Source of the DNA: Cerasicoccus sp. TK19100
Lineage (GTDB): Bacteria > Verrucomicrobiota > Verrucomicrobiia > Opitutales > Cerasicoccaceae
Assembly: GCF_027257155.1 (NCBI RefSeq)
Contig: NZ_JAPWDU010000006.1
Location: 186,001-250,000 of the forward strand
Direction: 5' to 3'
Length of the DNA: 64,000 bases
Shown here: positions 1-64,000 of the stretch, one piece after another
Numbering within the stretch: the first letter of the stretch is position 1
How the letters are laid out: each line of letters opens with the position of its first letter
Notes under the pieces: model-generated
Seen by the model: the letters and a program-made list of their open reading frames with translations, nothing else
The model's database searches: none
What the model was told of the DNA's origin: nothing
Program-made: the position numbers and the translations under genes

Positions 1-709
1 GATTCAACCGCTCGATTTCGCGAGCAAGTAAGAGTCCAGCGATCTCGACTTGCACCTCATATTCCAGCCGACGAAATACTATTTGCTCAGTAATACGCCC
101 GACAAGCTCATGCCGAAGCTTCTCTTTGACCAAGTTGAACACGACGCGTTCAACGGTTTCGACGCTCGATTTTCGCATCTCCATTGCTTCGGCGGCACCG
201 ATGTTAGAAGTGAGCACCACAAAGAAATTCGAGACATTCAGGAGCGTGCCGTCCCGCAAGGTCAAGCGACCGTCTTCCAGTATTTGCAGGAGAATCAGCA
301 GCAAATCGGGATGCGCTTTTTCAATTTCATCAAGCAGGATTGTTCCGCCTTGAAGATTGCCGCTGGCATCCCGGTTCAAATCGAACTGGCGACCCATTTG
401 CCCTTGTGCATTGTTGCCGTCACCAAGGAGTACTTCCAATTGCTCCTTGTTTTGATACTCGGACATATCGAAACGGATGAGGCGATTATCACCGGGGAAA
501 AGGTAATGCGTAAAACACTTGGTCAGTTCAGTTTTGCCAACACCCGTTGGCCCCACGAACAGAAAAGAACCTAACGGACGATCCGGGGAAGATAATTTGA
601 AAGCTCCACGTTCCAGCACGGAGCAGGCTTTATCGATGGCGGTATTTTGCCCCCGGATATTGGCCAGCAAATGACCTTTCATTTTTGTAATATGATCGGC
701 GTTTATCAT
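1..709 (-). CDS. AAA+ ATPase of the ClpB/AAA_2 type, partial (3' end beyond window)
   Basis: Read on the minus strand from an ATG at 709, the frame stays open for 236 codons and runs off the left edge, so the C-terminus is missing. Visible motifs are those of the second ATPase domain of ClpA/ClpB: Walker A GPTGVGKT (residues 53-60), Walker B ILLDE followed by IEKAHPD (124-135), sensor-1 TSN (167-169) and a likely arginine finger in LVGRITEQIVF (R205), matching FLNRIDEIVVF of ClpB. Only about 50 residues precede Walker A, so there is no N-terminal domain and no first ATPase ring. It is divergent from the type IV secretion operon, near where the VirB11/TrbB motor gene often lies. A stand-alone remodelling ATPase linked to conjugation is inferred; its substrate is unknown. 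Confidence 0.8.
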   Translation of the reverse strand, partial: MINADHITKMKGHLLANIRGQNTAIDKACSVLERGAFKLSSPDRPLGSFLFVGPTGVGKTELTKCFTHYLFPGDNRLIRFDMSEYQNKEQLEVLLGDGNNAQGQMGRQFDLNRDASGNLQGGTILLDEIEKAHPDLLLILLQILEDGRLTLRDGTLLNVSNFFVVLTSNIGAAEAMEMRKSSVETVERVVFNLVKEKLRHELVGRITEQIVFRRLEYEVQVEIAGLLLAREIERLN

Positions 710-896
710 TTAATCTAGTATGGTTTGAGATCCGATAAATGTAATTATTTTGTTAAGGGCGGAAATAACTGGAATACTTTTAGAGGGCTAACGATCTAAG
801 TGTTGTTCCCGGGTTTAGGATAGATCGATAAGAAGATAATATACTAAGTCCAATGGGCCATAGAAACTAAAAATAAATATCAAAATATCAATATCT
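710..896. promoter_or_regulatory. divergent AT-rich promoter region of the transfer operon
   Basis: This 187-base gap separates the leftward AAA+ ATPase gene from the rightward type IV secretion operon and is clearly AT-rich. Both promoters must lie here if the operon is complete. I cannot assign convincing -35/-10 boxes, and no good ribosome binding site is visible in front of the ATG at 897. Confidence 0.4.
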
Positions 897-1169
897 ATGA
901 ATGCAACAACGCTTACACCCATCCTCGCACAAGCCACGCTGACTGACCTCAAAGATATGTTTTCTCTGGCGTTAGGCGTTATCTTTTTCTTCGGATTTGT
1001 CTACGGAGTATTCCTTGTGTGGCGTGGCGCCCGAAAGATTTCGGATGGCGATTCAGAAGGCTACTCATCGATATTCGGCGGTGTGATCATCGCTGGCGCT
1101 GGGCTCATCATGTCCTCGTTTTTCGTGCTCGCTGGCCTCGGCGACGCCGTTGTCACGCCCTCGTTCTAA
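897..1169 (+). CDS. VirB2/TrbC-like conjugative pilin
   Basis: A 90-residue protein with an N-terminal hydrophilic stretch and two strongly hydrophobic segments (about residues 21-43 and 58-84) joined by a short basic and acidic loop. This is the size and layout of VirB2/TrbC pilins, which sit in the inner membrane and polymerise into the conjugative pilus. It is the first gene of a tightly packed operon and is directly followed by VirB3- and VirB4-like genes, the canonical order, which supports the call more than the sequence alone. A cleavable signal is not obvious; maturation may occur after one of the Ala residues near 12-15. Confidence 0.7.
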   Translation: MNATTLTPILAQATLTDLKDMFSLALGVIFFFGFVYGVFLVWRGARKISDGDSEGYSSIFGGVIIAGAGLIMSSFFVLAGLGDAVVTPSF

Positions 1170-1217
1170 TACGGCCTCAGGCCGTAGAAATTATTTCCAT
1201 TAACCTCATCAGTTATT

Positions 1218-1559
1218 ATGGAGCAGCTTGAGCGTACCCGCACCAATGCGGCGAATGATTCAAAAGGCCAGGCATTTGGCCTCTCAGGGAATCTCTTTCT
1301 CTATCCGATTATTGGCGTCGTTGTGGCGCTATCGGTAAGCATGATTTCCTTTAGCATTATTGGGCTTGGATTAGTCGCTTCAATATTGGTGGCGGCGCCA
1401 TTCTTGGCGCTGCCCACCATCTATGTCTTCACGCTTCGTCACAACAAACCGCGAGGATATGACCGTGATTGGCTCCACAATATTACCTCATCGGGCTTCT
1501 CATTTGTGAAGGCGAATCAGCCGGTTAATCCACGCTATCTAGGAGGGCTCTATGAGTAG
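1218..1559 (+). CDS. VirB3/TrbD-like inner membrane protein
   Basis: A 113-residue protein with a hydrophilic N-terminus and two adjacent hydrophobic segments (about residues 27-48 and 50-75), then a basic tail. This is the VirB3/TrbD pattern, a small inner membrane partner of the VirB4 ATPase in pilus biogenesis. Its stop overlaps the start of the VirB4 gene by 8 bases (1552-1559), suggesting translational coupling. The assignment rests mainly on position between the pilin and VirB4 and on topology. Confidence 0.65.
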   Translation: MEQLERTRTNAANDSKGQAFGLSGNLFLYPIIGVVVALSVSMISFSIIGLGLVASILVAAPFLALPTIYVFTLRHNKPRGYDRDWLHNITSSGFSFVKANQPVNPRYLGGLYE

Positions 1560-4191
1560 TCAGGCGCCCAATGGCTGGTTTGCCGATGACATGCTCATTT
1601 TCGGCTCACTGGAAAAGGGCTGCCGTGTCGCCAAGGGTTTCGTGGTCGAAACGCCTGATTTGCGAGGCGGCAGCGTGAGCCTCAAAAATGAGTACAAACG
1701 TAAAATACGGCACCTGCTAAATTCGCTGGGATCGAATGAGTCGATGCAAGTGCAATGGACTTGCAACAATGATTACCGCCACGCGTTGACGCAGTATTAT
1801 CAGGAAACACTCGATCATTGCCAGGACGACTATTTGAAGGCCATTCGCAATGAGCGTTTCTCGCGCTACTGGTCAAGGATGCTAGCGCGTCAACTCAGGC
1901 GCGAGCACCTTGTCATTTTCATTGTCTGTGAAATGGAAAGTTACTCGGGCAACCTGAAATCCAAGCCCGGACTGCGCAAATTCTATGACGCGCAGCTCGA
2001 CAGTTTGAGGACGCATTTTAGCGAACGGGAAAATCAGATGCGCAACATCTTGGGTGCGGACACATCCGTTGCCCCCATGAATGACGTGGAACACTACGCC
2101 TATTGCAAGCAGTTCCTTAACCCCTCACTTTCCGAGAGTTTTGACTACGACTACGAACGTAGTTTCGACGAGCGATACACGATTCAGGAAAATTGCCTGC
2201 ATTGTGACATACGTTCGGCGGACAAGGCCGCTTTGGAATTTGACGGCTATTACCACAGCATTTTTACGGTCCAGCGCTGGCCCAGCGAAACCTACCCCGG
2301 CATCATCCATAACCTGACGAGTCTGCCGTCACTGGATTATCAGATCACCGTCAATATTCAACCCCTCGACATTCGGCAGATTATCCGCAAGGAGGAAAAG
2401 GAAGCCGACCGGCTCAAAAACGAGCACCGGCACAAGGGGCGCCAATCGGACGCCACGGCCATCCAGAAGAAAGAGAAAACCATCGACGCGCTTGCGCAGG
2501 GCTACACGAAGCCGTTCAGCGTTACCTATATTATTCGCACCTGGGCGAAGGACTTGGAAACCCTTCGCGCCAAAACAGCCGAACTCAAGCAGGCCGTCGC
2601 TCAGATGAACGGAGCCGAGATTTACCAGAACACCCTTTTTGCCAGTAGCAAGAAGCTGTTCTTTGCCTCATGGCCGGGCTGGACTGGTTCCAGCTACACC
2701 CACCGCGACGAGTATGCCGAAGACGGCTACTTGGCCGATTTATTGCCCTTTTCCGCGACCTTCACCGGCTATCTGGATAATGCCGAAGCGCTCTATGATG
2801 GCAACCAGAGCAATCTTGTTGGCATCAACACCTTTGTCGGCGGAACCCCACAACATACGGTTTTGTTTGGCATCAGTGGCGCCGGTAAATCGGTCTTCAT
2901 GGAAGACCTTCTATCGCAAACCGCTCACAAATTCGCCTACACGGTTATCATTGAAGAAGGGCTATCGTACGAAAGCTTCACGAATAACCTTGGAGGGGTA
3001 CCAATCATTATCCAACCCGATAGCGACCTCGTTATCAATTATCTCGATACGGCAGGTATGCCGCTGACCCGCCTGCAAATATCCTCTGGCGTCGCCTTGG
3101 TTTCACGTATGATTGGCGTGCCCGATTCGCAGGAGCGGCAGCAGGTCAGGCAGGCGCAGATTGGACACTACATCGATTTGCTCTACCGGGACCAATTTGA
3201 ATCGTGGAGTAACAAGCACCGTGACCGTATGCCTGAGGTCCGCAAGATGGCGTGCGCCACCTACCTATGGAAGCAGGAGAAGATTCAGACCAAGACCAGC
3301 TTTGTCGAAGCATTCAGCATATTCCGGGACTTACTTGCCTCAGAGAACGAGGAAGCTTTGGAATTTTTCAACTCGATCCAACCGGACAAGATTGTCGAGT
3401 TTGCCAAGCACGCCGACACGAGCGATTACGTGAAGGACACCGCTTTTGCCTACTTTGAACCCGAAGAATATCCGATCCACTCTCAATTGATTGAGCTGAT
3501 GCGATTCGGGCGCAGCTCGTATCACCCCAAGGAGGAAATTGACGAGCTGGCTACCCTCATGGCGGCGTGGACTGCTACCGGCAGTTACGGTAAACTGTTC
3601 GATGGCGCCACCAACATCGATTTGAAAAATCGGATTGCTCATTTTGAGTTAGGGCAATTGGGCGACGAAGCCGTGGAACTACGCACTGCCGCTGGATTGC
3701 TCATTACCTCATTCGCCCGGCAGCATATCATTTCACTGCCGCGCAGCTTGCGCAAACGGATCATCTTTGAAGAAGTCTCGCGCTTCCTTGATGTGCCGGG
3801 AGGCGAGAAAACGGTTTCCGAAGCATACGCGCAGCTTCGCAAGTTCTCATGCTGGACTTGTTCCATCGTGCAACAATACGAGCGCTTCAAAAGCTCGCGC
3901 ATTCGCTCCGTCGTCATGGGTAATTCCAAGCAGCATCTATTGATGCGTCAGTTGGACAAGGCCGACATTCAGGAGATTGCGCAGGACACCGGGCTACCGC
4001 CATCAGTGCAGGAATCCATCATGGATTACCCACTCGTAGAGCAACAAGCCGAGGGGCACAAGTATTCCAGTGTGTGCTACTACGCACCTGGAGCCAGACC
4101 GCCTCTTTGTGGAACCGCCCTGAATATACAAGCGCAGACCTATTACAACCAAACCAAGGCCCAGCCTGAAAAGGAGAACATTACCCAATGA
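1552..4191 (+). CDS. virB4: VirB4-family conjugation ATPase
   Basis: An 879-residue member of the VirB4/TrbE/TraC ATPases, which energise pilus assembly and substrate transfer at the inner membrane face of type IV secretion systems. Walker A is GISGAGKS at about residues 440-447 and Walker B is RIIFEE at about 736-741, followed by the family-typical region EAYAQLRKF and a SIVQQYERF segment. Length fits the family. The N-terminal half is the variable membrane-proximal domain and contains a charged stretch (about 280-310). It is coupled to the upstream VirB3 gene and to the downstream lipoprotein gene by an ATGA overlap (4188-4191). The family is certain from motifs; the subfamily (TrbE versus TraC) is not settled. 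Confidence 0.92.
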   Translation: MSSQAPNGWFADDMLIFGSLEKGCRVAKGFVVETPDLRGGSVSLKNEYKRKIRHLLNSLGSNESMQVQWTCNNDYRHALTQYYQETLDHCQDDYLKAIRNERFSRYWSRMLARQLRREHLVIFIVCEMESYSGNLKSKPGLRKFYDAQLDSLRTHFSERENQMRNILGADTSVAPMNDVEHYAYCKQFLNPSLSESFDYDYERSFDERYTIQENCLHCDIRSADKAALEFDGYYHSIFTVQRWPSETYPGIIHNLTSLPSLDYQITVNIQPLDIRQIIRKEEKEADRLKNEHRHKGRQSDATAIQKKEKTIDALAQGYTKPFSVTYIIRTWAKDLETLRAKTAELKQAVAQMNGAEIYQNTLFASSKKLFFASWPGWTGSSYTHRDEYAEDGYLADLLPFSATFTGYLDNAEALYDGNQSNLVGINTFVGGTPQHTVLFGISGAGKSVFMEDLLSQTAHKFAYTVIIEEGLSYESFTNNLGGVPIIIQPDSDLVINYLDTAGMPLTRLQISSGVALVSRMIGVPDSQERQQVRQAQIGHYIDLLYRDQFESWSNKHRDRMPEVRKMACATYLWKQEKIQTKTSFVEAFSIFRDLLASENEEALEFFNSIQPDKIVEFAKHADTSDYVKDTAFAYFEPEEYPIHSQLIELMRFGRSSYHPKEEIDELATLMAAWTATGSYGKLFDGATNIDLKNRIAHFELGQLGDEAVELRTAAGLLITSFARQHIISLPRSLRKRIIFEEVSRFLDVPGGEKTVSEAYAQLRKFSCWTCSIVQQYERFKSSRIRSVVMGNSKQHLLMRQLDKADIQEIAQDTGLPPSVQESIMDYPLVEQQAEGHKYSSVCYYAPGARPPLCGTALNIQAQTYYNQTKAQPEKENITQ

Positions 4192-4634
4192 AGACACACT
4201 TTCCCCCAACAGGGCGTCACCATATATTCTCTGTCCTAGTTATCGTCAGCGCGTTGCTTGCCGGTTGCGCGAGTAGCGATGTCGGTAAGGGCGCAACCGT
4301 AGTCGGCGGAAGCGCACTCGGCGCATTCACCGCCTATGAAGCCTCAGACGGCGACGCCGCATGGACAACCGGGGGCGCGGCGATAGGCGCTTTGGCGGCC
4401 TTGGGAGCCAACGCTTATGCCGAGGAAAGCGAGCGCCTTGCTTACCGCAGCGGCTACGAAGCGGCGCTCAACCAAAGCGTCAAACAGCAGTACTGGATCA
4501 TGCAGAACCAGCAAATGCAGCAGCAGTATGGCGATCAGGACGAAACGGAAACCTTCGTTCCGATTGTTATTCCCGAACAGGAAATCAACGGCGAACTCAG
4601 GGACGAGCGAGTCATCTACTTAAAAGCAAGGTAA
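4188..4634 (+). CDS. lipoprotein with glycine-zipper segments, in the secretion operon
   Basis: A 148-residue predicted lipoprotein. The hydrophobic signal ends in the lipobox LLAGC with Cys at residue 27. Next come two Gly/Ala-rich segments (about 34-48 and 60-75) resembling a glycine zipper, then a Gln-rich region (about 98-115) and an acidic tail. The start codon overlaps the virB4 stop. Small lipoproteins are common in these operons as VirB7-like components of the outer membrane core or as entry-exclusion proteins; which applies here cannot be told. Function is unassigned beyond the envelope location. Confidence 0.65.
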   Translation: MKTHFPPTGRHHIFSVLVIVSALLAGCASSDVGKGATVVGGSALGAFTAYEASDGDAAWTTGGAAIGALAALGANAYAEESERLAYRSGYEAALNQSVKQQYWIMQNQQMQQQYGDQDETETFVPIVIPEQEINGELRDERVIYLKAR

Positions 4635-4638
4635 TCGC

Positions 4639-5442
4639 ATGAAGCTTATTCTATTTTTCTCCATCTTGCTATGCGCGCTTTCGGCGCGTGCGCAATGGGT
4701 CGTAACCGACCCCGGACATACCGCGCAGACAATTGCGGCGAGAATACAAGACATCGCTAATCACGGCGAAGTCTTAGCCGAGTGGCAGCAGCAGTACGAA
4801 CAACTGACTCAGCAAATTGATACGATGACCCAGCAGCTTGAAGTGGAAACCATTATGAAAGACTGGATGGGCGACCCGATTGCGGTCAACCTGCCTTCCT
4901 TGGAAGTGTTGTCGGTCGATGACTTTATTGATGACCTCAACTACGGCATTCCGTGGAACGAAGTCATTGAGCAGGCAGATGGTTCTGACAGTCTTGATGA
5001 AACTCATGGCGGTTTGTTCGAGGAAGTCCCCTCTGTAACCGTCACCGGCCAAGCGGTAAACATCAACGATGCTGCTTTAAAGAAGTATGCCGCAGTGGAT
5101 CGGCAGTACACCAACTACGTTGAAGCCGCCACAGAGATCGATGCGCGCTTGCTGGAGCTTCAGGAAAACCAGGCCCTCACTCTGACCGAATTGAAAAACG
5201 CCGCCACCGACGCGGAAGTGCAGAAGCTTTCCGCCATTGTGAACGCTCAGAACGGCCAAATCGCTTTGCTGATATCCGAGCGCGAAAAGCAATACCAGCA
5301 GTACAACGCATTGAAGGAACTGGGTGAAAACCAAGAGGCAAAAGCAAAATCCGTCTCCATTAAGGCGCAGTTACAGGACCAGCACGCCGCCTATCAATCT
5401 TTGCAACAGTATCTAACGGGGCTCACCAGCTCCGAAAACTAA
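4639..5442 (+). CDS. VirB5/TrbJ-like secreted pilus-associated protein
   Basis: A 267-residue protein with a clear signal peptide (cleavage likely after the ARA at residues 16-18). The mature region starts WVVTDPGHTAQT and is rich in long Gln-rich amphipathic helices. The opening, with a helix running through IADHGE-like and QQQYEQLTQQI text, is typical of TrbJ/VirB5 periplasmic or pilus-tip proteins, which help pilus assembly and recipient contact. It sits between two lipoprotein genes and ahead of the TrbL/VirB6 gene, matching the Trb order J-K-L. Two to three coiled-coil stretches are likely (about 35-70 and 150-255). Confidence 0.7.
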   Translation: MKLILFFSILLCALSARAQWVVTDPGHTAQTIAARIQDIANHGEVLAEWQQQYEQLTQQIDTMTQQLEVETIMKDWMGDPIAVNLPSLEVLSVDDFIDDLNYGIPWNEVIEQADGSDSLDETHGGLFEEVPSVTVTGQAVNINDAALKKYAAVDRQYTNYVEAATEIDARLLELQENQALTLTELKNAATDAEVQKLSAIVNAQNGQIALLISEREKQYQQYNALKELGENQEAKAKSVSIKAQLQDQHAAYQSLQQYLTGLTSSEN

Positions 5443-5456
5443 AAAACCTACCAGTT

Positions 5457-5900
5457 ATGAGAAGCATCGGAATATTTATATTAACTGTGTCGCTGGCTTT
5501 CTACGGATGCAGCGATGATCAGCAGGAAGCTACAATTGCCATTGCCGAAAAGGGACAACCCGCCCGGACAATCAACATCATCGTTGAAGGCAAGGAGAAT
5601 GTTATCATCGAAGACCCGTATATTGAGGAAATCGAAACGCTCTCGGCTGAATACATGGAACAGCGGAGTCGATACATCAAAGAACATGAATCGATGACTC
5701 GCGAGGAGCGTAAAGCCTTTGGTGAACTTCGTGATCAAACTGGTTCTCGCGTTCAAGAACTACAAAGCCTTCGCAAGAAGTACATCATTGAGAAAATGAA
5801 GGAGCACGGGGGCATCGATTTCAAAGTTGAGGCTTCCGCCGCAAATGGAACCCGAACTACGGGCAGCGATTATTTTAAAGGCATTCAGGACTCACAATAA
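5457..5900 (+). CDS. small lipoprotein (TrbK/VirB7 position)
   Basis: A 147-residue protein with a short signal ending in FYGC, giving lipidation at Cys18. The mature part is strongly charged with a central helical region (about 60-115) rich in Glu, Arg and Lys. Its place between the TrbJ- and TrbL-like genes is where TrbK entry-exclusion lipoproteins lie in Trb operons, so a role in surface exclusion or in the outer membrane core is plausible. Sequence alone does not identify it, and it is longer than typical TrbK. Confidence 0.55.
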   Translation: MRSIGIFILTVSLAFYGCSDDQQEATIAIAEKGQPARTINIIVEGKENVIIEDPYIEEIETLSAEYMEQRSRYIKEHESMTREERKAFGELRDQTGSRVQELQSLRKKYIIEKMKEHGGIDFKVEASAANGTRTTGSDYFKGIQDSQ

Positions 5901-5915
5901 TTCAATTTTAGGATC

Positions 5916-7136
5916 ATGAACCTTCTCGGCCCGATATATCTTGAAGACTTTCAAAGCACGATTCTTGAGCTGCAAGAAGGGCTCATGTTTGTGCCTTACT
6001 TTATTCTGATTGCTGGACTCATTGTTCGATTGGTTCGGCTTTCAGATACCGAGGCAGACATGGTGGCAATGGTTAAGCCTATTTTCATCTGCTTCCTTCT
6101 AATTGCATTAATATCATCGGTACGCTTCTGGTTTGACGGGCTCAACAGCGGGTTCGCTCAGGCCGCAGAAATTATCAACGAAGATTATGCAAGCGAACCA
6201 TTCGCCGTTACCGAGGCGTTGATTAATACGATCGATGAAGACCCGGAAGCTGAAGGCTGGGGAGTGGATCGTATCGTCAACTCGCTTTATTTGAGTGTTG
6301 TCTACGGAGTGGCAAAGCTAGGGATTACGCTAGCGGCGCTCTTTCAGGTTCCTTTCTATATATTGCAATATGTATTAACGTGGCTGGGTTTTCTATTCCT
6401 GCCCATTGGCTTGTCGCTATTCATTTTCCCCTCACTCGGTAATATCGGCGTAAAGCTGATTTCAAACATCATGGCTGTCATGGCATGGCCTATTGGCTTT
6501 GCGATAACGAATCTCGCTGCAATGGCAGTTATTAAGGATTTTTCCGGCGCATCCACTTTTACCGGAAACGATACAGGAACATCGCTCTACATGATGAGTT
6601 TTGGTTCCCTTATCATGGGCATAATGGCGTCGTTAATTCTGGTGATCGGGACTCTGGCAACGCCGACGATCATGTTTATTCTTTTTTCCAGCGGCGCCAT
6701 CTTGCAGGGGATTACCGGCGCCGTAACTGGCGCCGCCGCATTTGCAACCTACATGGGAGGAAGCATGGGCTTTAGAGGAAATGGCGAATCGGCCCCGAAA
6801 AGTGAAACTCCACCAAGTAACCCGGCCCCGGCGCCAGCTCCATCATCAACCTACGACAGTATTGGTGGTTCTGGTGGATACACGACTGGCGAACCACCCC
6901 CCGCATACGGCGGAGATTCATCAACCGAACTAGGCCCCGCACTCAGACACTTTCAACAGCCAGCTCTTCAAGGGGGCGCACTTGAGCTTACGAGCGAAAG
7001 TCAACCAGCCTTGCCAGCGCCACCGGAGCCTACGAACCCCATGCTTCCCGTATCTCCAAGTGATCCAACGGGAAGTCAACATGCGGCCAAACTGTTCGCC
7101 CTTGGAACCGCCGCGAAACCCGTAATTGATGTATGA
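5916..7136 (+). CDS. VirB6/TrbL-like polytopic inner membrane protein
   Basis: A 406-residue protein with about six to seven membrane segments in residues 20-285, then a long Pro/Ser/Gly-rich, apparently disordered tail (about 290-400). This matches TrbL/VirB6, the inner membrane channel component of type IV secretion systems, where a variable hydrophilic C-terminal tail is common. The stop overlaps the start of the next gene by ATGA (7133-7136), indicating coupling. The order TrbL then VirB8/TrbF agrees with the Trb operon. Confidence 0.75.
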   Translation: MNLLGPIYLEDFQSTILELQEGLMFVPYFILIAGLIVRLVRLSDTEADMVAMVKPIFICFLLIALISSVRFWFDGLNSGFAQAAEIINEDYASEPFAVTEALINTIDEDPEAEGWGVDRIVNSLYLSVVYGVAKLGITLAALFQVPFYILQYVLTWLGFLFLPIGLSLFIFPSLGNIGVKLISNIMAVMAWPIGFAITNLAAMAVIKDFSGASTFTGNDTGTSLYMMSFGSLIMGIMASLILVIGTLATPTIMFILFSSGAILQGITGAVTGAAAFATYMGGSMGFRGNGESAPKSETPPSNPAPAPAPSSTYDSIGGSGGYTTGEPPPAYGGDSSTELGPALRHFQQPALQGGALELTSESQPALPAPPEPTNPMLPVSPSDPTGSQHAAKLFALGTAAKPVIDV

Positions 7137-7819
7137 GTTCAGATAATCCAGAAACATTAGACTACTCCAAGCCTGACCCGACAAAAGCGCAGGAGCGTGG
7201 AGCAAAGCGTCTGCCGCAAAAGCAGTTCCATCCCCTGAAGTTGTTCACGGACAACGCATGGGCGGCCCGCATGTGGTTTCTCGTATCGCTTCTCTTACTC
7301 GGCCTTGTGGTCATCCAGCCCTTTTTCATCATCAACGCCTATCGCACTCGTGAACGTATCGTTGTCATGGATGGCGCAGGAACTTTTTCCGTGGCTCCAA
7401 CTTTGGACTTTCAGGAGGCGACTCGTGTGCACGAAGAACTGGCTTTATGGGCAACTTACGCCCTGTTTTCGCAGAATCCCAACGGGTTCGATATGCCTGA
7501 ATTACTCGACAAACTATTTCTGGATAAAGCCTTGAAGCACGCACGCGACTTGCATTCGCAAGCATCCAAGGAATTTCGGGAGAAGGACATTCACCAGAAA
7601 GTTGAAGTCTTTGAAATCAAGATTCTCGAAACCAGAGAAGAACAAGTCTTCGCCCAGGTAAAAGGGCAACTGATCCGAACCGGAACCTTTGAAGGTAAGA
7701 CCTTTGTCGAAGACCCGGAATTTACGCTCACCCTCGTTTTGCACCGCAACCCGAACATGCTCGATAACAAGCGTTTTCCTTTAGCGGTCACATCCTTTGA
7801 GGACAAAATTTTACTGTAA
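7133..7819 (+). CDS. VirB8-like inner membrane scaffold protein
   Basis: A 228-residue bitopic protein: a basic cytoplasmic N-terminus, one membrane helix at about residues 46-66, and a periplasmic domain of about 160 residues with alternating helices and strands. This is the size and plan of VirB8/TrbF proteins, which connect the inner membrane platform to VirB9 and VirB10. It is translationally coupled to the VirB6-like gene and precedes VirB9- and VirB10-like genes. The periplasmic fold cannot be verified without structure prediction. Confidence 0.75.
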   Translation: MSSDNPETLDYSKPDPTKAQERGAKRLPQKQFHPLKLFTDNAWAARMWFLVSLLLLGLVVIQPFFIINAYRTRERIVVMDGAGTFSVAPTLDFQEATRVHEELALWATYALFSQNPNGFDMPELLDKLFLDKALKHARDLHSQASKEFREKDIHQKVEVFEIKILETREEQVFAQVKGQLIRTGTFEGKTFVEDPEFTLTLVLHRNPNMLDNKRFPLAVTSFEDKILL

Positions 7820-7826
7820 TTGCACC

Positions 7827-8717
7827 ATGAATCTACGTCTCATTCACTTGTTTCTTTGGCTGACGCCAGCCTTATTGTTGGCGGAGGTAGACCGCTATAA
7901 CCGTGATGTTATCAAGCAGTATGCGCTCAATCCGCAAACCGTCTACAACATCCCCATTGGCAATACGCCGACCACGATCACGTTTCCGGGACCGTTGTCA
8001 TCCATCGATGGGGCTAACGTCAGCAGTGACCCCAAGAACAAGGCGCCGGTACTACTCAGTTACATTGAAGGCCGCTACTTCTTTTCCGTCCGGGCTACCG
8101 AGCCCAATGCAAGGGGAGCGCTCAACGTGGTTTATCAGAATCAGACCTACGTTTTTAATTTCTATCATCATGAGGACGAGATTCCTTACCGGACAGTTCG
8201 CTTGGTGGATTCCGGTGAAACGGCGATGGTTGAATCAGGCTATGGAGCCCAACCCGCCGTCATACGCAAGGCTACGCCGAGTGCATTGGTTGATTTGCTG
8301 GATCGCGCCAAAAGCTACCACCTGATCAGCGAAGCCTACCCGAATATGTTGGATGAAGAGATCCAACATATTGCCCCGCAAAACCTGACCACGGAATACC
8401 GGGACTTTAATGTCCGCATCGATGACATTTATCGATTCAACCAGTACGACACGCTTGTTTTCAAGATCAGCTTACGGAACGAATCCGAAGAAGCGGTCTT
8501 TTACACGCCGCAAATGATAGCCGTCAGGATTGGGCAGAATCTCTACTTTCCCTCAATCACGGACGCATCGGGCATCATCCCCCCTCAGTCTGATAGCATC
8601 GCCTACATCGCGATTACCGGCAAGCCGAACGGCGAACGAGCCGACCTGAGCATCAGGAATCCATTCCAGATCATTGTATCCCAAGTGAATGATCCGGCGA
8701 AACTCCTCATCCCCTAA
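7827..8717 (+). CDS. VirB9/TrbG-like outer membrane core protein
   Basis: A 296-residue secreted protein. I choose the ATG at 7827, which gives a typical signal peptide (MNLRLIHLFLWLTPALLLAE), rather than an upstream in-frame codon overlapping the previous gene. The mature protein is rich in beta strands and ends in an immunoglobulin-like region (about 205-290) containing a FYTPQMIAVRIG stretch and a hydrophobic strand near the end. VirB9 proteins form the periplasmic and outer membrane core complex with VirB7 and VirB10. Its position between VirB8- and VirB10-like genes is diagnostic. Confidence 0.75.
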   Translation: MNLRLIHLFLWLTPALLLAEVDRYNRDVIKQYALNPQTVYNIPIGNTPTTITFPGPLSSIDGANVSSDPKNKAPVLLSYIEGRYFFSVRATEPNARGALNVVYQNQTYVFNFYHHEDEIPYRTVRLVDSGETAMVESGYGAQPAVIRKATPSALVDLLDRAKSYHLISEAYPNMLDEEIQHIAPQNLTTEYRDFNVRIDDIYRFNQYDTLVFKISLRNESEEAVFYTPQMIAVRIGQNLYFPSITDASGIIPPQSDSIAYIAITGKPNGERADLSIRNPFQIIVSQVNDPAKLLIP

Positions 8718-8729
8718 TCTCTGACTACG

Positions 8730-9800
8730 ATGCTTACATTTATTAAATCACCACTCGGGAACGCCGTTGTCCTCTTACTCCTTGTTGGCTCAATTGGCAC
8801 CGTGGTTATACTCGACTCCATTGGGGAGGGACAGGCCAAGGCAGACTTTAACGAGCCAGATGAGGAAACCTACAATTACAAGCCGGAGGTTTATAAGCGG
8901 GACATCCCGCGTTTTAAAATGCCAGGCGCCATTGTTGAATCGAACTCCGTCGAGACGCCTAAGCCCACAGAAGAAAAGACAGCGCCAGAACCAGCCGTAT
9001 CCCGGCCACTTTTGGCGCGTCAACCAGAGTCCAAGGAGAAGACGAAGCCGGCACTGCCGCTAAATCTCTTTACGGGCAAGCCGCCCAAGGATCAACCGGA
9101 GCTTTCCGAAAACTATGCTCCGTATGGCCGCCTCGTTCCATGCGAGCTTACTATCACCGTTGAGAGTAATGCGATTAATACGCCGATTATTGGGCTCGTC
9201 ACCGAGGATGTTGTCAATGCGGGCAAAGTCATTATCCCAGCAGGCGCCGAAGTTCATGGCCGCGCCAGCGAAAGCCGTAACCGTGACCGTATTGCCGCCA
9301 CCGGCACATGGAATTTCGTCTGGCGGACTCAGGACCGTCTAAATGGCACCGAGCTAGCCTTACAGGGCATTGCCCTTGACCGCGAATACAATTTCAACAC
9401 CGGAGAATGGGGACTGCGTGATGGCTCCGCAGGCTTAAAAGGCCATCTCATAGAGAGCGATAGCTGGAACGAAATTAAGCTGTTCGCGGCCACCTTCCTT
9501 GCCGCCGCTACGCAGGGGTTCAAGGAATACGACAACTTTATTACCGACACTGGCTCTACGGTTCAGATCGCCGAAAGCTCCGTCGGTAATGCGGCCTTAG
9601 ACGGCGCCACCGCCGTCATGGCCGAGTATGCGGAGCAGATTCGGGAAACGATTCAGCGTGACGGCTACTACATTCGCGTGCCCACCGGGAAGCAATTCTA
9701 CGTTTACGTCACCCAAACTATCGACGCCCGCGAAGGCTCGCGGGGTAACGTCAGCAACAAGGATATTTGGAAAAAGGAGGATGATACCAATGAAGGATAA
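8730..9800 (+). CDS. VirB10/TrbI-like envelope-spanning protein
   Basis: A 356-residue protein with an N-terminal membrane helix (about residues 8-28), a Pro/Lys/Glu-rich periplasmic linker (about 45-115), and a C-terminal beta-rich domain. That domain begins near GRLVPCEL and includes LVTEDVVNAGKVIIPAGAEVHG, the TrbI/VirB10 pattern of an opening strand pair followed by an IPAG turn. VirB10 spans from inner to outer membrane and gates the channel. The 3' end overlaps the next lipoprotein gene by 11 bases. The linker is shorter than in many VirB10 proteins. Confidence 0.82.
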   Translation: MLTFIKSPLGNAVVLLLLVGSIGTVVILDSIGEGQAKADFNEPDEETYNYKPEVYKRDIPRFKMPGAIVESNSVETPKPTEEKTAPEPAVSRPLLARQPESKEKTKPALPLNLFTGKPPKDQPELSENYAPYGRLVPCELTITVESNAINTPIIGLVTEDVVNAGKVIIPAGAEVHGRASESRNRDRIAATGTWNFVWRTQDRLNGTELALQGIALDREYNFNTGEWGLRDGSAGLKGHLIESDSWNEIKLFAATFLAAATQGFKEYDNFITDTGSTVQIAESSVGNAALDGATAVMAEYAEQIRETIQRDGYYIRVPTGKQFYVYVTQTIDAREGSRGNVSNKDIWKKEDDTNEG

Positions 9801-10311
9801 ATTAAAACTACTCACTGCCATTTTAGCGATTACGCCCATCGCCTTGATGTTGAATGGTTGCGAAACGACTGAATCAGCTTCCACACAAGCCCCGCCAGTG
9901 CAACCAGCACAGCCCATTCAAGTTTCGGGCACTCAGCTTGATCCTTACAATATGGCCAAGGTTCGTACCCCCGAGGCGATTCACGCCTACCACTTGGGAC
10001 CATACGTTGACCCACAGGATTCCGGCATACGGCATGATGGCCACCGGATTGCCCGAGTCGAACGCCCGGCACAGTGGAACTTGACGCCAAGCGCCCCGAC
10101 CGCCGTGCCTTTGGGACCGGTTGTCGCCGTGGCCGATCCCGCCCAGCAAACCGGTCTGCTTACAGGTGAGCTGGAAAACAAGATTACTCAGGCGAACAAC
10201 CTGATTGCCGCTCTGATTGAGCAAAACGACCAGTTGCAAGGCCAGCTCCAGCAAAAGGACAAGGCCATCGAGAACTTGTCACGACGCATTTCGAATCTGG
10301 AAGAACAGTAA
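9790..10311 (+). CDS. lipoprotein ending the secretion operon
   Basis: A 173-residue lipoprotein. The ATG at 9790 is chosen because an excellent ribosome binding site, AAGGAGG, lies just upstream inside the VirB10-like gene, and because it yields a proper signal ending in LNGC (Cys24). The mature part has a Pro/Gln-rich linker and a C-terminal leucine/glutamine coiled coil (about 128-173). TrbH lipoproteins occupy a similar place next to TrbI, so an accessory core role is plausible, but homology is not demonstrable by eye. Confidence 0.65.
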   Translation: MKDKLKLLTAILAITPIALMLNGCETTESASTQAPPVQPAQPIQVSGTQLDPYNMAKVRTPEAIHAYHLGPYVDPQDSGIRHDGHRIARVERPAQWNLTPSAPTAVPLGPVVAVADPAQQTGLLTGELENKITQANNLIAALIEQNDQLQGQLQQKDKAIENLSRRISNLEEQ

Positions 10312-10387
10312 TTTCATCATGAACACACACCAATCTATCACCTTTGGCATTCTGCCAAACCTGTAATCAAAGCTGAACAAATAGCGG

Positions 10388-10420
10388 CCCCACGGACAGG
10401 TTAAGAAAGCGTGGGGTTTG
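10388..10420 (+). terminator. possible terminator after the secretion operon
   Basis: An inverted repeat of 7 bp (CCCCACG at 10388-10394, CGTGGGG at 10410-10416) follows the last operon gene and is trailed by only three T residues, so it is weak. It may end the secretion operon or sit in the leader of the following gene. Confidence 0.4.
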
Positions 10421-10433
10421 ATAGGACAATCCT

Positions 10434-10811
10434 ATGGCAACATCACTAAAAAATCGAGTTAATCAGAATAAAGAGGCAGTCAAATCGCCTGGCCCTAAGA
10501 AGAATCCTGAAATCGACGCAATGATTGACAGGTACATCAAAGAGCATCCCCAGCGGATTGCTTATTTGAAAACAGAAACCAAAGACCAACTGCTCCGACG
10601 CGCCATCCTCAAGGACGCCTTGAAATACGACGCGACCATGAAGCAGCGGGTCAAAGTGAACGAAGCGGTGGGAAGCTTTCTCAAGGAAAACCCTGAAATT
10701 GCTCAGGACATTGAGAAACGCATTTCACGCGTGCCCGACGATCAGAAACAGGATGCGCGCATGCGCCTTGGGAGGCAGGAAGCAACCCGAACAGCCCTGA
10801 AAATAAGCTGA
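10434..10811 (+). CDS. small charged protein of unknown function
   Basis: A 125-residue, highly charged, predicted all-helical soluble protein with many Lys, Arg, Asp and Glu. No motif is recognised. It contains two similar phrases, KKNPEIDAMIDRYIKE (about 22-37) and LKENPEIAQDIEKRI (about 84-98), which suggests an internal helical duplication. It follows the secretion operon in the same direction and may be part of the mobile element's accessory genes. A role in DNA or RNA binding would fit the composition but is not supported by a motif. Confidence 0.6.
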   Translation: MATSLKNRVNQNKEAVKSPGPKKNPEIDAMIDRYIKEHPQRIAYLKTETKDQLLRRAILKDALKYDATMKQRVKVNEAVGSFLKENPEIAQDIEKRISRVPDDQKQDARMRLGRQEATRTALKIS

Positions 10812-10899
10812 TTAACCGGGTTGGCCGGGCGCAGCAATTCTTGGCCCGGCCAACCATATATTTAACCATTAACCCAAATTAATTGGATATTTAAACATC

Positions 10900-11178
10900 A
10901 TGGAAACAAACACGAACAGCGCCGCCCCCGTCGCATTGCCTATTGAAATATTCGATGTATTCGTGAACTCAAGCGACTACCTCAAACGCCGGTATGATTC
11001 CATTCGCCTGAGCCCGGAAGAGCTAATCGTCTTCTTTTTATCTGGCGTAGCCTCCCATGAGATCGTCACTAGCCTTGAAAGGCAGGTGTTATTGCTCTCT
11101 GGCAAAAATCCGCCCGCTGACGAGGATGAGCACTTGATGCAAACTTACCTTGATATGGAAAACGAAGGACTCGCCTGA
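10900..11178 (+). CDS. small protein of unknown function
   Basis: A 92-residue soluble protein with a central segment reading YLKRRYDSIRLSPEELIVFFLSGV and an acidic C-terminus. No family is recognised. It is followed by a strong hairpin terminator at 11210-11240, so it is probably the last gene of this transcription unit. It has ordinary codon use for the element. Confidence 0.55.
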   Translation: METNTNSAAPVALPIEIFDVFVNSSDYLKRRYDSIRLSPEELIVFFLSGVASHEIVTSLERQVLLLSGKNPPADEDEHLMQTYLDMENEGLA

Positions 11179-11209
11179 GTCTTGAGTGGCAAATCTCAAT
11201 CTAAAATGG

Positions 11210-11244
11210 AACCGCCGCCGGAGATGCTCCGGCGGCGGTTTATT
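11210..11244 (+). terminator. rho-independent-type terminator
   Basis: A perfect 13-bp GC-rich stem (AACCGCCGCCGGA at 11210-11222 with TCCGGCGGCGGTT at 11228-11240) closes a 5-base loop. It is followed by a short T-containing tail. It lies 31 bases after the stop of the 92-residue gene. Confidence 0.8.
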
Positions 11245-11281
11245 TGTAGCGGTAGTAGCCAATTTCCGGGGTGCTGCTTCA

Positions 11282-11397
11282 ATTCGATAGCAAGCTGTCG
11301 AATCAATTAAGGCAAGCTTGCAGTGTACACCGGCTTACTTGCAATAGAGCATTGCCAAGCTTCCAACCCATACCTGGTAGTATTTTACCAATCCAGC
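11282..11397. other. palindrome-rich noncoding stretch
   Basis: No gene is seen between 11241 and 11397. The stretch holds a near-perfect 22-base palindrome at 11282-11303 (ATTCGATAGC ... TGTCGAAT), a 10-base palindrome GCAAGCTTGC at about 11313-11322, and a small hairpin TGGTA/TACCA at 11375-11390. Such clusters occur at transfer origins, partition sites and regulator binding sites. No nick-site consensus is recognised. Confidence 0.4.
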
Positions 11398-11640
11398 CTA
11401 TAGCCCGATATCCTTGAGGATGTCGGAAGGTTTGAGACCGAGTGCCCGAGCTATCTGAAAAAGCTTAAAAACGGTAATGTTTTGCTGACCGCGCTCAATG
11501 GTTCCCATGTAAGCGCGGTGCACCTCAGCACGCCAAGCAAGTTCATCCTGACTGATATCCGCCTGTTCGCGACGTGCACGTATAGCTTGGCCTAGTCCGA
11601 TAGCTATTTTTTTTGCAGCTTTGCCTTTTGTCGCGTCCAT
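11398..11640 (-). CDS. XRE-family helix-turn-helix regulator
   Basis: An 80-residue, single-domain DNA-binding protein of the Cro/C1 (XRE) family. The helix-turn-helix spans about residues 20-72, with RARREQADISQDELAWRAEV forming helices 1-2 and YMGTIERGQQNIT the recognition helix and following turn. I chose the ATG at 11640; a GTG three codons upstream is also possible. Its stop is near the convergent end of the secretion-side genes. Its own upstream region carries a palindrome and a direct repeat (11653-11697), suggesting autoregulation, and it may control element genes. Confidence 0.85.
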   Translation of the reverse strand: MDATKGKAAKKIAIGLGQAIRARREQADISQDELAWRAEVHRAYMGTIERGQQNITVFKLFQIARALGLKPSDILKDIGL

Positions 11641-11652
11641 GCAGCGCACATA

Positions 11653-11697
11653 CTAGCATTTTGCTGTAAATAGAGCGACTAGGTATATCTAGCATTT
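11653..11697. promoter_or_regulatory. candidate operator of the XRE regulator
   Basis: Directly upstream of the regulator start, CTAGCATTT occurs twice (11653-11661 and 11689-11697), 36 bases apart. The second copy overlaps a near-palindrome, CTAGGTATATCTAG (11679-11692). Spacing and position fit an autoregulatory operator. This is inference from repeats only. Confidence 0.4.
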
Positions 11698-11875
11698 ATA
11701 ATGAGTCCATTTCTTTGATTGGGCGTGAAAATTTCGGTTCGATCAGCTCTAAAGCGCGATAAAATCGCATAAAACCCTCATATTTGAGGGCTATTATTTT
11801 CAGGACTCACTGTAGAAGCCGATTTTTAACTCGCTATTAGAATAGGTATGTCCAGCCTCCGCCAATATGGTCTAG

Positions 11876-14221
11876 CTGCAAAGGCTTTTCGCCATTTTCG
11901 AATATTCTGCGAATTCGCGCACGCCTTGTGATAGAAATAATAATAACCATGATGAAACATTTTTATACGCGAACGGTCTCTCGGAAACAAAGATTTATGC
12001 GGACGACTCCGAAATCAATTACGCCTACGAGCCTGAATCCGGCTTGCTCAGTAAAGTAACGGATCAGCGCGGGTATGACCGGGAATTCAAATATCAGATT
12101 GATGGCAATCTTTACACCTACGATGCTTATTTCAACCGCATCCTGACGCAGACGACGGCGGGAGACCCCGACGACTATACTTTTGCTTATTACGGATTCA
12201 CGGGTGATGGAAACGCAAATCAGGTGCAGAAGGTCACGATCTCCAAGATTCGTGATTCGGTCACGGTTAATAATGACATCGATTATTCATACGATGACTT
12301 GGGACGTCTTTACACTCGGACATTCAAGGGCGATACGGAGACTTTTAATTACGACGAACTCGACCGGTTGGAGAGCATGAGCGATCCTTTGGGGGACTTT
12401 GACTATGGTTATGACGGCCTCACGGGGCGCATTCAGACGGTTCAAAATTCGGTCTCTGGCGTCAACGGCCTGAGCATGGCGCTCGGGTATGATCATAAAA
12501 TCGCGGGTGGAGAAGAGCGTCGTTTTCCCAACTTAACGAGCATTACCTACGGCGACCCATCTGGCATGATTGCTCAGCACGCCTATCAGAAAGATGTCAG
12601 CGGGCTTATTAAGCTGTGGCAGCAATGGAGCGAGGACTCAGTCCAGAGTTTCAGTTATCGATATAACGAGGATAGCCAACTTGAAAATGCCATTAAACAT
12701 GATGGACTCGATGAGCAAAGTGCTCCTCTGAAACGCCACGAATACCGCTACGATGATGCAGGAAACCGCGTATTGGCGTATGTTGACGGTGATCAGTCCA
12801 ATGTCGAGTTCAACGACATTAATCAACTGGTCGCCCAAGGCAGTGAAGGTGGAACGCTCATTCATGGAGTAATCGGCGAACCGGGAAAAGTGTTCGTCCA
12901 GCAACTCGATGGCAGCGGGAACGTGACGGACTCACAAGAAGCCGCGCTTTACTCCGGCAATGAGTTTTATGCCAATCTCGAATTGCCCGTTGGCTCCAAT
13001 ACTTTTAGAATAATTGCAGCCGACATTTTTGGCGAAACCACGACCCAGGATTATTCCCTGACCGTAGCATCGGATACTGGGGACAGTTTCTCTTACGATG
13101 CCGCTGGAAATTTGACAGAGTGGATTAAGGCGGATGGAACAACGGTGGAATATCACTGGGATGCGGCGAACCGGCTGCGCAGCATTGAGGTGGATTCGCA
13201 ATTGATTCAATCTTTCGAATACGACGGAGCAGACCGCATGGTGCGGGCCATTAATATTAGCGGTCAACGTGATGATTACTTTTGGGACGGCTTGAAGAGA
13301 TTAGGCCGTGAGAGTCCTGATGGCTCGCCGACTGTGTATCAACGCTACCTAGCGAATGGCTTTACCGAATCGCTCAATGGAGCTGCGGCGAACAAATATT
13401 ATACGCTGCGCGATCACCTTGGTTCTACCCGTGAAATTTTAGATGACGCTTACAACGTCATTACCCGCTATGATTACGGTCCATGGGGCGAAGTTACTAA
13501 GCTCAGTGGTTCTGTAGAAGCTGACTTGCTTTATGCGGGTCATCTATACTATGGCGATGCCGATACGCCAATACATATAGCTCCATATCGTTCGTACAGC
13601 CCTCTACTCGGACGCTGGTTGAGCCGTGACTTCTTAGGAGAGCTAGGACCAGACGGAACGAATGTCTATGCTTACGCTTTGGGCAATCCGATACTTTATA
13701 ATGATCCGACAGGCTTATACAGCGTATTGGGCTTAGAATTTGATGACGGAAAGGGATTTTGGGACAACGTAGGTGACTATTTCGGATCAGCGGGCTCAGG
13801 AGCTGCTATGGGGGCTGCGGCATATGCAGATGGGTTTAACCCGTTTGGCGATCCCTTTGAAAGTGCAGGATTTTACAATTCCGATTGCTACGGGTTAGGT
13901 GCCTCCAAGTTTTTAGGAACGGTAGGATTCACAGCAGCAACTACGGCCGCTGGCGTTGGTATAGGAGGGCGCATTGCTGCTCGCGGTGGATTTACTCTTT
14001 CTAAGCATGTCGCCTCACAGGTTCGCCCTTGGCCATTCGGGCAGCGTTATTGGTCAGAAACGGCAGTAAGAGCTGCCTTTCAAAGCGGGAAGGCATATCT
14101 GAATACTGGACAGGGGATTGGGAAATTACTAACAACTGTAAGGTATCCGATAGGCAATGGCGGCGCTATTGTCCGAAACATATTCACAAACAAAATTGTT
14201 CATTATCTTCCAAAGTGGTGA
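11876..14221 (+). pseudogene. 5'-truncated RHS/YD-repeat gene with toxin-like C-terminal domain
   Basis: The frame is open from just after an in-frame TAG (11873-11875) to 14221 but has no ATG, signal peptide or N-terminal RHS region, so it looks like a gene tail. It contains many YD repeats (such as YDYDDLGRL- and YDAAGNL-like units), the RHS shell-closing motif YSPLLGRWLSRD, and NVYAYALGNPILYNDPTGLY. After this core come a Gly/Ala-rich linker and about 75 terminal residues starting SKHVASQVRPWPFG. The pattern of an early His, an AVRAAFQSGKAY-like helix and closing strands resembles BECR-fold or DUF4258-type RNase toxins; that reading is tentative. An immunity-like gene starts 4 bases after the stop. 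The tail could serve as a cassette for recombination into a full-length RHS gene. Confidence 0.7.
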
Positions 14222-14225
14222 GCGC

Positions 14226-14540
14226 ATGAAAAGTAAGCAGCGAGCAGATTTGCATAAATGTCTTGATCGGTATCTCAATGGACGCGAAAGCGTTTTTGGC
14301 CTACAACAGTGCGCATTGGATGCAATCAATAATGGACTAGATCAGGAGTTGTCTGGACCTGAGCGAAGGAAATTTTATAAAGAATACTTTAATTACATCG
14401 ATCCATATTTGCCGGAGTTAAAACCGCGAGGAGGTATCGGCATCCTCATGGACAAGCTAGACTTGTGGTTCAATGGGATTCATCGGCTAAATGAATCTGA
14501 TGTTCAAAATAGTGCGAAACGCTTGATAACATGGCTATGA
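14226..14540 (+). CDS. putative immunity protein for the RHS toxin tail
   Basis: A 104-residue soluble protein starting at an ATG 4 bases after the RHS stop. No family is recognised; it is helical and mixed-charge with KCLDRYLNGRESVF and FNYIDPYLPELKPRGG stretches. Immunity genes are typically the first small gene after an RHS toxin end, so position is the main evidence. It would protect the cell by binding the RHS C-terminal domain. Confidence 0.55.
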   Translation: MKSKQRADLHKCLDRYLNGRESVFGLQQCALDAINNGLDQELSGPERRKFYKEYFNYIDPYLPELKPRGGIGILMDKLDLWFNGIHRLNESDVQNSAKRLITWL

Positions 14541-14571
14541 TCCAGTCAAACATCCGTACGGTCGTACGCCA

Positions 14572-14721
14572 ATGATGGTCGATTATAACTATGAAGCTCC
14601 AGCATATCAGGAGCTAAGACTGATCGCAGATGACCTTAAAGCGCAGGCTGAGAAAAATGAGGGTGTCGATAAAGCGATCTTCAGATTCGAGTGCGATGAA
14701 AAACCTCTCTCCTTCGCTTGA
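14572..14721 (+). CDS. short orphan ORF after the immunity gene
   Basis: A 49-codon frame that could be a displaced fragment of an effector or immunity gene. Reading upstream of its ATG in the same frame gives YDPVKHPYGRTP, which suggests that it is the tail of something longer. Its end overlaps the 3' end of the convergent PEP-CTERM gene. It may not be expressed. Confidence 0.25.
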   Translation: MMVDYNYEAPAYQELRLIADDLKAQAEKNEGVDKAIFRFECDEKPLSFA

Positions 14722-15499
14722 AAGCATAAGCTAAGGCAGCCATTGCAGCTAGTAAGGAATATGTTGATGGCTCTGGAACAACCGTCGTCGCCTCAAATTG
14801 ATGGATGAGTTCTGCGTTTGAAGCGTGAGTCCAATATTCACTTGTATCGTAGTCAAATCCTACCTCCCATGATACGGTCAAATCGTATTCCCCAATCACA
14901 TTAGTAAGCCCAAATAAGGTATAGTTGAAATCGGTAAGTATGAATGTTACATCATACTCAGGATAGGAAACAGTTTCATGAGGGCTTCTATCATCGTAGC
15001 CGACCAATTCGTAAAGCAACCGTTCATTTTGGTTGTCCACGATCCTGAATGATTCCACTTGGATACCATTTCCATTTAAGTAAAAATACAGGCTTTTAAT
15101 GAGAAGATTGTCATTCCCTTGGATATTAACCTGTCTCGAAAAACTATAACTGTATTGAGCTTGAGAAGTCCCATGCGCCTCGTGTTCGAATGTGTCCAGT
15201 ATGTATTGATTATCATTGGAAGCAGTAGCTGAGCGAGTGAAACGAGAATCCAAGAAGCCATATGGAGTTCCAAATTCCCCTGTTCCACTGATTACGCTTT
15301 CCGATGTCCAAGTTGTCGTGCTACCCTCCACCACCATCTGGCTAGCATGCTCTTCCAATGTTATTTCACTCAGTTGTAACTCAGCGCTGTAGTTGCCACC
15401 TTGAGTTGACGTGGTAATCGATAGAGATGCCCTCAAGCCCAGCGTGCAGCTCATGCTAGCAACGGCAATAAGGATAGCTGGAAATGATACACTTCGCAT
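14681..15499 (-). CDS. PEP-CTERM sorted exported protein
   Basis: A 272-residue exported protein with an N-terminal signal peptide (about residues 1-25) and a C-terminal PEP-CTERM tail: VVPEPS, a hydrophobic segment LLAAMAALAYAF, then KRRRE. PEP-CTERM proteins are sorted and processed at the envelope by exosortase in exopolysaccharide-producing bacteria. The middle is Ser/Thr/Asn-rich and beta-predicted; no catalytic motif is seen. Its presence inside the mobile element implies that the element circulates among hosts with an exosortase. Confidence 0.85.
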   Translation of the reverse strand: MRSVSFPAILIAVASMSCTLGLRASLSITTSTQGGNYSAELQLSEITLEEHASQMVVEGSTTTWTSESVISGTGEFGTPYGFLDSRFTRSATASNDNQYILDTFEHEAHGTSQAQYSYSFSRQVNIQGNDNLLIKSLYFYLNGNGIQVESFRIVDNQNERLLYELVGYDDRSPHETVSYPEYDVTFILTDFNYTLFGLTNVIGEYDLTVSWEVGFDYDTSEYWTHASNAELIHQFEATTVVPEPSTYSLLAAMAALAYAFKRRREVFHRTRI

Positions 15500-15707
15500 A
15501 CGTCTTTACCCTGCCTGTTGAGCCGTACATCGCAAGTCAGAACCTCGACAAATCATAGCAATAATTTCCCCCAATTATTACGGGGCACCACCTTATAGCA
15601 GGTATAACATGGGCAATATATCGCCACCCCGGAGGTAGGACTATTTCAATTGAATTGGGAATGACGCCTTCCGCGAATTTCCCTATTTTTTTCCATTCAA
15701 TTTTAAT

Positions 15708-15977
15708 ATGCTTACTTTCATGAAAGCGAAGATTACCGAGAGATTGAAACACGTGGGTCGTGGGTATGACTTGGACAAGCTACCACCGGCTCTTTTGGAA
15801 ACCGTTATTGATGCAGCTTCGCCCTTGATTGAAGCCGAGCTAGGCAAGGCGGAAGAACGAGCGATTCAGAAAATCATCACCGAGAAGTTTGTGGCAAAGG
15901 TGATTAAGTCGGCTTTGGAAGCGAAGCCTGCTAGACGATCCAGAGCGACAGCCGAACAAATGGCCGGGATAAGTTAG
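15708..15977 (+). CDS. small helical protein of unknown function
   Basis: An 89-residue protein, mostly helical, with a C-terminal basic stretch (AKPARRSRATAEQMAG). The ATG at 15720 is an alternative start. No family is recognised. The 208 bases upstream hold no gene. It starts the plasmid-like module at the right end of the element. Confidence 0.5.
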   Translation: MLTFMKAKITERLKHVGRGYDLDKLPPALLETVIDAASPLIEAELGKAEERAIQKIITEKFVAKVIKSALEAKPARRSRATAEQMAGIS

Positions 15978-16037
15978 AAGTTAAAAGCTTAGGTTCCCGC
16001 TTTTCTGCGCAAAGCTCCCCACCACTAAAACCCCCTA

Positions 16038-16077
16038 AATCCCCCATTCGCCGAGTTGCGACTTGGGGGACTTTTTT
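16038..16077 (+). terminator. imperfect terminator hairpin
   Basis: AAATCCCCC and GGGGGACTTTTTT pair imperfectly around an 18-base loop, with a run of six T residues. It lies about 60 bases after the 89-residue gene and between convergent genes. Confidence 0.5.
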
Positions 16078-16098
16078 GAAACATTTTATTGGACTGCA

Positions 16099-16353
16099 TC
16101 AGGCATCAAGTTTGGCAAAAGCTTTGATTAACTTGGATGCTTCGGATTCTGCGGAGGCGCCGCAAGCCTCGCAAATCCAATAGAATTCTGCGAGATCAAC
16201 ACGCCGCTCACCCAATTCCCAATTGGCGACAAGAGCATGGGCAACATCCAGCTTCGTCGCCAGGTCTCGCTGGGTCATTCCTGCCTGATTTCTCAATTCG
16301 GTCAAAAGACCGGCAATTATGGCGCCATGCTCGCTATGGATAGTTTTTTTCAT
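16099..16353 (-). CDS. XRE-family helix-turn-helix regulator
   Basis: An 84-residue DNA-binding protein. The helix-turn-helix covers about residues 17-70, with LRNQAGMTQRDLATKLDVAH giving helices 1-2 and LVANWELGERRVDLAEFYWI the recognition helix and helix 4. It is divergent from the 87-residue gene at 16415, with two palindromes between them, so it probably represses itself and its neighbour. The start is set by the ATG at 16353, which lies at the edge of the first palindrome. Confidence 0.87.
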   Translation of the reverse strand: MKKTIHSEHGAIIAGLLTELRNQAGMTQRDLATKLDVAHALVANWELGERRVDLAEFYWICEACGASAESEASKLIKAFAKLDA

Positions 16354-16399
16354 TGCTCATATTTTATGAGCAAAGTGGGTTGCTAAAAAATTCTTAGCA
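16353..16399. promoter_or_regulatory. two palindromic operators in a divergent promoter
   Basis: A perfect 9-bp inverted repeat with a 3-base spacer (TTGCTCATA/TATGAGCAA, 16353-16373) touches the regulator's start codon. A second dyad (TGCTAA/TTAGCA, 16381-16399) follows eight bases later. Both share a TTGCT.A/T.AGCAA-like core. The arrangement is that of a Cro/CI-type switch between the XRE gene and the rightward gene at 16415. Confidence 0.65.
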
Positions 16400-16414
16400 G
16401 GCTAGGCTATTGGT

Positions 16415-16678
16415 ATGACAGATAGAATGGAGCCAGCTACGATTCGTCGCTACATCCAAGCGAGAAAAGAAATTGATCAGAGTGCCAAAAAGATTTGTGC
16501 GATTACTCAAACACTCGCCCACTTAGAGCAATCGTCTGACGACCAATCAGCGATTTGCCCCAATTCTCTCGGTGCGATTCATCTTTTGCTCAGTCTCTAT
16601 GCGATCGATATATTATCTGTGCTGGAGAATTTCGCGCCCATCAAAGAAGCAGAACGCGAAATAGAAAAGCTCGACTAG
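16415..16678 (+). CDS. small protein of unknown function, divergent from the XRE gene
   Basis: An 87-residue, mainly helical soluble protein with two helices joined by a Cys- and Ser-containing loop (about 44-52). No family is recognised. It shares a palindrome-containing promoter region with the XRE regulator and leads into the large inverted repeat before the DUF3560-type gene. An element maintenance role can be guessed from context only. Confidence 0.5.
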   Translation: MTDRMEPATIRRYIQARKEIDQSAKKICAITQTLAHLEQSSDDQSAICPNSLGAIHLLLSLYAIDILSVLENFAPIKEAEREIEKLD

Positions 16679-16716
16679 CGAGGTTGAGCATCGAAACCGC
16701 AAGTAGCGGTATTCAC

Positions 16717-16930
16717 TCGCCTGTTTTCCTGCCACGCAGGAAAAGGATCGTGCCAGCCCTGCGCGGAAACCTGTCAAGGTAGAATTTCCCCGCTCGCTTG
16801 TGCAGCTTCGTCGCTTTGCTCCTTGCTTCCGCGCTGCGCGGAAAAATCTCCACCCTGACAGGACGCCTGTGGCGTCCGCTCCGGGCACGCTTTCGCTTTC
16901 GCTCGCCGCTTGGCAGGGAAAAACAGGCGA
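16717..16930. repeat. 214-bp imperfect palindrome, candidate structured RNA or origin
   Basis: Two nested pairs of arms face each other. The outer pair is 16717-16737 with 16908-16930 (TCGCCTGTTTT...CCTGCCA). The inner pair is 16770-16793 with 16836-16862 (CCTGTCA.GGT.GA..TTT.CC). Local hairpins sit inside at 16729-16741 (CCTGC/GCAGG) and 16863-16875 (ACGCC/GGCGT). The region lies between the 87-residue gene and the DUF3560-type gene and has no convincing coding frame of its own. It could be a folded 5' leader, a transfer or replication origin, or an antirestriction-related structure. Confidence 0.6.
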
Positions 16931-16965
16931 CCAATGACGGGAGCCTAAACAACGGAGATTCAAGA

Positions 16966-18717
16966 ATGACCACCAACACCGCGACTTATTGCCCCGAGGA
17001 CAACAAGCTACGCCTTTATGTGGGGCGCGTCCCGCATGACGAATACCTTGCCCTGAAGGCCGAAGGCTGGACGAGCACGCCGAAACAGGATTGCGATTTT
17101 GCCGCCACTTGGACGCCCCGGCGCCGTGACACCTGCCTTGATTATGCGGGCATTATTGAAGATGAAGACATGGAACCGGCGGAGCGATCCGCCGACCGGG
17201 CCGAACGCTTCGCCGAATACCGCGAAAAGCGTACCGCCGAAGCCGTAGGCCATGCCAACCGCTACGAGGCAACGCCGCTTGCGCATGGCTACCAAAACGA
17301 ACAGCGAGCACAACGCGCCGCCGCCCGACATGACCGCATAGCGGGCTATGCTTGCGACGCTTGGAGCAAGGCCGAATACTGGCAGCGCCGCACCGCTGGA
17401 GTGATTCAACATGCCCTTTACGTGTCAACGCCGAGCGTTCGCATGGGCCGAATCAAGCGCCTTGAATCCGAACAGCGCAAGCGAGCCGAAGCCGTAGAAC
17501 AATACAAGAAGCGTTTCCGCAACTGGCAGCAAGTCGCGGCGATTGAAGACCCCAAGGAACAGACCGCCGCCGCTGTTCACGTCGCAAACTTCTGTCACGG
17601 CCACCATTACCGCCACCCGCGCCCCGAGTCGGCTACGACCTACGTGCGCGAGCACGGAACCAGCTTGTATTCACTCTTAACGCAGGAAAACGACCCAATT
17701 ACCGGCGCCGAAGCCGCCGCCCTTTGGTTCAAGGGACAGATTGACCCCGAGAGCGCCGAGTTTGAACACACCAGAATCATGCAATGGACACGCCATTGCG
17801 AATTACGCCTTGCTTACGAAAGACAGATGCTCGACGCCCAAGGCGGACGCCTTGCTAGTGTTGAGATTGAGCCGGGCGGGTATATTGGCGGCAAGCTCGT
17901 TTACAAGGTCAACAAATCGCCCAAAACTAAGCGCGTGACTTCGGTTTCGGTCCTTGGGCCGAAGGTTGAGAGCTGGACTTATCGCGCAACGAACATTGCC
18001 GGTACTGAATGGGCCGAATATTCGATTGAAACCGAGCGCCTTTCCCCGGACGCCTACACGCCGCCGACCCACGAAAGCCGAGCCGAGCTCAAGCGCATTA
18101 AGGCCGAGGTCAAGCAAGCCCAGGCACCGCTAAAGAAATCTTGCCCGCTCATCAACCCGACCCGCGAGGACGCCGAGCGTTTGCAAACCTTGTGGAATGA
18201 AAAGGCTTTGGCGGACGCAAAGCGCCATGCTCGCGTCACGCTTCCCGAACCGTCCACCGTTACCGAGATGACGCAAGCCGAATACAAGCGCACGAGCGCC
18301 GGAACCTACGCTAGCGCAAAAACCGTCCACCTTGACCCCGGAGGCCTCGAATGCCGCTCACGTTATTACAAGGTCCAGACGGGCGACGCCGTTTGCAAAG
18401 TTCGCCGGATGGATTCAGCAGGGGTGAGCTTTTACCGCGCTGATTCTGTCATCGTGCTGACCGACAAGCCGCAAAAGCCTTTTCCTATCGCCCTCTGGCA
18501 TCGGGAGACCTATCAACCGGACATTGCGAAGCTGCACGAAGCCATTGCCGCCGCCAACGGCTGCGGAGCCAACGAGCAGCAGGCAAAGCTACTGCGTGAA
18601 GCCGACGAAAACGGAATCGTCGATTGCCCATCCACCCATCAAGCGAACTGGACAGACGAAGGCCGTAAGCTCTGCACCGCCTTCTTTGCCCGGCAACGTG
18701 AAACCGCCAATATTTAA
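16966..18717 (+). CDS. DUF3560-type mobile-element protein
   Basis: A 583-residue soluble protein, rich in Ala, Arg and Glu. I choose the ATG at 16966 because the longer frame would run through the large palindrome. The opening, YCPEDNKLRLYVGRVPHDEY, followed by TPKQDCDFAATWTPRR and later ARHDRIAGYACDAWSKAEYW, is the text I associate with DUF3560 proteins of plasmids and integrative elements. Their biochemical function is unknown; they travel with methylases and antirestriction genes. A methyltransferase gene follows 48 bases downstream in the same direction, probably in one transcript. The C-terminal third has no recognised motif. Confidence 0.75.
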   Translation: MTTNTATYCPEDNKLRLYVGRVPHDEYLALKAEGWTSTPKQDCDFAATWTPRRRDTCLDYAGIIEDEDMEPAERSADRAERFAEYREKRTAEAVGHANRYEATPLAHGYQNEQRAQRAAARHDRIAGYACDAWSKAEYWQRRTAGVIQHALYVSTPSVRMGRIKRLESEQRKRAEAVEQYKKRFRNWQQVAAIEDPKEQTAAAVHVANFCHGHHYRHPRPESATTYVREHGTSLYSLLTQENDPITGAEAAALWFKGQIDPESAEFEHTRIMQWTRHCELRLAYERQMLDAQGGRLASVEIEPGGYIGGKLVYKVNKSPKTKRVTSVSVLGPKVESWTYRATNIAGTEWAEYSIETERLSPDAYTPPTHESRAELKRIKAEVKQAQAPLKKSCPLINPTREDAERLQTLWNEKALADAKRHARVTLPEPSTVTEMTQAEYKRTSAGTYASAKTVHLDPGGLECRSRYYKVQTGDAVCKVRRMDSAGVSFYRADSVIVLTDKPQKPFPIALWHRETYQPDIAKLHEAIAAANGCGANEQQAKLLREADENGIVDCPSTHQANWTDEGRKLCTAFFARQRETANI

Positions 18718-18765
18718 AACATGCGCGGGAGGTCCGAACCCTCCCGCCTCAACCTTCCTTGAACA

Positions 18766-19407
18766 ATGAAACCAGAAAATTATCACCGCTTGCAACGCTT
18801 GCGCTTGGAGAATGGCCAAGCCGGTTTTGACCAAGAAGCGATGCGCCCGCGCTTTGAACGTTTGGCCAATCGGCACGAGAACGGCGCCGCGCCCCGCGCC
18901 GTCACCGCATACCAGCTTTTCCAGACGCCGCCCGCTCTGGCCCGCAAGCTCGTCAGCTTGCTTGAACTGGCGCCGGGAGCACGTGTTTTAGAGCCCTCAG
19001 CAGGGCTAGGGCGCCTTTTAGATCAATTACAGTCCCATGCCCCCGCTGAGGTTGTCGCCGTCGAAATGGCCCCGCAGTGCGCCGGGGAGCTTTTCCAGCA
19101 GGAACGCGAGCGTGTGACCATCAAGCAACGTGATTTCCTCACCGTTACCCCCGGCGAAATCGGTGCCTTTGACGCCGTGGCGATGAATCCGCCGTTTCAC
19201 ATGCGCAGCGATATTGCGCACATTTTACACGCCAGATGCTTTCTAAAACCCGGAGGAAGGCTTGCGGCTATCTGCATGAGCACGGACCACCGGGAGCGGG
19301 CGCTAAGGCCCTTGTGCGATTCGTGGGAAGTTCTCCCGGCGTCAACCTTTGCCGAGGCAGGGACAAAGGTTGACGCTGTTCTGTTAACGATTAGTCGAGA
19401 CGCATAA
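18766..19407 (+). CDS. class I SAM-dependent methyltransferase, adenine-type (NPPF motif)
   Basis: A 213-residue methyltransferase. Motif I is VLEPSAGLGRLLDQL (about residues 66-80) for S-adenosylmethionine binding, an acidic motif II follows (VVAVEMAP), and motif IV is MNPPF (about 140-144), the signature of N6-adenine or glutamine-N methylation enzymes. In plasmids such small methylases next to DUF3560-type genes are thought to protect element DNA from host restriction. No target-recognition domain is visible, so specificity is unknown. It is the last gene before the tRNA-Phe boundary. Confidence 0.85.
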   Translation: MKPENYHRLQRLRLENGQAGFDQEAMRPRFERLANRHENGAAPRAVTAYQLFQTPPALARKLVSLLELAPGARVLEPSAGLGRLLDQLQSHAPAEVVAVEMAPQCAGELFQQERERVTIKQRDFLTVTPGEIGAFDAVAMNPPFHMRSDIAHILHARCFLKPGGRLAAICMSTDHRERALRPLCDSWEVLPASTFAEAGTKVDAVLLTISRDA

Positions 19408-19530
19408 GCGATGAAACGGCTTAGATTGTGCCGAGTTCTCCATGTGCAAATCGCCGCTAGGGCGGAACTAGGCAGGTTTTCAGAGCATAGTCATGTTGCT
19501 TTTTCGGCAGGACTTGGCACCTCCAGAGTA

Positions 19531-19560
19531 AGCAACAAGCAAGCAACAGCGTTGTTGCTT
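19531..19560. repeat. short repeats and hairpin near the element boundary
   Basis: AGCAAC occurs twice (19531-19536, 19542-19547), and AAGCAACA/TGTTGCTT (19541-19560) forms an 8-bp stem with a 4-base loop. It lies about 60 bases from the tRNA-Phe 3' end, where recombinase arm sites might lie. The rest of 19408-19581 shows nothing recognisable. Confidence 0.4.
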
Positions 19561-19580
19561 AATCTCGGACATACTGATAG

Positions 19581-19613
19581 AAAAAGCCCTAACCAATTGA
19601 TGGTTAGGGCTTT
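19581..19613 (-). terminator. terminator of the tRNA-Phe gene
   Basis: A perfect 12-bp stem (AAAGCCCTAACC at 19583-19594 with GGTTAGGGCTTT at 19602-19613) is followed, on the minus strand, by T residues. It lies directly downstream of the tRNA-Phe gene and fits its transcription stop. Confidence 0.8.
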
Positions 19614-19618
19614 AAAAA

Positions 19619-19694
<76 letters not shown>

Positions 19695-19814
19695 AAAATT
19701 GGAAAGAGGTGGATAATTGCACTCAATTGGCTTCCGTCAAGGTGTTTTTCGAAAATATTCTGAATTCATTTCAAAATAGACAATAGCCGAAATTATGCTA
19801 TCCTTGTTATCACC

Positions 19815-19973
19815 ATGAGTTTAGTTGAAATACTGCTATGCATCTTCCTTCCTCCCGTCGCCGTTGCTGTCAAGAAAGGCATCGGGGTGGATTTACTGAT
19901 CAACATCATTTGTTGCTTCTTTTTTTGGATTGGCGGCGTTATTCACGCATTTTATGTGCTGAATCAAAAATGA
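19815..19973 (+). CDS. YqaE/Pmp3-family small membrane protein
   Basis: A 52-residue protein with two membrane segments. The first reads EILLCIFLPPVAVAVKKG and the second LLINIICCFFFWIGGVIHAFYV. The FLPP...G pattern, the short turn with GVD, and the GG.IHAFYV ending are the hallmark of the Pmp3/YqaE (UPF0057) family. These small proteins affect membrane potential and salt or stress tolerance. It lies between tRNA-Phe and typA and seems monocistronic. Confidence 0.88.
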   Translation: MSLVEILLCIFLPPVAVAVKKGIGVDLLINIICCFFFWIGGVIHAFYVLNQK

Positions 19974-20024
19974 TTCTCGCTAAATAGAGAAAAGCTGTCA
20001 CCGTAGCGCGCTCTTTTGACCATT

Positions 20025-21863
20025 ATGAGCGCGCTCGCCGAACCAACACGCACTGCGGAGAAGATCCGCAACATCGCAATTATCGCCCACGTCGACCACG
20101 GTAAAACCACTTTGGTGGATTGCCTGCTGCAACAGTCTGGCACCTTCCGGGAAAATCAGGAAGTTCAAGAACGCGCCATGGACAGCATGGACCTTGAGCG
20201 CGAAAAGGGCATCACCATTAAGGCCAAGAACACCGCGATCCAGTGGAACGGCTACACGATTAACATCGTCGACACCCCCGGCCACGCCGACTTCGGTGCC
20301 GAGGTGGAGCGCGTAATGAAAATGGTGGACGGCGTGTTGCTGCTCACCGACGCCGTTGGCGGCCCGCAGGCGCAGACCCGCTGGGTGCTCCGCAAGGCGC
20401 TTGGCCATGGCCTCAAGACGATTTGCGTGATTAACAAGGTCGACCGCGACACCGCGCGCCCGGATTGGGTTCACGACAAGGTGCTGGAGCTGTTCCTCGA
20501 CCTGGAGGCCGACGAAGACCAATTTAACGCGCCATTCCTCTACGCATCCGCCAAAAACGGCTTTGCCGACCGTGAGGAAAACGGCCCGCGCGAAAACATG
20601 ACCGCGCTGTTTGAAACCATCGTCGAGCGCATCCCGGCCCCGACCGTGGAAGAGGGCGACTTCCGCATGCTCGTTTCGAACATCGACTGGGACCCCTTTG
20701 TCGGCCGTCTGGCCATTGGCCGCATCCTCTCCGGCAAGGTCGAGAGCGGTTCCACTATCCACGCCCTGCGCAAGGACGGCAAAGTCGAGCGCGTGAAGAT
20801 CACCAAGCTCACCCAGTTTACCGGCCTCGGCGTGGTGCCGGTCGAGTCCTGCGGCGCTGGCGACATCGTCGGTATTGCCGGCTTTGAAGAAATCGACATC
20901 GGCGAAACGCTTGCTGCCGACAAGGAAGCAGAGCCGTTGCCGTTCATGGAGATCGATCCGGCCACGGTGCAAATGGAATTTCACGTCAACGACGGTCCGT
21001 TGGCCGGCAAGGACGGTAAAAAGGTCACCTCGCGCCAGATTCGCGAGCGCCTGATTCAGGAGACCAAGGCCAACATTTCCATTAAGATTGCGGACACGAC
21101 TGAGGGCACGCGATTCCTCGTCAACGCCCGCGGCTCGATGCAGATCGCGGTGCTCGTCGAAACCATGCGCCGCGAAGGTTACGAAGTGATGGTTTCGCGC
21201 CCGACCGTTCTCTTTAAAGAGATCGATGGCCAAATGTGCGAACCCTTCGAGCAAGTCTGGGTCGAAGTGCCCGAGGACATGTTGGGCTCGGTCATGGAAA
21301 ACCTTTCCAACCGCAAGGCGCAGATCACCAACATGGAGCACCACCACGCGGGTGTCACCGTGGAGGCGACGATCTCGACCCGTGGCCTGATCGGCTTCGA
21401 GAGCGACCTCGTCACGCTGACCAGCGGTCACGGTGTCTGCTCGCACATGTTCCTGGAATATCGTCCCAAGGGCGCGGAAATCATTACTCGTAAGACGGGC
21501 ACACTGTGCTCCATCGCCACCGGCCCGGCCATGGCCTATACGCTGAACCTGATCCAGGAGCGCGGTAAACTGTTCGTTGCCCCGGGTGACGAGGTTTACA
21601 ACGGCCAGGTAATCGGTGAATGCCCGCGCAAGGAAGACCTGCCGGTCAACCCTTGCAAGGCCAAGCAGCTCGACAACATGCGCTCCGCTGGTAAGGACGA
21701 CAACGTCCAGCTCGCACCGCCAATCCGCTTCTCCCTTGAGCGCGCGATCGAATACATTGCTGCGGACGAGCTGGTCGAAGCCACACCGAAGTTCCTGCGT
21801 CTGCGCAAGCGCGTCCTCGACGCCGAAGAGCGCCGCCGCATCGCCAAGCGCGGCAAGAGCTAG
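20025..21863 (+). CDS. typA: ribosome-associated translational GTPase TypA/BipA
   Basis: A 612-residue translational GTPase of the EF-G-like TypA/BipA family, which binds the 70S ribosome and assists 50S assembly and stress growth. G1 is AHVDHGKTT (about residues 22-30), G2 EKGITI, G3 DTPGHADFG, and G4 NKVDRD. Domains II, III, V and the BipA-specific C-terminal domain follow, with the TypA-typical GLIGFESDLVTLT. The length is standard. I use the ATG at 20025 rather than a TTG nine bases upstream. A hairpin just after the stop probably terminates it. This gene is standard chromosome and marks the end of the element. Confidence 0.97.
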   Translation: MSALAEPTRTAEKIRNIAIIAHVDHGKTTLVDCLLQQSGTFRENQEVQERAMDSMDLEREKGITIKAKNTAIQWNGYTINIVDTPGHADFGAEVERVMKMVDGVLLLTDAVGGPQAQTRWVLRKALGHGLKTICVINKVDRDTARPDWVHDKVLELFLDLEADEDQFNAPFLYASAKNGFADREENGPRENMTALFETIVERIPAPTVEEGDFRMLVSNIDWDPFVGRLAIGRILSGKVESGSTIHALRKDGKVERVKITKLTQFTGLGVVPVESCGAGDIVGIAGFEEIDIGETLAADKEAEPLPFMEIDPATVQMEFHVNDGPLAGKDGKKVTSRQIRERLIQETKANISIKIADTTEGTRFLVNARGSMQIAVLVETMRREGYEVMVSRPTVLFKEIDGQMCEPFEQVWVEVPEDMLGSVMENLSNRKAQITNMEHHHAGVTVEATISTRGLIGFESDLVTLTSGHGVCSHMFLEYRPKGAEIITRKTGTLCSIATGPAMAYTLNLIQERGKLFVAPGDEVYNGQVIGECPRKEDLPVNPCKAKQLDNMRSAGKDDNVQLAPPIRFSLERAIEYIAADELVEATPKFLRLRKRVLDAEERRRIAKRGKS

Positions 21864-21868
21864 GCTAG

Positions 21869-21918
21869 CCAAGGGCGGAGCCCTTGGAGATTAAAGGAAA
21901 AAGATTAAAGGAAAAAGT
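21869..21918 (+). terminator. hairpin after typA and AAAGGAAAAAG words
   Basis: An 8-bp stem (CCAAGGGC at 21869-21876, GCCCTTGG at 21880-21887) follows the stop codon. It is trailed by two copies of ATTAAAGGAAAAAG instead of a T-run. Similar words recur inverted near 22180-22200. Confidence 0.45.
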
Positions 21919-21998
21919 TTCGGCTTGGTGGGCTGAGGTTTAGCTATGCCTCAGATGGGTGTGTCTAAGTTTCTGGCGTATCTACGCGTCGTGCTAAG

Positions 21999-22141
21999 AT
22001 ATGGAGTGCGCCAGCCCTGGCGCTTTAGCATTTTCAACGCACGCTATATCCGTCGCGAAGAGCGTTCTGCTATGGTGTCCCCGGAGCATCCGGGCATCAC
22101 CCAAAATCCTGAAGGCACCAGAGGGCTGGCGCACTCCATAT
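21999..22141. repeat. intergenic inverted repeat, 20-bp perfect arms
   Basis: Arms at 21999-22018 and 22122-22141 (ATATGGAGTGCGCCAGCCCT and its exact complement) enclose 103 bases. The 348-base gap 21864-22211 between typA and the DUF2007-type gene holds no credible gene. Outside these arms, ATTAAAGGAAAAAG words on the left are answered by complementary words on the right, so the whole spacer folds back. It may be a nonautonomous transposable or REP-like element. Confidence 0.75.
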
Positions 22142-22211
22142 CCGTGACTCAGTGCGCGGCGAAAAATCGCGTCGGAACTTTAATCTTTTTCCTTTTTCCA
22201 TTAATTAACGC

Positions 22212-22526
22212 ATGTTCGAAGTTTACCGCGATATCGATGCTACGAAGGTCGGCCTTTACGACGGGGTGTTGCGCGGTGCGGGGATTAAGACGATGATCCG
22301 CAATTGGAACGCCGTCAGCATGACGACGGAGATCCCGATCCCGGTGATGTATCCCAATATCGTCGTCTTTAGCCAAGAGGACTTCAAGCGGGCGCGGGCC
22401 ATCATTGAGGAAGCCGAACAGGCGGCCGATTTGCCTGATTGGCAGTGCCCGCATTGCGGCGCGGATAATGTCGGTGCCGTTGGCGAGTGCTGGCAGTGTC
22501 AGCGGGAGCGGGAAGTCGCGGAATAG
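22212..22526 (+). CDS. DUF2007-type protein with C-terminal zinc ribbon
   Basis: A 104-residue soluble protein. The N-terminal part (about residues 1-72) begins FEVYRDIDATKVGLYDGVLRGAGI and contains a DFKRARAIIEEAE helix. This is the DUF2007 putative signal-transducing layout, a small domain resembling PII-like folds. The C-terminus carries CPHC and CWQC, a rubredoxin-like zinc ribbon. Function is unknown. It is convergent with the following minus-strand genes. Confidence 0.75.
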   Translation: MFEVYRDIDATKVGLYDGVLRGAGIKTMIRNWNAVSMTTEIPIPVMYPNIVVFSQEDFKRARAIIEEAEQAADLPDWQCPHCGADNVGAVGECWQCQREREVAE

Positions 22527-22529
22527 TCC

Positions 22530-22952
22530 TTACTGCTTAAGGCGTTTTTTTGTCTCGATGTATGACAGGGCAGAAATCGGCAGCATGAGTGTGCCCGCGA
22601 TTAAGCAGACATTGAGCCCATGAAACAGGCCCGCGATGGGCCACGGGCCGTAGTAGCCCGGGCTGACTTCATACCCCATCGGCCAGCCAATTCGCTGTGG
22701 GGCCTCGCCGTGCAGCCAGAGAGACGCCATGACGCCCGCGATGAGCGAAATACAAAGCCACAGGCTGCTGCCGACTCGCCAAAGCACGCGGCTTTCAGTC
22801 TTTTTCCAGGCGAATCGCATCGGCGCCTTCAGGATGAGTAGGGGCAGCAGTCCAAGCGTAGTGGGCGAGGGGAAAAGCATCAGCAGAGCAATGAGGAACA
22901 CTGTTCCATCAATGCGAACTCGGGTGTGCAGAGACTTCTTAAGCCAATTCAT
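22530..22952 (-). CDS. small multi-spanning membrane protein of unknown function
   Basis: A 140-residue membrane protein with about three to four hydrophobic segments (roughly residues 17-42, 60-82 and 108-130) and basic loops. No family is recognised. It ends three bases from the convergent DUF2007-type gene and starts six bases downstream of the end of the following 127-residue gene, so those two minus-strand genes probably form an operon. Confidence 0.6.
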   Translation of the reverse strand: MNWLKKSLHTRVRIDGTVFLIALLMLFPSPTTLGLLPLLILKAPMRFAWKKTESRVLWRVGSSLWLCISLIAGVMASLWLHGEAPQRIGWPMGYEVSPGYYGPWPIAGLFHGLNVCLIAGTLMLPISALSYIETKKRLKQ

Positions 22953-22957
22953 GCGGA

Positions 22958-23341
22958 CTAAAGCTCCATGTCGTCCAGCTCGCGCTGCTTTTCCTCGGCG
23001 GTGAGGGGGACGACGCGCACTTGCAGGCCATGCTCTTCCAGGATGGGGCGCATGACGCTGTCGGCGACGCTGATAATTTGCGGACCCCAGCGAACGTCGC
23101 CCGAGGTGATGGCTTGGTGGATCTGGACCAAATTCTGGCCCTCGAGGGGCTCCAACTCTTGCAGCGCCTTCAGCTGATCCGGGGTTGGTGATGTGATCGG
23201 CGAAATGATGAGCCAGGCCATCTGGTCGATCAGGCTACGAACGGCAGCCTCCGGATCGTCCAGACCGCCGGGGGCAATGTCTTCGAACATGCCGAAGGCT
23301 GACTGGAGATACGGGTTCTTTTCGTCGTCGTCAGGCTCCAT
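22958..23341 (-). CDS. acidic soluble protein of unknown function
   Basis: A 127-residue acidic protein (start MEPDDDEKNPYLQSAFGMFE) predicted to be helical, ending in an EEKQRELDDMEL helix. No recognised domain. It is immediately upstream of, and apparently cotranscribed with, the 140-residue membrane protein gene. Confidence 0.6.
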   Translation of the reverse strand: MEPDDDEKNPYLQSAFGMFEDIAPGGLDDPEAAVRSLIDQMAWLIISPITSPTPDQLKALQELEPLEGQNLVQIHQAITSGDVRWGPQIISVADSVMRPILEEHGLQVRVVPLTAEEKQRELDDMEL

Positions 23342-23391
23342 GTAGGCGACATTTGCCGTTAATCACGAATTGGCAGAATGGAGTTGCGCGG

Positions 23392-24138
23392 TCAGCGGCG
23401 CTCGTTCCAGTCGGCGGACTCGTAATGGGCGATCAGGGCCTTGAGCTCGTTAGCCGACCACTTGGGGAAGGGCTGGCTGCTGGCAGCGCCGCCCAGCCAT
23501 TCTGCGAGCGCGCCGGTGAAGTCTGATTCAAAGCGGGTCCAGTTGAGCGCGCGAATCGGGGCGCGGTGGATGCTGCCCTGCATGAGTAGGCCGTCGCGGG
23601 TGCGCCGCTGGGCGGCACCCGCGATTTTCTCACCGTTTTCGTCGATGACGTCGCCGGGCTCGGCACGCTGGAAGCATATTTGGGCGACGGTGGGCGCGCT
23701 GGCCTCCTCGGCGGCTTCTGCGCAAGGGCAGGGGGCGAGGGCGGCTTCGATGTCCTGCGCCTTGAGGGCCCAGATCAGGATGTTGTGGACTTCGCGGTAG
23801 GCGTCGCCGGCCTTGAGCTTGGCCAGTGCATGGGTGGCGGGCACGACGAGGGAGTAGGTCCAGTCGTCGCGGTGGTCGACCACGCCGCCGCCAGTGGAGC
23901 GGCGAACGAGTTGAAACTTGTCCGCGAAATGCTCATGCGCCTCGCGCCAGGTGGCGTGAACGGGCATTAGCTCCTGCGCCTCAGCAAACTTCTGGGTGCG
24001 GCCGAAGGTGAAGGCTGGGCGGTCCCACTCGTAGTGGCGAAACCGCGGCTGTTCCGGCTGCGGGTAGTTCTCCAGCAACAGCTGGTCGACGGCCATGTTG
24101 GCCGCGGCGGAAAGCTTACGGGTTGGAAAGGTGTGCAT
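23392..24138 (-). CDS. lipoate-protein ligase A family protein
   Basis: A 248-residue member of the BPL/LplA/LipB superfamily, which attaches lipoate or octanoate to E2 and H proteins. Diagnostic text is FTFGRTQKF, then LVRRSTGGGVVDHRDDWTYSLVV (the RRxxGGGxVxH lipoyl-adenylate motif, about residues 78-100), and KIAGAAQRRTRDGLLMQGSI, which carries the conserved Lys. The C-terminal accessory domain is short. Whether it scavenges lipoate or transfers octanoyl groups cannot be told. Confidence 0.85.
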   Translation of the reverse strand: MHTFPTRKLSAAANMAVDQLLLENYPQPEQPRFRHYEWDRPAFTFGRTQKFAEAQELMPVHATWREAHEHFADKFQLVRRSTGGGVVDHRDDWTYSLVVPATHALAKLKAGDAYREVHNILIWALKAQDIEAALAPCPCAEAAEEASAPTVAQICFQRAEPGDVIDENGEKIAGAAQRRTRDGLLMQGSIHRAPIRALNWTRFESDFTGALAEWLGGAASSQPFPKWSANELKALIAHYESADWNERR

Positions 24139-24250
24139 GAGGGAGGATTAAAGTGAGCAAATTAAAAATCAAAGAGAACGGCAATGTGCCTTTGAGCGCG
24201 ACTCAGGATTGAATACTTTGGCTGCGGCGGTGGGTGATCAACCCAATAAA

Positions 24251-24280
24251 AAACCCGGCGCGTTGGGGCGCCGGGCTTTG
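24251..24280 (-). terminator. terminator, probably bidirectional
   Basis: An 8-bp GC-rich stem (CCCGGCGC at 24254-24261, GCGCCGGG at 24268-24275) is followed on the minus strand by a run of six T residues. This fits the end of the 233-residue minus-strand gene. On the plus strand only CTTT follows. Confidence 0.8.
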
Positions 24281-24300
24281 CCAAATGATGGCGGGAGACT

Positions 24301-25002
24301 CTACTTGGACAGTTCGTCCAAGGTGGGAAGGTCGTCCCCGAGCTGGATGTCCCATTCGTCGATCTCTTCGCCTTCGGCGGGCGGGCCTGCCTTGCTGGAA
24401 GTTTCGAGAATGTAGGTGTTCAGCTCCTTATCGAGAATGTTTTCCGCCCAGTAGCCGTTCTGCAGCTCGTAGTCGTCTGGCTCGTAGCCGTACTTTTCGA
24501 GGGTGGCCAGGATAACGGATGAATCCGGGGTGCCGCCGTGGTCGGAGATCAGGCCCTTTTCGCGGTGGACGCGCACGCACTCATGGATGATGAATGGTGG
24601 CAGCTTTTCCTGATAGCTTGGGTGAACCTTGTGGCTGCCAGCCCACTTTGCCCAGGCGTCACGGTCGATGGATCGCTGAGTCTGGGTAAGGGCTTCGTAA
24701 TAATATACGCGGCGCTTGGAAAGCTTGGTCACCAAGGCGATCAGAGACATGCCGTCTTGTTCGATTTCGAGCCAGTCGAGCGGGCGCGGCTTTTCGATCG
24801 GATCGCGGGATCTGGAAATATCTTCGGGTGCTTCGAGGAATTGAACGCCGAGCGCTCGGGAGAACTTCACGGTTGTTTCACCGTCCTTCTGGAGGGTGAC
24901 TTTACCCTTGTTGATTAGGTCTTCGTGAAACTTCCGCGCATCTTCCGGGGACTCCGCCCAGATGTAGTTGGTGATGCGGGTAACAACCTTGAATTTTCTC
25001 AT
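24301..25002 (-). CDS. soluble protein of unknown function
   Basis: A 233-residue mixed-charge soluble protein. Its opening, KFKVVTRITNYIWAESPEDARKFHEDL, looks like a small strand-helix module (residues 1-40), followed by a linker and a region rich in aromatic residues. The C-terminus is acidic. No family is recognised. It has its own strong terminator and a 408-base upstream gap, so it is probably monocistronic. Confidence 0.65.
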   Translation of the reverse strand: MRKFKVVTRITNYIWAESPEDARKFHEDLINKGKVTLQKDGETTVKFSRALGVQFLEAPEDISRSRDPIEKPRPLDWLEIEQDGMSLIALVTKLSKRRVYYYEALTQTQRSIDRDAWAKWAGSHKVHPSYQEKLPPFIIHECVRVHREKGLISDHGGTPDSSVILATLEKYGYEPDDYELQNGYWAENILDKELNTYILETSSKAGPPAEGEEIDEWDIQLGDDLPTLDELSK

Positions 25003-25410
25003 GTCTGATTCCTGTAGAGATTATTGTGAATGGCGCCCGAATAATATAGGGTTTATGGGCTGTTTTAATACGCTATTCGACGAACATTAAGTACGTGAAA
25101 AGCCAAGTTCAACCCTAAATTGGCAGATTGGCAAGGCTTGATCAATCCAGCTGGTGTGGTGGTCATCGATGTTTAGCCAGCCAATCGCACCCCACCACTG
25201 ATCAGGGCCCATTTTAAGACCCTGAATTCACCCTAGTTTTAGTTATGTGACAACCAACGGCTTGACTTGCCAGCGAATGTGTCGATAAGACCCACTTGGA
25301 ACGGCTAACTGCCGGGCTGCTCGATATCTAGCATTTTGACGGTGAAAAGCTTGCATTCATCGTCGCATGTCATTTCGATTGCGAATCACCCGTTCAACTC
25401 CTCTCTTTCT
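25003..25410. promoter_or_regulatory. divergent intergenic region upstream of the ParA-like operon
   Basis: No gene is visible in this 408-base gap. One possible plus-strand promoter is TTGACT (25262-25267), 16 bases, then GATAAG (25284-25289), reading toward the ParA-like gene. The rest has no evident repeat or RNA fold. Confidence 0.35.
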
Positions 25411-26301
25411 ATGCCACGTAAAATTTGTTTCCTGAACTATAAAGGCGGGGTGGGCAAAACATCGCTCATCGTTAACACCGCTGCCTGCCTGGCGCACAAG
25501 GGTAAACGCGTTCTTCTATTTGATTTTGATACTCAGTCGAATGCCAGCATCTGGTTGATGCGCCTCGACCGGTGGAACAAGTTGAACATCAACGGTGCCG
25601 GCTCGATTTACTCCGTGTTTGAGCCCGCCCAGAGCACGATCAAAGACATCGTCGTTAAGGACGTGGTGCAGAGCAAAACGGGTGAAAAAGTTTTGCCGGG
25701 CTTGGATATTGTGCCGACCACCTTCAACCTCGTCGACTTGGAAAATGAGTTCAAGGGGGATCCACAACAGCCGCACTACAAGATCATTAACGATCAGCTG
25801 TCGGAGATCGAAGATGACTACGATTACGTCGTTTTTGACTGCCCGCCGAACATCCTCAATGCTTCGCAATGCGGTGTGTTCACGAGCTCGGAAATCTACG
25901 TTCCGTCCAACCCGGACGCCCTCAGTTTGATCGGTTTTACGCTGCTCGTTGAAAAATTACTTCTTTTTCACAAGCGTTCTGCGAGCTTCCGCACGTCGGG
26001 CATGGCTCCGCCAGCTGCCGTTCGCGGCATCATCTTCAATTCGATTAAGGCCAACGTGGACATCGAGGTTCCGAAGATGCGTATGCAGCTGCGTATGAAC
26101 CAGTTCCGCAATCAGCGCCGCGTGTCTCAAGACGCAAAAATCTTTGAATCGATGATCCGCGACGCCACGGTTGTTCGCCGTGCGGTGACTTTGGGTCTGC
26201 CGGTTAGCCTGGTTGGCCAGGCCGCTCAGGAGGAAGATAGCGTCGTTAAGGACTATGCACGCCTCGCTGCGGAGATTGACCGCCACGCCATTTCTTGGTA
26301 A
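25411..26301 (+). CDS. ParA/Soj-like partition ATPase
   Basis: A 296-residue deviant-Walker ATPase of the ParA/MinD superfamily. Walker A' is KGGVGKT at residues 11-17, the A' region LLFDFDTQSN follows, and Walker B is YVVFDCPPN. ParA proteins move cargo (plasmids, chromosomes, protein clusters) over the nucleoid by ATP-controlled DNA binding. The ATG at 25411 is preferred over a TTG 75 bases upstream because it puts the P-loop near the N-terminus as usual. No ParB gene or parS-like site is adjacent. The next two genes, an unknown protein and a coiled-coil protein, follow at 40- and 20-base spacings and are likely partners. Confidence 0.9.
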   Translation: MPRKICFLNYKGGVGKTSLIVNTAACLAHKGKRVLLFDFDTQSNASIWLMRLDRWNKLNINGAGSIYSVFEPAQSTIKDIVVKDVVQSKTGEKVLPGLDIVPTTFNLVDLENEFKGDPQQPHYKIINDQLSEIEDDYDYVVFDCPPNILNASQCGVFTSSEIYVPSNPDALSLIGFTLLVEKLLLFHKRSASFRTSGMAPPAAVRGIIFNSIKANVDIEVPKMRMQLRMNQFRNQRRVSQDAKIFESMIRDATVVRRAVTLGLPVSLVGQAAQEEDSVVKDYARLAAEIDRHAISW

Positions 26302-26341
26302 CGCTTGCAAACTTAGTTTAAGACGGGATAGTTAGGAGAAT

Positions 26342-27319
26342 ATGTCTGAAGAATCGCCAACGCTTCGATACAACAAAGATGACTGGGATGAAATTCGCTT
26401 GGCGTTCGCCACTTCGCTGATGGTGGACACCGGCCTGTTGAGTCTCTCCCAGAATTTGGAAATCGAGGAATGGCCGATCAAGGGCTCCGGCGAAACTCCG
26501 TCTAAGTATATCGACTTCACCTGGGAAGAACTTCAGGAGCTCCCTGGCTTGGCTGATAAGCCTGCCCGTATCGATTTGCTCATCCACATCCTGCGCGAAA
26601 CGCAGGCTTTCGATGACCCGTTCGGCGATATGGTGGCTACGGTGGATGCCCATGCGAGCGTTGACCGCACGCTGGAGAAAAATATCAACCGTCTGAAGAT
26701 CCCGGAAGACTTCCCGATGGCCCTCAGTGGCTTGTCCGCGGACACGCTTTCCTTCTGCCAGAATGAGGATATCAAGACGCTGAAGGACTTTGGCCATTTT
26801 GCGCAAAACATGGCGCAAAACATCGTCATCGGTGGTGACTTCCGTGCGCTGCTCAACTCGCTGAGCACCGAGGACCAGCAGACCTTGGCCAAGTATGTTC
26901 CTTTCCGCCCGGGCAGCCTCGGCCTGCATTTGCCAGAGTGTATCGGCCTGTTGCTCAACCAGCTGAGCGAGGTGGAAAAGTGCTCCTTGCTCAAGAAATT
27001 CGGCTACGACCGGATGACGGACAACATGGAGGCCAAGGCCCGCCTCAGCAAGGAGCAGGTCAGCCAATTGGAAGACATTCTCCAGAGCAAGCTGAAGGAA
27101 ATCTGCGATTACTTCCCGGAACAGTACAAGCAGCTCGCGATGGACATCAAGGGCGGCAAAACACTGGAACGCATCTTTATGGTGGTGGACGAGCCGGAGC
27201 GCGAGTGCATCTGCGCGAATATCACCCAACGCTACTTGAAGGAAAACGCTATCGCTGACTTGCCGGAACCCGAAACTGCGAAAAAGCGAGGCTTCTTCTC
27301 GCGACTATTTGGACGTTAA
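26342..27319 (+). CDS. unknown helical protein in the ParA-like operon
   Basis: A 325-residue, mostly helical soluble protein preceded by a good ribosome binding site (AGGAG). No family is recognised. The middle (about residues 130-170) contains a hairpin-like ALSGLSADTLSFCQNEDIKTL element. The last 12 residues, KKRGFFSRLFGR, form a basic amphipathic tail of the kind that anchors proteins to membranes or binds a partner. Being between a ParA-like ATPase and a coiled-coil protein, it could be the cargo adaptor or ATPase regulator; that is inference. Confidence 0.7.
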   Translation: MSEESPTLRYNKDDWDEIRLAFATSLMVDTGLLSLSQNLEIEEWPIKGSGETPSKYIDFTWEELQELPGLADKPARIDLLIHILRETQAFDDPFGDMVATVDAHASVDRTLEKNINRLKIPEDFPMALSGLSADTLSFCQNEDIKTLKDFGHFAQNMAQNIVIGGDFRALLNSLSTEDQQTLAKYVPFRPGSLGLHLPECIGLLLNQLSEVEKCSLLKKFGYDRMTDNMEAKARLSKEQVSQLEDILQSKLKEICDYFPEQYKQLAMDIKGGKTLERIFMVVDEPERECICANITQRYLKENAIADLPEPETAKKRGFFSRLFGR

Positions 27320-27339
27320 TTTCAGAGAGCCGCTAAGGC

Positions 27340-27948
27340 ATGACCGCACCCAAACCACCGCAGAAAAAACGCGTAATCAGTCTCAGACCGAAACTGCAGC
27401 AAGCCGCAGAAGCTTCGCTGAAATCTAAGGAAACGATTGACCTCATCATGCGCCGCACGCGCGCGCCTTTCGATGAGCATGATCACATGGCCAAAGCGGA
27501 AATCGATTCGCTGGAGAAAAGTCTGCGCAAGCTGGAAGCTGATCTTCTGGAGCGCGAGCGCAATGCCGCCGACTACGAAGCCAAGCTTGCCGAACGCGAA
27601 CGCGATATCTGGGAAGGCGAAGCCCTCATCAAGGTGAAGCAGGAAATGCTTGCCGCCAAGATGAGCGAATTTCAAAAAGCCAAGGCCGAGGCCGGCGACG
27701 AAAATAGCGACAATGGCTCAATGTCCAGCGAGGAGCGCCAGGCCCTGGAGCACTTACGCGAAACCCTCGACCAGCGGGAGCAGGCCATCAAGGAGGCGAA
27801 AGAGCAGCTCAAGGAGCGCGAAGCCTTCATTGAGGAATCCGAAAATGCGCTCTTCGAAAAGATGATGGAGCAGCAGGAAAAAGAGACCGAGATCGAGCAA
27901 CGCATGGAGGAGCTCCAGAAGCTCGAAGCCAAGCTGAAGCAGGGTTAG
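27340..27948 (+). CDS. coiled-coil protein in the ParA-like operon
   Basis: A 202-residue protein that is almost wholly coiled coil. A basic N-terminus (residues 1-30, KKRVISLRPKL) precedes one heptad-rich segment (about 48-120), an acidic Gly/Asn/Ser break (about 122-130) and a second segment (about 131-200) of Glu, Lys, Gln and Leu. It starts 20 bases after the 325-residue gene and ends in a strong terminator, completing a three-gene unit. A scaffold or filament role with the ParA-like ATPase is plausible but unproven. Confidence 0.7.
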   Translation: MTAPKPPQKKRVISLRPKLQQAAEASLKSKETIDLIMRRTRAPFDEHDHMAKAEIDSLEKSLRKLEADLLERERNAADYEAKLAERERDIWEGEALIKVKQEMLAAKMSEFQKAKAEAGDENSDNGSMSSEERQALEHLRETLDQREQAIKEAKEQLKEREAFIEESENALFEKMMEQQEKETEIEQRMEELQKLEAKLKQG

Positions 27949-27964
27949 CCGCGCCAGTTTACTC

Positions 27965-27995
27965 GATGTAACGCCGGTTTGCGTTACATCTTTTT
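27965..27995 (+). terminator. terminator of the ParA-like operon
   Basis: A perfect 10-bp stem (GATGTAACGC, GCGTTACATC) with a 6-base loop is followed by TTTTT, a textbook intrinsic terminator. Confidence 0.9.
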
Positions 27996-28042
27996 GTCGC
28001 TCGTGCTGAACTATATCTCGCTTGTTCTCATCGCCAGACCAT

Positions 28043-28080
28043 AGAAAAAGCGCAGGGCATCTCGCCACTGCGCTTTTGAA
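28043..28080 (-). terminator. terminator facing gadB
   Basis: A 10-bp stem (AAAAGCGCAG at 28046-28055, CTGCGCTTTT at 28068-28077) with a 12-base loop. The minus-strand reading ends in TTTTTC, so it suits the 3' end of gadB. The plus-strand reading also has T residues. Confidence 0.7.
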
Positions 28081-28157
28081 TGTTCGCGACTCATTTGCGC
28101 ACTGCGCAAATCTATCGATCCAGGCTTCGACAGGCTCAGCCCATGCGGCGCGCTGCG

Positions 28158-29555
28158 CTAGCAGACGCGGCCTTTGGTGCGGGACTCGGCGGTGAGCTTT
28201 TCGTAGTCGACGGCGTCTTCATTGAGCTTTGCGATACAAAGCTTCATGTCCTCGGCGAACTTCTCGGCCATGTCGCGGGAGAAGTTTTCCTTCACCACCA
28301 TGCGGAGCACGTGGACGCTGTCGGCGTCGGCAGGCAGGGAGTAGGCGGGGACAATCCAGCCGTATTGGCGCAGCAGGTCGCTAAGCAGATAAATGATCTT
28401 GTTGTCGGCGTCGTGGTCCTTGAGGCGCACGGTGACGGTCGGCAAATACTTGGACTCGTTGAGCAGCTCGAAAACGCCGAGCTCCATCAGCTTGCCTTCG
28501 AGGAATTGCGCGTTGTCCATGATGTTCTTCATGATCTTGCGGTAGCCATCCTTGCCGAGGCGGAGGAAGTTGTAGTACTGCAGGAGCACCATGGAGGAGG
28601 CGCGGGAGAAGTTGAGGCTGTAGTTGGGCATGTTGCCACCAAGGTAGGTGATGTTGAACACCAACTCCTCCGGCAGATCACTGCGGTCGCGGAAGACGAC
28701 GGTGCCGATGCCCGGGTAAACGAGGCCAAACTTGTGGTTGGAAATGTTGACCGACTTGACGTGCTCCAGGCGGAAGTCCCACTCGACATCCGGGTAGACA
28801 AAGGGTGCCACGAAGCCGCCGCTGGCACCGTCGCAATGGATCGGAATGTCCCAACCCTTTTCGGCTTTCAGTTTCTTCAGGTAGTCGTTGATGCCGCGCA
28901 CGTCGTCGAGCTGGCCGGTGAAGGTGGTGCCGATCACGCAGCCCACGGCGACGGTGTTTTCATCGACATAGCCGTCGAGCTGGTCGGCGGTCATGTAGAA
29001 CTGGTCCTTCTTCAGCGGCACCACGCGCATCTCGACATCGAAATAGAGTGCAAACTTTTCCCAGCAAGTGTGGACATCGGCGGAGAAGACGACGTTAGGC
29101 TTGTCGATGGAAAGACCGGCGGCCTGGCGACGCTTTTTCCAACTCCATTTGTGGGCGAGCAGGCCGAGCATAATCGCCTCGGAGGAGCCAACGGTGCAGG
29201 TGCCAACGGGGTCGCAGTCCTTGGGCGCATTGAGCATGCGGCCCATCATGCTGACGACGCGCTGGTGAATCTCCTCGGTTTGCGGATACTCATCCTGGTC
29301 GACGAGGTTCTTGTTGGCGGAAATTTTCAGTAGCTCGTCAGCCTCGGGCTCCATCCAGGTCGTCACAAAGCTGGCGAGGTTTAGCGCCGGGTTGCCGTCG
29401 AGATTGAGCTCGTCCTTGATCACCTGAAAGGCGACCCGGGCGTCCATGCCGTTTTCAGGTATCTCGTATTTCGAGACTGTTTCGTCCATATGCCGATCGG
29501 CATAGGTGAAGTTAAGGGGTTCGTTATGCTCTTCGAGATGCTTGACCTGTTTCAT
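28158..29555 (-). CDS. gadB: glutamate decarboxylase
   Basis: A 465-residue PLP-dependent group II decarboxylase that turns glutamate into GABA and consumes a cytoplasmic proton, giving acid tolerance. The length equals that of E. coli GadB. Recognisable are the substrate-loop region TCTVGSSEAIMLG, the cofactor-binding HCDGASGGFVAPF (about residues 235-247), and SNHKFGLVYPG with the Schiff-base Lys at about 273. The N-terminus is the oligomerisation segment. No glutamate/GABA antiporter gene is in the window, so the acid system would need a transporter elsewhere. Confidence 0.95.
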   Translation of the reverse strand: MKQVKHLEEHNEPLNFTYADRHMDETVSKYEIPENGMDARVAFQVIKDELNLDGNPALNLASFVTTWMEPEADELLKISANKNLVDQDEYPQTEEIHQRVVSMMGRMLNAPKDCDPVGTCTVGSSEAIMLGLLAHKWSWKKRRQAAGLSIDKPNVVFSADVHTCWEKFALYFDVEMRVVPLKKDQFYMTADQLDGYVDENTVAVGCVIGTTFTGQLDDVRGINDYLKKLKAEKGWDIPIHCDGASGGFVAPFVYPDVEWDFRLEHVKSVNISNHKFGLVYPGIGTVVFRDRSDLPEELVFNITYLGGNMPNYSLNFSRASSMVLLQYYNFLRLGKDGYRKIMKNIMDNAQFLEGKLMELGVFELLNESKYLPTVTVRLKDHDADNKIIYLLSDLLRQYGWIVPAYSLPADADSVHVLRMVVKENFSRDMAEKFAEDMKLCIAKLNEDAVDYEKLTAESRTKGRVC

Positions 29556-29580
29556 AGTAGTTATATAGGGTGTTTCCTAG

Positions 29581-30912
29581 ATGGGGGGCAACGGTGAATT
29601 AGTTCGTAACGAAATCATAACGCTGCGTCGTCGTTGCCGGTGGTTGTCTGTGATGATTGCTGCGATGGTGCCGCTTGCCAACGCTAAAACCGAAAATGAC
29701 CCTCCGCTGACCAGCGATGCCAGCGCCTTCGATGAATGGCTTGCCGGTGATTACATGCTGGACGCCCATGGCTGGCGCGACGAGTTCGCGAAAGAGACAG
29801 GTGTCAGCTTTATCGGTAATTACTACGTCGATGTACTGGGGAATCCAGTGGGCGGTCAAAACCAGGCGCTGCGTTACTCAACGCTGGGTTCGTTTGGGTT
29901 GGAAGTCGACCTCGGTGTGGCGACGGGGTGGGAGTCTTTGGAGCATTGGAGTTTTACCGCGCTCGGTTACAACGCGGAAGGCAAAAACCTGGCCAATGAC
30001 ATTGGCAACGCCGTGCAGCCTTCGACGCTCTTTAGTGGTGTGGTGCCGGTGGGTTTGTCGCAGCTGTATTTTCAATACGAGACCGATGACTTTACGGGCA
30101 AAGTCGGCCGCCTGACGCCTGAGCAATACTACGGCTCCAGCCCTTTGTGGGATTACTTTGTCAGCCTTGCCTTCAATGATAATCCGTGGAATTTGAGCGC
30201 GAGTAACCCGAACTTTTCCGGTTTCCCGGGGGCGGTCTGGATGGCCACCGGCTCGTATCAAATCGATGAAAAGTGGAACGTCTCGCTGGGCTTCGCCAAC
30301 ACGTCGGAGCTGGACATCACGGCACCCTTTGAGCGCGGTGTGAACTTCGATTTCGACCCGGCAAAAGGGGCGATGTTTATGGCCGAAATCCGCTACAACT
30401 GGCAGGCCGAGCTGTTCCATCCGCAGCCACTACCGGGGCACGTGAAGGTGGGTGGCTATTATGACACGGCTTCGGTGCCGCGCGTGGTCGCGCCGCCGCC
30501 CGGCGGGTCTCCGCTGGATGACGGCATAGGCGCGGCGTGGGTGATTATCGAGCAGCAGTTTATTCCCGGAAAAACGGATGACGATACCGGCCTGACGGGG
30601 TGGGCGGCGGCTAGCTGGACCGGGCCGGACAGCGTGGCGGTGTCGCCTTGGTTTTATTCGCTGGGCTTTGTGTATGAGGGCATCTTGCCGGGTCGGCCGG
30701 AAGACGCGCTGGCCATCGGCTGTGGCGTCGCCTACATGAATGACCAGCTGGCGGGTCAAAACCACGAGACCAATATCGAGCTGACTTACATGTTTCAAGT
30801 CACTCCGTGGCTCACCGTCCAGCCGGACCTGCAAATTATCCTCGATCCACTGGGTTATAACAACATCGACGACGCCCTGGTCCTCGGCTTCCAGTGCGGG
30901 GTGACTTTCTAG
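29581..30912 (+). CDS. OprB-type carbohydrate-selective porin
   Basis: A 443-residue outer membrane beta-barrel protein. A basic start and hydrophobic stretch ending in PLANA form the signal peptide; the true start may be an ATG near 29653. The mature region follows the OprB plan: EWLAGDYMLDAHGWRDEFAKETG, then DVLGNPVGGQ, and the distinctive barrel segments NDPWNL-like (DNPWNLSASNPNF) and GFPGAVW. It ends in aromatic strand residues (GVTF), as outer membrane proteins do. OprB porins admit sugars. It is divergent from gadB with 25 bases between, so promoters overlap. Confidence 0.82.
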   Translation: MGGNGELVRNEIITLRRRCRWLSVMIAAMVPLANAKTENDPPLTSDASAFDEWLAGDYMLDAHGWRDEFAKETGVSFIGNYYVDVLGNPVGGQNQALRYSTLGSFGLEVDLGVATGWESLEHWSFTALGYNAEGKNLANDIGNAVQPSTLFSGVVPVGLSQLYFQYETDDFTGKVGRLTPEQYYGSSPLWDYFVSLAFNDNPWNLSASNPNFSGFPGAVWMATGSYQIDEKWNVSLGFANTSELDITAPFERGVNFDFDPAKGAMFMAEIRYNWQAELFHPQPLPGHVKVGGYYDTASVPRVVAPPPGGSPLDDGIGAAWVIIEQQFIPGKTDDDTGLTGWAAASWTGPDSVAVSPWFYSLGFVYEGILPGRPEDALAIGCGVAYMNDQLAGQNHETNIELTYMFQVTPWLTVQPDLQIILDPLGYNNIDDALVLGFQCGVTF

Positions 30913-30949
30913 TCGGTCATTTGGCGCAATGCGTATCGCTTCAAGGTGG

Positions 30950-31084
30950 CGGCCGATATCCTTATCGGCCAGAGGCGAGTTCGGATAGAATGGATAGGTC
31001 CGCGCCAAGCCATATCCGCCAATTAAGCCTATTCGCACATGATGAGTTATGAGCCCCCATTCTGGCCGATAAGGATATCGGCCG
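30950..31084. repeat. intergenic inverted repeat, 24-bp arms
   Basis: Arms at 30950-30973 and 31061-31084 (CGGCCGATATCCTTATCGG... and its exact complement) enclose 87 bases. Each arm is itself a palindrome around GATATCC. It fills the gap between two convergent genes (porin and TPR protein), where a bidirectional terminator or mobile repeat would be tolerated. Confidence 0.8.
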
Positions 31085-31107
31085 ACACCTGAGTGGTGCT
31101 CGCTGGG

Positions 31108-32580
31108 TCAGCGCTGGGCCAGAGACTCGCGGCGCAGGGTGGCCAGCTCTTCATCGTGCGGGTAGAATTTCAGGCCGCTCTCGGCAATGTGCTCTGCGGT
31201 CTCGAATTCGTTGGCATCATAAAGGGTGGTCGCGGTGATCTTGTAAGCTTCATTGGGCAAGCGGTTTTCCTGCATGTATTTCACAAGATCGAGGCGGTCG
31301 TCCTGGCGCTTTTCGATGAGCGTGATCAGCAATTGGTTCAGCCACTTGTATTGTTTGCTGGATTCTTCCGGGACTTCGCTGAGCCACTGCTGGAACATCT
31401 GGTTGGCCTCCGTGTAGCGCTGGGCCTGAATGCGGGATTGGATCGCGACCAGCGCGAGGTTTTGCGCTTTGTCGGGTTGTAGCGCGCTAATGCTGGCCAC
31501 GAGCGCGTCGTTTTGCGCGACGTCTTGAAAACGGTAAAACAGACGCAGCCCGAGCTCGAGCGCGGCGGCGTTGCGGGCATAGTTGTCGAGGTATTCGGTG
31601 ATGCGCTGGTCGCGGCGATCGTTGAGGCCAGCGTATTCGAGCTCGATAATCATCTGGCCTTGGAGCGGGTAGGGGTTAGTCGGCCACTTCATAATGGCGT
31701 CGTAGTGCTTATCGAGTGAGGCGAGGTCATCGGTTTGCAGCGCAATCATCGCCTCCAGATAGCGATACTGCGGAGAGTGCTTGCGGGCCAGCGGCTGTGT
31801 CTCCATTTGGGCAAGGGCGTCATCGATAAAGCCGAGCTTGATTTTGGACAAAATTTCGAGGTCCTCATAGCGGGGTTCATTTGGATCGATGGCGCGCATC
31901 TCCTCGGCGTACTCCAGCAGCTTCTCAAAGTCGCGACTCTTCTTCAGCGCATTAAGTTCCAGGTCGGCGAGCTTCTTCCACATGTCGGCATCGTCACGGA
32001 CTTGTGGGAAGGCACGCAGCTTGCGGGAGACGGAGCTGATCGACTCGTAGTCCTCACGCATGGCCAGCAGCACGAGCAAAAACTGCGTATATTGGGGGTT
32101 CTCCGGCGGCCCGTAGTTCAGGCCGATGTCGAGGATGTTGGTCGCGGCTTCGGATTGGCCGATGGCCTGGTAAATCTGCGCGAGCATGAAGCGGGCATCG
32201 TGGTCGTCGGGCTTGCGCATGAGCCCCGAGCGCAGCATGTGCAGGGCGTTGCGGTAATCGCCTTCTTCCATGAGCGCCTTGCCGTGGGTGAGGTTGGTGT
32301 TGCCTGCTTTTTCACTGAGCCCGGACCAATTCCACGGGAAGGCGATGTCGGTCAGGGTAATTTCGTTATACGGGCGCTGACTGCGAATCGTGTAGGCGGC
32401 GGCGACTCCCCCAATGTAACCCAAAACCGCGAGCACGCCGATCAACGCCAACAGGCGCATCGGGTCGACATTGACCGTGGCTGAGCCCCAGCCCTTGCCC
32501 TTGGATTTGGTGATGCGCAGGAGGCCAAACAGGATCGTGCCGCCCGACTTTTTCAGGTGTCGCTTAAATCGCAGTTTCAT
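31108..32580 (-). CDS. membrane-anchored TPR protein
   Basis: A 490-residue protein starting at the ATG at 32580, with an N-terminal basic cytoplasmic segment, one membrane helix (about residues 42-65, LLALIGVLAVLGYIGGVAAAY), and a long helical repeat region. Tetratricopeptide units are clear at about 95-165 (GKALMEEGDYRNALHMLRSGL, then DARFMLAQIYQAIGQ). The start overlaps the end of the transglutaminase gene by 17 bases, implying coupling. It is probably the periplasmic partner of the ATP-grasp/alpha-E/transglutaminase operon; its role is unknown. Confidence 0.75.
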   Translation of the reverse strand: MKLRFKRHLKKSGGTILFGLLRITKSKGKGWGSATVNVDPMRLLALIGVLAVLGYIGGVAAAYTIRSQRPYNEITLTDIAFPWNWSGLSEKAGNTNLTHGKALMEEGDYRNALHMLRSGLMRKPDDHDARFMLAQIYQAIGQSEAATNILDIGLNYGPPENPQYTQFLLVLLAMREDYESISSVSRKLRAFPQVRDDADMWKKLADLELNALKKSRDFEKLLEYAEEMRAIDPNEPRYEDLEILSKIKLGFIDDALAQMETQPLARKHSPQYRYLEAMIALQTDDLASLDKHYDAIMKWPTNPYPLQGQMIIELEYAGLNDRRDQRITEYLDNYARNAAALELGLRLFYRFQDVAQNDALVASISALQPDKAQNLALVAIQSRIQAQRYTEANQMFQQWLSEVPEESSKQYKWLNQLLITLIEKRQDDRLDLVKYMQENRLPNEAYKITATTLYDANEFETAEHIAESGLKFYPHDEELATLRRESLAQR

Positions 32581-33424
32581 TGGTGGCTTCCTGGGTAATG
32601 CGGACGTGTACGTCCATTTCGCGTTCGCGTGCGCCGCGATAGGCACCGCTCACCGGGCGGATGTCGGCGTAGTCGCGGCCGACGGCCATGCTCACGTAGC
32701 GCTCGTCGGCGGGGCGACGGTGCGTGGGATCGAGCCCAAACCAACCCTGCTGTGGCAGGAAAACTTCCACCCACGCGTGCGAGGCCTCGCTGCCGCCAAT
32801 GGCTTCGTCGTATTCCTCGTTAAAGAAATAACCGCTCACGTAGCGGGCCGGCATTTTCATGCTTCGGCACAGGCCGAGCAAGATGTGGGCAAAGTCCTGG
32901 CAAACGCCGCGACGGTCGGCCAGCGTTTCGTTCACCGTGGTGTGCGCGGTGGTGACGCCGGGCGCGTATTCAAACTCGTCATGAACCCAGTCGCTGAGCG
33001 CCATGGCGTCGGCCCAGACGTCGGTTAGGCCACCAGGCAGGCAATCCACCGCACAGCGCCACAACTCGGGCGTGAGCGCGACGAACTGGGTGTCCATCAG
33101 GAAGTCGTGGTGCTCAAACTCGATCATCGGCGCTTGCAGGCCGGTCGGGTCCTCGGGCTGGGGAAGCGGGCGCGGAGAGGTTTCCACCGTGGAATGCGTC
33201 TCGATGGAGAGCTCGGTGTGCGGCCTGGAAAGCTCCAACACATGGACGCAGTTTTTATACAGGTCCAGGTAGCTGTGCTGAGCGGTCGGCGGATTGCTGG
33301 TCAGCCGAAAAGAAAGCCGCCGCTGCCAGTCGAGATGGATCGGCTGCAGGCGCACTTCGTTAAAGCTATCCTGCGCGGGGCGGGCATAGCGATAAGTCGT
33401 CCGATGGTGGATGTTCAACAGCAT
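32564..33424 (-). CDS. transglutaminase-like cysteine protease-fold protein
   Basis: A 286-residue protein with an N-terminal beta domain (bacterial transglutaminase-like N region, opening IHHRTTYRYARPAQDSFNEVRLQP) and a transglutaminase core. The catalytic triad is visible: Cys in RGVCQDFAH (about residue 172), His in SHAWVEVF and Asp in GLDPTHRR. Such proteins commonly sit with circularly permuted ATP-grasp and alpha-E proteins and are suspected to cut or form amide bonds in a peptide. Here the same partners lie upstream in the operon. Confidence 0.88.
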   Translation of the reverse strand: MLLNIHHRTTYRYARPAQDSFNEVRLQPIHLDWQRRLSFRLTSNPPTAQHSYLDLYKNCVHVLELSRPHTELSIETHSTVETSPRPLPQPEDPTGLQAPMIEFEHHDFLMDTQFVALTPELWRCAVDCLPGGLTDVWADAMALSDWVHDEFEYAPGVTTAHTTVNETLADRRGVCQDFAHILLGLCRSMKMPARYVSGYFFNEEYDEAIGGSEASHAWVEVFLPQQGWFGLDPTHRRPADERYVSMAVGRDYADIRPVSGAYRGAREREMDVHVRITQEATNETAI

Positions 33425-33500
33425 TGCGGGCTTCTGAGGCCGCTAAGCGAATGCCTCAAGCTCACAATGGCAAGCCAAAGCTGTTCTCAGTTGGCGTGCC

Positions 33501-33851
33501 TCAGGCGCGCTCAATCGCGGCTATCTCGCGCTGAATGTGGTCCAGGTAGAGCTCGCTCACGTAAATTGCAGCGCGGTCAACCTCGGGCGCTTTGTTTAAG
33601 CGGCTCAGGTAGGAAGACTCCTGGTCGGCGCGGATTTTTAATACGTCCAGCACGACCCGGGAGACGGCATCTTCGTCATTGGCGGGTGGCTCGTATTTCT
33701 GCATCAAAGCGGCGGCTTTGCTGCGGTAATAATCCGCTTCGATTTGGCACTGGTTGACGTATTCGTCGCCCGATGCCGTCAAGCCGGTTTGGTCACCCGC
33801 CGAAGCCGATGACATTGACAACATAATGGACAGCGCAGTGGAACGAATCAT
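33501..33851 (-). CDS. small exported protein of unknown function
   Basis: A 116-residue protein with a signal peptide (MIRSTALSIMLSMSSASA) chosen from the ATG at 33851. The mature chain is helical and acidic, with tyrosines near YRSKAAALMQKYEPPANDED. It lies between the alpha-E and transglutaminase genes in the same direction, so it is likely part of that operon and acts in the periplasm. No family is recognised. Confidence 0.6.
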   Translation of the reverse strand: MIRSTALSIMLSMSSASAGDQTGLTASGDEYVNQCQIEADYYRSKAAALMQKYEPPANDEDAVSRVVLDVLKIRADQESSYLSRLNKAPEVDRAAIYVSELYLDHIQREIAAIERA

Positions 33852-33892
33852 GCGCTCTTTAGACCTCCGGCAGTCCGCGAGGTTCCCGCGGT

Positions 33893-34903
33893 TTACTGCT
33901 GCTGTTGTTGTTGTTGCTGGATTTCCTCGGCCAGGTCGATGGGCTTTTGGAACATATAGGTCTGGTAGGTGGCTTGGCTGATCTCGTTGAGGCGCTGCTG
34001 GCACTGGTCGAGCCACTCGTGCATGCCGAAGCTGATCACGTCCTGCACGTTGGAGTAAATGAGGTCGCTCATCAGCTTGCCGCAGAGTTTTTCCGGCTCG
34101 TTCGAGTAGCTGCCCCACGGGCAACCGGAAATGTTGTGCAGACGGGCGTTGATCTGCGTGACGCAGTAGCGGATCGAGCGCGGGAAGGTGTCCGAGAAGA
34201 TCAAGAACTCGGCGATGTTGGCCGGATCGATGCTGGCCAGGTATTGTGCGTGGTAGGCGTCGTAGGCCGACGCGGCGCGGAGCAGGGCGACCCACTGGGC
34301 GGTATCCACGGCACCACCGACATCATTTGGGCTGGGCAGCAGGATGTGGTATTTGATGTCGAGCATACGGGTGGTCTTATCCGCGCGCTCGATGAAGCGG
34401 CCAAACTGCATGAAGTCGTAGCATTCGTCACGCGGTAGCGTGGCGGCGACGAGCCCCTGAAACCGCAGGGAGTGATCCTTGATGTGATCGTAGAATTCGT
34501 AGGCACCGGAGTGCTCCCAGATGTGTTTGGCGTCGTTGGACTTCAGGAAAAGATACAGGTTGTTCAGCGTTTCCCAGAGCTCGCTGGAGATCTGGTCGCG
34601 GATCATGCGGGCATTCTCACGCGCCGCGGAAATGCAGCCGATGACGGAGTTGGGATTCTCGCTGTTGAACGTCAGGAAGTCGGTGACGGTCTGGCTGTTG
34701 GCCTCATCATAGAGTTCGTAGAAGCGCTCTTCGTCGCCAGTGGACCGGATAACCGGGTCCCAGTGTTCCTTGAGCTTGTCGTTGTCGAGGTCTTTAAAGT
34801 CGAGCAGCAACTGCAGGTTGACTTCGACGAGGCGTGCGAGGTTGTCAGCGCGCTCGGTGTAGCGAGCGAGCCAGTAGAGTGAATCTGCGACGCGGGAAAG
34901 CAT
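33893..34903 (-). CDS. alpha-E domain protein with a polyglutamine tail
   Basis: A 336-residue protein of the alpha-E family (DUF403), starting at the ATG at 34903: MLSRVADSLYWLARYTERADN is the hallmark opening. RFIERADKTTRMLDIKYH is a second conserved stretch. The family is always found with circularly permuted ATP-grasp and transglutaminase proteins; its chemistry is unknown. The C-terminus is a run of consecutive Gln residues encoded by CAA/CAG repeats (33896-33918 region), a slippage-prone microsatellite directly before the stop. Confidence 0.9.
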   Translation of the reverse strand: MLSRVADSLYWLARYTERADNLARLVEVNLQLLLDFKDLDNDKLKEHWDPVIRSTGDEERFYELYDEANSQTVTDFLTFNSENPNSVIGCISAARENARMIRDQISSELWETLNNLYLFLKSNDAKHIWEHSGAYEFYDHIKDHSLRFQGLVAATLPRDECYDFMQFGRFIERADKTTRMLDIKYHILLPSPNDVGGAVDTAQWVALLRAASAYDAYHAQYLASIDPANIAEFLIFSDTFPRSIRYCVTQINARLHNISGCPWGSYSNEPEKLCGKLMSDLIYSNVQDVISFGMHEWLDQCQQRLNEISQATYQTYMFQKPIDLAEEIQQQQQQQQ

Positions 34904-34911
34904 GTGTAGGT

Positions 34912-35003
34912 AGGTTCGAAAGTTTGGATGTTTGCAGGTTTGAAGGTTGGTGTTCGTGGTCAAAAAATACTTTGGAACCTTCGAACTTCCGAACCTTCGA
35001 ACG
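34912..35003. repeat. word-repeat inverted arms between operon genes
   Basis: The left arm (34912-34950) is built of degenerate 8-base words of type GTTYGAAG. The right arm (34972-35003) has the complement (GGTTCGAAGTTCGG-like words) in reverse. The loop is about 21 bases. It lies in the 106-base gap between the ATP-grasp stop and the alpha-E start and could fold into an mRNA stem. Confidence 0.6.
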
Positions 35004-35009
35004 TCTTAA

Positions 35010-36461
35010 TCATTCATTGCCATAGAGGACCCAGGTGTCTTTGGAGCCGCCGCCCTGGGAGGAGTTGACTACCAGTGAGCCGCGCTTGAGGGCGACGCGG
35101 GTCAGGCCGCCGGGGATGATCGAAATGTCGTCCGGGCCACTGTAGAGAATGTAAGGACGGAAGTCGATGTGGCGGCCCTCGAAGGCCTCCGTTTCGGGAA
35201 TCCAGGTGGGGTGGCGCGAGAGTGAGATGGGCGACTGCGCGATGAAGTTACGCGGGTTGCGCTCGATCTCCACGCGGAAGCGCTCGATTTCTTCCTTTTC
35301 GGCCCAGGGACCCATGAGCATGCCGTAGCCGCCGGCTTCGTTGGCAGACTTGACCACGAGCTTGTCGAGGTTGGCCAAAATGTGCTGCCGGTCTTTGTCC
35401 TCGGAGGCCAAATACGTTTCCACCTGGTCGAGAATCGGGTCCTCGCCGAGGTAGTATTTGATCATCTTCGGCACGAAGTAATACATGACCTTGTCGTCCG
35501 CCACGCCGGTGCCGATGGAGTTGGCCAGGGCGACGTTACCCGCGCGCACGGCGTTGACGAGGCCCGGGACGCCGAGCATGGAGTCAGGCCGGAAGACGCT
35601 AGGGTCGATAAAGTCGTCGTCGATGCGACGGTAAAGCACGTCTACCTGTTGGAGGCCCTTGGTCGTGCGCATGTAAACCTTGAAGTCGCGCACGAGCAGG
35701 TCGCGGCCTTCGACGATTTCCACACCCATCTGGCGGGCCAGGAAGCAGTGCTCGAAGTAGGCGCTGTTGTAAACACCAGGCGTCAGCACGCAAACGGTCG
35801 GATTGTCCTGCCCCTTAGGCGCGATGTTGCGCAGCATCTTGAGCAGCTTTTCGGCGTAATTCTCCACCGGGCGCACGCCGGCAGTGGGGAACAGATTGGG
35901 GAACGCGCGGCGCATAGCCTGGCGGTTTTCCAAAACGTAGGATACGCCGGACGGGCAGCGGCCGTTGTCCTCCAGCACGAGATAGCGGCCGTCCTTATCG
36001 CGGATCAGGTCGGAGCCGCAAATGTGGATGTAAATATCTTTCGGCACGTCCGAGCCGACGAACTCGCGGCGGAAGTGCTTGGCCGATAGTACGTAGGAGG
36101 GCGGGATGACGCCGTCCTTCAGGATCTTCTGATCGTGGTAGATGTCGTGCAGGAACATGTTGAGCGCGATGATGCGCTGCTTGAGCCCGCGCTCGAGGAA
36201 CTCCCATTCGCTCTGCGGGATGATGCGCGGCATCAGGTCGAACGGGAAAATCCGCTCGGTGCCCTGGTTGTCGGAATAGACCGTGAAGGTCACGCCGGCG
36301 CGCAAGAAAAGTAGATCGACGGCTTGCTGCTTTTGCTCGAAGTCCTGCAAATTCATGCGGTCGAGGCGCTCCAGAACTTTCTGGTAGTGGGGCCGGACTA
36401 CGCCCGGAGCGCTAAACATTTCATCGAAAAAGCCGTCAGTTTGGTAGCTGCTGAGGTCCAT
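35010..36461 (-). CDS. circularly permuted type 2 ATP-grasp protein
   Basis: A 483-residue member of the DUF404/DUF407 circularly permuted ATP-grasp family. Recognised text: [51 protein letters not shown] (ATP/metal-binding part), and the C-terminal [13 protein letters not shown] glycine-rich loop followed by [10 protein letters not shown]. Family members are inferred to make amide bonds of short peptides. It is the first gene of the operon with alpha-E, exported protein, transglutaminase-like and TPR genes. The substrate is unknown. Confidence 0.92.
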
Positions 36462-36555
36462 ATGGTGCTTCTAACGTAGCAGGTTATCTCGTTTTGTAAA
36501 CGGATTGTGGGTATGAAAATGGTTCATCGCAAGCGCTCAGCTAACGGCGTGCCAG

Positions 36556-37575
36556 TTAATAACTTTCTTCGGTCAACTTCACCTTGCCGCGGAAAATGTA
36601 ATAAACGCAAGCCGTGTAGGTCAGCACAATCGGCACGCCGATGAGCGCAACCCAGAACATGAAGCTCAGGGTCTTGTCCGTCGATGAGCCGTTGTAAATG
36701 TTCAGGCTGTTGGCGATGTCGGGGTTGGAGAAAATCATGTTCGGGTAAACGCTGATGCCGAACAGCATCATCAGGAATGCCATCTGCGCGCAGGAGAAAA
36801 TAAATGCGCGGCCCTCGCGGCCTTTGTGCACCTCGCGCGGGATGGCGCCGACGGCGAGCACCGCCAGCGTGGCGACGATCACGAGCACCGGAATGCGCCC
36901 GGCAATGGCCTGCTGAATGTGCGGGCAGGCGTAGATCGTCCAGAAGTTGAAGATCAGGAAGCAGACGACGTAGATCGGGATGGTGATCTTGATCCAGCGG
37001 CGGAGCTTGGCCTGCAGCTCACCCTCGGTTTTGAGGATCAGGTAGATGTTGCCGTGCATGGCAAACAGCGCGACCGTCGTGATGCCCAGGAAGACCGAGT
37101 AGGGGTGGATCAGTGTCAGGAAGTTACCCGTGAACTCGTGATGCTTGTCCAGCGGAATGCCCCAGGTGATGTTACCCATGGCGACGCCGATCAGGAAGGC
37201 CGATAGCACGCTGCCGAAGGTAAAGGCGATGTCCCAGCCTTTGCGCCACCAGCCGAATTTTTCCTTACTGCGAAACTCAATCGCAACCGCGCGGAAGATG
37301 AGCGCGCACAGCAGCATCATGAAGGCGTCGTAAAAGCCGGAAAACGCCGTGGCGTAAACTTCGGGGAAGGCCGCGAACAGCGCGCCGCCTCCGGTGACCA
37401 GCCACACCTCGTTCCCATCCCAGACCGGGCCAATGGCGTTCAGGTGGATGCGGCGGTTGGTGTCGCTTTTGTCAAAGAGGTGCAGGATGCCAACGCCGAG
37501 GTCGAAGCCGTCGAGCATCGCATAACCGGTGAACAGCACGCCGACCAGAATGAACCAAGTAGTATTTAAATCCAT
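36556..37575 (-). CDS. cydB: cytochrome bd oxidase subunit II
   Basis: A 339-residue membrane protein starting at the ATG at 37575 (MDLNTTWFILVGVLFTGYAM). GFDLGVGIL and GPVWDGNEVWL are classic CydB signatures. Eight to nine membrane helices are predicted. CydB with CydA forms the bd-type terminal quinol oxidase with high oxygen affinity. It follows cydA by 17 bases in one operon, and a good GGAG-type ribosome binding site precedes it. Confidence 0.97.
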   Translation of the reverse strand: MDLNTTWFILVGVLFTGYAMLDGFDLGVGILHLFDKSDTNRRIHLNAIGPVWDGNEVWLVTGGGALFAAFPEVYATAFSGFYDAFMMLLCALIFRAVAIEFRSKEKFGWWRKGWDIAFTFGSVLSAFLIGVAMGNITWGIPLDKHHEFTGNFLTLIHPYSVFLGITTVALFAMHGNIYLILKTEGELQAKLRRWIKITIPIYVVCFLIFNFWTIYACPHIQQAIAGRIPVLVIVATLAVLAVGAIPREVHKGREGRAFIFSCAQMAFLMMLFGISVYPNMIFSNPDIANSLNIYNGSSTDKTLSFMFWVALIGVPIVLTYTACVYYIFRGKVKLTEESY

Positions 37576-37592
37576 AGTAGCAGTCTCCTTGA

Positions 37593-39272
37593 TTAGTTGC
37601 CGGGGCTGGATTTGCCGGACAGGTCGGGTTGGTCTTCCGCGTCGTTCCCGGCGCTGGTGTGGCGGCCGCCCTTGAGCGCGATGGGGCGCCATTTCTCGGG
37701 CAGGATTTCGATGGACTCATCATCCTTCGGGCCATGGTGAATCTTCTTCGTCAGCGTGTAGATGAACACGAGGAACAGCAGCAGATACACGAAGGCAAAC
37801 ATGATCAGTGAGCTGAGCACCTGCCCGGCGACGACGGCCTTGGAGAGGCCTTCGCTGGTCTTCAAAATCTCATAAACGACCCACGGCTGGCGGCCCATCT
37901 CGGCCGTAAACCAACCGGCCTGATTCGCCACCTGCGGCATGAAGACGGAGATCACCAAAATCCACAGGAACCACCGCACCCACTTGATATCGGTGCGGAA
38001 GAGGTGGCCGGTTTTCCACAGGATGACGCCGAGCACCGAAATGCCGATCAGCCCCATGCCAAGCGCGATCATCAGGTGGTAAGTCTGGAAGACCACGGGC
38101 ACATTGGGCCAATATTCGGGGCGTATCTTTTTGATCTCTTCGGGCGTGGCACCCGGATGTCGCTCCAGGATAAACTCATCACTGGGCAAATCATTCAGGC
38201 CCTTGACCATCGTTTTGCTGGCCTCGACGGGGTGCAGGAAATCGCCGTCCACGAGGATGCTCAGCATGCCTTTTATTTTGAAAGAATACTCCTTGATGCC
38301 GACGATGTTGCCCTCGTCATCCTTGTCCCACATGACGATGCCCGCGATGCCGAGCGGGGCCTCGGTGGTGGAGTCGGCCAGGCCTTCGATGGCGGCGAGC
38401 TTGACCGGTTGGTTGTCGGCCACGCCGCGGGCGGTGGAGTCCGCGCTGACGAGCTGGAGCAGCGAAGCGATGCAGCCTACGGCCAAGCCGAACTTGAGCG
38501 AGGTCTGCGCAAACTTCACGTGGCGCTTTTTAATGAGATAGAACGCGCTGATGCTGACGACGAGGAACGCCCCGGTCAGCCAGCAGCCGATCACGGTGTG
38601 GGTGATGCGGTCGAGCGTGGAGGGGTTGAGCGCCATTTCCCAGAAATCCGTTACCACGGCGCGAATACTGGTCAAGTCACCCTCTTGCAGGATGTAGCCT
38701 TCGGGCAGCGGCACTTCTAACACCTTGTAAGGAATGTCGCCAAGGTCGGCGTTGAAATCGTGCTGCACGCCGTCGGCGGTTTCCTTGACCTTCTTGGCTA
38801 GGTGGAAGCCGGCCGGAGTCTGCATCCAGGAGTTGGCCACGAGAATCCAGATCGCCGAAAAGTGTGCGCCGAGGCAGACCATACACGTGGCGAAAAAGTG
38901 CGTCTTCGGGCCTACCTTATCCCAGCCAAAGAGCAGGATCGCGAGGAAGCCCGATTCGAGGAAAAACGCGTAGATGCCCTCAATCGCCAGCGGGCTGCCA
39001 AAGACGTCACCCACGAAGCGGGAGTAGGTTGCCCAGTTGGTGCCGAACTCGAACTCCATCACGATGCCGGTGGCGACGCCAATCGCGAAGCTCAGGCCGA
39101 AAACGCGCGTCCAGAAGCGCGCCATGTTGTGGTAAAGTGGATTGCGGGTCTTTAGCCAGAAGGCTTGCATCAAGACCAACTGAACGCCCAGGCCAATGCT
39201 GATCGGCGGGTAAATGTAGTGGAAAGCAATCGTGAAGGCGAATTGGATTCGCGAAAGTATTTCAACGTCCAT
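37593..39272 (-). CDS. cydA: cytochrome bd oxidase subunit I
   Basis: A 559-residue quinol oxidase subunit carrying the haems. [13 protein letters not shown] holds the first haem-ligand His; [21 protein letters not shown] contains another conserved region, and EMGRQPW the Q-loop-adjacent GRQPW. Between the periplasmic segment after AGF and the next helix there is an extra insert of about 35 residues ([16 protein letters not shown]...), longer than in E. coli. The charged, Asp/Lys-rich C-terminal tail (about 530-559) is also an extension. The protein is cytoplasmic-membrane bound and reduces oxygen to water. Confidence 0.95.
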
Positions 39273-39380
39273 GCAGGCTTAGGAGTAAAGCTGCTTTGGC
39301 GCCGAAAGCACGCATATTCGGAGATTTTTTCGATTACAATCCAGTGACGACCAATTGGTTAGCACGCTTAATTGAGTGTA

Positions 39381-40574
39381 TTAACCATGCCTTTGGGACT
39401 GCCTGCGGCGCAGCAGCAAAACACCCAAAAAGCAGAGGGCACCCATGGCGATGGCCCGTGGCTCCGGGATGGCGCGAAAGCGCATCACGCCGTCTTCCAA
39501 GTCGTACATCACTTCGTAGTAGTGGTAGATGCTGGTGCCGAAGTTGTAGGCACCACCGCCCCCGGGCGAGCTTTGCTCCACTTTGCCATTGTTGGCATCA
39601 TCGGTGGTGGTGAAAGACAGCACATAGTCTTCGTAATTCTGACCATCGACCATGCCTGCGCCCGACATGAAGATCTCGAAGTTTGCCCCCGGAATCACCG
39701 CCCCGTCTTCGAGCAGGTTTGAAGGAAGCTGCGGCGTCTCGGGGATTTTGAAAGCAACGCCACCGGTGTCGAAGATGCCGCTGGCTCCGTCCACCTGGCT
39801 TCCCTCCACGGCAAAGTTATCGGGTGCGGCCGGGGCGTCACTATAGGTGGGCAATCCGCTGATGGGGAAGTTGGCCTCTCCGGATGTAGGCATCAGTGAG
39901 GCGAACGAAAATTGGTCGGCGTAGCTCTGCCCGGCGGAGTCATTCATGATGACGCGTAAGGTTTCGTTGCCGCCATCCAAACGAATGGAAAAACCTTTGA
40001 CGCCCTCGATCTGGCCCAAGGCCGAGAAGAGCACACTTTGCTCATTGACGCTGCCGGAGCCGATGGTGGAGAGGCGTCCGCCGAAGTTGCCAAAGTATTT
40101 ATTGTGCAGCGGGGGTTGGCCATTGTTGAGGTCGGTCACCCAGTCGCCCGGGCCCGCGTTGGTCGCGTCTTTGACCTGGCCCACCCGCACATTGTCAAAC
40201 GAGAACAAATCCGAACCGGTGGAGTTGCTTAGTGTTACCTTGGCGTGGACGGGGGTGATGGGGTAGAACTCGACGCCGCTACCGAACGACTCGCCAAGAT
40301 TTTCGGCACCGGAGATTGAGTCAAACGAACCCCAAAACTGGTTGGCACCGGCGCTGGAGGAATAGCCAGCCATGAAGGCCGCGCTGCCGGTATCGAGCTG
40401 GAACAAACGGTGATGGCCGCCATCGCCGACTTTCACGTAGAGGCCATAGGCTACCTTGGTAGACTCATTCTGCAGCGTGATCGTGTCCTTCTGCAGCGGA
40501 ATCGAGATGATGCTGTCAGCGCTCGCAATTTGGGTGCCTAGCAGCGCAAATAGGCAGTAGAGTGATGCTTTCAT
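39381..40574 (-). CDS. PEP-CTERM sorted exported protein
   Basis: A 397-residue exported protein with signal peptide (LFALLGTQIASA, cut near residue 19) and a PEP-CTERM tail (AIPEPRAIAMGALCFLGVLLLRRRQ). The mature part is Ser/Gly/Asn-rich with strands typical of secreted beta-sandwich folds; segments such as FQLDTGSAAFMAGYSS and GIFDTGGVAF have the DTG triads of pepsin-like or retropepsin-like proteases at about residues 59 and 265, so an aspartic peptidase relation is possible. That is tentative. It precedes cydAB on the same strand with a 108-base gap, which may hold their promoter. Confidence 0.8.
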   Translation of the reverse strand: MKASLYCLFALLGTQIASADSIISIPLQKDTITLQNESTKVAYGLYVKVGDGGHHRLFQLDTGSAAFMAGYSSSAGANQFWGSFDSISGAENLGESFGSGVEFYPITPVHAKVTLSNSTGSDLFSFDNVRVGQVKDATNAGPGDWVTDLNNGQPPLHNKYFGNFGGRLSTIGSGSVNEQSVLFSALGQIEGVKGFSIRLDGGNETLRVIMNDSAGQSYADQFSFASLMPTSGEANFPISGLPTYSDAPAAPDNFAVEGSQVDGASGIFDTGGVAFKIPETPQLPSNLLEDGAVIPGANFEIFMSGAGMVDGQNYEDYVLSFTTTDDANNGKVEQSSPGGGGAYNFGTSIYHYYEVMYDLEDGVMRFRAIPEPRAIAMGALCFLGVLLLRRRQSQRHG

Positions 40575-40731
40575 GGGAGATTGGCACTATGCTAGAATAA
40601 AGCCAATTGCTGTAAATCTCTAAAATTGTTAAAAATACCCGTCGGTTGGTTGTCCCAATCGTGAAGTCGATCTTGTGGGCTGACTGAATAATGCATTGCC
40701 CGGCGCTAGGCATTCCGCAAACTGCCCCACC

Positions 40732-41493
40732 ATGCCCGACCAGCCAGATTACTTAAAAATCGCCACCGAAGCCGCCCGCGCCGCCGGGGCCGTGCTTGCC
40801 GAAGGGGCGGACCTGCGCACCGTCAATTTTCAGGACGCCAAAGACGTCAAACTCAAGGCCGATGTGGAGTCGGAGAAGCTCATTCGCCGCATGCTGGGCG
40901 AGGCCACCGGCCTGCCGATTATCGGGGAAGAGCAGGGCGGCGACGAATCCCTGCCGACCAAGGACGAGCTCTACTGGGTCGTCGATCCGCTGGACGGCAC
41001 TTATAACTACTTGCGCGGTCTGCCCGCGTGCTGTGTGTCGATCGGCCTGATGCGCGGGATGGAGCCAGAGGTGGGCGTCGTGTATGACTTTAATGCGGAC
41101 GAACTCTTTGCCGGTGCCGCTGGTTGGGGCCTTACTTGCAACGGCAAACCGCTCACCCCCTGGTGGCCGGAGCTCAAGGAACACGCCGTGCTCTGCACCG
41201 GCTTCCCGCATGGCCGTGACTACGGCGATACCGCATTGCGCGCGTTCGTGAAGGACGTCCAGAGCTTCCAGAAAATCCGCATGGTCGGCAGCGCGGCGCT
41301 CGCGTTGACCTACGTTGCCATTGGTCGCATGGACGTCTATACCGAAGACACGATTCGCCTCTGGGACATCGCCGGCGGCATGGCCCTGGCTGCGGCCAGC
41401 GGTGCCACGATCTCCGTTACCCCGTCCAAGAACAACAAACCCTTTGCCTACAATGTATGGGTTGGCGGTCGCAAGGAGTGGCTCCCGGGTTAG
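40732..41493 (+). CDS. inositol monophosphatase-family phosphatase
   Basis: A 253-residue Mg-dependent phosphatase of the IMPase superfamily. Metal-binding motifs: GEEQGG (about residues 64-69), DPLDGTYN (about 87-94), and WDIAGGMALAAASG near the C-terminus (about 212-225). Members dephosphorylate inositol phosphate, 3'-phosphoadenosine phosphate or sugar phosphates; the substrate cannot be assigned. The ATG at 40732 is chosen over an upstream in-frame codon because it yields the usual N-terminus. It is divergent from the PEP-CTERM gene. Confidence 0.9.
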   Translation: MPDQPDYLKIATEAARAAGAVLAEGADLRTVNFQDAKDVKLKADVESEKLIRRMLGEATGLPIIGEEQGGDESLPTKDELYWVVDPLDGTYNYLRGLPACCVSIGLMRGMEPEVGVVYDFNADELFAGAAGWGLTCNGKPLTPWWPELKEHAVLCTGFPHGRDYGDTALRAFVKDVQSFQKIRMVGSAALALTYVAIGRMDVYTEDTIRLWDIAGGMALAAASGATISVTPSKNNKPFAYNVWVGGRKEWLPG

Positions 41494-41496
41494 TGG

Positions 41497-41543
41497 GTTG
41501 CGTAGCCCCGTTGGGGCAAATTTACTGAAAGTTGAATGTCCGT
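41497..41543 (+). repeat. 47-base copy of the right end of the 45744-46063 element
   Basis: Bases 41497-41543 are identical to 46008-46054 (GTTGCGTAGCCCCGTTGGGG...ending TGTCCGT). It lies just after the IMPase gene stop. This is a solitary half-element of the palindromic repeat further downstream, showing that it is a dispersed family. Confidence 0.9.
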
Positions 41544-41681
41544 GCGCGCTAGCACATCGCAGGAGTTGCATTCGTCATTCTGGAATGCTCTATGGTTGCC
41601 TGGATACTGGTTGGTGTTTTTTGATTGATAAGATTCGCCGGTCACGGATTATGGGAAAATCACTTCCGTGATGCGAAGCAC

Positions 41682-42347
41682 ATGAAAATCTTTCAGCCCA
41701 GCCTTATTGCGTTCTTGCTGCTCCTGATAGGGGGGCAGTGCATGGGTGCAGACGATTACTTAACGCTCAAGAACACCGACGGAAAGGAAGTCGTCTGCCA
41801 GATTACCGGTTTCAACGACGGGCTTGTCGCGATGAAGTTTGCCGATGGCCGCACCTTTCGTTACGAATACAGTATGCTGGATGAGCCTTCCCAGCAGTTG
41901 GTTCGCGAGGAGCTGGCAAAGCTGAGTCCACCCAGGCTGCGCGTTCGTTCGGTCAACAATTCCAGCCGAACCTCAAGTGGGATGTCTATGGATGGGGCCA
42001 CTTATGAATCGACCTATAAGAAACGCGTTTGGGAGGTGAAGGTGACGTCTTTTTGCCCATTCGAGGTCGAGGCGAAAGCATGGGTATTTACTTGCCGTTC
42101 GGGGCACTTCAGCCGCTCGCGCAAGAAGGGCACCGTTTCCTTTGATAAAACTTGGGAATTCGAAGTAGAGGGTGAAACGACGGCGTCGACCGCGGTTTAT
42201 GACGGTGGGGACAGTTCGTCCAGCCTGGCGCGTTTAGATCTGGTCATCTACGTCTTCGACCAATCAGGCAAGGTCACGGACTCCTATGCCACCAGTCGCA
42301 AGGCTCAGGAGGATATCGAGAAAAAATATCCCGAGCTCAAGGAGTGA
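41682..42347 (+). CDS. exported SHD1-like domain protein
   Basis: A 221-residue exported protein starting at the ATG at 41682, with a signal peptide ending near QCMGA (residue 23). The N-terminal mature region, LTLKNTDGKEVVCQITGFND followed by a GRTFRYEYSMLDEPSQQLV segment, follows the SHD1-like pattern widespread in Planctomycetes and Verrucomicrobia surface proteins. The rest is a beta-rich domain with Ser/Thr tracts. It is likely periplasmic or surface exposed; partners are unknown. Confidence 0.65.
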   Translation: MKIFQPSLIAFLLLLIGGQCMGADDYLTLKNTDGKEVVCQITGFNDGLVAMKFADGRTFRYEYSMLDEPSQQLVREELAKLSPPRLRVRSVNNSSRTSSGMSMDGATYESTYKKRVWEVKVTSFCPFEVEAKAWVFTCRSGHFSRSRKKGTVSFDKTWEFEVEGETTASTAVYDGGDSSSSLARLDLVIYVFDQSGKVTDSYATSRKAQEDIEKKYPELKE

Positions 42348-42479
42348 TTGCAACGGCATCGGTGCACTGGCTCCGCGGATAAATCTCCGGGTAACTGCAT
42401 TCTGCGATTGCCGCGAACGCTGCTTTCGGCCATACTTTTTGCATGAAAAGTCGGCCCGATACAGGCTTCTGCCGCATCT

Positions 42480-42567
42480 GAAGTATCGCCGACTGCGCTA
42501 CCAAGCGTCGCCGACTGTTACTCGAAGTGTCGGCGACACTCCCGCGAAGCGTCGCCGACGCTTCAAC
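42480..42567. repeat. four-unit 22-bp tandem array
   Basis: Units start at 42480, 42502, 42524 and 42546, exactly 22 bases apart. The consensus begins GAAGYGTCGCCGAC; the core TCGCCGA sits at 42486, 42508, 42530 (as TCGGCGA) and 42552. Units 3 and 4 are near-palindromes around the core. Two helical turns per unit suggests arrayed protein binding on one face of DNA. Confidence 0.85.
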
Positions 42568-42708
42568 CAAGACAAGGGGCTATATCGCTTTCACTCGCGG
42601 GCTGCGTTTGCCTCAACATAAGGGCGTGTTCGTTGCGTTGCGTAGGCGTGTTCAAGTGCGATACCCGGAAGGCAGACCTGAGATCGTATACCGACAATCG
42701 CGCCAAAG

Positions 42709-42755
42709 CTCCCCTCCTTCGCAAGGAGGGGAGGCTCGGACGATCAGTCCGAGCC
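42709..42755. repeat. tandem perfect hairpins
   Basis: CTCCCCTCCTT/AAGGAGGGGAG (42709-42733, loop CGC) is followed by GGCTCGGAC/GTCCGAGCC (42733-42755, loop GATCA). A related AAGGGGAGG segment follows near 42826-42840. Such tandem hairpins look like dispersed intergenic repeat elements. Confidence 0.8.
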
Positions 42756-43033
42756 GGGGAGGTCTCTGCGTTTAGCCAAGCCAGCATCCCGGACCCCTCC
42801 GTCCGCTACGCGTCCGCCTCCCATTGGCAAGGGGAGGAGCTAAAAGTCGCTTTATCGGATTAATATTTTGGACACCAACTGTAATAATGGCCTTTGTGAA
42901 TGGGAAATGCCCTGTATCATCTCGAAGCCTTGACGAACTAACGGTTCGAGGACATTTTTCAACGCATGATATCACCCAAGGATAACGTCGTTCGTTTGCT
43001 TTGAGATGTCATCAATAATACTGTTCGAATAAA

Positions 43034-43783
43034 ATGCCTATAAGTTCCAGTTCCGTATTCCATTTCACAAATGATATCAATGCTCTGAAGGGCATTTTAT
43101 CAGAAGGACTTCAGGTCAGCTATTGCAAGGAAGATATCAACGGTATTTTTGATGAGACTGGTGTATCTATAGCAGTGCCAATGGTGAGCTTCTGCGATCT
43201 CCCACTATCTGAAATTAAAAATCATATTGATAGCTACGGCAAATATGCCGTTGGATTTTCAAAGACATGGGCACAAATCAATAGACTGAACCCCGTATTC
43301 TATCTAGATACTAATTCTACTCTCGCGGCATCGCTTAGCGACTTACTCTTACATTTCTTGGAGGGAAAAGAAAGCATACAAAATATCGACCATTTGGGTC
43401 ATCAGGCCGTCAATATTCTAAGATACACGAAAAATTACGAAGCAGATTTAAAGCGAAAAGGAATCACTACCAAGAATTACAGGTTTTCAGACGAAAGAGA
43501 GTGGCGCTATATTCCAGAGCTGGATGACTCGCACGAACCGTTCATAGCGATGGATCAATATAAAACCGAAGCAGATAGGAAAAAGGCAAATGAGACCTTA
43601 AAGAATCTGAAACTAGAGTTTGGTGCTAACGACATTAAGTATTTAATAATTAAAGAAGAAGAAGAAATCTCAGAACTGATTGATTTCTTGCGAAAGGAAA
43701 ACGGCAAAAAATATACATATCAAGATACAGAACGATTGATGACCAGAATTCTCACTAGCGATCAAATCCTTGCTGATTTTTAA
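43034..43783 (+). CDS. AbiGi-like putative phage-resistance protein
   Basis: A 249-residue protein resembling the AbiGi family: FHFTNDINALKGILSEGLQVSYCKED, then VPMVSFCDLPLSEIKNHIDSYGKYAVGFSKTWAQ, and later SDEREWRYIP. The early His, FCDLPL and SKxW motifs fit that family's core. AbiGi is one half of the lactococcal AbiG abortive-infection pair; many solo homologues exist. No AbiGii-type nucleotidyltransferase gene is adjacent. Base composition is clearly AT-rich compared with neighbours, indicating horizontal transfer. The enzymatic activity is unknown. Confidence 0.7.
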   Translation: MPISSSSVFHFTNDINALKGILSEGLQVSYCKEDINGIFDETGVSIAVPMVSFCDLPLSEIKNHIDSYGKYAVGFSKTWAQINRLNPVFYLDTNSTLAASLSDLLLHFLEGKESIQNIDHLGHQAVNILRYTKNYEADLKRKGITTKNYRFSDEREWRYIPELDDSHEPFIAMDQYKTEADRKKANETLKNLKLEFGANDIKYLIIKEEEEISELIDFLRKENGKKYTYQDTERLMTRILTSDQILADF

Positions 43784-43867
43784 CATTAAGTTTCGAACCG
43801 GACGTGGTAGGCAACTGCGTGTCGCCGCGCCTGCACTTTACGCTCTCGGCGACCAAACTCCAATACC

Positions 43868-44098
43868 CCACTACCTTACCCGCTCCAGCTCCAGTGCCTT
43901 CACTTCCAGAGCACTCGGCGTGAAGTGCTTACCGCCGAAGAGTTGTAAATAGAACTCGCCAGCGGGCAGCTCCAGCTCGTCGAGGTCGGCGGTGGCCCGG
44001 TTGCCAACGCGGTAATTTTTGGTTAGCGGTCGAGGATGAAGGCCGTGGTTTGGGCGGTAGGGTTTTTTAGGGTGACCTGGGTGCCTGCGCCGTCGCCA
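43868..44098 (-). pseudogene. frameshifted 3' remnant of a larger gene
   Basis: On the minus strand, the reading LGDGAGTQVTLKNPTAQTTA..ILDR ends at a stop, and a shifted frame continues with TKNYRVGNRATADLDELELP, ..GGKHFTPSALEVKALELE.. to a stop at 43868. This looks like the end of a beta-rich, possibly secreted protein, broken by a frameshift. The upstream part is absent, replaced by the carbonic anhydrase gene. The family cannot be named. Confidence 0.5.
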
Positions 44099-44107
44099 AG
44101 TATTTTT

Positions 44108-44782
44108 TTAGGCCAGTACGGCGTCGACCAAGCCCTTGGGCAGGTTGCGAATGAGGTCGGACTGGGTGAAGTTGGTCGGGTCGGACTCGCCGTTGACATT
44201 GATTAAAATCGTGCGGCCGACGCCCTTGTGGTAAAGGTTGGCGAAGTCGTAAACGCAGCCAATGATCGCGAGCGTGCCGGCGGTGATGTCCGCCGAGTAG
44301 CGCTGCGCGGCGAGGTCCATTTGGTAATGCACGTTGCGCTCGACCGCCTTGAGCCATTCCCGGTCGGGGTCCCCCTTGGGGTCGATGTCGCGGACGGGGA
44401 TGTGCAGGCCGTTGAGCTCTTGCACGAGGTGCAGTGACTCCTTGCGGTAGTCGGTGCTGGCGGCCTTGATCGCACCGCAGCGGGTGTGACCGAGGATGAG
44501 CAGGAGCGGGGTTTTCAGATGGCGCACCCCGTAGTCGACCGAGCCGCTGGTCACGGCAAGTTGGTTGCCGATGTTGCGGATCACAAAGACGTTGTCCGTC
44601 GGGTGGGGGTCGGCGAGGAAAGCGCGGATACGCACACGTGAGTCGCAGCAAGTGAGCACGGTGATGTAGGGATTTTGCTCGTGCTGAATGCTGTCGAGCT
44701 GACCGGGGGCCAATTCGTCGGCAAACGATTGGTTGTCGGTGAGCATTTTTTCCAGAGCGGACGCTGGCGTTTCTTCGGTCAT
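44108..44782 (-). CDS. beta-class carbonic anhydrase
   Basis: A 224-residue zinc enzyme interconverting carbon dioxide and bicarbonate. The zinc ligands and catalytic dyad are visible: TCCDSRVR (Cys and the Asp-Arg pair, about residues 44-51) and GHTRCGAIK (His and Cys, about 96-104). The chain length and the RNIGNQL segment are typical of beta-CA. No concentrating-mechanism genes are adjacent, so it likely supplies bicarbonate for general metabolism. Confidence 0.95.
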   Translation of the reverse strand: MTEETPASALEKMLTDNQSFADELAPGQLDSIQHEQNPYITVLTCCDSRVRIRAFLADPHPTDNVFVIRNIGNQLAVTSGSVDYGVRHLKTPLLLILGHTRCGAIKAASTDYRKESLHLVQELNGLHIPVRDIDPKGDPDREWLKAVERNVHYQMDLAAQRYSADITAGTLAIIGCVYDFANLYHKGVGRTILINVNGESDPTNFTQSDLIRNLPKGLVDAVLA

Positions 44783-44997
44783 GTCAGTAGTAAGTTAAGT
44801 AAGTGAGACGTTTAGGGGAGGATTCGCCTGTAGCAGATTTTTACAAGCGAAACAGTCACGTTCGCGTCAAATTCGTGGCAGAAAAGTTAATAATTCATTA
44901 ATGAATAACCCTTTAATATTGGGGCTTTTTTCTGGAGTTATGACGAAGCGTTTCTCATGATTGGAAGTCTCTCTGCTAATATATTTTCTCTCCAATC

Positions 44998-45747
44998 ATG
45001 TCTAATCGGCGAGCATTCACCTTGATCGAGCTACTGACGGTTGTCGCAATTGTTGGCATCCTGGCGGCTATCATCATGACATCGCTTGGGCGCGTGAAGA
45101 ACATGGCGAACCTCTCGGCGGCGACCTCGCAGATGCGTTCGGTGGGTGCTGCGGTCCTCATGTATAAGAACGATAATAACAACCTGTTGCCGGGTCCACT
45201 TTCGCCGCCACAGCGAACCGCTTACGACCCGACCGCAGGAGGCGGAGGTCAATTAGCGACGCAGCTCGCGCCGTATCTGGAGTCTAATTACTCGACTGAG
45301 CGCACGCTGTCGCCGGCTTTCTTAACCCCGGCAGCGGAGGCGGCCATGGAGGGGCACGACCGGCGCGATATCGTGGCCTTCATGCTCAACATGCAAATGG
45401 GCCTGGGCAAAAGGGAAAGGACGCTGCGCCCTTGGGGAAGCACCGAAGGAAACGGTGATGAGCCCAAGAGCTACTCCGTGATCGATACGGAAGATTGGGG
45501 CTTTGTGGAGGCGGATCAGCAATTGCCATTTGTAAAAGGAAGCATCGCAGGCGATACGCCGGCTTACCCAGTGCATGGCGATGTGCGCCTGGCCTGGTTT
45601 TTCGATGGCAGTGTACAGGCTGTGGGGCTGGACTACTTTGACGACTATGGCATGGCTCCCGGCGGAGGTGGCCCGCCTGGCGGTGGTGGACGTCCCGGCG
45701 GCGGTCCTGCTGGAGGGGGTCCCGGCGGCGGTGGTCCGCGACCCTAG
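44998..45747 (+). CDS. type II pseudopilin-like protein with Gly/Pro-rich tail
   Basis: A 249-residue protein with a prepilin leader: a short basic start then RAFTLIELLTVVAIVGILAA, the class III signal cut before Phe with Glu at +5. Prepilin peptidase would process it for a type II secretion or type IV pilus-like machine. The C-terminal 30 residues are nearly all Gly, Pro and Arg (GGGGRPGGGPAGG). Planctomycetes and Verrucomicrobia carry large families of such prepilin proteins of unclear role. The TAG stop lies inside the left end of the palindromic repeat. Confidence 0.85.
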   Translation: MSNRRAFTLIELLTVVAIVGILAAIIMTSLGRVKNMANLSAATSQMRSVGAAVLMYKNDNNNLLPGPLSPPQRTAYDPTAGGGGQLATQLAPYLESNYSTERTLSPAFLTPAAEAAMEGHDRRDIVAFMLNMQMGLGKRERTLRPWGSTEGNGDEPKSYSVIDTEDWGFVEADQQLPFVKGSIAGDTPAYPVHGDVRLAWFFDGSVQAVGLDYFDDYGMAPGGGGPPGGGGRPGGGPAGGGPGGGGPRP

Positions 45748-46063
45748 GGCTAACGGACATTCATTTTATATCTTGATTGCTGCAAATACTGCCCCAACGG
45801 GGCTACGCATCAATAGCCCAGGGTTAAAGCGAACCGCTTGCGGGAAGCGCTACCCTGGGAAACCGGATGCTCGCTTATCTCCCAGCCCCAACGGGGCTGC
45901 GCAAGATGTCGTTTTGCGCAATCCCGTTGGGATAGGCAATTTACGTATTCGTATTCCCAGGGTAGGTGTTCAGCCGCTCTGCGGCCTCAAGCCAACCCTG
46001 GGCTATAGTTGCGTAGCCCCGTTGGGGCAAATTTACTGAAAGTTGAATGTCCGTTGGCCCTAG
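45744..46063. repeat. 320-bp palindromic repeat element
   Basis: The left end (CTAGGGCTAACGGACATTCA, from 45744) is the near-perfect complement of the right end (TGAATGTCCGTTGGCCCTAG, to 46063). Inside, GCCCCAACGGGGCTACGCA and ATAGCCCAGGGTT pair with their complements, and further local hairpins CCCAGGGT/ACCCTGGG and a central TTGCGCAA region follow. It overlaps the stop codon of the pseudopilin gene and fills the gap to the sulfatase gene. It resembles a MITE or extended REP-like element. Confidence 0.85.
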
Positions 46064-46078
46064 TCTGGCAGTTTGCCG

Positions 46079-47455
46079 TTAAAAACTGACGCGCTGAGAG
46101 TTCGGGTATTCGATGGTGCGCTGACCGCCGGGGTGTTGTTTCACCGGTTTTATTTCGGGCGCTTGCTTTTCGATGCGTTGCAGGTAGTCGAGCAGGCGGC
46201 GCTTCATTTCCTCGCGGACGGGGGCATGGCTTTCTTTGTCGACGAGGTTTGCGAGCTCGTAAGAGTCGGTCTGCAAATCATAGAGGTGCGATTCCACATA
46301 AATCGGGGCATCCTTGGCACCGTTGTATTCCTCGGGCGCGGTGACGGCGTATTTCCAGCGATTGGTGCGTATGCAGCGGCCTGTCGGGGTGTTGTGGTCG
46401 CCGAATTGGACAAAGGTCTCGGCGGGCCAGCCTGCGGTGTCGTTGCGAGTGAGGGGCAGCAGTGAACGGCCCTCCACGCTGTCGGGGATCGCAATGCCGG
46501 CGCTGTCGAGCAGGCTGGGCATCAGGTCGACGAGGCTAGCGGCTTCCAGGCGCTCACCGCCGCCGTTCCACTTCGGCCCCCAGATGGCAAACGGCACGCG
46601 GATCGAGGCTTCGTGTGGCGTGCGTTTGTATTCGCCGTTGCGGGTTTTAAAATGGCATCCGTGGTCACTGATGAAGGCGACGATGGTGTTCTCGATCAGG
46701 CCGGTGGACTCCAGCGAATCCATTAGGCGGCCAAGGGCTTCGTCGAGGCGTTTGATCATGCCGCAATAGCCGGGCCAGTGCTGGGGCGCGGTGCCGCCGA
46801 GGTTTTGCAAATCGGGGGGCAGCGGCGTGTCGCGGTAGAGCTCCTCATAGCCATGGGGCGCAGGGTAGGAGTCGTCTGTATTTTGGTGATGCGGCTCGAT
46901 GTAGGAGTGAAAAAGAAGGAACGGCTGGCGGGTGTCTTCGGGCTCGGCCGCGCGTTCGCCAAGGTAGCGGATCATGGCGTCGGTCTGTGCGTCAGAGCGA
47001 TAGCCCGGCAGCTGGACTTCATTGTCGTCGGTGTCCCAGAGGCGGGCGGAGTAGGGGCCGCTGGTGGTCTCGACGGTGTTGGCCCCGAGCCAATCCTGGT
47101 AGCCCGCGCGATTCTCCTTGGGTACGGCCTGCTTGCCGGTGTTGTTCGAGAGGTGCCATTTGCCGAAATAGGCCGTGCGGTAACCGGCGTCGTTAAAGAG
47201 CTCGGCCAGCTTGGGTGACTCTTGACCGAGGTCGATTCCATTGGTGTAAACGCCGGTCGTCGTCGCGTATTGTCCGGTTTGCAGGCAACTGCGTGCAGGG
47301 CCGCAAACGGGCTGAGGTGTGACCCCGTGCTTGAAGAATGTGCCCTGCCGCGCGAAGCGGTCGAAGTTGGGCGTGAGGCCCGCGCGGTTGCCATTAAGGC
47401 CGAGCGTGTCCCAGCGTTGCTGGTCGGTGAAAAAGACAATGATGTTTGGTTTCAT
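46079..47455 (-). CDS. sulfatase (arylsulfatase family)
   Basis: A 458-residue sulfatase starting at the ATG at 47455 (MKPNIIVFFTDQQRWDTLG). The formylglycine site is in VCGPARSCLQTG (about residues 55-66), a Cys-x-Pro-x-Arg motif that needs a maturation enzyme. Metal-binding IVFFTDQQ, KWHLSN and SDHGCHF (about residue 240) are present. No signal peptide is evident with this start, so it may be cytoplasmic. Sulfatases of this clade remove sulfate from carbohydrate. It lies next to a regulator and an oxygenase fusion, suggesting a carbohydrate-degrading set. Confidence 0.92.
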   Translation of the reverse strand: MKPNIIVFFTDQQRWDTLGLNGNRAGLTPNFDRFARQGTFFKHGVTPQPVCGPARSCLQTGQYATTTGVYTNGIDLGQESPKLAELFNDAGYRTAYFGKWHLSNNTGKQAVPKENRAGYQDWLGANTVETTSGPYSARLWDTDDNEVQLPGYRSDAQTDAMIRYLGERAAEPEDTRQPFLLFHSYIEPHHQNTDDSYPAPHGYEELYRDTPLPPDLQNLGGTAPQHWPGYCGMIKRLDEALGRLMDSLESTGLIENTIVAFISDHGCHFKTRNGEYKRTPHEASIRVPFAIWGPKWNGGGERLEAASLVDLMPSLLDSAGIAIPDSVEGRSLLPLTRNDTAGWPAETFVQFGDHNTPTGRCIRTNRWKYAVTAPEEYNGAKDAPIYVESHLYDLQTDSYELANLVDKESHAPVREEMKRRLLDYLQRIEKQAPEIKPVKQHPGGQRTIEYPNSQRVSF

Positions 47456-47620
47456 GACGGGGGAAGGGGCTAGCTTGCGGCGGCATAGCTCGTTTGGCAA
47501 GCACTCGATAGATGGCTTAATCGTGGCGGTTTGGACCGCGGTAAGAACCGTGTTGCGACCAGTTTGTCTGTCGTAGGTGAAGCCCCGCCTTCAATTCTTT
47601 GTTTCGCGATTGTAGTTGCG

Positions 47621-48502
47621 CTAAATGACCTCGCGCGGGCCGGCACCGTAGGCCTCGGTGAAGATGCGGTAAAACTGCGCGTAGCTGCCAAAGCCGGCGG
47701 CGAATACTGCCTCGAGCACGGACTGGTTTTGCGGTCGGTGGTAGGCCTCCCAAAACCGACTCAGGCGCACGGAGTTACGGTAGCGCGTGAGCGGCACGCC
47801 GATCTGTTCGCGGAACTTGCGGCTCAGGTAGGACGCGCTGACTCCGCACTGCGCGGCGAGCTCGGGTAGTTCGTCGGGGGTTGCTTCCTCGCTCATGATT
47901 TCCAGCGCGCGTTGCACGGCCGGGTGGATGTGCGTTTCGCGCCCGGGAGCGGTTTCGCTTTGTTGGTTTCGCCAGCACAGGAGCAGCAGGTTGCGCAGGC
48001 TGGCGTTGAGCCAATCCGGGTCGCGGTGGTGAAACTGAAAGTTCGAACCCGCGCCATACCCGAGTTCGCGGTTGAGGATGTCGGGGTCGATACCGTCCTC
48101 GGTCGCCGCATGCATGGAGTGGCGAATCAGGTCGAAGGCTTCCGGTGCAAGTCGTGTATGGGCGATGCCCGGTTCTGATAACTGTTGCTGCTTGAGCGCG
48201 GCGTAGCGTTTGCCGCGACAGGCATCAGCGATCATTTGTGGCTTAAAGACAGCGACGTAATATTTGGCGTTCGCCGAGCGGTCGACGAGCTGGTGCTCCT
48301 GTTCGGGGAACAGCCATAGAAGCTCGCGTTTTTTGAAAGTAAAACGCTTTCCGCCAACGACATAAGATATCTCGCCGTCGATGACGAGATTCACCTCTAG
48401 CTCGACGTGGTGATGCGCGCGCAGGGCTGGCGGATTGCGCACCGACTCCGCCAGGAAAATGAAGCCATCATACTCGGGCTTGATTTTCAGATTTTCGAGC
48501 AC
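47621..48502 (-). CDS. AraC-family transcriptional regulator
   Basis: About 293 residues from a GTG at 48502; a TTG at 48532 in frame is an alternative. The N-terminal cupin-like sensing domain (HHHVELEVNLVIDGEISYVVGG) precedes a C-terminal pair of helix-turn-helix motifs, with LAAQCGVSASYLSRKFREQI and the closing FRIFTEAYGAGPREV typical of AraC/XylS proteins. It is divergent from the desaturase-Rieske-reductase gene (about 100 bases apart), so it is a likely regulator of that gene, and possibly of the downstream sulfatase. Confidence 0.9.
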   Translation of the reverse strand: MLENLKIKPEYDGFIFLAESVRNPPALRAHHHVELEVNLVIDGEISYVVGGKRFTFKKRELLWLFPEQEHQLVDRSANAKYYVAVFKPQMIADACRGKRYAALKQQQLSEPGIAHTRLAPEAFDLIRHSMHAATEDGIDPDILNRELGYGAGSNFQFHHRDPDWLNASLRNLLLLCWRNQQSETAPGRETHIHPAVQRALEIMSEEATPDELPELAAQCGVSASYLSRKFREQIGVPLTRYRNSVRLSRFWEAYHRPQNQSVLEAVFAAGFGSYAQFYRIFTEAYGAGPREVI

Positions 48503-48602
48503 AGGACAAAATATGCAAACTTTACGCCGCAAAGCGAGAAGACAAGCGGCGCTGTTTTCGGCTATAAGTAAGGCTGTTCTGAGACGCTAACCCCCGTTTT
48601 CT

Positions 48603-50891
48603 ATGTCTTACGATGATCACCACGGTGCCGCGACCCTGAAGCGCCCACCCGAAAAACTCGACTACAGCCTGGTCGGCGACAACGCGGCGCGCGCCGTCGA
48701 GCGCGGCCTTGCCGAAGCGGACTGGTATCAGTGCCCCGTGCCACGCGCGACGATGCGCAAGCTGCTGGAGCGGCGTGACGGCCCGGCCATCCGCGACACG
48801 ATCATTTGGTTTGGTTTGATCTTCGTCTGCGGGTTTTTCACCTGGCTGCTTTGGCCGACGTATTGGGCGATGATTCCCTACCTGGCCTACGCGGTTTTGT
48901 ATGCGTCGACCTCCGACTCGCGCTGGCACGAGTCGAGCCACGGCACGGCGTTCAAAACCGACTGGATGAACAATGCACTTTACGAGATCTCCAGCTTCAT
49001 GGTGATGCGCAATTCCACGCGTTGGCGTTGGAGCCACACCCGGCACCATAGCGACACCATCATCGTGGGGCGCGATCCGGAGATCGCGGTGCCGCGCCCG
49101 CCGGACCTGGTTGCGATTGGGAAGGCGTTTCTGGGCATTCAGCGTTACCCGAAGTATTTTAAGCAGGAGCTCGGGCATGTACGCGGTAAGCTGTTGGACG
49201 AGGAAAAAATGTTCATCCCGGAGTCCGAACATGGCAAAGTCATCCTGCGCGCACGCATTGCGATGGCGATCTATGCGGGGGTGTTGATGCTAAGCTTTGC
49301 AACGCAAAGTATGTTGCCAATCTTCCTCGCGTTGCCTCATTTGTTTGGCAGTTGGCTGATGACGATTTACGGCATCACGCAGCACGCGGGCATGGCGGAA
49401 AACGTGCTCGATCATCGGCTGAACTGCCGGACGGTTTACATGAACCGCGTGAACCGATTCCTGTATTGGAACATGGGCTACCACGTGGAGCATCACATGT
49501 TTCCGCTGGTGCCTTACCATCAACTCCCCGCGCTGCACGAGGTGGTGAAGCACGATATGCCCGAGCCATACCCGAGCCTGTTTGCGGCGTGGTTGGAAAT
49601 TATCCCCGCCGTGATTCGGCAGACGGAAGACCCGGCCTATCACATTAAGCGCAAGCTGCCTGAGCCAAGCGAACGCGTGCCGGAGAATTGTCATCGCTCC
49701 TCAGCGAAGCCTGACGACGAGGGCTGGCTGGAAGTTTGTGCGGCGGCGGATCTCGATGTAGAGGATGTCATCCGCTTCGATCACGAGCGCCGCACCTTCG
49801 CCCTTTACCGGGATGATGCGGGCCAGCTCTACGCGACGGACGGCATTTGCACGCATGGCAATACGCACTTGGGCGATGGTCTGGTGAAGGGCAAAATGAT
49901 TGAGTGCCCCAAGCACAATGGCCGGTTCAATCTGGAGGACGGCTCGCCCGCGCGTGCGCCGATTTGCCGGGGCCTTGCCACGTATCCCATCGAGGAGCGT
50001 GGCGGTCGCCTGTGGCTCAATGTCGAGCGATCAGGTGGCGTGGGAGCGCGCGCGAAAAAGACTTATCAACTGCGCGTGGTCAGTAACCAGAGCATATCGA
50101 CATTCATCAAGGAACTGGTGTTGGAGCCGATGAGTGCAGATGAGCCAATCAGCTTCACGCCCGGTGATTATTTGCAGCTCGATATTCCGGCCTATGAGGA
50201 AATTCGTTTTGCCGACTTCGACATCCCCGAGCCGTATGCCGCAGTGTGGCGTCGGCAGGGTGTCTTCGATCTGAAGGTCAGCAACCCTGAGTCGGGGCGT
50301 CGCAACAACTACTCGCTCGCGGGCAACGTCAACGATCGGCAACTGCGTTTCAACGTGCGCATCGCGACGCCGCCGCCCGGGCAGGACTGCCCGCCGGGCG
50401 TGGGCTCTAGCTATGTGTTTAGCCTCAAGCCAGGAGATGAAGTGACGGCGATTGGCTCCTTTGGCGACTTCCACATCAAGCCCACTCAGAAGGAAATGAT
50501 TTACATCGGCGGGGGCGCGGGCATGGCTCCGCTGCGGGCTCATTTGACCCAACTCTTCGAGAACGATCATACGGCGCGCAAGGTGAGCTTCTGGTATGGT
50601 GCGCGTTCGCGGCAGGAGATTTTTTACGCGGACTACTTCGAGAACCTGGCCGAGAAGCACGCGAATTTTGACTTCCACCTCGCGCTTTCCGATCCGCTCG
50701 ACGAAGACAATTGGACCGGGAGCACGGGCTTCATCCACGAGGTCGTGCTGGAGGAATATTTGCAGGATCACCCGAATGTGCGGGCGGTGGAGTTCTACCT
50801 TTGCGGTCCACCAACGATGATTAAGGCCTGCACGAAAATGCTGGCATCACTGGGGGTGGAGCCGGGGCAGCTTGCCTTTGATGAATTTTAG
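48603..50891 (+). CDS. fusion of desaturase-type oxygenase, Rieske ferredoxin and FAD/NAD reductase
   Basis: A 762-residue three-part protein. Residues about 60-350 are a membrane fatty-acid-desaturase-type di-iron domain with the three His boxes HESSH (about 109), HTRHH (about 144) and HVEHH (about 296). Residues about 370-470 are a Rieske domain with CTHGNTH and CPKHNGRF. Residues about 485-762 are an NqrF-like reductase with NNYSLAG (flavin), GGGAGMAPLRAHL (NAD) and CGPP. The order equals that of the rhizopine-catabolism proteins MocD, MocE and MocF combined in one chain. It probably hydroxylates or O-demethylates a substrate using NADH; the substrate is unknown. Confidence 0.88.
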   Translation: MSYDDHHGAATLKRPPEKLDYSLVGDNAARAVERGLAEADWYQCPVPRATMRKLLERRDGPAIRDTIIWFGLIFVCGFFTWLLWPTYWAMIPYLAYAVLYASTSDSRWHESSHGTAFKTDWMNNALYEISSFMVMRNSTRWRWSHTRHHSDTIIVGRDPEIAVPRPPDLVAIGKAFLGIQRYPKYFKQELGHVRGKLLDEEKMFIPESEHGKVILRARIAMAIYAGVLMLSFATQSMLPIFLALPHLFGSWLMTIYGITQHAGMAENVLDHRLNCRTVYMNRVNRFLYWNMGYHVEHHMFPLVPYHQLPALHEVVKHDMPEPYPSLFAAWLEIIPAVIRQTEDPAYHIKRKLPEPSERVPENCHRSSAKPDDEGWLEVCAAADLDVEDVIRFDHERRTFALYRDDAGQLYATDGICTHGNTHLGDGLVKGKMIECPKHNGRFNLEDGSPARAPICRGLATYPIEERGGRLWLNVERSGGVGARAKKTYQLRVVSNQSISTFIKELVLEPMSADEPISFTPGDYLQLDIPAYEEIRFADFDIPEPYAAVWRRQGVFDLKVSNPESGRRNNYSLAGNVNDRQLRFNVRIATPPPGQDCPPGVGSSYVFSLKPGDEVTAIGSFGDFHIKPTQKEMIYIGGGAGMAPLRAHLTQLFENDHTARKVSFWYGARSRQEIFYADYFENLAEKHANFDFHLALSDPLDEDNWTGSTGFIHEVVLEEYLQDHPNVRAVEFYLCGPPTMIKACTKMLASLGVEPGQLAFDEF

Positions 50892-50938
50892 GCGTTGTCT
50901 TCTAAACGCCCTCAGGGCTGGATTGATAACGCACTTTT

Positions 50939-51943
50939 ATGGCCAAGGAAAAAGCGCACACGATACGTGATTTGGCAGCGGCGTCGGGGCTGAGCATCGG
51001 CGCGGTGTCCTATGCCTTGCGCGATCATCCGTCGGTATCGGAGAAGACGCGCAAGCGTGTGCGGGAACTGGCCGATGAGCTTGGCTATAAGCCCGACCCG
51101 CGGCTGGCTTCACTGATGGCGCAGATTCGCCGGAGCCAGAGCCCCCGGGCCAAGGAAGTCATCGCTTGGGTGTGGTGCTGCTCGGAGCAGGCGTCGAAGG
51201 CGGACTTTAGCCAGTTGGTTTATCGCGGGGCGCTGCAACGGGCTGAGCAGCTTGGTTGCTCGCTGGAGTCCTTTTGGCTGACGCCAAATAAGATGTCGCC
51301 CAAGCGCCTGCAGAAAATTCTGCATACACGCGGGATTTCCGGGGTGCTCTTTGCGCCGGAAGTGGAGCGGCATAAGATGTCGCTGGATTGGGATTGGTCG
51401 CGCTTTGCCTGTGCGATTGTGGGCATGGCGGAGTGGGAGCCCGCGCTACATCGCGCCGGTCATGACTATTATCGAAGCCTGTGGCGCTGCATGAATCGCA
51501 TGAGTGAAGACGGCGTGCGACGACCGCTCTTTGTGGTCAACCGCGGCATGGATGAGCGCTTGCATTTTCTGCTCACGGCGGGTTTTAGCAAATTGCACCC
51601 GACGCCCGCGTTGGCAGAGAAGTCCATTCTGTATTGCGATGGCCCGCTTAAGACTCAACTCGATGAGGGAACAGTGCTTGAGCAGCCGGATGCGATCCTG
51701 ACGACGCTCCGGGTGAACCAGGATTTCGTTGCCTGGCGGCAAAAAGCTTTCCCGAACGTCGAGCGCACCTACACGCTGCATTGGGATGAGGACAGCCTCG
51801 CGCCCGGCATTTGCACCTGCTATGATAAAATTGCTGGAGCCGGCGTGGACTTGGTCTTGGCGCAGTTGCATCGCAACGAGCGCGGCACGCCGGAAACGCC
51901 GACCGTGGTGATGCTCGAAGGTGAGTGGCGCGAAGCGACATAG
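50939..51943 (+). CDS. LacI-family transcriptional regulator
   Basis: A 334-residue regulator. The N-terminal helix-turn-helix is TIRDLAAASGLSIGAVSYAL (about residues 8-27), with the hinge PSVSEKTRKRVRELADELGYKPDP. The C-terminal part should be a periplasmic-binding-protein-like sugar-sensing domain. It follows the triple-fusion gene by 47 bases, possibly cotranscribed, and with the AraC gene upstream makes a doubly regulated cluster. Confidence 0.92.
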   Translation: MAKEKAHTIRDLAAASGLSIGAVSYALRDHPSVSEKTRKRVRELADELGYKPDPRLASLMAQIRRSQSPRAKEVIAWVWCCSEQASKADFSQLVYRGALQRAEQLGCSLESFWLTPNKMSPKRLQKILHTRGISGVLFAPEVERHKMSLDWDWSRFACAIVGMAEWEPALHRAGHDYYRSLWRCMNRMSEDGVRRPLFVVNRGMDERLHFLLTAGFSKLHPTPALAEKSILYCDGPLKTQLDEGTVLEQPDAILTTLRVNQDFVAWRQKAFPNVERTYTLHWDEDSLAPGICTCYDKIAGAGVDLVLAQLHRNERGTPETPTVVMLEGEWREAT

Positions 51944-51975
51944 CACGCGAAGGCATCCTGCCCGTGTGTGCGGCT

Positions 51976-53262
51976 TTAATTGTCGTCGAAGCCCACGCGC
52001 ATGAATCGCGGATTGCCGGGGGTAATGATCGTTGGGTCGCGCAGGGTAAGGGTCCACGTGCCATCGCCGTTGTCCGTGGAAGATTGCAACGCGGCGACGG
52101 ATGCATTGCCCGTCGACCAACTGCCGGTGTAGGTGACGCTGGTTGAGTCCCAGCCAATAAGGTCGCTGCCGGTTTCGACGGTGTAGTTCAGGTCGTTGTC
52201 GGACTCTTGCAGGATGATGGTGAGCTCGCCAAAATCGTCGCCTGCGTCATTGACGACGGCATAGGTGCCCGCGGTGTGCTGATCGCTGAGCAATGGGTCG
52301 AAGTTGAGCGCGTATTCCTCGTAATTGCTGAGGCCGTCGTTATCGGCGTCTTCGTTGGGCGGGAATTGGGTTAGGTCGCTGGAGCCGAATTTTGCGCTGG
52401 CCCAGCTGCCATATCCGCTGGGGACATTAACGCCGCTATAGGCAGTGATGATGGCCTGAATGTCCGAGCCGTAGTTGCCGACATAGGAGAAACCGGTGAG
52501 GTTGCGCCTGTCTTCGCTGATGGGGCTGGGGTCAATGTCGGTCGAGCCGATAAACCAGTTCATGCCGATGATGGTTAGCTCGCCTTCGATGTCCATGAGC
52601 ATGGGGGCACCGGAATCCTGATCTTGCAGGTATGCTTCGTAGCTAACGTAGTCCGAATCGGTGGCGATATCCTCAAGCGCGATAATCGTGGGCCCCGTCG
52701 CTCCGCTGACGGTGATGCTGCTCTGAAACGACGACATACGGTTTTTGCCCAGACCGGTATCCAGCGCTACGTTGGGAGACGTCGGCGACTTGCCCACCAT
52801 GAAAATCTCCGCATCAGCGAAATCTGATTGGTTGAACTGGAGTGAGCTGCTCAGCGTGACGTCGGTAAACGCTAACGGCTGGTAGGTGCCGGGCAGGGGC
52901 TCATTCAGGATGCCGATCCACAGGTCAGTGTTGCCCAAGCGCTCTTCGGCCACGATGGTGCGCGAAGCGGTCGCGCCGCCAGGATCATTGGTCGCGTAAA
53001 AAGTAATGCTGCTGCCAACTGTCGGGTGAAAGTGGTTCGCGCTGATAATCACATTACTGCTGATTAGCGTGCCCCAGCGATTGCCACTTTTGCCGATCGC
53101 AGAGAGGTTGTAGGCTCCCGCGATGAAGCTGGCGTCGTTCGTAAAGCGATCATTGGTGGCGTTGGTAAAGCCATCAATAATCATGTCCGCACGGGCTGCC
53201 GAGGCAGCAAGCACCAAGGCAACGACACTGGCGGTGAGGGGAGATTTCACGGTTCTTAGCAT
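51976..53262 (-). CDS. exported trypsin-like fold protein with calcium-repeat segment
   Basis: About 428 residues from the ATG at 53262, with a signal peptide (LVLAASAARA). The chain has a chymotrypsin-like triad in order: His in VIISANHFH, Asp in NTDLWIGIL and Ser in QDQDSGAPML, followed by IIGMNW. A thrombospondin-3-type calcium loop (DADNDGLSNYEEYALNFDPL) precedes a C-terminal Ser/Thr-rich beta region. The oxyanion GDSGGP is replaced by DSGAP, so activity may be altered. No PEP-CTERM tail is seen. It may be a secreted protease or a binding protein. Confidence 0.6.
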   Translation of the reverse strand: MLRTVKSPLTASVVALVLAASAARADMIIDGFTNATNDRFTNDASFIAGAYNLSAIGKSGNRWGTLISSNVIISANHFHPTVGSSITFYATNDPGGATASRTIVAEERLGNTDLWIGILNEPLPGTYQPLAFTDVTLSSSLQFNQSDFADAEIFMVGKSPTSPNVALDTGLGKNRMSSFQSSITVSGATGPTIIALEDIATDSDYVSYEAYLQDQDSGAPMLMDIEGELTIIGMNWFIGSTDIDPSPISEDRRNLTGFSYVGNYGSDIQAIITAYSGVNVPSGYGSWASAKFGSSDLTQFPPNEDADNDGLSNYEEYALNFDPLLSDQHTAGTYAVVNDAGDDFGELTIILQESDNDLNYTVETGSDLIGWDSTSVTYTGSWSTGNASVAALQSSTDNGDGTWTLTLRDPTIITPGNPRFMRVGFDDN

Positions 53263-53366
53263 GCAAATTTCGCGAAAAATGGCAATTCTTTGCACTGAGG
53301 GTGATCGGCGCAGATTCCCAGAACCTAACCCTGCTGCCAGCCTATGGTTACGACTTTACCAAATGT

Positions 53367-54029
53367 TTACGCTTTGTGCGTGGCCTTGGGACGCTTGCGT
53401 TCCGGGTAGAGCGTCGTGCAAATCGGGCAGATGGTTCCATCGCAGCCGCGCGCGGTACAGTGCTCCCGCCCATAGTAGATGATCTGTAGGTGCAGTTTAT
53501 TCCAGCGCTCGACGGGGAAGATGCGCTTCAGGTCCTTTTCCGTTTGGGCGACGCTCTTGCCGGTCGTCAGACCCCAGCGCTGGGCCAGGCGATGGATATG
53601 CGTATCGACCGGAAAGCTCGGCACACCAAAGGCTTGTGCCATCACGACTTGCGCCGTCTTGTGGCCGACGCCGGGCAGCGCCTCCAGCGCATCGATATCG
53701 GCCGGGACTTGTCCGCCGTGTTGCGCCATTAAAATCTCCGACAGGCCGTGAATCGCCTTGGCCTTGCGTGGGGCCAGACCGCAGGGGCGGACAATGGCAT
53801 TGATCGCGTCTACGCTTTGGCGACACATGTCGGCGGGGTTGTCGGCGAGCGCCCAGAGGGCAGGGGTGGTCAGGTTGACGCGTTTATCCGTGCACTGTGC
53901 CGAGAGCAGCACCGCCACGAGCAGGGTATAGGGGTCTTTGTGATCGAGGGGGATCGGCGTCTCGGGGTAGAGCTCCTCAAGGCGTTGATCCACGTAGGCT
54001 GCGCGCTCGGTCTTGGTCATCGCCAACAA
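53367..54029 (-). CDS. nth: endonuclease III
   Basis: A 220-residue DNA glycosylase/AP lyase that removes oxidised pyrimidines. LLSAQCTDKRVN opens the family motif; the helix-hairpin-helix ALPGVGHKTAQVV carries the catalytic Lys and FPVDTHIHR the catalytic Asp. The four Cys of the iron-sulfur loop near the end are spaced C-x4-C-x4-C-x2-C (HCTARGCDGTICPIC) instead of the E. coli C-x6-C-x2-C-x5-C. The start may be the second Met, three codons in. Confidence 0.94.
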   Translation of the reverse strand: MLAMTKTERAAYVDQRLEELYPETPIPLDHKDPYTLLVAVLLSAQCTDKRVNLTTPALWALADNPADMCRQSVDAINAIVRPCGLAPRKAKAIHGLSEILMAQHGGQVPADIDALEALPGVGHKTAQVVMAQAFGVPSFPVDTHIHRLAQRWGLTTGKSVAQTEKDLKRIFPVERWNKLHLQIIYYGREHCTARGCDGTICPICTTLYPERKRPKATHKA

Positions 54030-54069
54030 GGCAGGCTAAAACGGGATGGTTGGCAACGCCGGTTTGCGT

Positions 54070-54990
54070 CTAAAAATTCCAGCCGCCCTGCAGGCCGATG
54101 GCGACGCCGGGATCGGTCTTGATCGTGCGGTAATTGTTGCGGCTGTAGCGGAAGTCGAACTCGCGGTAAACAATGCCCTCGACGTAGCCGCGAACATAGA
54201 GCGACTTCAGGAAGCGCTGGGTCACACCGACCGAGACGACCACGGAATCCTTATCGACAATCGGATCGCCAGTCAGGCCGGGCTGGATGGTTTGGTTCTT
54301 CAAACGGAAGGTGTCGCTCTCGTATTGGGTGGTGAAGTCGACGTTGGTCTGATTGTCGCCAAAGACGTCGTAGGTCAGGGTGAAGCCATTGAAAGTGCGC
54401 AGGTTCAGCTGGTCGGTGATCTGCCAGTTGAGGATGGGCAAGGGAAGGACCTTGAGGTCGTATTCGGTTTGCCCGATCACCATCACGCCGAGGCTGACGG
54501 AATTGCGCTTGCCCCAGTAATACGTGCCGCCGAAGCCAAACCGGTAGGAGTAGCCGTCGCCCAGGCTGGCCCCACTGGTTTCCGCACCGAGTGAGCCGCC
54601 GAGCAGCCCGAAAACACCCCAGTCTGTGCCGTCAAAGCGCTGCCCGCTGATCGCCTGGAGGGAAAGTTTTTGGGTGTTGGTGATGTAGTTGGGGCCGCTC
54701 CAGTCCCAGTCGGTGTAGTTGTAACCAAAGCCCGCGCGGACGAAACCCGTGCGCCAGTTGTTGGCGTATTCGAGGCCGGTCGTAAAGCTGTCGCTCGAGA
54801 CATCGCCATTGAAGCCGTTTTTCAGGTCGGTCGAAAAGGCGTGCTCGTAGTTCTGGCTCAGCGTGAAGCCGAGCTCTTGTTGCGGCGAAATGATGTCCAG
54901 AAAGGTCGTGCCGCCGGTTGGGCTTTGGGCCCAGGATTGCACCGCCAGGGAGCTGAGAAAAAGTGACAGAAAAATACTTTTAGCGCGCAT
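54070..54990 (-). CDS. outer membrane beta-barrel-like protein
   Basis: A 306-residue protein from the ATG at 54990, with a signal peptide ending VQSWAQ. The mature chain is a regular series of amphipathic strands with Gly and Tyr/Trp/Phe girdles and ends in an aromatic residue (GGWNF), like outer membrane barrels. It resembles DUF6268-type barrels, but I cannot be sure. No ligand is known. It follows nth in the same direction with a 40-base gap. Confidence 0.65.
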   Translation of the reverse strand: MRAKSIFLSLFLSSLAVQSWAQSPTGGTTFLDIISPQQELGFTLSQNYEHAFSTDLKNGFNGDVSSDSFTTGLEYANNWRTGFVRAGFGYNYTDWDWSGPNYITNTQKLSLQAISGQRFDGTDWGVFGLLGGSLGAETSGASLGDGYSYRFGFGGTYYWGKRNSVSLGVMVIGQTEYDLKVLPLPILNWQITDQLNLRTFNGFTLTYDVFGDNQTNVDFTTQYESDTFRLKNQTIQPGLTGDPIVDKDSVVVSVGVTQRFLKSLYVRGYVEGIVYREFDFRYSRNNYRTIKTDPGVAIGLQGGWNF

Positions 54991-55118
54991 ATATGGGCAG
55001 GATGAACTGCAGACAGGGAAATGCAAATGACATGCGACGTTTTTTGCCCGTTCGTTCCCTCGGGCCGGAATCTGTTTGCAATGGGCGGCGGTCTCTGCCT
55101 ACTTAGCGGGCTTTTCCC

Positions 55119-56915
55119 ATGAAACGGACCCATACATGCAGCCAGTTGAACCAAGCCAACGCGGACGAGTCAGTCACCCTGATTGGGTGGGTTGAGTCGG
55201 TTCGCGACCACGGCGGCGTTCTCTTCGTTGACCTGCGCGACCGCGCCGGGTTGACCCAGATTGTGTTCCACCCCGATTACCCGGAAATCCATGAAATCGC
55301 CGGCCGTCTCAAGGACGAGTCCGTCATTCAGGTCACGGGTATCGTCAAACTGCGCGAGCCGTCGACCGTTAATAAGAATTTGCCGACCGGCGAGATCGAA
55401 GTCTCCGCGCGCGAAGTCATCGTCCACAACATGTGTGAGACGCTGCCCTTCCCGCTGGAAGACGCCAAGGCTGAGAAGGTCAATGAAGACCTCCGCCTGC
55501 AGTACCGCTACCTCGACCTGCGCCGCCCAAAGATGCGCGAGATGATGACCATCCGCTCCAAGGCGACCAAGTCCTGCCGCGACTACCTGGCCGACAACGA
55601 GTTTCTCGAAATCGAGACGCCGGCCATGTTTAAGTCGACTCCGGAAGGCGCGCGCGAGTTCCTCGTGCCGAGCCGCCTGAACCCGGGCGACTTCTACGCG
55701 CTGTCCCAGAGCCCGCAGCAATACAAGCAGATGCTGATGGTGGCCGGTATGGAGCGCTACTATCAGATCGCCCGTTGCTTCCGCGACGAAGACCTTCGCG
55801 CCGACCGTCAGCCCGAGTTTACTCAGATCGATATCGAGATGAGCTTCATCGAGCGCGAAGATATGTATGCGCTGATCGAAGGCATGCTCCAGAAGATGTG
55901 GAAGGACGTGCTCGACGTCGATGTGCCCACGCCGTTCCCGCGCCTGACCTACGTTGACGCGATGAACCGCTACGGCGTCGACAAGCCCGACACCCGTTTC
56001 GACATGGAGCTCGTCGACCTCTCTGAAGACCTCAAGGACACCGGCTTTAAGGTGTTCTCCTCCGTCATCAAGGGCGGCGGCGTGGTCAAGGCGATCAACG
56101 CCAAGGGCCTCGGCGACATTTCCCAGGGCGAAGTCAAGGCGATGGAAGACGTGGCCAAGAGCCTCGGTGCCAAGGGCCTGGCCTACATCGTCGTCCGTGG
56201 CGACGACGTCAAGGAATGGCGCTCGCCGATCATCAAGTTCTTCAGCGAAGACGAGCTCAACGCGCTCAAGACCAAGCTCAGCATCGAAGACGGCGACCTG
56301 ATTCTGTTCGCCGCCTCGAAGTGGGAGCAGGCTTGCTCGATCCTCGGCCGCATCCGCCTCGAGTCCGCCCAGCTCCTCAAGAAGCGCGGCAAGCTCGAGA
56401 TCTCGGAAAGCCAATACAACTTCCTTTGGGTCGTGGACTTCCCGCTCATGCTCTTTGACGAAGAGGCAGGCCGCTATGTCGCCGCGCACCACCCGTTCAC
56501 GGCTCCGCACCCGGAAGACATCGACAAGCTGGACACGGACACCAAAAACTGCCGCTCGCAAGCCTACGACGTCGTGCTCAACGGCTCGGAAATCGGTGGT
56601 GGCTCGATCCGTATTCACCAGCCCGAGCTGCAGGACCGCGTCTTCAAGAACGTGCTCCAAATGCCGCAGGAAGTGATCGAGTCGCGCTTCGGCTACATGA
56701 TCAAGGCCTTCAAATTCGGCGCCCCGCCTCACGGTGGCATCGCGCTCGGCCTTGACCGTCTGGCCGCGATCCTCGGCAACGCCAAGTCCATCCGCGAAGT
56801 CATTGCGTTCCCGAAGACCCAGCGTGGTCAGGACCTGATGACCATGGCCCCCGGACCGGCAACCGACAAGCAGCTCCGCGACCTCCACATCGCCGTCACC
56901 AAGCTCGAAGACTAG
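55119..56915 (+). CDS. aspS: aspartyl-tRNA synthetase
   Basis: A 598-residue class IIb synthetase charging tRNA-Asp (or tRNA-Asp/Asn). The N-terminal OB-fold (about residues 1-105) is followed by the class II core: motif 2 in CFRDEDLRADRQPEFTQID, and motif 3 in GIALGLDRLAAIL (near 550). The bacterial GAD insertion domain is present at about 280-420. Length is standard. A hairpin overlaps the stop and a strong intrinsic terminator follows at 56993-57026. Confidence 0.98.
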   Translation: MKRTHTCSQLNQANADESVTLIGWVESVRDHGGVLFVDLRDRAGLTQIVFHPDYPEIHEIAGRLKDESVIQVTGIVKLREPSTVNKNLPTGEIEVSAREVIVHNMCETLPFPLEDAKAEKVNEDLRLQYRYLDLRRPKMREMMTIRSKATKSCRDYLADNEFLEIETPAMFKSTPEGAREFLVPSRLNPGDFYALSQSPQQYKQMLMVAGMERYYQIARCFRDEDLRADRQPEFTQIDIEMSFIEREDMYALIEGMLQKMWKDVLDVDVPTPFPRLTYVDAMNRYGVDKPDTRFDMELVDLSEDLKDTGFKVFSSVIKGGGVVKAINAKGLGDISQGEVKAMEDVAKSLGAKGLAYIVVRGDDVKEWRSPIIKFFSEDELNALKTKLSIEDGDLILFAASKWEQACSILGRIRLESAQLLKKRGKLEISESQYNFLWVVDFPLMLFDEEAGRYVAAHHPFTAPHPEDIDKLDTDTKNCRSQAYDVVLNGSEIGGGSIRIHQPELQDRVFKNVLQMPQEVIESRFGYMIKAFKFGAPPHGGIALGLDRLAAILGNAKSIREVIAFPKTQRGQDLMTMAPGPATDKQLRDLHIAVTKLED

Positions 56916-56992
56916 GGCGCAGCCCTAGGACCCTCGATGCTGACGCATCGCGATTGCCGCATTGCGGCAATGAGCGAAGGGGCAAATTTTTC

Positions 56993-57026
56993 AAAACCGC
57001 GCATCCAGATGGGTGCGCGGTTTTTT
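56993..57026 (+). terminator. intrinsic terminator of aspS
   Basis: A 12-bp stem with one G-T pair (AACCGCGCATCC at 56995-57006 with GGGTGCGCGGTT at 57011-57022) and a 4-base loop is followed by TTTT. An 18-base perfect-looking hairpin (ATTGCCGCA/TGCGGCAAT) sits upstream at 56953-56971. The stop codon itself lies in CTAGGGC/GCCCTAG (56912-56928). Confidence 0.85.
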
Positions 57027-57327
57027 AGCGCATTTGAGCGGGGGGCAATGTTGGTTGGTGAGCTTTTTGAGAAGCGTCTGAAGTGTCTGCTTTTTCCTCA
57101 GTAGCGTCGTCGTCCGAGCTATCATCGTCTTCCTCGGCCATGTCTGCCAAGTCGTCTGTGGCCATGCCAGCGCTAAAGCTGCCTGAAGGGTCATCGTCGC
57201 TTACTCCAGCTGCGATGTCGGCGACATCAAGTGCTGCCTCCAAGTCTTGTTCGCCGTTTTTGCAGCCTGTGGACAGGATGCACGTGAAAATGGTGAGAAT
57301 CGAGAGCAGTCTTTTCTTCGTGAGCAT
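57025..57327 (-). CDS. small acidic lipoprotein
   Basis: A 100-residue lipoprotein from the ATG at 57327 (MLTKKRLLSILTIFTCILSTGC), with lipobox LSTGC. The mature chain is extremely acidic, with a run of Asp/Glu/Ser (about 55-80) and no recognised fold. It is probably outer membrane tethered. The terminator of aspS on the opposite strand abuts its end. Confidence 0.65.
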   Translation of the reverse strand: MLTKKRLLSILTIFTCILSTGCKNGEQDLEAALDVADIAAGVSDDDPSGSFSAGMATDDLADMAEEDDDSSDDDATEEKADTSDASQKAHQPTLPPAQMR

Positions 57328-57465
57328 GCAGTTACCGGTATTAACCACACACATTTGGGCAACCCTCAAATCTCTGGATGCAGCGGCACGTTGCCGACAA
57401 GTTGCTATTTGAGTTTTTCGAAGAGTTGGCCTTACGTCGTTTCGCTCTGAATATCTGCTCTCCGG

Positions 57466-57942
57466 CTAGGCCTCGCCGTTCTCCAAGTTATCACGCACCT
57501 TGCCCAGCAGCGCCAGCAGGTGCTCGCAGTCGGCCTGGCTCATGTCGTGCACAGCGATTTTTGTTAGGCGTTGTAACCGCCCGATGAGGGATTCATGGAT
57601 CCGACGACCTTCGTCGGTGAGCGAGAGAAGCTGGCTGCGACGGTCGTCCGGGTCGGCTTCGGCTTGGAGAAGGCCTTGCTCTTTGAGCGTCTTGATGGTG
57701 CGGGCCAGCTGACCTTTGTCGCGCCCGGTATGGGCAACGAGATCACGCAGACTGGCCCCGGCATGATGGTAGAAGTAGCCCAGCATCTTGCCCTCCATGT
57801 GGGTAAGTTTGTACGGGCTGTCGCGTAGCACCCGATACTGCTCCGAGCGGATCAGGTGCATCAGCTTATGGATCGACTCGAAAACCTCTTCCGAAATTTC
57901 CTCGGAATTATTGTTGATTTTGTCAACTTTGTGCCGTTTCAT
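57466..57942 (-). CDS. MarR-family transcriptional regulator
   Basis: A 158-residue winged-helix regulator. LRDLVAHTGRDKGQLARTIKTLKEQGL is helices 3-4 of the DNA-binding domain and ADPDDRRSQLLSLTDEGRRI the wing, with the conserved Asp-Arg pair. It is divergent from the O-methyltransferase gene at 58031. Two 15-bp sites of the type GTTRANNNNGTCAAC lie at and just inside its start, so autoregulation and control of the methyltransferase are likely. Confidence 0.92.
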   Translation of the reverse strand: MKRHKVDKINNNSEEISEEVFESIHKLMHLIRSEQYRVLRDSPYKLTHMEGKMLGYFYHHAGASLRDLVAHTGRDKGQLARTIKTLKEQGLLQAEADPDDRRSQLLSLTDEGRRIHESLIGRLQRLTKIAVHDMSQADCEHLLALLGKVRDNLENGEA

Positions 57943-57959
57943 TGGTTAACTAAGTCAAC
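57913..57959. promoter_or_regulatory. paired MarR operator candidates
   Basis: GTTGATTTTGTCAAC (57913-57927) and GTTAACTAAGTCAAC (57945-57959) are two dyads 32 bases apart, about three helical turns. The first lies in the marR coding start, the second just upstream of its ATG, in the divergent promoter region shared with the methyltransferase. Confidence 0.65.
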
Positions 57960-58030
57960 TAAATTCAATTCCGTGGCATAAGTAAACTGCGAAATACCAT
58001 TTCAAATATCATCAACCTAACACAACGACG

Positions 58031-58705
58031 ATGAAGTGCACCCTTACTGGATCCCCCGCCTCTGATATTTTGGCGAAACTATACGCCGACGCCGATGCGA
58101 AACGCGCAAACTTGCAACCCGCTCAACGCCCTGCGAAGTCCGATGGCGCAATGACGCCACTGGAGCGGTTCACGCTGATGAAAGACCAATACATGCCGAT
58201 CGATGTGCCTTTCGGCAATTTGCTCTATTCGCTGATCCGCAGTTCCGGCGCGAAGACCGTCGTGGAGTTCGGCACGTCCTTTGGGATTTCGACGATCTAC
58301 CTCGCCGCGGCGGTGCGTGACAACGGCGCAGGGCAGGTGATTACCACAGAGTTCATTGCCGAGAAGGCCGACGTTGCTCGTCAAAACCTAACGGATGCTG
58401 CTCTCGTCGACTTGATCGATTTCCGGGTCGGCGACGCCATGCAAACACTGCTCAATCCCTTGCCCGGTCCGGTGGATCTGTTATTCCTCGACGGCGATAA
58501 GGGCATGTATGTGGACATCGTCAAGCTGCTGGAGCCAAAGATGCGTCCCGGCTGTCTCATTGTTTCCGACAACACCGATCAGGAAGGCGCGGCGACCTAT
58601 CTGGAGCACGTGCGCAACCCGGCCAATGGCTACATTTCCACGCCTTTGCTGACGCCCGGCGGAGACAAGGAACACAGCGGGCACGAGGTGTCCGTAAAAC
58701 TCTAG
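58031..58705 (+). CDS. SAM-dependent O-methyltransferase family 3 protein
   Basis: A 224-residue methyltransferase of the O-methyltransferase 3 / catechol-type family. Motif I is VVEFGTSFGISTIYLA (about residues 76-91), and VDLLFLDGDKGMYVDIVKLLEP holds the Asp metal/SAM ligands. PGCLIVSDNT is the later motif. Substrates in this family are small phenolic or hydroxyl compounds; none can be named here. MarR control points to response to a small aromatic or toxic molecule. Confidence 0.88.
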   Translation: MKCTLTGSPASDILAKLYADADAKRANLQPAQRPAKSDGAMTPLERFTLMKDQYMPIDVPFGNLLYSLIRSSGAKTVVEFGTSFGISTIYLAAAVRDNGAGQVITTEFIAEKADVARQNLTDAALVDLIDFRVGDAMQTLLNPLPGPVDLLFLDGDKGMYVDIVKLLEPKMRPGCLIVSDNTDQEGAATYLEHVRNPANGYISTPLLTPGGDKEHSGHEVSVKL

Positions 58706-60222
58706 TGGCGGCTGCGGCGCTTGGAGGATCGCCGGCGCGATGACGAGCGTCGGCGTTGGGGCTCGGCAGGGGCACCTTCCTCGCCTTCGGTGCCCTCGGT
58801 TGCTTTCTGCGGCATCGGGAAAACCGATACGCGTGCAACGGGGGTTGTCGGCACGGCTTGGGCGGCGGCTTGCGACCACTTGAAAGCCACTGCAATGCCG
58901 AACCAAAGGCTGACGAAATTAGCGGGCGAGGTCAGTGGTTGGCTGACCAGCGACAGGATCGCGAGCAACGTCGCAGCACCCCAAAGGTAGTGGCTCAGGC
59001 GGCGATGACTTTTCATCCGGGCAAAGCCGATCATCAGCGAGAGCGGGAATACGAGCCACAGCGCCATGCCGACGAGACCGTATTCGACGAGTGCGACCAG
59101 GAAATCGGAATGCGGGGTGGCGTAGAAACCACGTCCGAGGTCTACCTGTTGATGGAAGGGGAACACGTCGGTGAAGCTGCCAGCACCCCAGCCAAAGGCC
59201 GGGCGTTGCTCAAAGAGCGTCCAGGCGTCGCGCCACAGGGCTAGTTGCGTTTCCCACGGGATGCCAAACGGAGCGCGGGTGGGATCACTTTGGGCCAGGA
59301 AAAACTCATTGGCAAAATAGTAGAAACTGCCACCGGCTAGACCCAGCCCGATCACGGCCAGTGCGAGGCCCAGCATCATGGCAGCGGCCTTTTTCTTAAT
59401 CACATAGGCGACACCCGAGCTGACCATGAGCAGCCCAAGGCCTACGCCCAGCAGGAAGTGGTGCACTGCCGAACCCGCCCAATAGATGGACGCCGCCAGG
59501 ATTATCCAACCGAGACTCAGCCAGAATCCACGTTGCGAGAACAGGCTGGCGCGCTTGCCCAAGTGGAAGAAAACGCCGAACGAAACGATCATCCAGAACA
59601 GCGCAAAGGCCGCCCATTGATCACCCGAGGGAAACAGTGAAAAGTAATCCGGCTGAGCGGGCGTCAGGAAAGTCAGGATCTTTTTCCAGCGGAAAATCAC
59701 GCCGACTAATCCAATGCCCGCGAGGATCAGCACACTGCGCGTCAGATACCGGAGCATGACGGCGATCGCGTGCTGGCTGAGCGTAAATGCGATCAGCCCG
59801 ACCATGCTGATCATCACACAAACCGGGTAGAGAATGTTCATCCAGCTCTCCCGCGGAATGCCGCTCACCGGGCCGCCGCTCGCCGGATCTTCGAAAGCAT
59901 AGAGGATGCGGTCGCCGATGGAAATCTCCTGGACGGCAGGGGCAAACTGCCCGGCGATCCAGATACCGATCAACGCAATGGGCGGCATCAGCCAGCGGCG
60001 GAAATACCGGCGATTGGCTCGCGTGGAGACTGCGCCTTCCTTGCTGTAGATGAAGTAGAAAAATACCGAAATTGCGGCCACCGATGCGCAGATTGCCGGC
60101 CCGCCGACAAAGTCTCCCGCGAATAACCAGCTGGACAACAAGCCGAGGCCAATGATTTGCGCCGCTACATAGCGCTCAGTCTGGGTTTGGTAACCCGGTA
60201 GAGGATATTCTTCTTCCCACAC
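58702..60222 (-). CDS. O-antigen ligase / Wzy-type polymerase family membrane protein
   Basis: A 506-residue polytopic membrane protein with about 11-12 helices. The large loop carries LWRDAWTLFEQRPAFGWGAGSF and HSDFLVALVEYGLVG, the diagnostic signature of the Wzy/RfaL ligase superfamily (RxxxW and HN/HS-type region). It would join or polymerise surface polysaccharide. The C-terminus is a basic Ser/Arg tail (RRRSSSRRRSSKRRSRH), unusual for the family. No glycan gene cluster surrounds it. Confidence 0.85.
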   Translation of the reverse strand: MWEEEYPLPGYQTQTERYVAAQIIGLGLLSSWLFAGDFVGGPAICASVAAISVFFYFIYSKEGAVSTRANRRYFRRWLMPPIALIGIWIAGQFAPAVQEISIGDRILYAFEDPASGGPVSGIPRESWMNILYPVCVMISMVGLIAFTLSQHAIAVMLRYLTRSVLILAGIGLVGVIFRWKKILTFLTPAQPDYFSLFPSGDQWAAFALFWMIVSFGVFFHLGKRASLFSQRGFWLSLGWIILAASIYWAGSAVHHFLLGVGLGLLMVSSGVAYVIKKKAAAMMLGLALAVIGLGLAGGSFYYFANEFFLAQSDPTRAPFGIPWETQLALWRDAWTLFEQRPAFGWGAGSFTDVFPFHQQVDLGRGFYATPHSDFLVALVEYGLVGMALWLVFPLSLMIGFARMKSHRRLSHYLWGAATLLAILSLVSQPLTSPANFVSLWFGIAVAFKWSQAAAQAVPTTPVARVSVFPMPQKATEGTEGEEGAPAEPQRRRSSSRRRSSKRRSRH

Positions 60223-60243
60223 AACGAATAAAGATGTCGGCGC

Positions 60244-60801
60244 TTACTGTGGCGCACTCAGGCAGATGGAGGACGCGACTTCCTGCGCGGTTTGCTCATC
60301 GGTTAGTTGCGACAGCACGGTGAGTGCAAACGCCGTTGCCGTGCCGGCCCCCTGTGAAGTGGTGATGAGTCCGTCGCTAACCACGCTTTTGCCAGCCTCA
60401 CGCTCGGGGAGCTCTTCGGTCGAGGAGAAGTGGCTGGTGTATTGGACATTTTCGAGTAAACCAGCGTCGAGCAACGTGAGCGGGGCCGCGCAAATGGCTG
60501 CAACGCGCCGACCGACCTCGATTTGACGCTGGATCAGCTTACGCACGCGCATGTCACTGCGGAGCGTTTTATACACCCCCGGGCCGCCTGGCAGCACGAT
60601 GACGTCGTATTCATGCAGCATGGCTTGGTCGAAGTCCACATCGGCGTCGACCTTGATCTGGTTGCGGCCCACGACCAACGTTTCCTTGGTCAGCGAAGCG
60701 ACGGTCACGGAGACCTCGCCCCGGCGGAGGATGTCGATGGGGGCAATGGCTTCCATTTCTTCGAAGCCTTCGTGCAGGATGACCAGTGCGGTTTTACTCA
60801 T
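60244..60801 (-). CDS. DJ-1/PfpI-family protein
   Basis: A 185-residue DJ-1/ThiJ/PfpI-superfamily protein from the ATG at 60801 (MSKTALVILHEGFEEMEAI). The conserved Glu is in HEGFEE, and the nucleophile elbow is RVAAICAAPLTLL (Cys at about 106). DJ-1 proteins are deglycase- or chaperone-like stress proteins or proteases. The first gene of a likely operon lies just upstream: its start overlaps the end of the hydrolase gene by 4 bases. Confidence 0.9.
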   Translation of the reverse strand: MSKTALVILHEGFEEMEAIAPIDILRRGEVSVTVASLTKETLVVGRNQIKVDADVDFDQAMLHEYDVIVLPGGPGVYKTLRSDMRVRKLIQRQIEVGRRVAAICAAPLTLLDAGLLENVQYTSHFSSTEELPEREAGKSVVSDGLITTSQGAGTATAFALTVLSQLTDEQTAQEVASSICLSAPQ

Positions 60802-61613
60802 TTGGGTTGGGCAAGTGATTGAGTGAAAGTGTCGATGGCATCCCAATAGGCCGGACCGGCAGACTCAACCAAATTGTTGTGCCCGGCTTCGTCGATAAAC
60901 AGCGTCGAGATTGGCCCTTGGTAGGCTTGGTTCAGCAATTGCGCATGGTGGAAGGGCACGGTGCGGTCCTGCTTGCCGTGCATGAGCAGCACGGGGCAGT
61001 CGACTGCGCCAACGAGCGCGAGGTTGTCAAAGACGTCCCACGGCAGCAGCTTGTATTTTGTCACGCAGCGAAAGGTGCTCGCGAATCCGCCATCGATGAT
61101 CATTCCCGCAACGGGTTGTGTCGCCGCGAGCTTCCAGCTCGGCCCGCTGCCCAGCGAACGCCCAAAGAGGATGATCTTGCTCGGGTCGACTTGCTTGATC
61201 GAAACGAGGTAGCGATAGGCCATCGCGGCCGCCTCGTGCGCGCCTTGCTCGGAGGGGCTCCCGGTGCTCAGCCCGTAGCCGGGGTAGTCGTAGGCGAACA
61301 CGGCGAAACCGTGATTACGCAAATCGTCTAAAAACGGCCGGATCATGCCAAGGTCCTCGCCGTTGCCATGGCTGTATAGGATGGTGTATTCCGCGCCCGG
61401 GTTTTCCAGATCGACAGCAACGATCTCTCGGTCGTTGCTGATCTTCATGCGGACCAGTTTTTCGGAATCGGTGTAGCTTGGCTCCGGCGCAGGAAAAATC
61501 ATCCCGTTGGAGAAGAACACTGCAAACAGCGCCAGCCCGAGATATCCGACGACTAGCCCAATGGCGACGCCACTCATGAGTTGCGATAGCATGGTACGTT
61601 TCTTGTCGGCCAT
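60798..61613 (-). CDS. membrane-anchored alpha/beta hydrolase
   Basis: A 271-residue hydrolase with an N-terminal membrane anchor (about residues 15-37). The nucleophile elbow GRSLGSGPS (Ser at about 153), oxyanion region YSHGNGEDL, acid MHGKQDRTVP and His in EAGHNNLVE form the catalytic set, similar to ABHD13/17-like proteins. The ATG at 61613 is preferred. Stop and start overlap with the DJ-1 gene, so both are coupled. Confidence 0.88.
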   Translation of the reverse strand: MADKKRTMLSQLMSGVAIGLVVGYLGLALFAVFFSNGMIFPAPEPSYTDSEKLVRMKISNDREIVAVDLENPGAEYTILYSHGNGEDLGMIRPFLDDLRNHGFAVFAYDYPGYGLSTGSPSEQGAHEAAAMAYRYLVSIKQVDPSKIILFGRSLGSGPSWKLAATQPVAGMIIDGGFASTFRCVTKYKLLPWDVFDNLALVGAVDCPVLLMHGKQDRTVPFHHAQLLNQAYQGPISTLFIDEAGHNNLVESAGPAYWDAIDTFTQSLAQPK

Positions 61614-61628
61614 CACGTGAAGTCCAGC

Positions 61629-62732
61629 TTATAGCGCGTTGTCCAAGTTACACTCTTCCAGCTCACCGACCTGGCTGGCGGACGGTCCGGTGGGGCCTTC
61701 GCGGCTCGGGCGGGCGATTAGGCCGGGGTAGGGCTCGGGGGAAAAGGGCAGCTTGTCGCGCCCGTCGTCCACGAGGTGTTCGTCGCAAATGCGGAAGTAA
61801 TCCTCCGGTGTGCGTGCGCGGCGAACGGTCCGCAGGAACGCTCCCTCGGGGTCGACACTTTGCCCGACAAAGTTCAGGAACTTCTTCATGTAGGCCACGT
61901 GGCGGTTGTCGTCGTGGCGGCTCTTGCGCGTTTCCTCCCAGAGCAGGTCCACGTATTCGCGGACGTCACCCAAGGTCGGCTGAAAAACACTTTGCGATGC
62001 AAAGCTTTCGCGCAGTTGGCGGAAAATCCAAGGATTGCGGATCGCGTGTCGACCGATCATCAGGCCGCGCGCGCCGGTGTGCTGCAGCACCCAGTGGCCT
62101 TTGTCGACGGATGACACATCGCCGTTGGCCATGACCGGGCAGGCGACGGAGTCCACCGCCAGCTTAATCGCGTCGTAGTCGACTTGGCTGCGATACATGC
62201 CCTTAACCGTGCGCCCGTGAACGCTGAGCAGGTCGACATCGTGCTTGTTGATCAGCCCGAGGATTTCCTCGTAGTGCTCCATGTCGGCAAATCCGATGCG
62301 CATCTTGACCGTGAACCGGCCCGGGCAAACTTCGCGCAGCGCGCCGAGTAGCTGGTCGACCTTGTGCGGATCGCGCATCAGGCCGCCGCCGACGTTTTTT
62401 TTGTAAACCTTGGGTGCCGGGCAGCCCATGTTCAGGTCGATCCCGGCGATGGGGTGTTCGAGCAGCAGGCGCACGGTGCGCTGCATGTGCTCGATGTCCT
62501 CCCCGATGAGCTGCGCAAAGACGGGCCGCTCGCTCGGGTTGTTGTCAATGGAGTCGAGAATGTGCGTCTCCGGCCGCGAGTGTTCGTGCACGCGAAAATA
62601 CTCGGTAAAGAAATAATCCGGCGGTCCAAATTTATTGACGATCGCCATGAACGCGCGCGTCGTCACGTCCTGCATCGGCGCAAGCGCAGTCGGCGGCTGT
62701 TTGGGGATTAAAGTGTCAGGAAGTGGTTTCAA
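61629..62732 (-). CDS. tRNA-dihydrouridine synthase
   Basis: A 367-residue flavin enzyme that reduces uridine in the tRNA D-loop. LAPMQDVTTRAFM opens the TIM barrel, LNMGCPAPKVYKKNVGGGLMRDP contains the catalytic Cys, and VHGRTVKGMY and ANGDV plus GRHAIRNPW bind FMN. The barrel is followed by the helical domain. Which D-loop position it modifies is not known. The stop of its gene is 15 bases from the hydrolase start. Confidence 0.93.
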   Translation of the reverse strand: MKPLPDTLIPKQPPTALAPMQDVTTRAFMAIVNKFGPPDYFFTEYFRVHEHSRPETHILDSIDNNPSERPVFAQLIGEDIEHMQRTVRLLLEHPIAGIDLNMGCPAPKVYKKNVGGGLMRDPHKVDQLLGALREVCPGRFTVKMRIGFADMEHYEEILGLINKHDVDLLSVHGRTVKGMYRSQVDYDAIKLAVDSVACPVMANGDVSSVDKGHWVLQHTGARGLMIGRHAIRNPWIFRQLRESFASQSVFQPTLGDVREYVDLLWEETRKSRHDDNRHVAYMKKFLNFVGQSVDPEGAFLRTVRRARTPEDYFRICDEHLVDDGRDKLPFSPEPYPGLIARPSREGPTGPSASQVGELEECNLDNAL

Positions 62733-62736
62733 TGAA

Positions 62737-62804
62737 GATTAAAAATTAAAGATTAAAAATTAAAGACCAGCATTGAGATGCGCTTTAATCTTTAATTTTT
62801 AATT
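62737..62804. repeat. AT-rich word-repeat foldback before the Dus gene
   Basis: A left arm of ATTAAAAATTAAAG words (62737-62765) is answered by a complementary right arm (62783-62804) with an 18-base loop, about 20 matching pairs. It is directly upstream of the dihydrouridine synthase start codon and would form a stem in its mRNA leader. Confidence 0.65.
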
Positions 62805-62820
62805 TGTTCACTTTGTCCCA

Positions 62821-63264
62821 TCATTCCTGTTGTTTCAGGATTTTTTCCAGGATCTCCGTCATGTCCTCGACCGAGTCGATGACGCGTTGGGCGGCGTAGA
62901 TCGGCTTTTCGGCCTGCAGGGCTAGAACAATCGAATCGCTCGGGCGAGCGTCGACTTCGACAATCTTCGTGCCCAGCTCGTTCTCCATGGCCAGGATCAG
63001 ACGCGCGAAAAAGGTGCCTTCGTCGACGTCATTAATCACCACGCGCTCGACGGATACGCCGAAGCCTTGGAAGATGCTGTCGATCAGGTCGTGCGTGAGG
63101 GGGCGCTCTTTTTTGACGTGGTTAATCGTCATGGAGATGGCATTGCCGATGCCTTGATCCACATAGATCACGAAGGTCTTTACCTCGCTGCCGAGAAAGA
63201 CTGCGCATCCATTGGAGGTGGGCATGACGCCCTTGATTTCGACTTCGACCACGTCGTTGAGCAT
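62821..63264 (-). CDS. bifunctional nuclease (BFN/DUF151) family protein
   Basis: A 147-residue DUF151 protein starting at the ATG at 63264 (MLNDVVEVEIKGVMPTS). VFLGSEVKTFVIYVDQGIGNAI and VDARPSDSIVLALQ are the family's conserved segments. The plant and bacterial homologues act on DNA/RNA or as bifunctional nucleases; the biological role in bacteria is unclear. The gene is upstream of the dihydrouridine synthase gene on the same strand. Confidence 0.9.
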   Translation of the reverse strand: MLNDVVEVEIKGVMPTSNGCAVFLGSEVKTFVIYVDQGIGNAISMTINHVKKERPLTHDLIDSIFQGFGVSVERVVINDVDEGTFFARLILAMENELGTKIVEVDARPSDSIVLALQAEKPIYAAQRVIDSVEDMTEILEKILKQQE

Positions 63265-63346
63265 AGGTATTAGCCAACACCAACTTTTCACTATCCGCAA
63301 GCGCATTCCGGGAGTGGGAATTTAGGGGTGGTGGGGGGCCATTTGA

Positions 63347-63483
63347 GGTAGCGCGGACCGTCTCGGTCCGCAAGCAGTGGCGGAATGAATCATCCGTTCG
63401 TGAGGGCTGATTGGCGCAAAGCGCGTTGCTCGAACCTTCTGTTTTTTCCTCAATCCTTGCGGACCGAGACGGTCCGCGCTACC
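63347..63483. repeat. intergenic inverted repeat, 28-bp perfect arms
   Basis: Arms at 63347-63374 and 63456-63483 (GGTAGCGCGGACCGTCTCGG... and its exact complement) enclose 81 bases. Each arm contains its own palindrome GCGGACCG/CGGTCCGC. The region between the DUF151 gene and corA (340 bases) has no gene. Arm length and fidelity exceed a normal terminator. Confidence 0.85.
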
Positions 63484-63604
63484 TTTAATAGATGGGTTAG
63501 CGGCCACGCCACCGCACGGCTTGTCTGGAGACTGCGCCCTACCTTTTCCTTGGAGCTACTCTTTTGCCCAAAGGGCAAATCTCTCCGGTGCAGCCGGAAG
63601 CTGC

Positions 63605-64000
63605 TTAGCCGCCGCCGATCCAGCCTTTACGCCAGAAGTAGATGGCCAAGCCGCCGGTCATGGACAGGCAGACGCCCCAGAATACGTAATACGAATACTG
63701 CCAATCGAGCTCGGGGATGTGCTGAAAATTCATCCCATAAACCCCGGCCACAAACGTAACCGGAATAAAGAACGACGCCATGATCGTGAGCACCTTCATG
63801 ATCTCATTCATCTTGTTGCCGACGGAGCTTTGATAGAGGTCGTTGAGGCCGGATGCGGTTTCGCGGTAGGTTTCCACGATGTCGATGGCCTGCATGCCGT
63901 GATCATAAACGTCGCGCATAAAGGTCTTCACTGGATCGGTGATGGCACCGGATTCGTCGCGGTAAACGGCGTCGATCACTTCGCGCATTGGCCAGAGTGT
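63605..64000 (-). CDS. corA: CorA-family magnesium/cobalt transporter, partial (5' end beyond window)
   Basis: The last 132 residues of a CorA-type divalent cation channel are visible and the frame runs off the right edge. The conserved VYGMNF signature at the end of the first membrane helix is present (GMN), followed by a second helix and the basic end RKGWIGGG. TLWPMREVIDAVYRDE matches the upstream helix. CorA imports magnesium as a pentamer. Confidence 0.93.
   Translation of the reverse strand, partial: TLWPMREVIDAVYRDESGAITDPVKTFMRDVYDHGMQAIDIVETYRETASGLNDLYQSSVGNKMNEIMKVLTIMASFFIPVTFVAGVYGMNFQHIPELDWQYSYYVFWGVCLSMTGGLAIYFWRKGWIGGG

Follow-up and report, generated by a model that had tools for sequence, protein, structure and literature searches.

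Organization of the locus

The window analyzed here is a stretch of 64,000 nt from a Cerasicoccus genome, and all coordinates of the unit are given in its numbering. Three genes, all on the plus strand, fill positions 25411-27948. They encode a ParA-family ATPase (P1, 25411-26301), an all-helical protein (P2, 26342-27319), and a coiled-coil protein (P3, 27340-27948). The preliminary description of this DNA had proposed a three-gene unit bounded by terminators, and the unit itself is real. At the 3' end the boundary is borne out by an intrinsic terminator on the plus strand (27965-27990), a 10-pair stem followed by TTTTT with a stability of -14.8 kcal/mol (z -4.5) that none of 200 shuffled sequences equaled. 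The call rests on the strength of this one hairpin, since the terminator pattern scan as a whole returned 4 sites against 5.1 in shuffles and therefore showed no excess. Upstream the claim does not stand, as that side is occupied by a divergent gene of the same system on the minus strand (c3, 24301-25002), a fourth part that had been overlooked. Rfam gave no match in 24900-28100, and a PADLOC search of the operon returned weak matches only, of the ParA P-loop and coiled-coil kind.

Among Cerasicoccus species, dN/dS could be computed for 8 of 12 comparisons and lies at 0.02-0.04, with dS high or saturated; the remaining four, which compared P2 and P3 with two species, had saturated dS. The low ratios show that the genes of the operon are real and under purifying selection. 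No description of the operon was found in the open-licence PMC literature among the matches listed, and the portion of PMC5147048 that was consulted held nothing on Min or on a ParA linked to P2. The locus looks like a conserved ParA operon, apparently undescribed, that is related to known ParA positioning systems.

The ParA-family ATPase

P1 has 296 aa and matches AAA_31 with an E value of 1.7e-35 and 123 bits, against a cut-off of 27. Throughout an alignment of 43 sequences it keeps the NYKGGVGKT Walker A motif with its signature lysine, the Walker-B-like stretch FDCPPN, and, in its C-terminal half, a series of basic residues. The deviant Walker A with signature lysine, together with Walker B, is what defines the ParA/MinD superfamily, and P1 carries both. 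K11 and K16 of the KGGVGKT motif are basic in all 40 homologues covering them, and at K213, K222, R224, R228, R233, R250, R256, and R257 at least 41 of the 42 homologues have a basic residue. By eye the protein ends in AEIDRHAISW, and there is no MinD-type membrane-targeting sequence on the ATPase. P1 shares 97% identity with its counterpart in C. maritimus.

P1 had been called an orphan ParA, with neither ParB nor parS. This holds, in that no ParB family match is found among P1, P2, and P3, and no parS-like site occurs in the 64-kb window with up to 3 mismatches allowed. The best PDB sequence matches of P1 are Soj proteins (E 4e-14). The idea that P1 is itself a plain chromosomal Soj, raised in the preliminary description as the finding that would count against it, was looked at and can be ruled out. 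The host genome has a separate 262-residue Soj (L139), a ParB (L141), and two parS sites, all of them off the window's contig, and P1 belongs to a clade of its own. In a tree of 54 ParA proteins, whose bootstrap had yet to converge fully and which contains several long-branched rows, the ParA of the trio forms a clade of 41 rows with a support of 97/99; the tree excludes L064, L074, and L076, in which Walker A is incomplete. All but one of the 41 clade members adjoin P2, and the exception (L135) comes from G179, a genome that has P2 elsewhere. Nearest to this clade in the tree lie ParA proteins of the same order without P2 (L129-L132).

The helical partner and its C-terminal tail

P2 (325 aa, plus strand) is modeled by AlphaFold2 as helices only, with a pLDDT of 87.1 and a pTM of 0.62. 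It belongs to no Pfam or NCBIfam family over the curated cut-off, neither of these collections recognizes a DNA-binding domain in it, PHROGs and PADLOC gave no match at E 0.1, and Foldseek found nothing at E <= 0.001 in PDB or BFVD. The best Foldseek candidates for its fold, at E 1.6 in the PDB and 0.68 in the viral library, were discarded as too weak, and the best VIA-align comparison, with FliG (Z 3.5 over 63 residues), was treated as noise. Among the P2 homologues, 6 of 42 matched T2SSF at E values no higher than 1 (best 9.4e-4), which was weak and was not used; partial matches of the homologues to twelve further Pfam families were scattered, and none exceeded the cut-off where scores were shown.

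The C-terminus of P2 in the window reads KKRGFFSRLFGR. Its tail, AKKRGFFSRLFGR (27278-27316, plus strand), is a putative membrane-targeting sequence on account of its likeness to MinD. The membrane-targeting tag of E. coli MinD is KGFLKRLFGG (PMC5471200, in excerpt), and the tail is identical to it at 6 of 10 positions, a match attained by 0.35% of 2000 shuffles. At least 6 of 10 MinD identities are found within the last 20 residues of 16 of the 46 P2 proteins, whereas none of the 525 other proteins encoded at these loci reaches that number. A less strict rule, calling for no acidic, at least two basic, and at least four hydrophobic residues among the last 14, is satisfied by 30/46 P2 proteins against 44/525 in the background; several of the 16 P2 proteins that fail it still end in KK.GFF.RLFG. 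The tail had been described beforehand as basic and amphipathic. It is indeed basic and conserved, but in the window's copy its hydrophobic moment is not above that of shuffles, so that amphipathicity by this measure is not significant, whereas the likeness to MinD is.

The coiled-coil protein

P3 (202 aa, plus strand) had been regarded as almost pure coiled coil, and that most of it is of this kind is confirmed by the heptad period of its hydrophobicity and by the complete absence of proline from residues 47-202. At a period of 3.5 residues the power is 60.4, against a shuffle mean of 9.3, and 0.25% of 2000 shuffles reach this value. Residues 1-43 (27340-27468, plus strand) form a basic N-terminal segment with a net charge of +8, which is a putative ParA-activating peptide; a basic N-terminal peptide is a feature of ParA activators in the parts consulted of PMC10241942 and PMC12204374. 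With charge counted over the segment aligned to residues 1-43, at most 60 residues long, the N-terminus is net positive in 32 of 32 homologues having that end, with a mean of +5.7, and the remainder of the protein has a mean of -14.3. Restricting the count to 43 residues gives a net positive charge in 31 of 32, the exception being L052. The P3 copies in L061 and L074 are without the N-terminus. There is no tryptophan near the C-terminal end of P3.

Distribution and conservation

P2 is found in 42 of 384 genomes of the class, and all 42 belong to one order. A profile made from these 42 sequences matched 26 of 230 genomes of the phylum, again all within the same order, and records named as C. 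maritimus and C. frondis contain a P2 with 90% identity. NCBI taxonomy places Cerasicoccus in Puniceicoccales, class Opitutia, and the order referred to in the genome searches is the GTDB order. We take this order to include Opitutaceae, in line with an Opitutaceae record (L009) that clusters with family f3 in the ParA tree. Wide stretches of sequence came from 34 of the 42 P2 genomes, with the window added for G000 and a C. arenae locus for what is apparently G271. For the six genomes outside this set (G064, G117, G155, G174, G266, and G290), match coordinates place ParA beside P2 in every case.

The presence of P2 was the basis on which the 46 loci compared here were selected, and five genomes contribute two or three each. 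A P1 homologue is present in 43 of them (L056, L062, and L075 are without it) and a P3 homologue in 34; of the 12 loci without a P3 match, 7 are not of the variant type described below. Wherever both genes occur they lie on one strand, P1-P2 in 43/43 loci with a median gap of 18 bp and P2-P3 in 34/34 with a median gap of 13 bp. The P1-P2 gap ranges from -829 to 679 bp, and the P2-P3 gap exceeds 200 bp solely in L061 and L074; these extremes come from overlong or broken reading frames. In G286 (L074), ParA and P2 contain stop codons and represent a decaying copy. The trio, whose conservation across Opitutia the preliminary description had proposed to check, is kept together across one order, but P3 is absent from 12/46 P2 loci. 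The possibility that relatives do not keep the genes together, which the preliminary description had set against its own proposal, was examined and does not hold. In the search of class genomes, P2 was absent from all listed genomes of the order smaller than 2.6 Mb and from several larger ones, and the system is thus dispensable in those genomes. Inheritance of the operon appears to be mostly vertical.

A fourth component and a kinase-linked variant

The divergent gene c3 (24301-25002, minus strand) encodes a protein of 233 aa that belongs to no known family. Homologues occur in 11 of 384 genomes of the class, and all 11 lie beside a ParA of the P1 type. The N-terminus is basic (MRKFKV-like) in 14/14 sequences, and an LPT.D end is conserved. 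In the structure model, of pLDDT only 66, a small beta barrel gave SH3/tudor-like matches that were weak (none at E <= 0.001), and the fold is too uncertain to name. A PHROGs family annotated as nuclease gave a match at E 0.002. On the best reading, c3 is a lineage-specific extra part of the ParA system.

The c3 gene is divergent in family f1; families f2 and f6 include five loci where it is co-directional (L055, L057, L059, L065, and L066). Here c3 follows a gene for a Ser/Thr protein kinase (Pkinase E 1.1e-30 in L055) and a gene for a multi-pass membrane protein. An upstream protein predicted to have 6 or 7 membrane segments is found in 5/5 of these variant loci; in L065 it is split over two open frames (1+5), and the L059 version is an unclustered sequence. 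None of the five loci has P3, and in four of them P2 is without the MinD-like tail, the P2 of L059 ending in a basic hydrophobic stretch. The five variant ParA proteins form one clade (support 100/99), and the exchange of tail for membrane protein was therefore a single event. As a speculation from sequence, the basic start of c3 could supply an activating peptide where P3 is missing.

Neighboring and related loci

Several further gene arrangements were noted around the operon and its relatives. A family of about 430 residues is encoded co-directionally downstream of P3 in 13 loci (for example L044:6077-7387), at less than 100 bp in 9 of the 13; its N-terminus is signal-peptide-like by eye, and none of the five members tested matched Pfam. 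At positions 28158-30912 of the window, a gene for a pyridoxal-dependent decarboxylase (Pfam E 5e-73; the enzyme may be a glutamate decarboxylase) and one for an OprB-type porin (E 1.6e-47) diverge from one another. The host genome has a third small ParA-like ATPase, of 249 aa (L140:5637-6386), directly after a 550-residue gene; a gene near it is presumably CYTH-like.

A sister group of ParA proteins, at 48% identity, lacks any P2 match (L129:7305-8917, L130:7514-9085, and L131:7106-8913). The divergent gene in these loci encodes a protein with LLDSYFK and then two or three further residues at its C-terminus in 3/3 cases, and no Pfam family was found over cut-off in the two tested. In other orders of the class, genes downstream of related ParA genes encode a small nuclease-like protein (L133:7270-9130, L134:422-2147, L137:7654-9631, and L138:6255-8275), possibly as a ParA-nuclease module. 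The nuclease-like protein matches NucS_C in L137 (E 3.4e-11); those of L133, L134, and L138 are similar by eye only and share an EIK motif. An extra small gene lies between the two in L133, L134, and L137.

Proposed function

We lean, with moderate confidence, toward a ParA/MinD-type positioning system that would link the nucleoid and the membrane and would have its own adaptor and activator. ATP-bound ParA dimers would bind the nucleoid through the conserved basic C-terminal half. P2 would be a folded, helical adaptor in contact with the inner membrane, or with cargo bound to the envelope, by way of its MinD-like tail, and P3 would be a coiled-coil scaffold whose basic N-terminus stimulates the ParA ATPase. 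By repeatedly releasing ParA, the P2/P3 complex could have the membrane-associated complex moved or held relative to the nucleoid. Nucleoid binding, membrane binding, ATPase stimulation, and movement are thus assigned by analogy, with that for the ParA and activator roles drawn from portions of PMC13170346, PMC10241942, and PMC12204374. P3 cannot be the activator everywhere, because 12/46 P2 loci lack it, including 7 that are not of the variant type. No cargo gene linked to the operon across the order was seen in the 46 loci, and P2 is not tied by fold or family to any known adaptor. The preliminary description had suggested either cargo positioning or cell polarity; by analogy positioning fits the architecture, but nothing points to polarity in particular.

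Other roles have to be weighed against such a positioning system. Placement of the division site, in which ParA, P2, and P3 would place or license the Z-ring in a Min- or Pom-like manner, seems unlikely. MinC was found in 0/70 genomes of the order, the window's included, by a search that was positive in 6/14 control genomes, and the layout of an ATPase, a coiled-coil protein with a basic N-terminus, and a second partner resembles PomZ/PomX/PomY (PMC13170346, in excerpt). P2 has no match in many genomes of the order, however, so the operon is not needed for division as such, and no division genes were seen beside it, which leaves such placement unsupported by linkage. We consider quite unlikely a bolder version, in which the operon would encode a nucleoid-membrane spatial regulator that carries its MinD tail on the helical adaptor P2 and places the division site without MinC, the kinase-linked sister being anchored by an integral membrane protein. 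Chromosome or plasmid partition with an unusual centromere-binding partner would suit the ParA family membership of P1 and the conserved basic residues, which fit nucleoid binding. It is made very unlikely by the separate Soj, ParB, and two parS sites of the host, by the lack of a recognized DNA-binding domain in P2, and by the absence of P2 matches from 72,556 plasmid and 50,697 phage records; a role in plasmid or phage partition was ruled out on this last count.

Dedicated cargoes fare worse on occurrence, and both microcompartments and flagella were ruled out as such. McdAB-like spacing of bacterial microcompartments (BMC) is highly improbable. BMC shell genes are present in the host genome and in 26/42 P2-positive genomes, and in G033 they lie about 23 kb from P2 on one contig, but 16/42 P2-positive genomes have no BMC match, 109/135 BMC-positive genomes of the class have no P2 match, and the host's BMC genes sit on a contig other than the window's. 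P3 also lacks the tryptophan near the C-terminus by which McdB is marked in the title of PMC11321042. Placement of flagella or chemotaxis arrays after the manner of FlhG/ParC is extremely improbable, with flagellin detected in 6 of 16 sampled genomes known to be P2-positive but without a match in the other 10, the window's own genome among them.

Many orphan ParA/MinD ATPases are without an identified partner (PMC10241942, in part). The orphan ParA of the positioning system favored here has two candidate partners, kept over several families of one order, and a natural variant has its supposed membrane anchor replaced, so that a division of roles among nucleoid anchor, membrane anchor, and activator could be tested in culturable Verrucomicrobiota. 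To our knowledge, the spatial organization of this phylum has been little studied.

Comparison with known systems

The operon shares features with several ParA/MinD systems and differs from each. Unlike FlhG, its occurrence is not tied to flagella, 10/16 P2-positive genomes being without a flagellin match. With ParABS (Soj/Spo0J) it has the ATPase family in common, the best PDB matches of P1 being Soj proteins, but the locus is without ParB or parS and P1 lies in a separate clade. McdAB likewise combines a ParA-type ATPase with a partner that has a basic N-terminus (PMC12204374, in excerpt); the present operon, in contrast, is not tied to microcompartments, its P3 is a long coiled coil, and it has a third, helical partner in P2. 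A MinD-like membrane tail is shared with MinCDE, but it is carried by the partner P2 rather than by the ATPase, and MinC is found in 0/70 genomes of the order.

PomX is a coiled-coil protein. In P3 the sequence features of the PomX type, a coiled coil and a basic N-terminus, are present, and an activating role is putative. In the PomXYZ system of Myxococcus xanthus, two partners accompany a ParA/MinD ATPase; one of them, PomX, works by means of a short N-terminal peptide that is basic, and it assembles into filaments (PMC13170346, in the part consulted). The likeness is one of layout. The two systems differ in that P2 combines a folded, helical structure with a tail resembling that of MinD, and in that the host of the operon belongs to another phylum.
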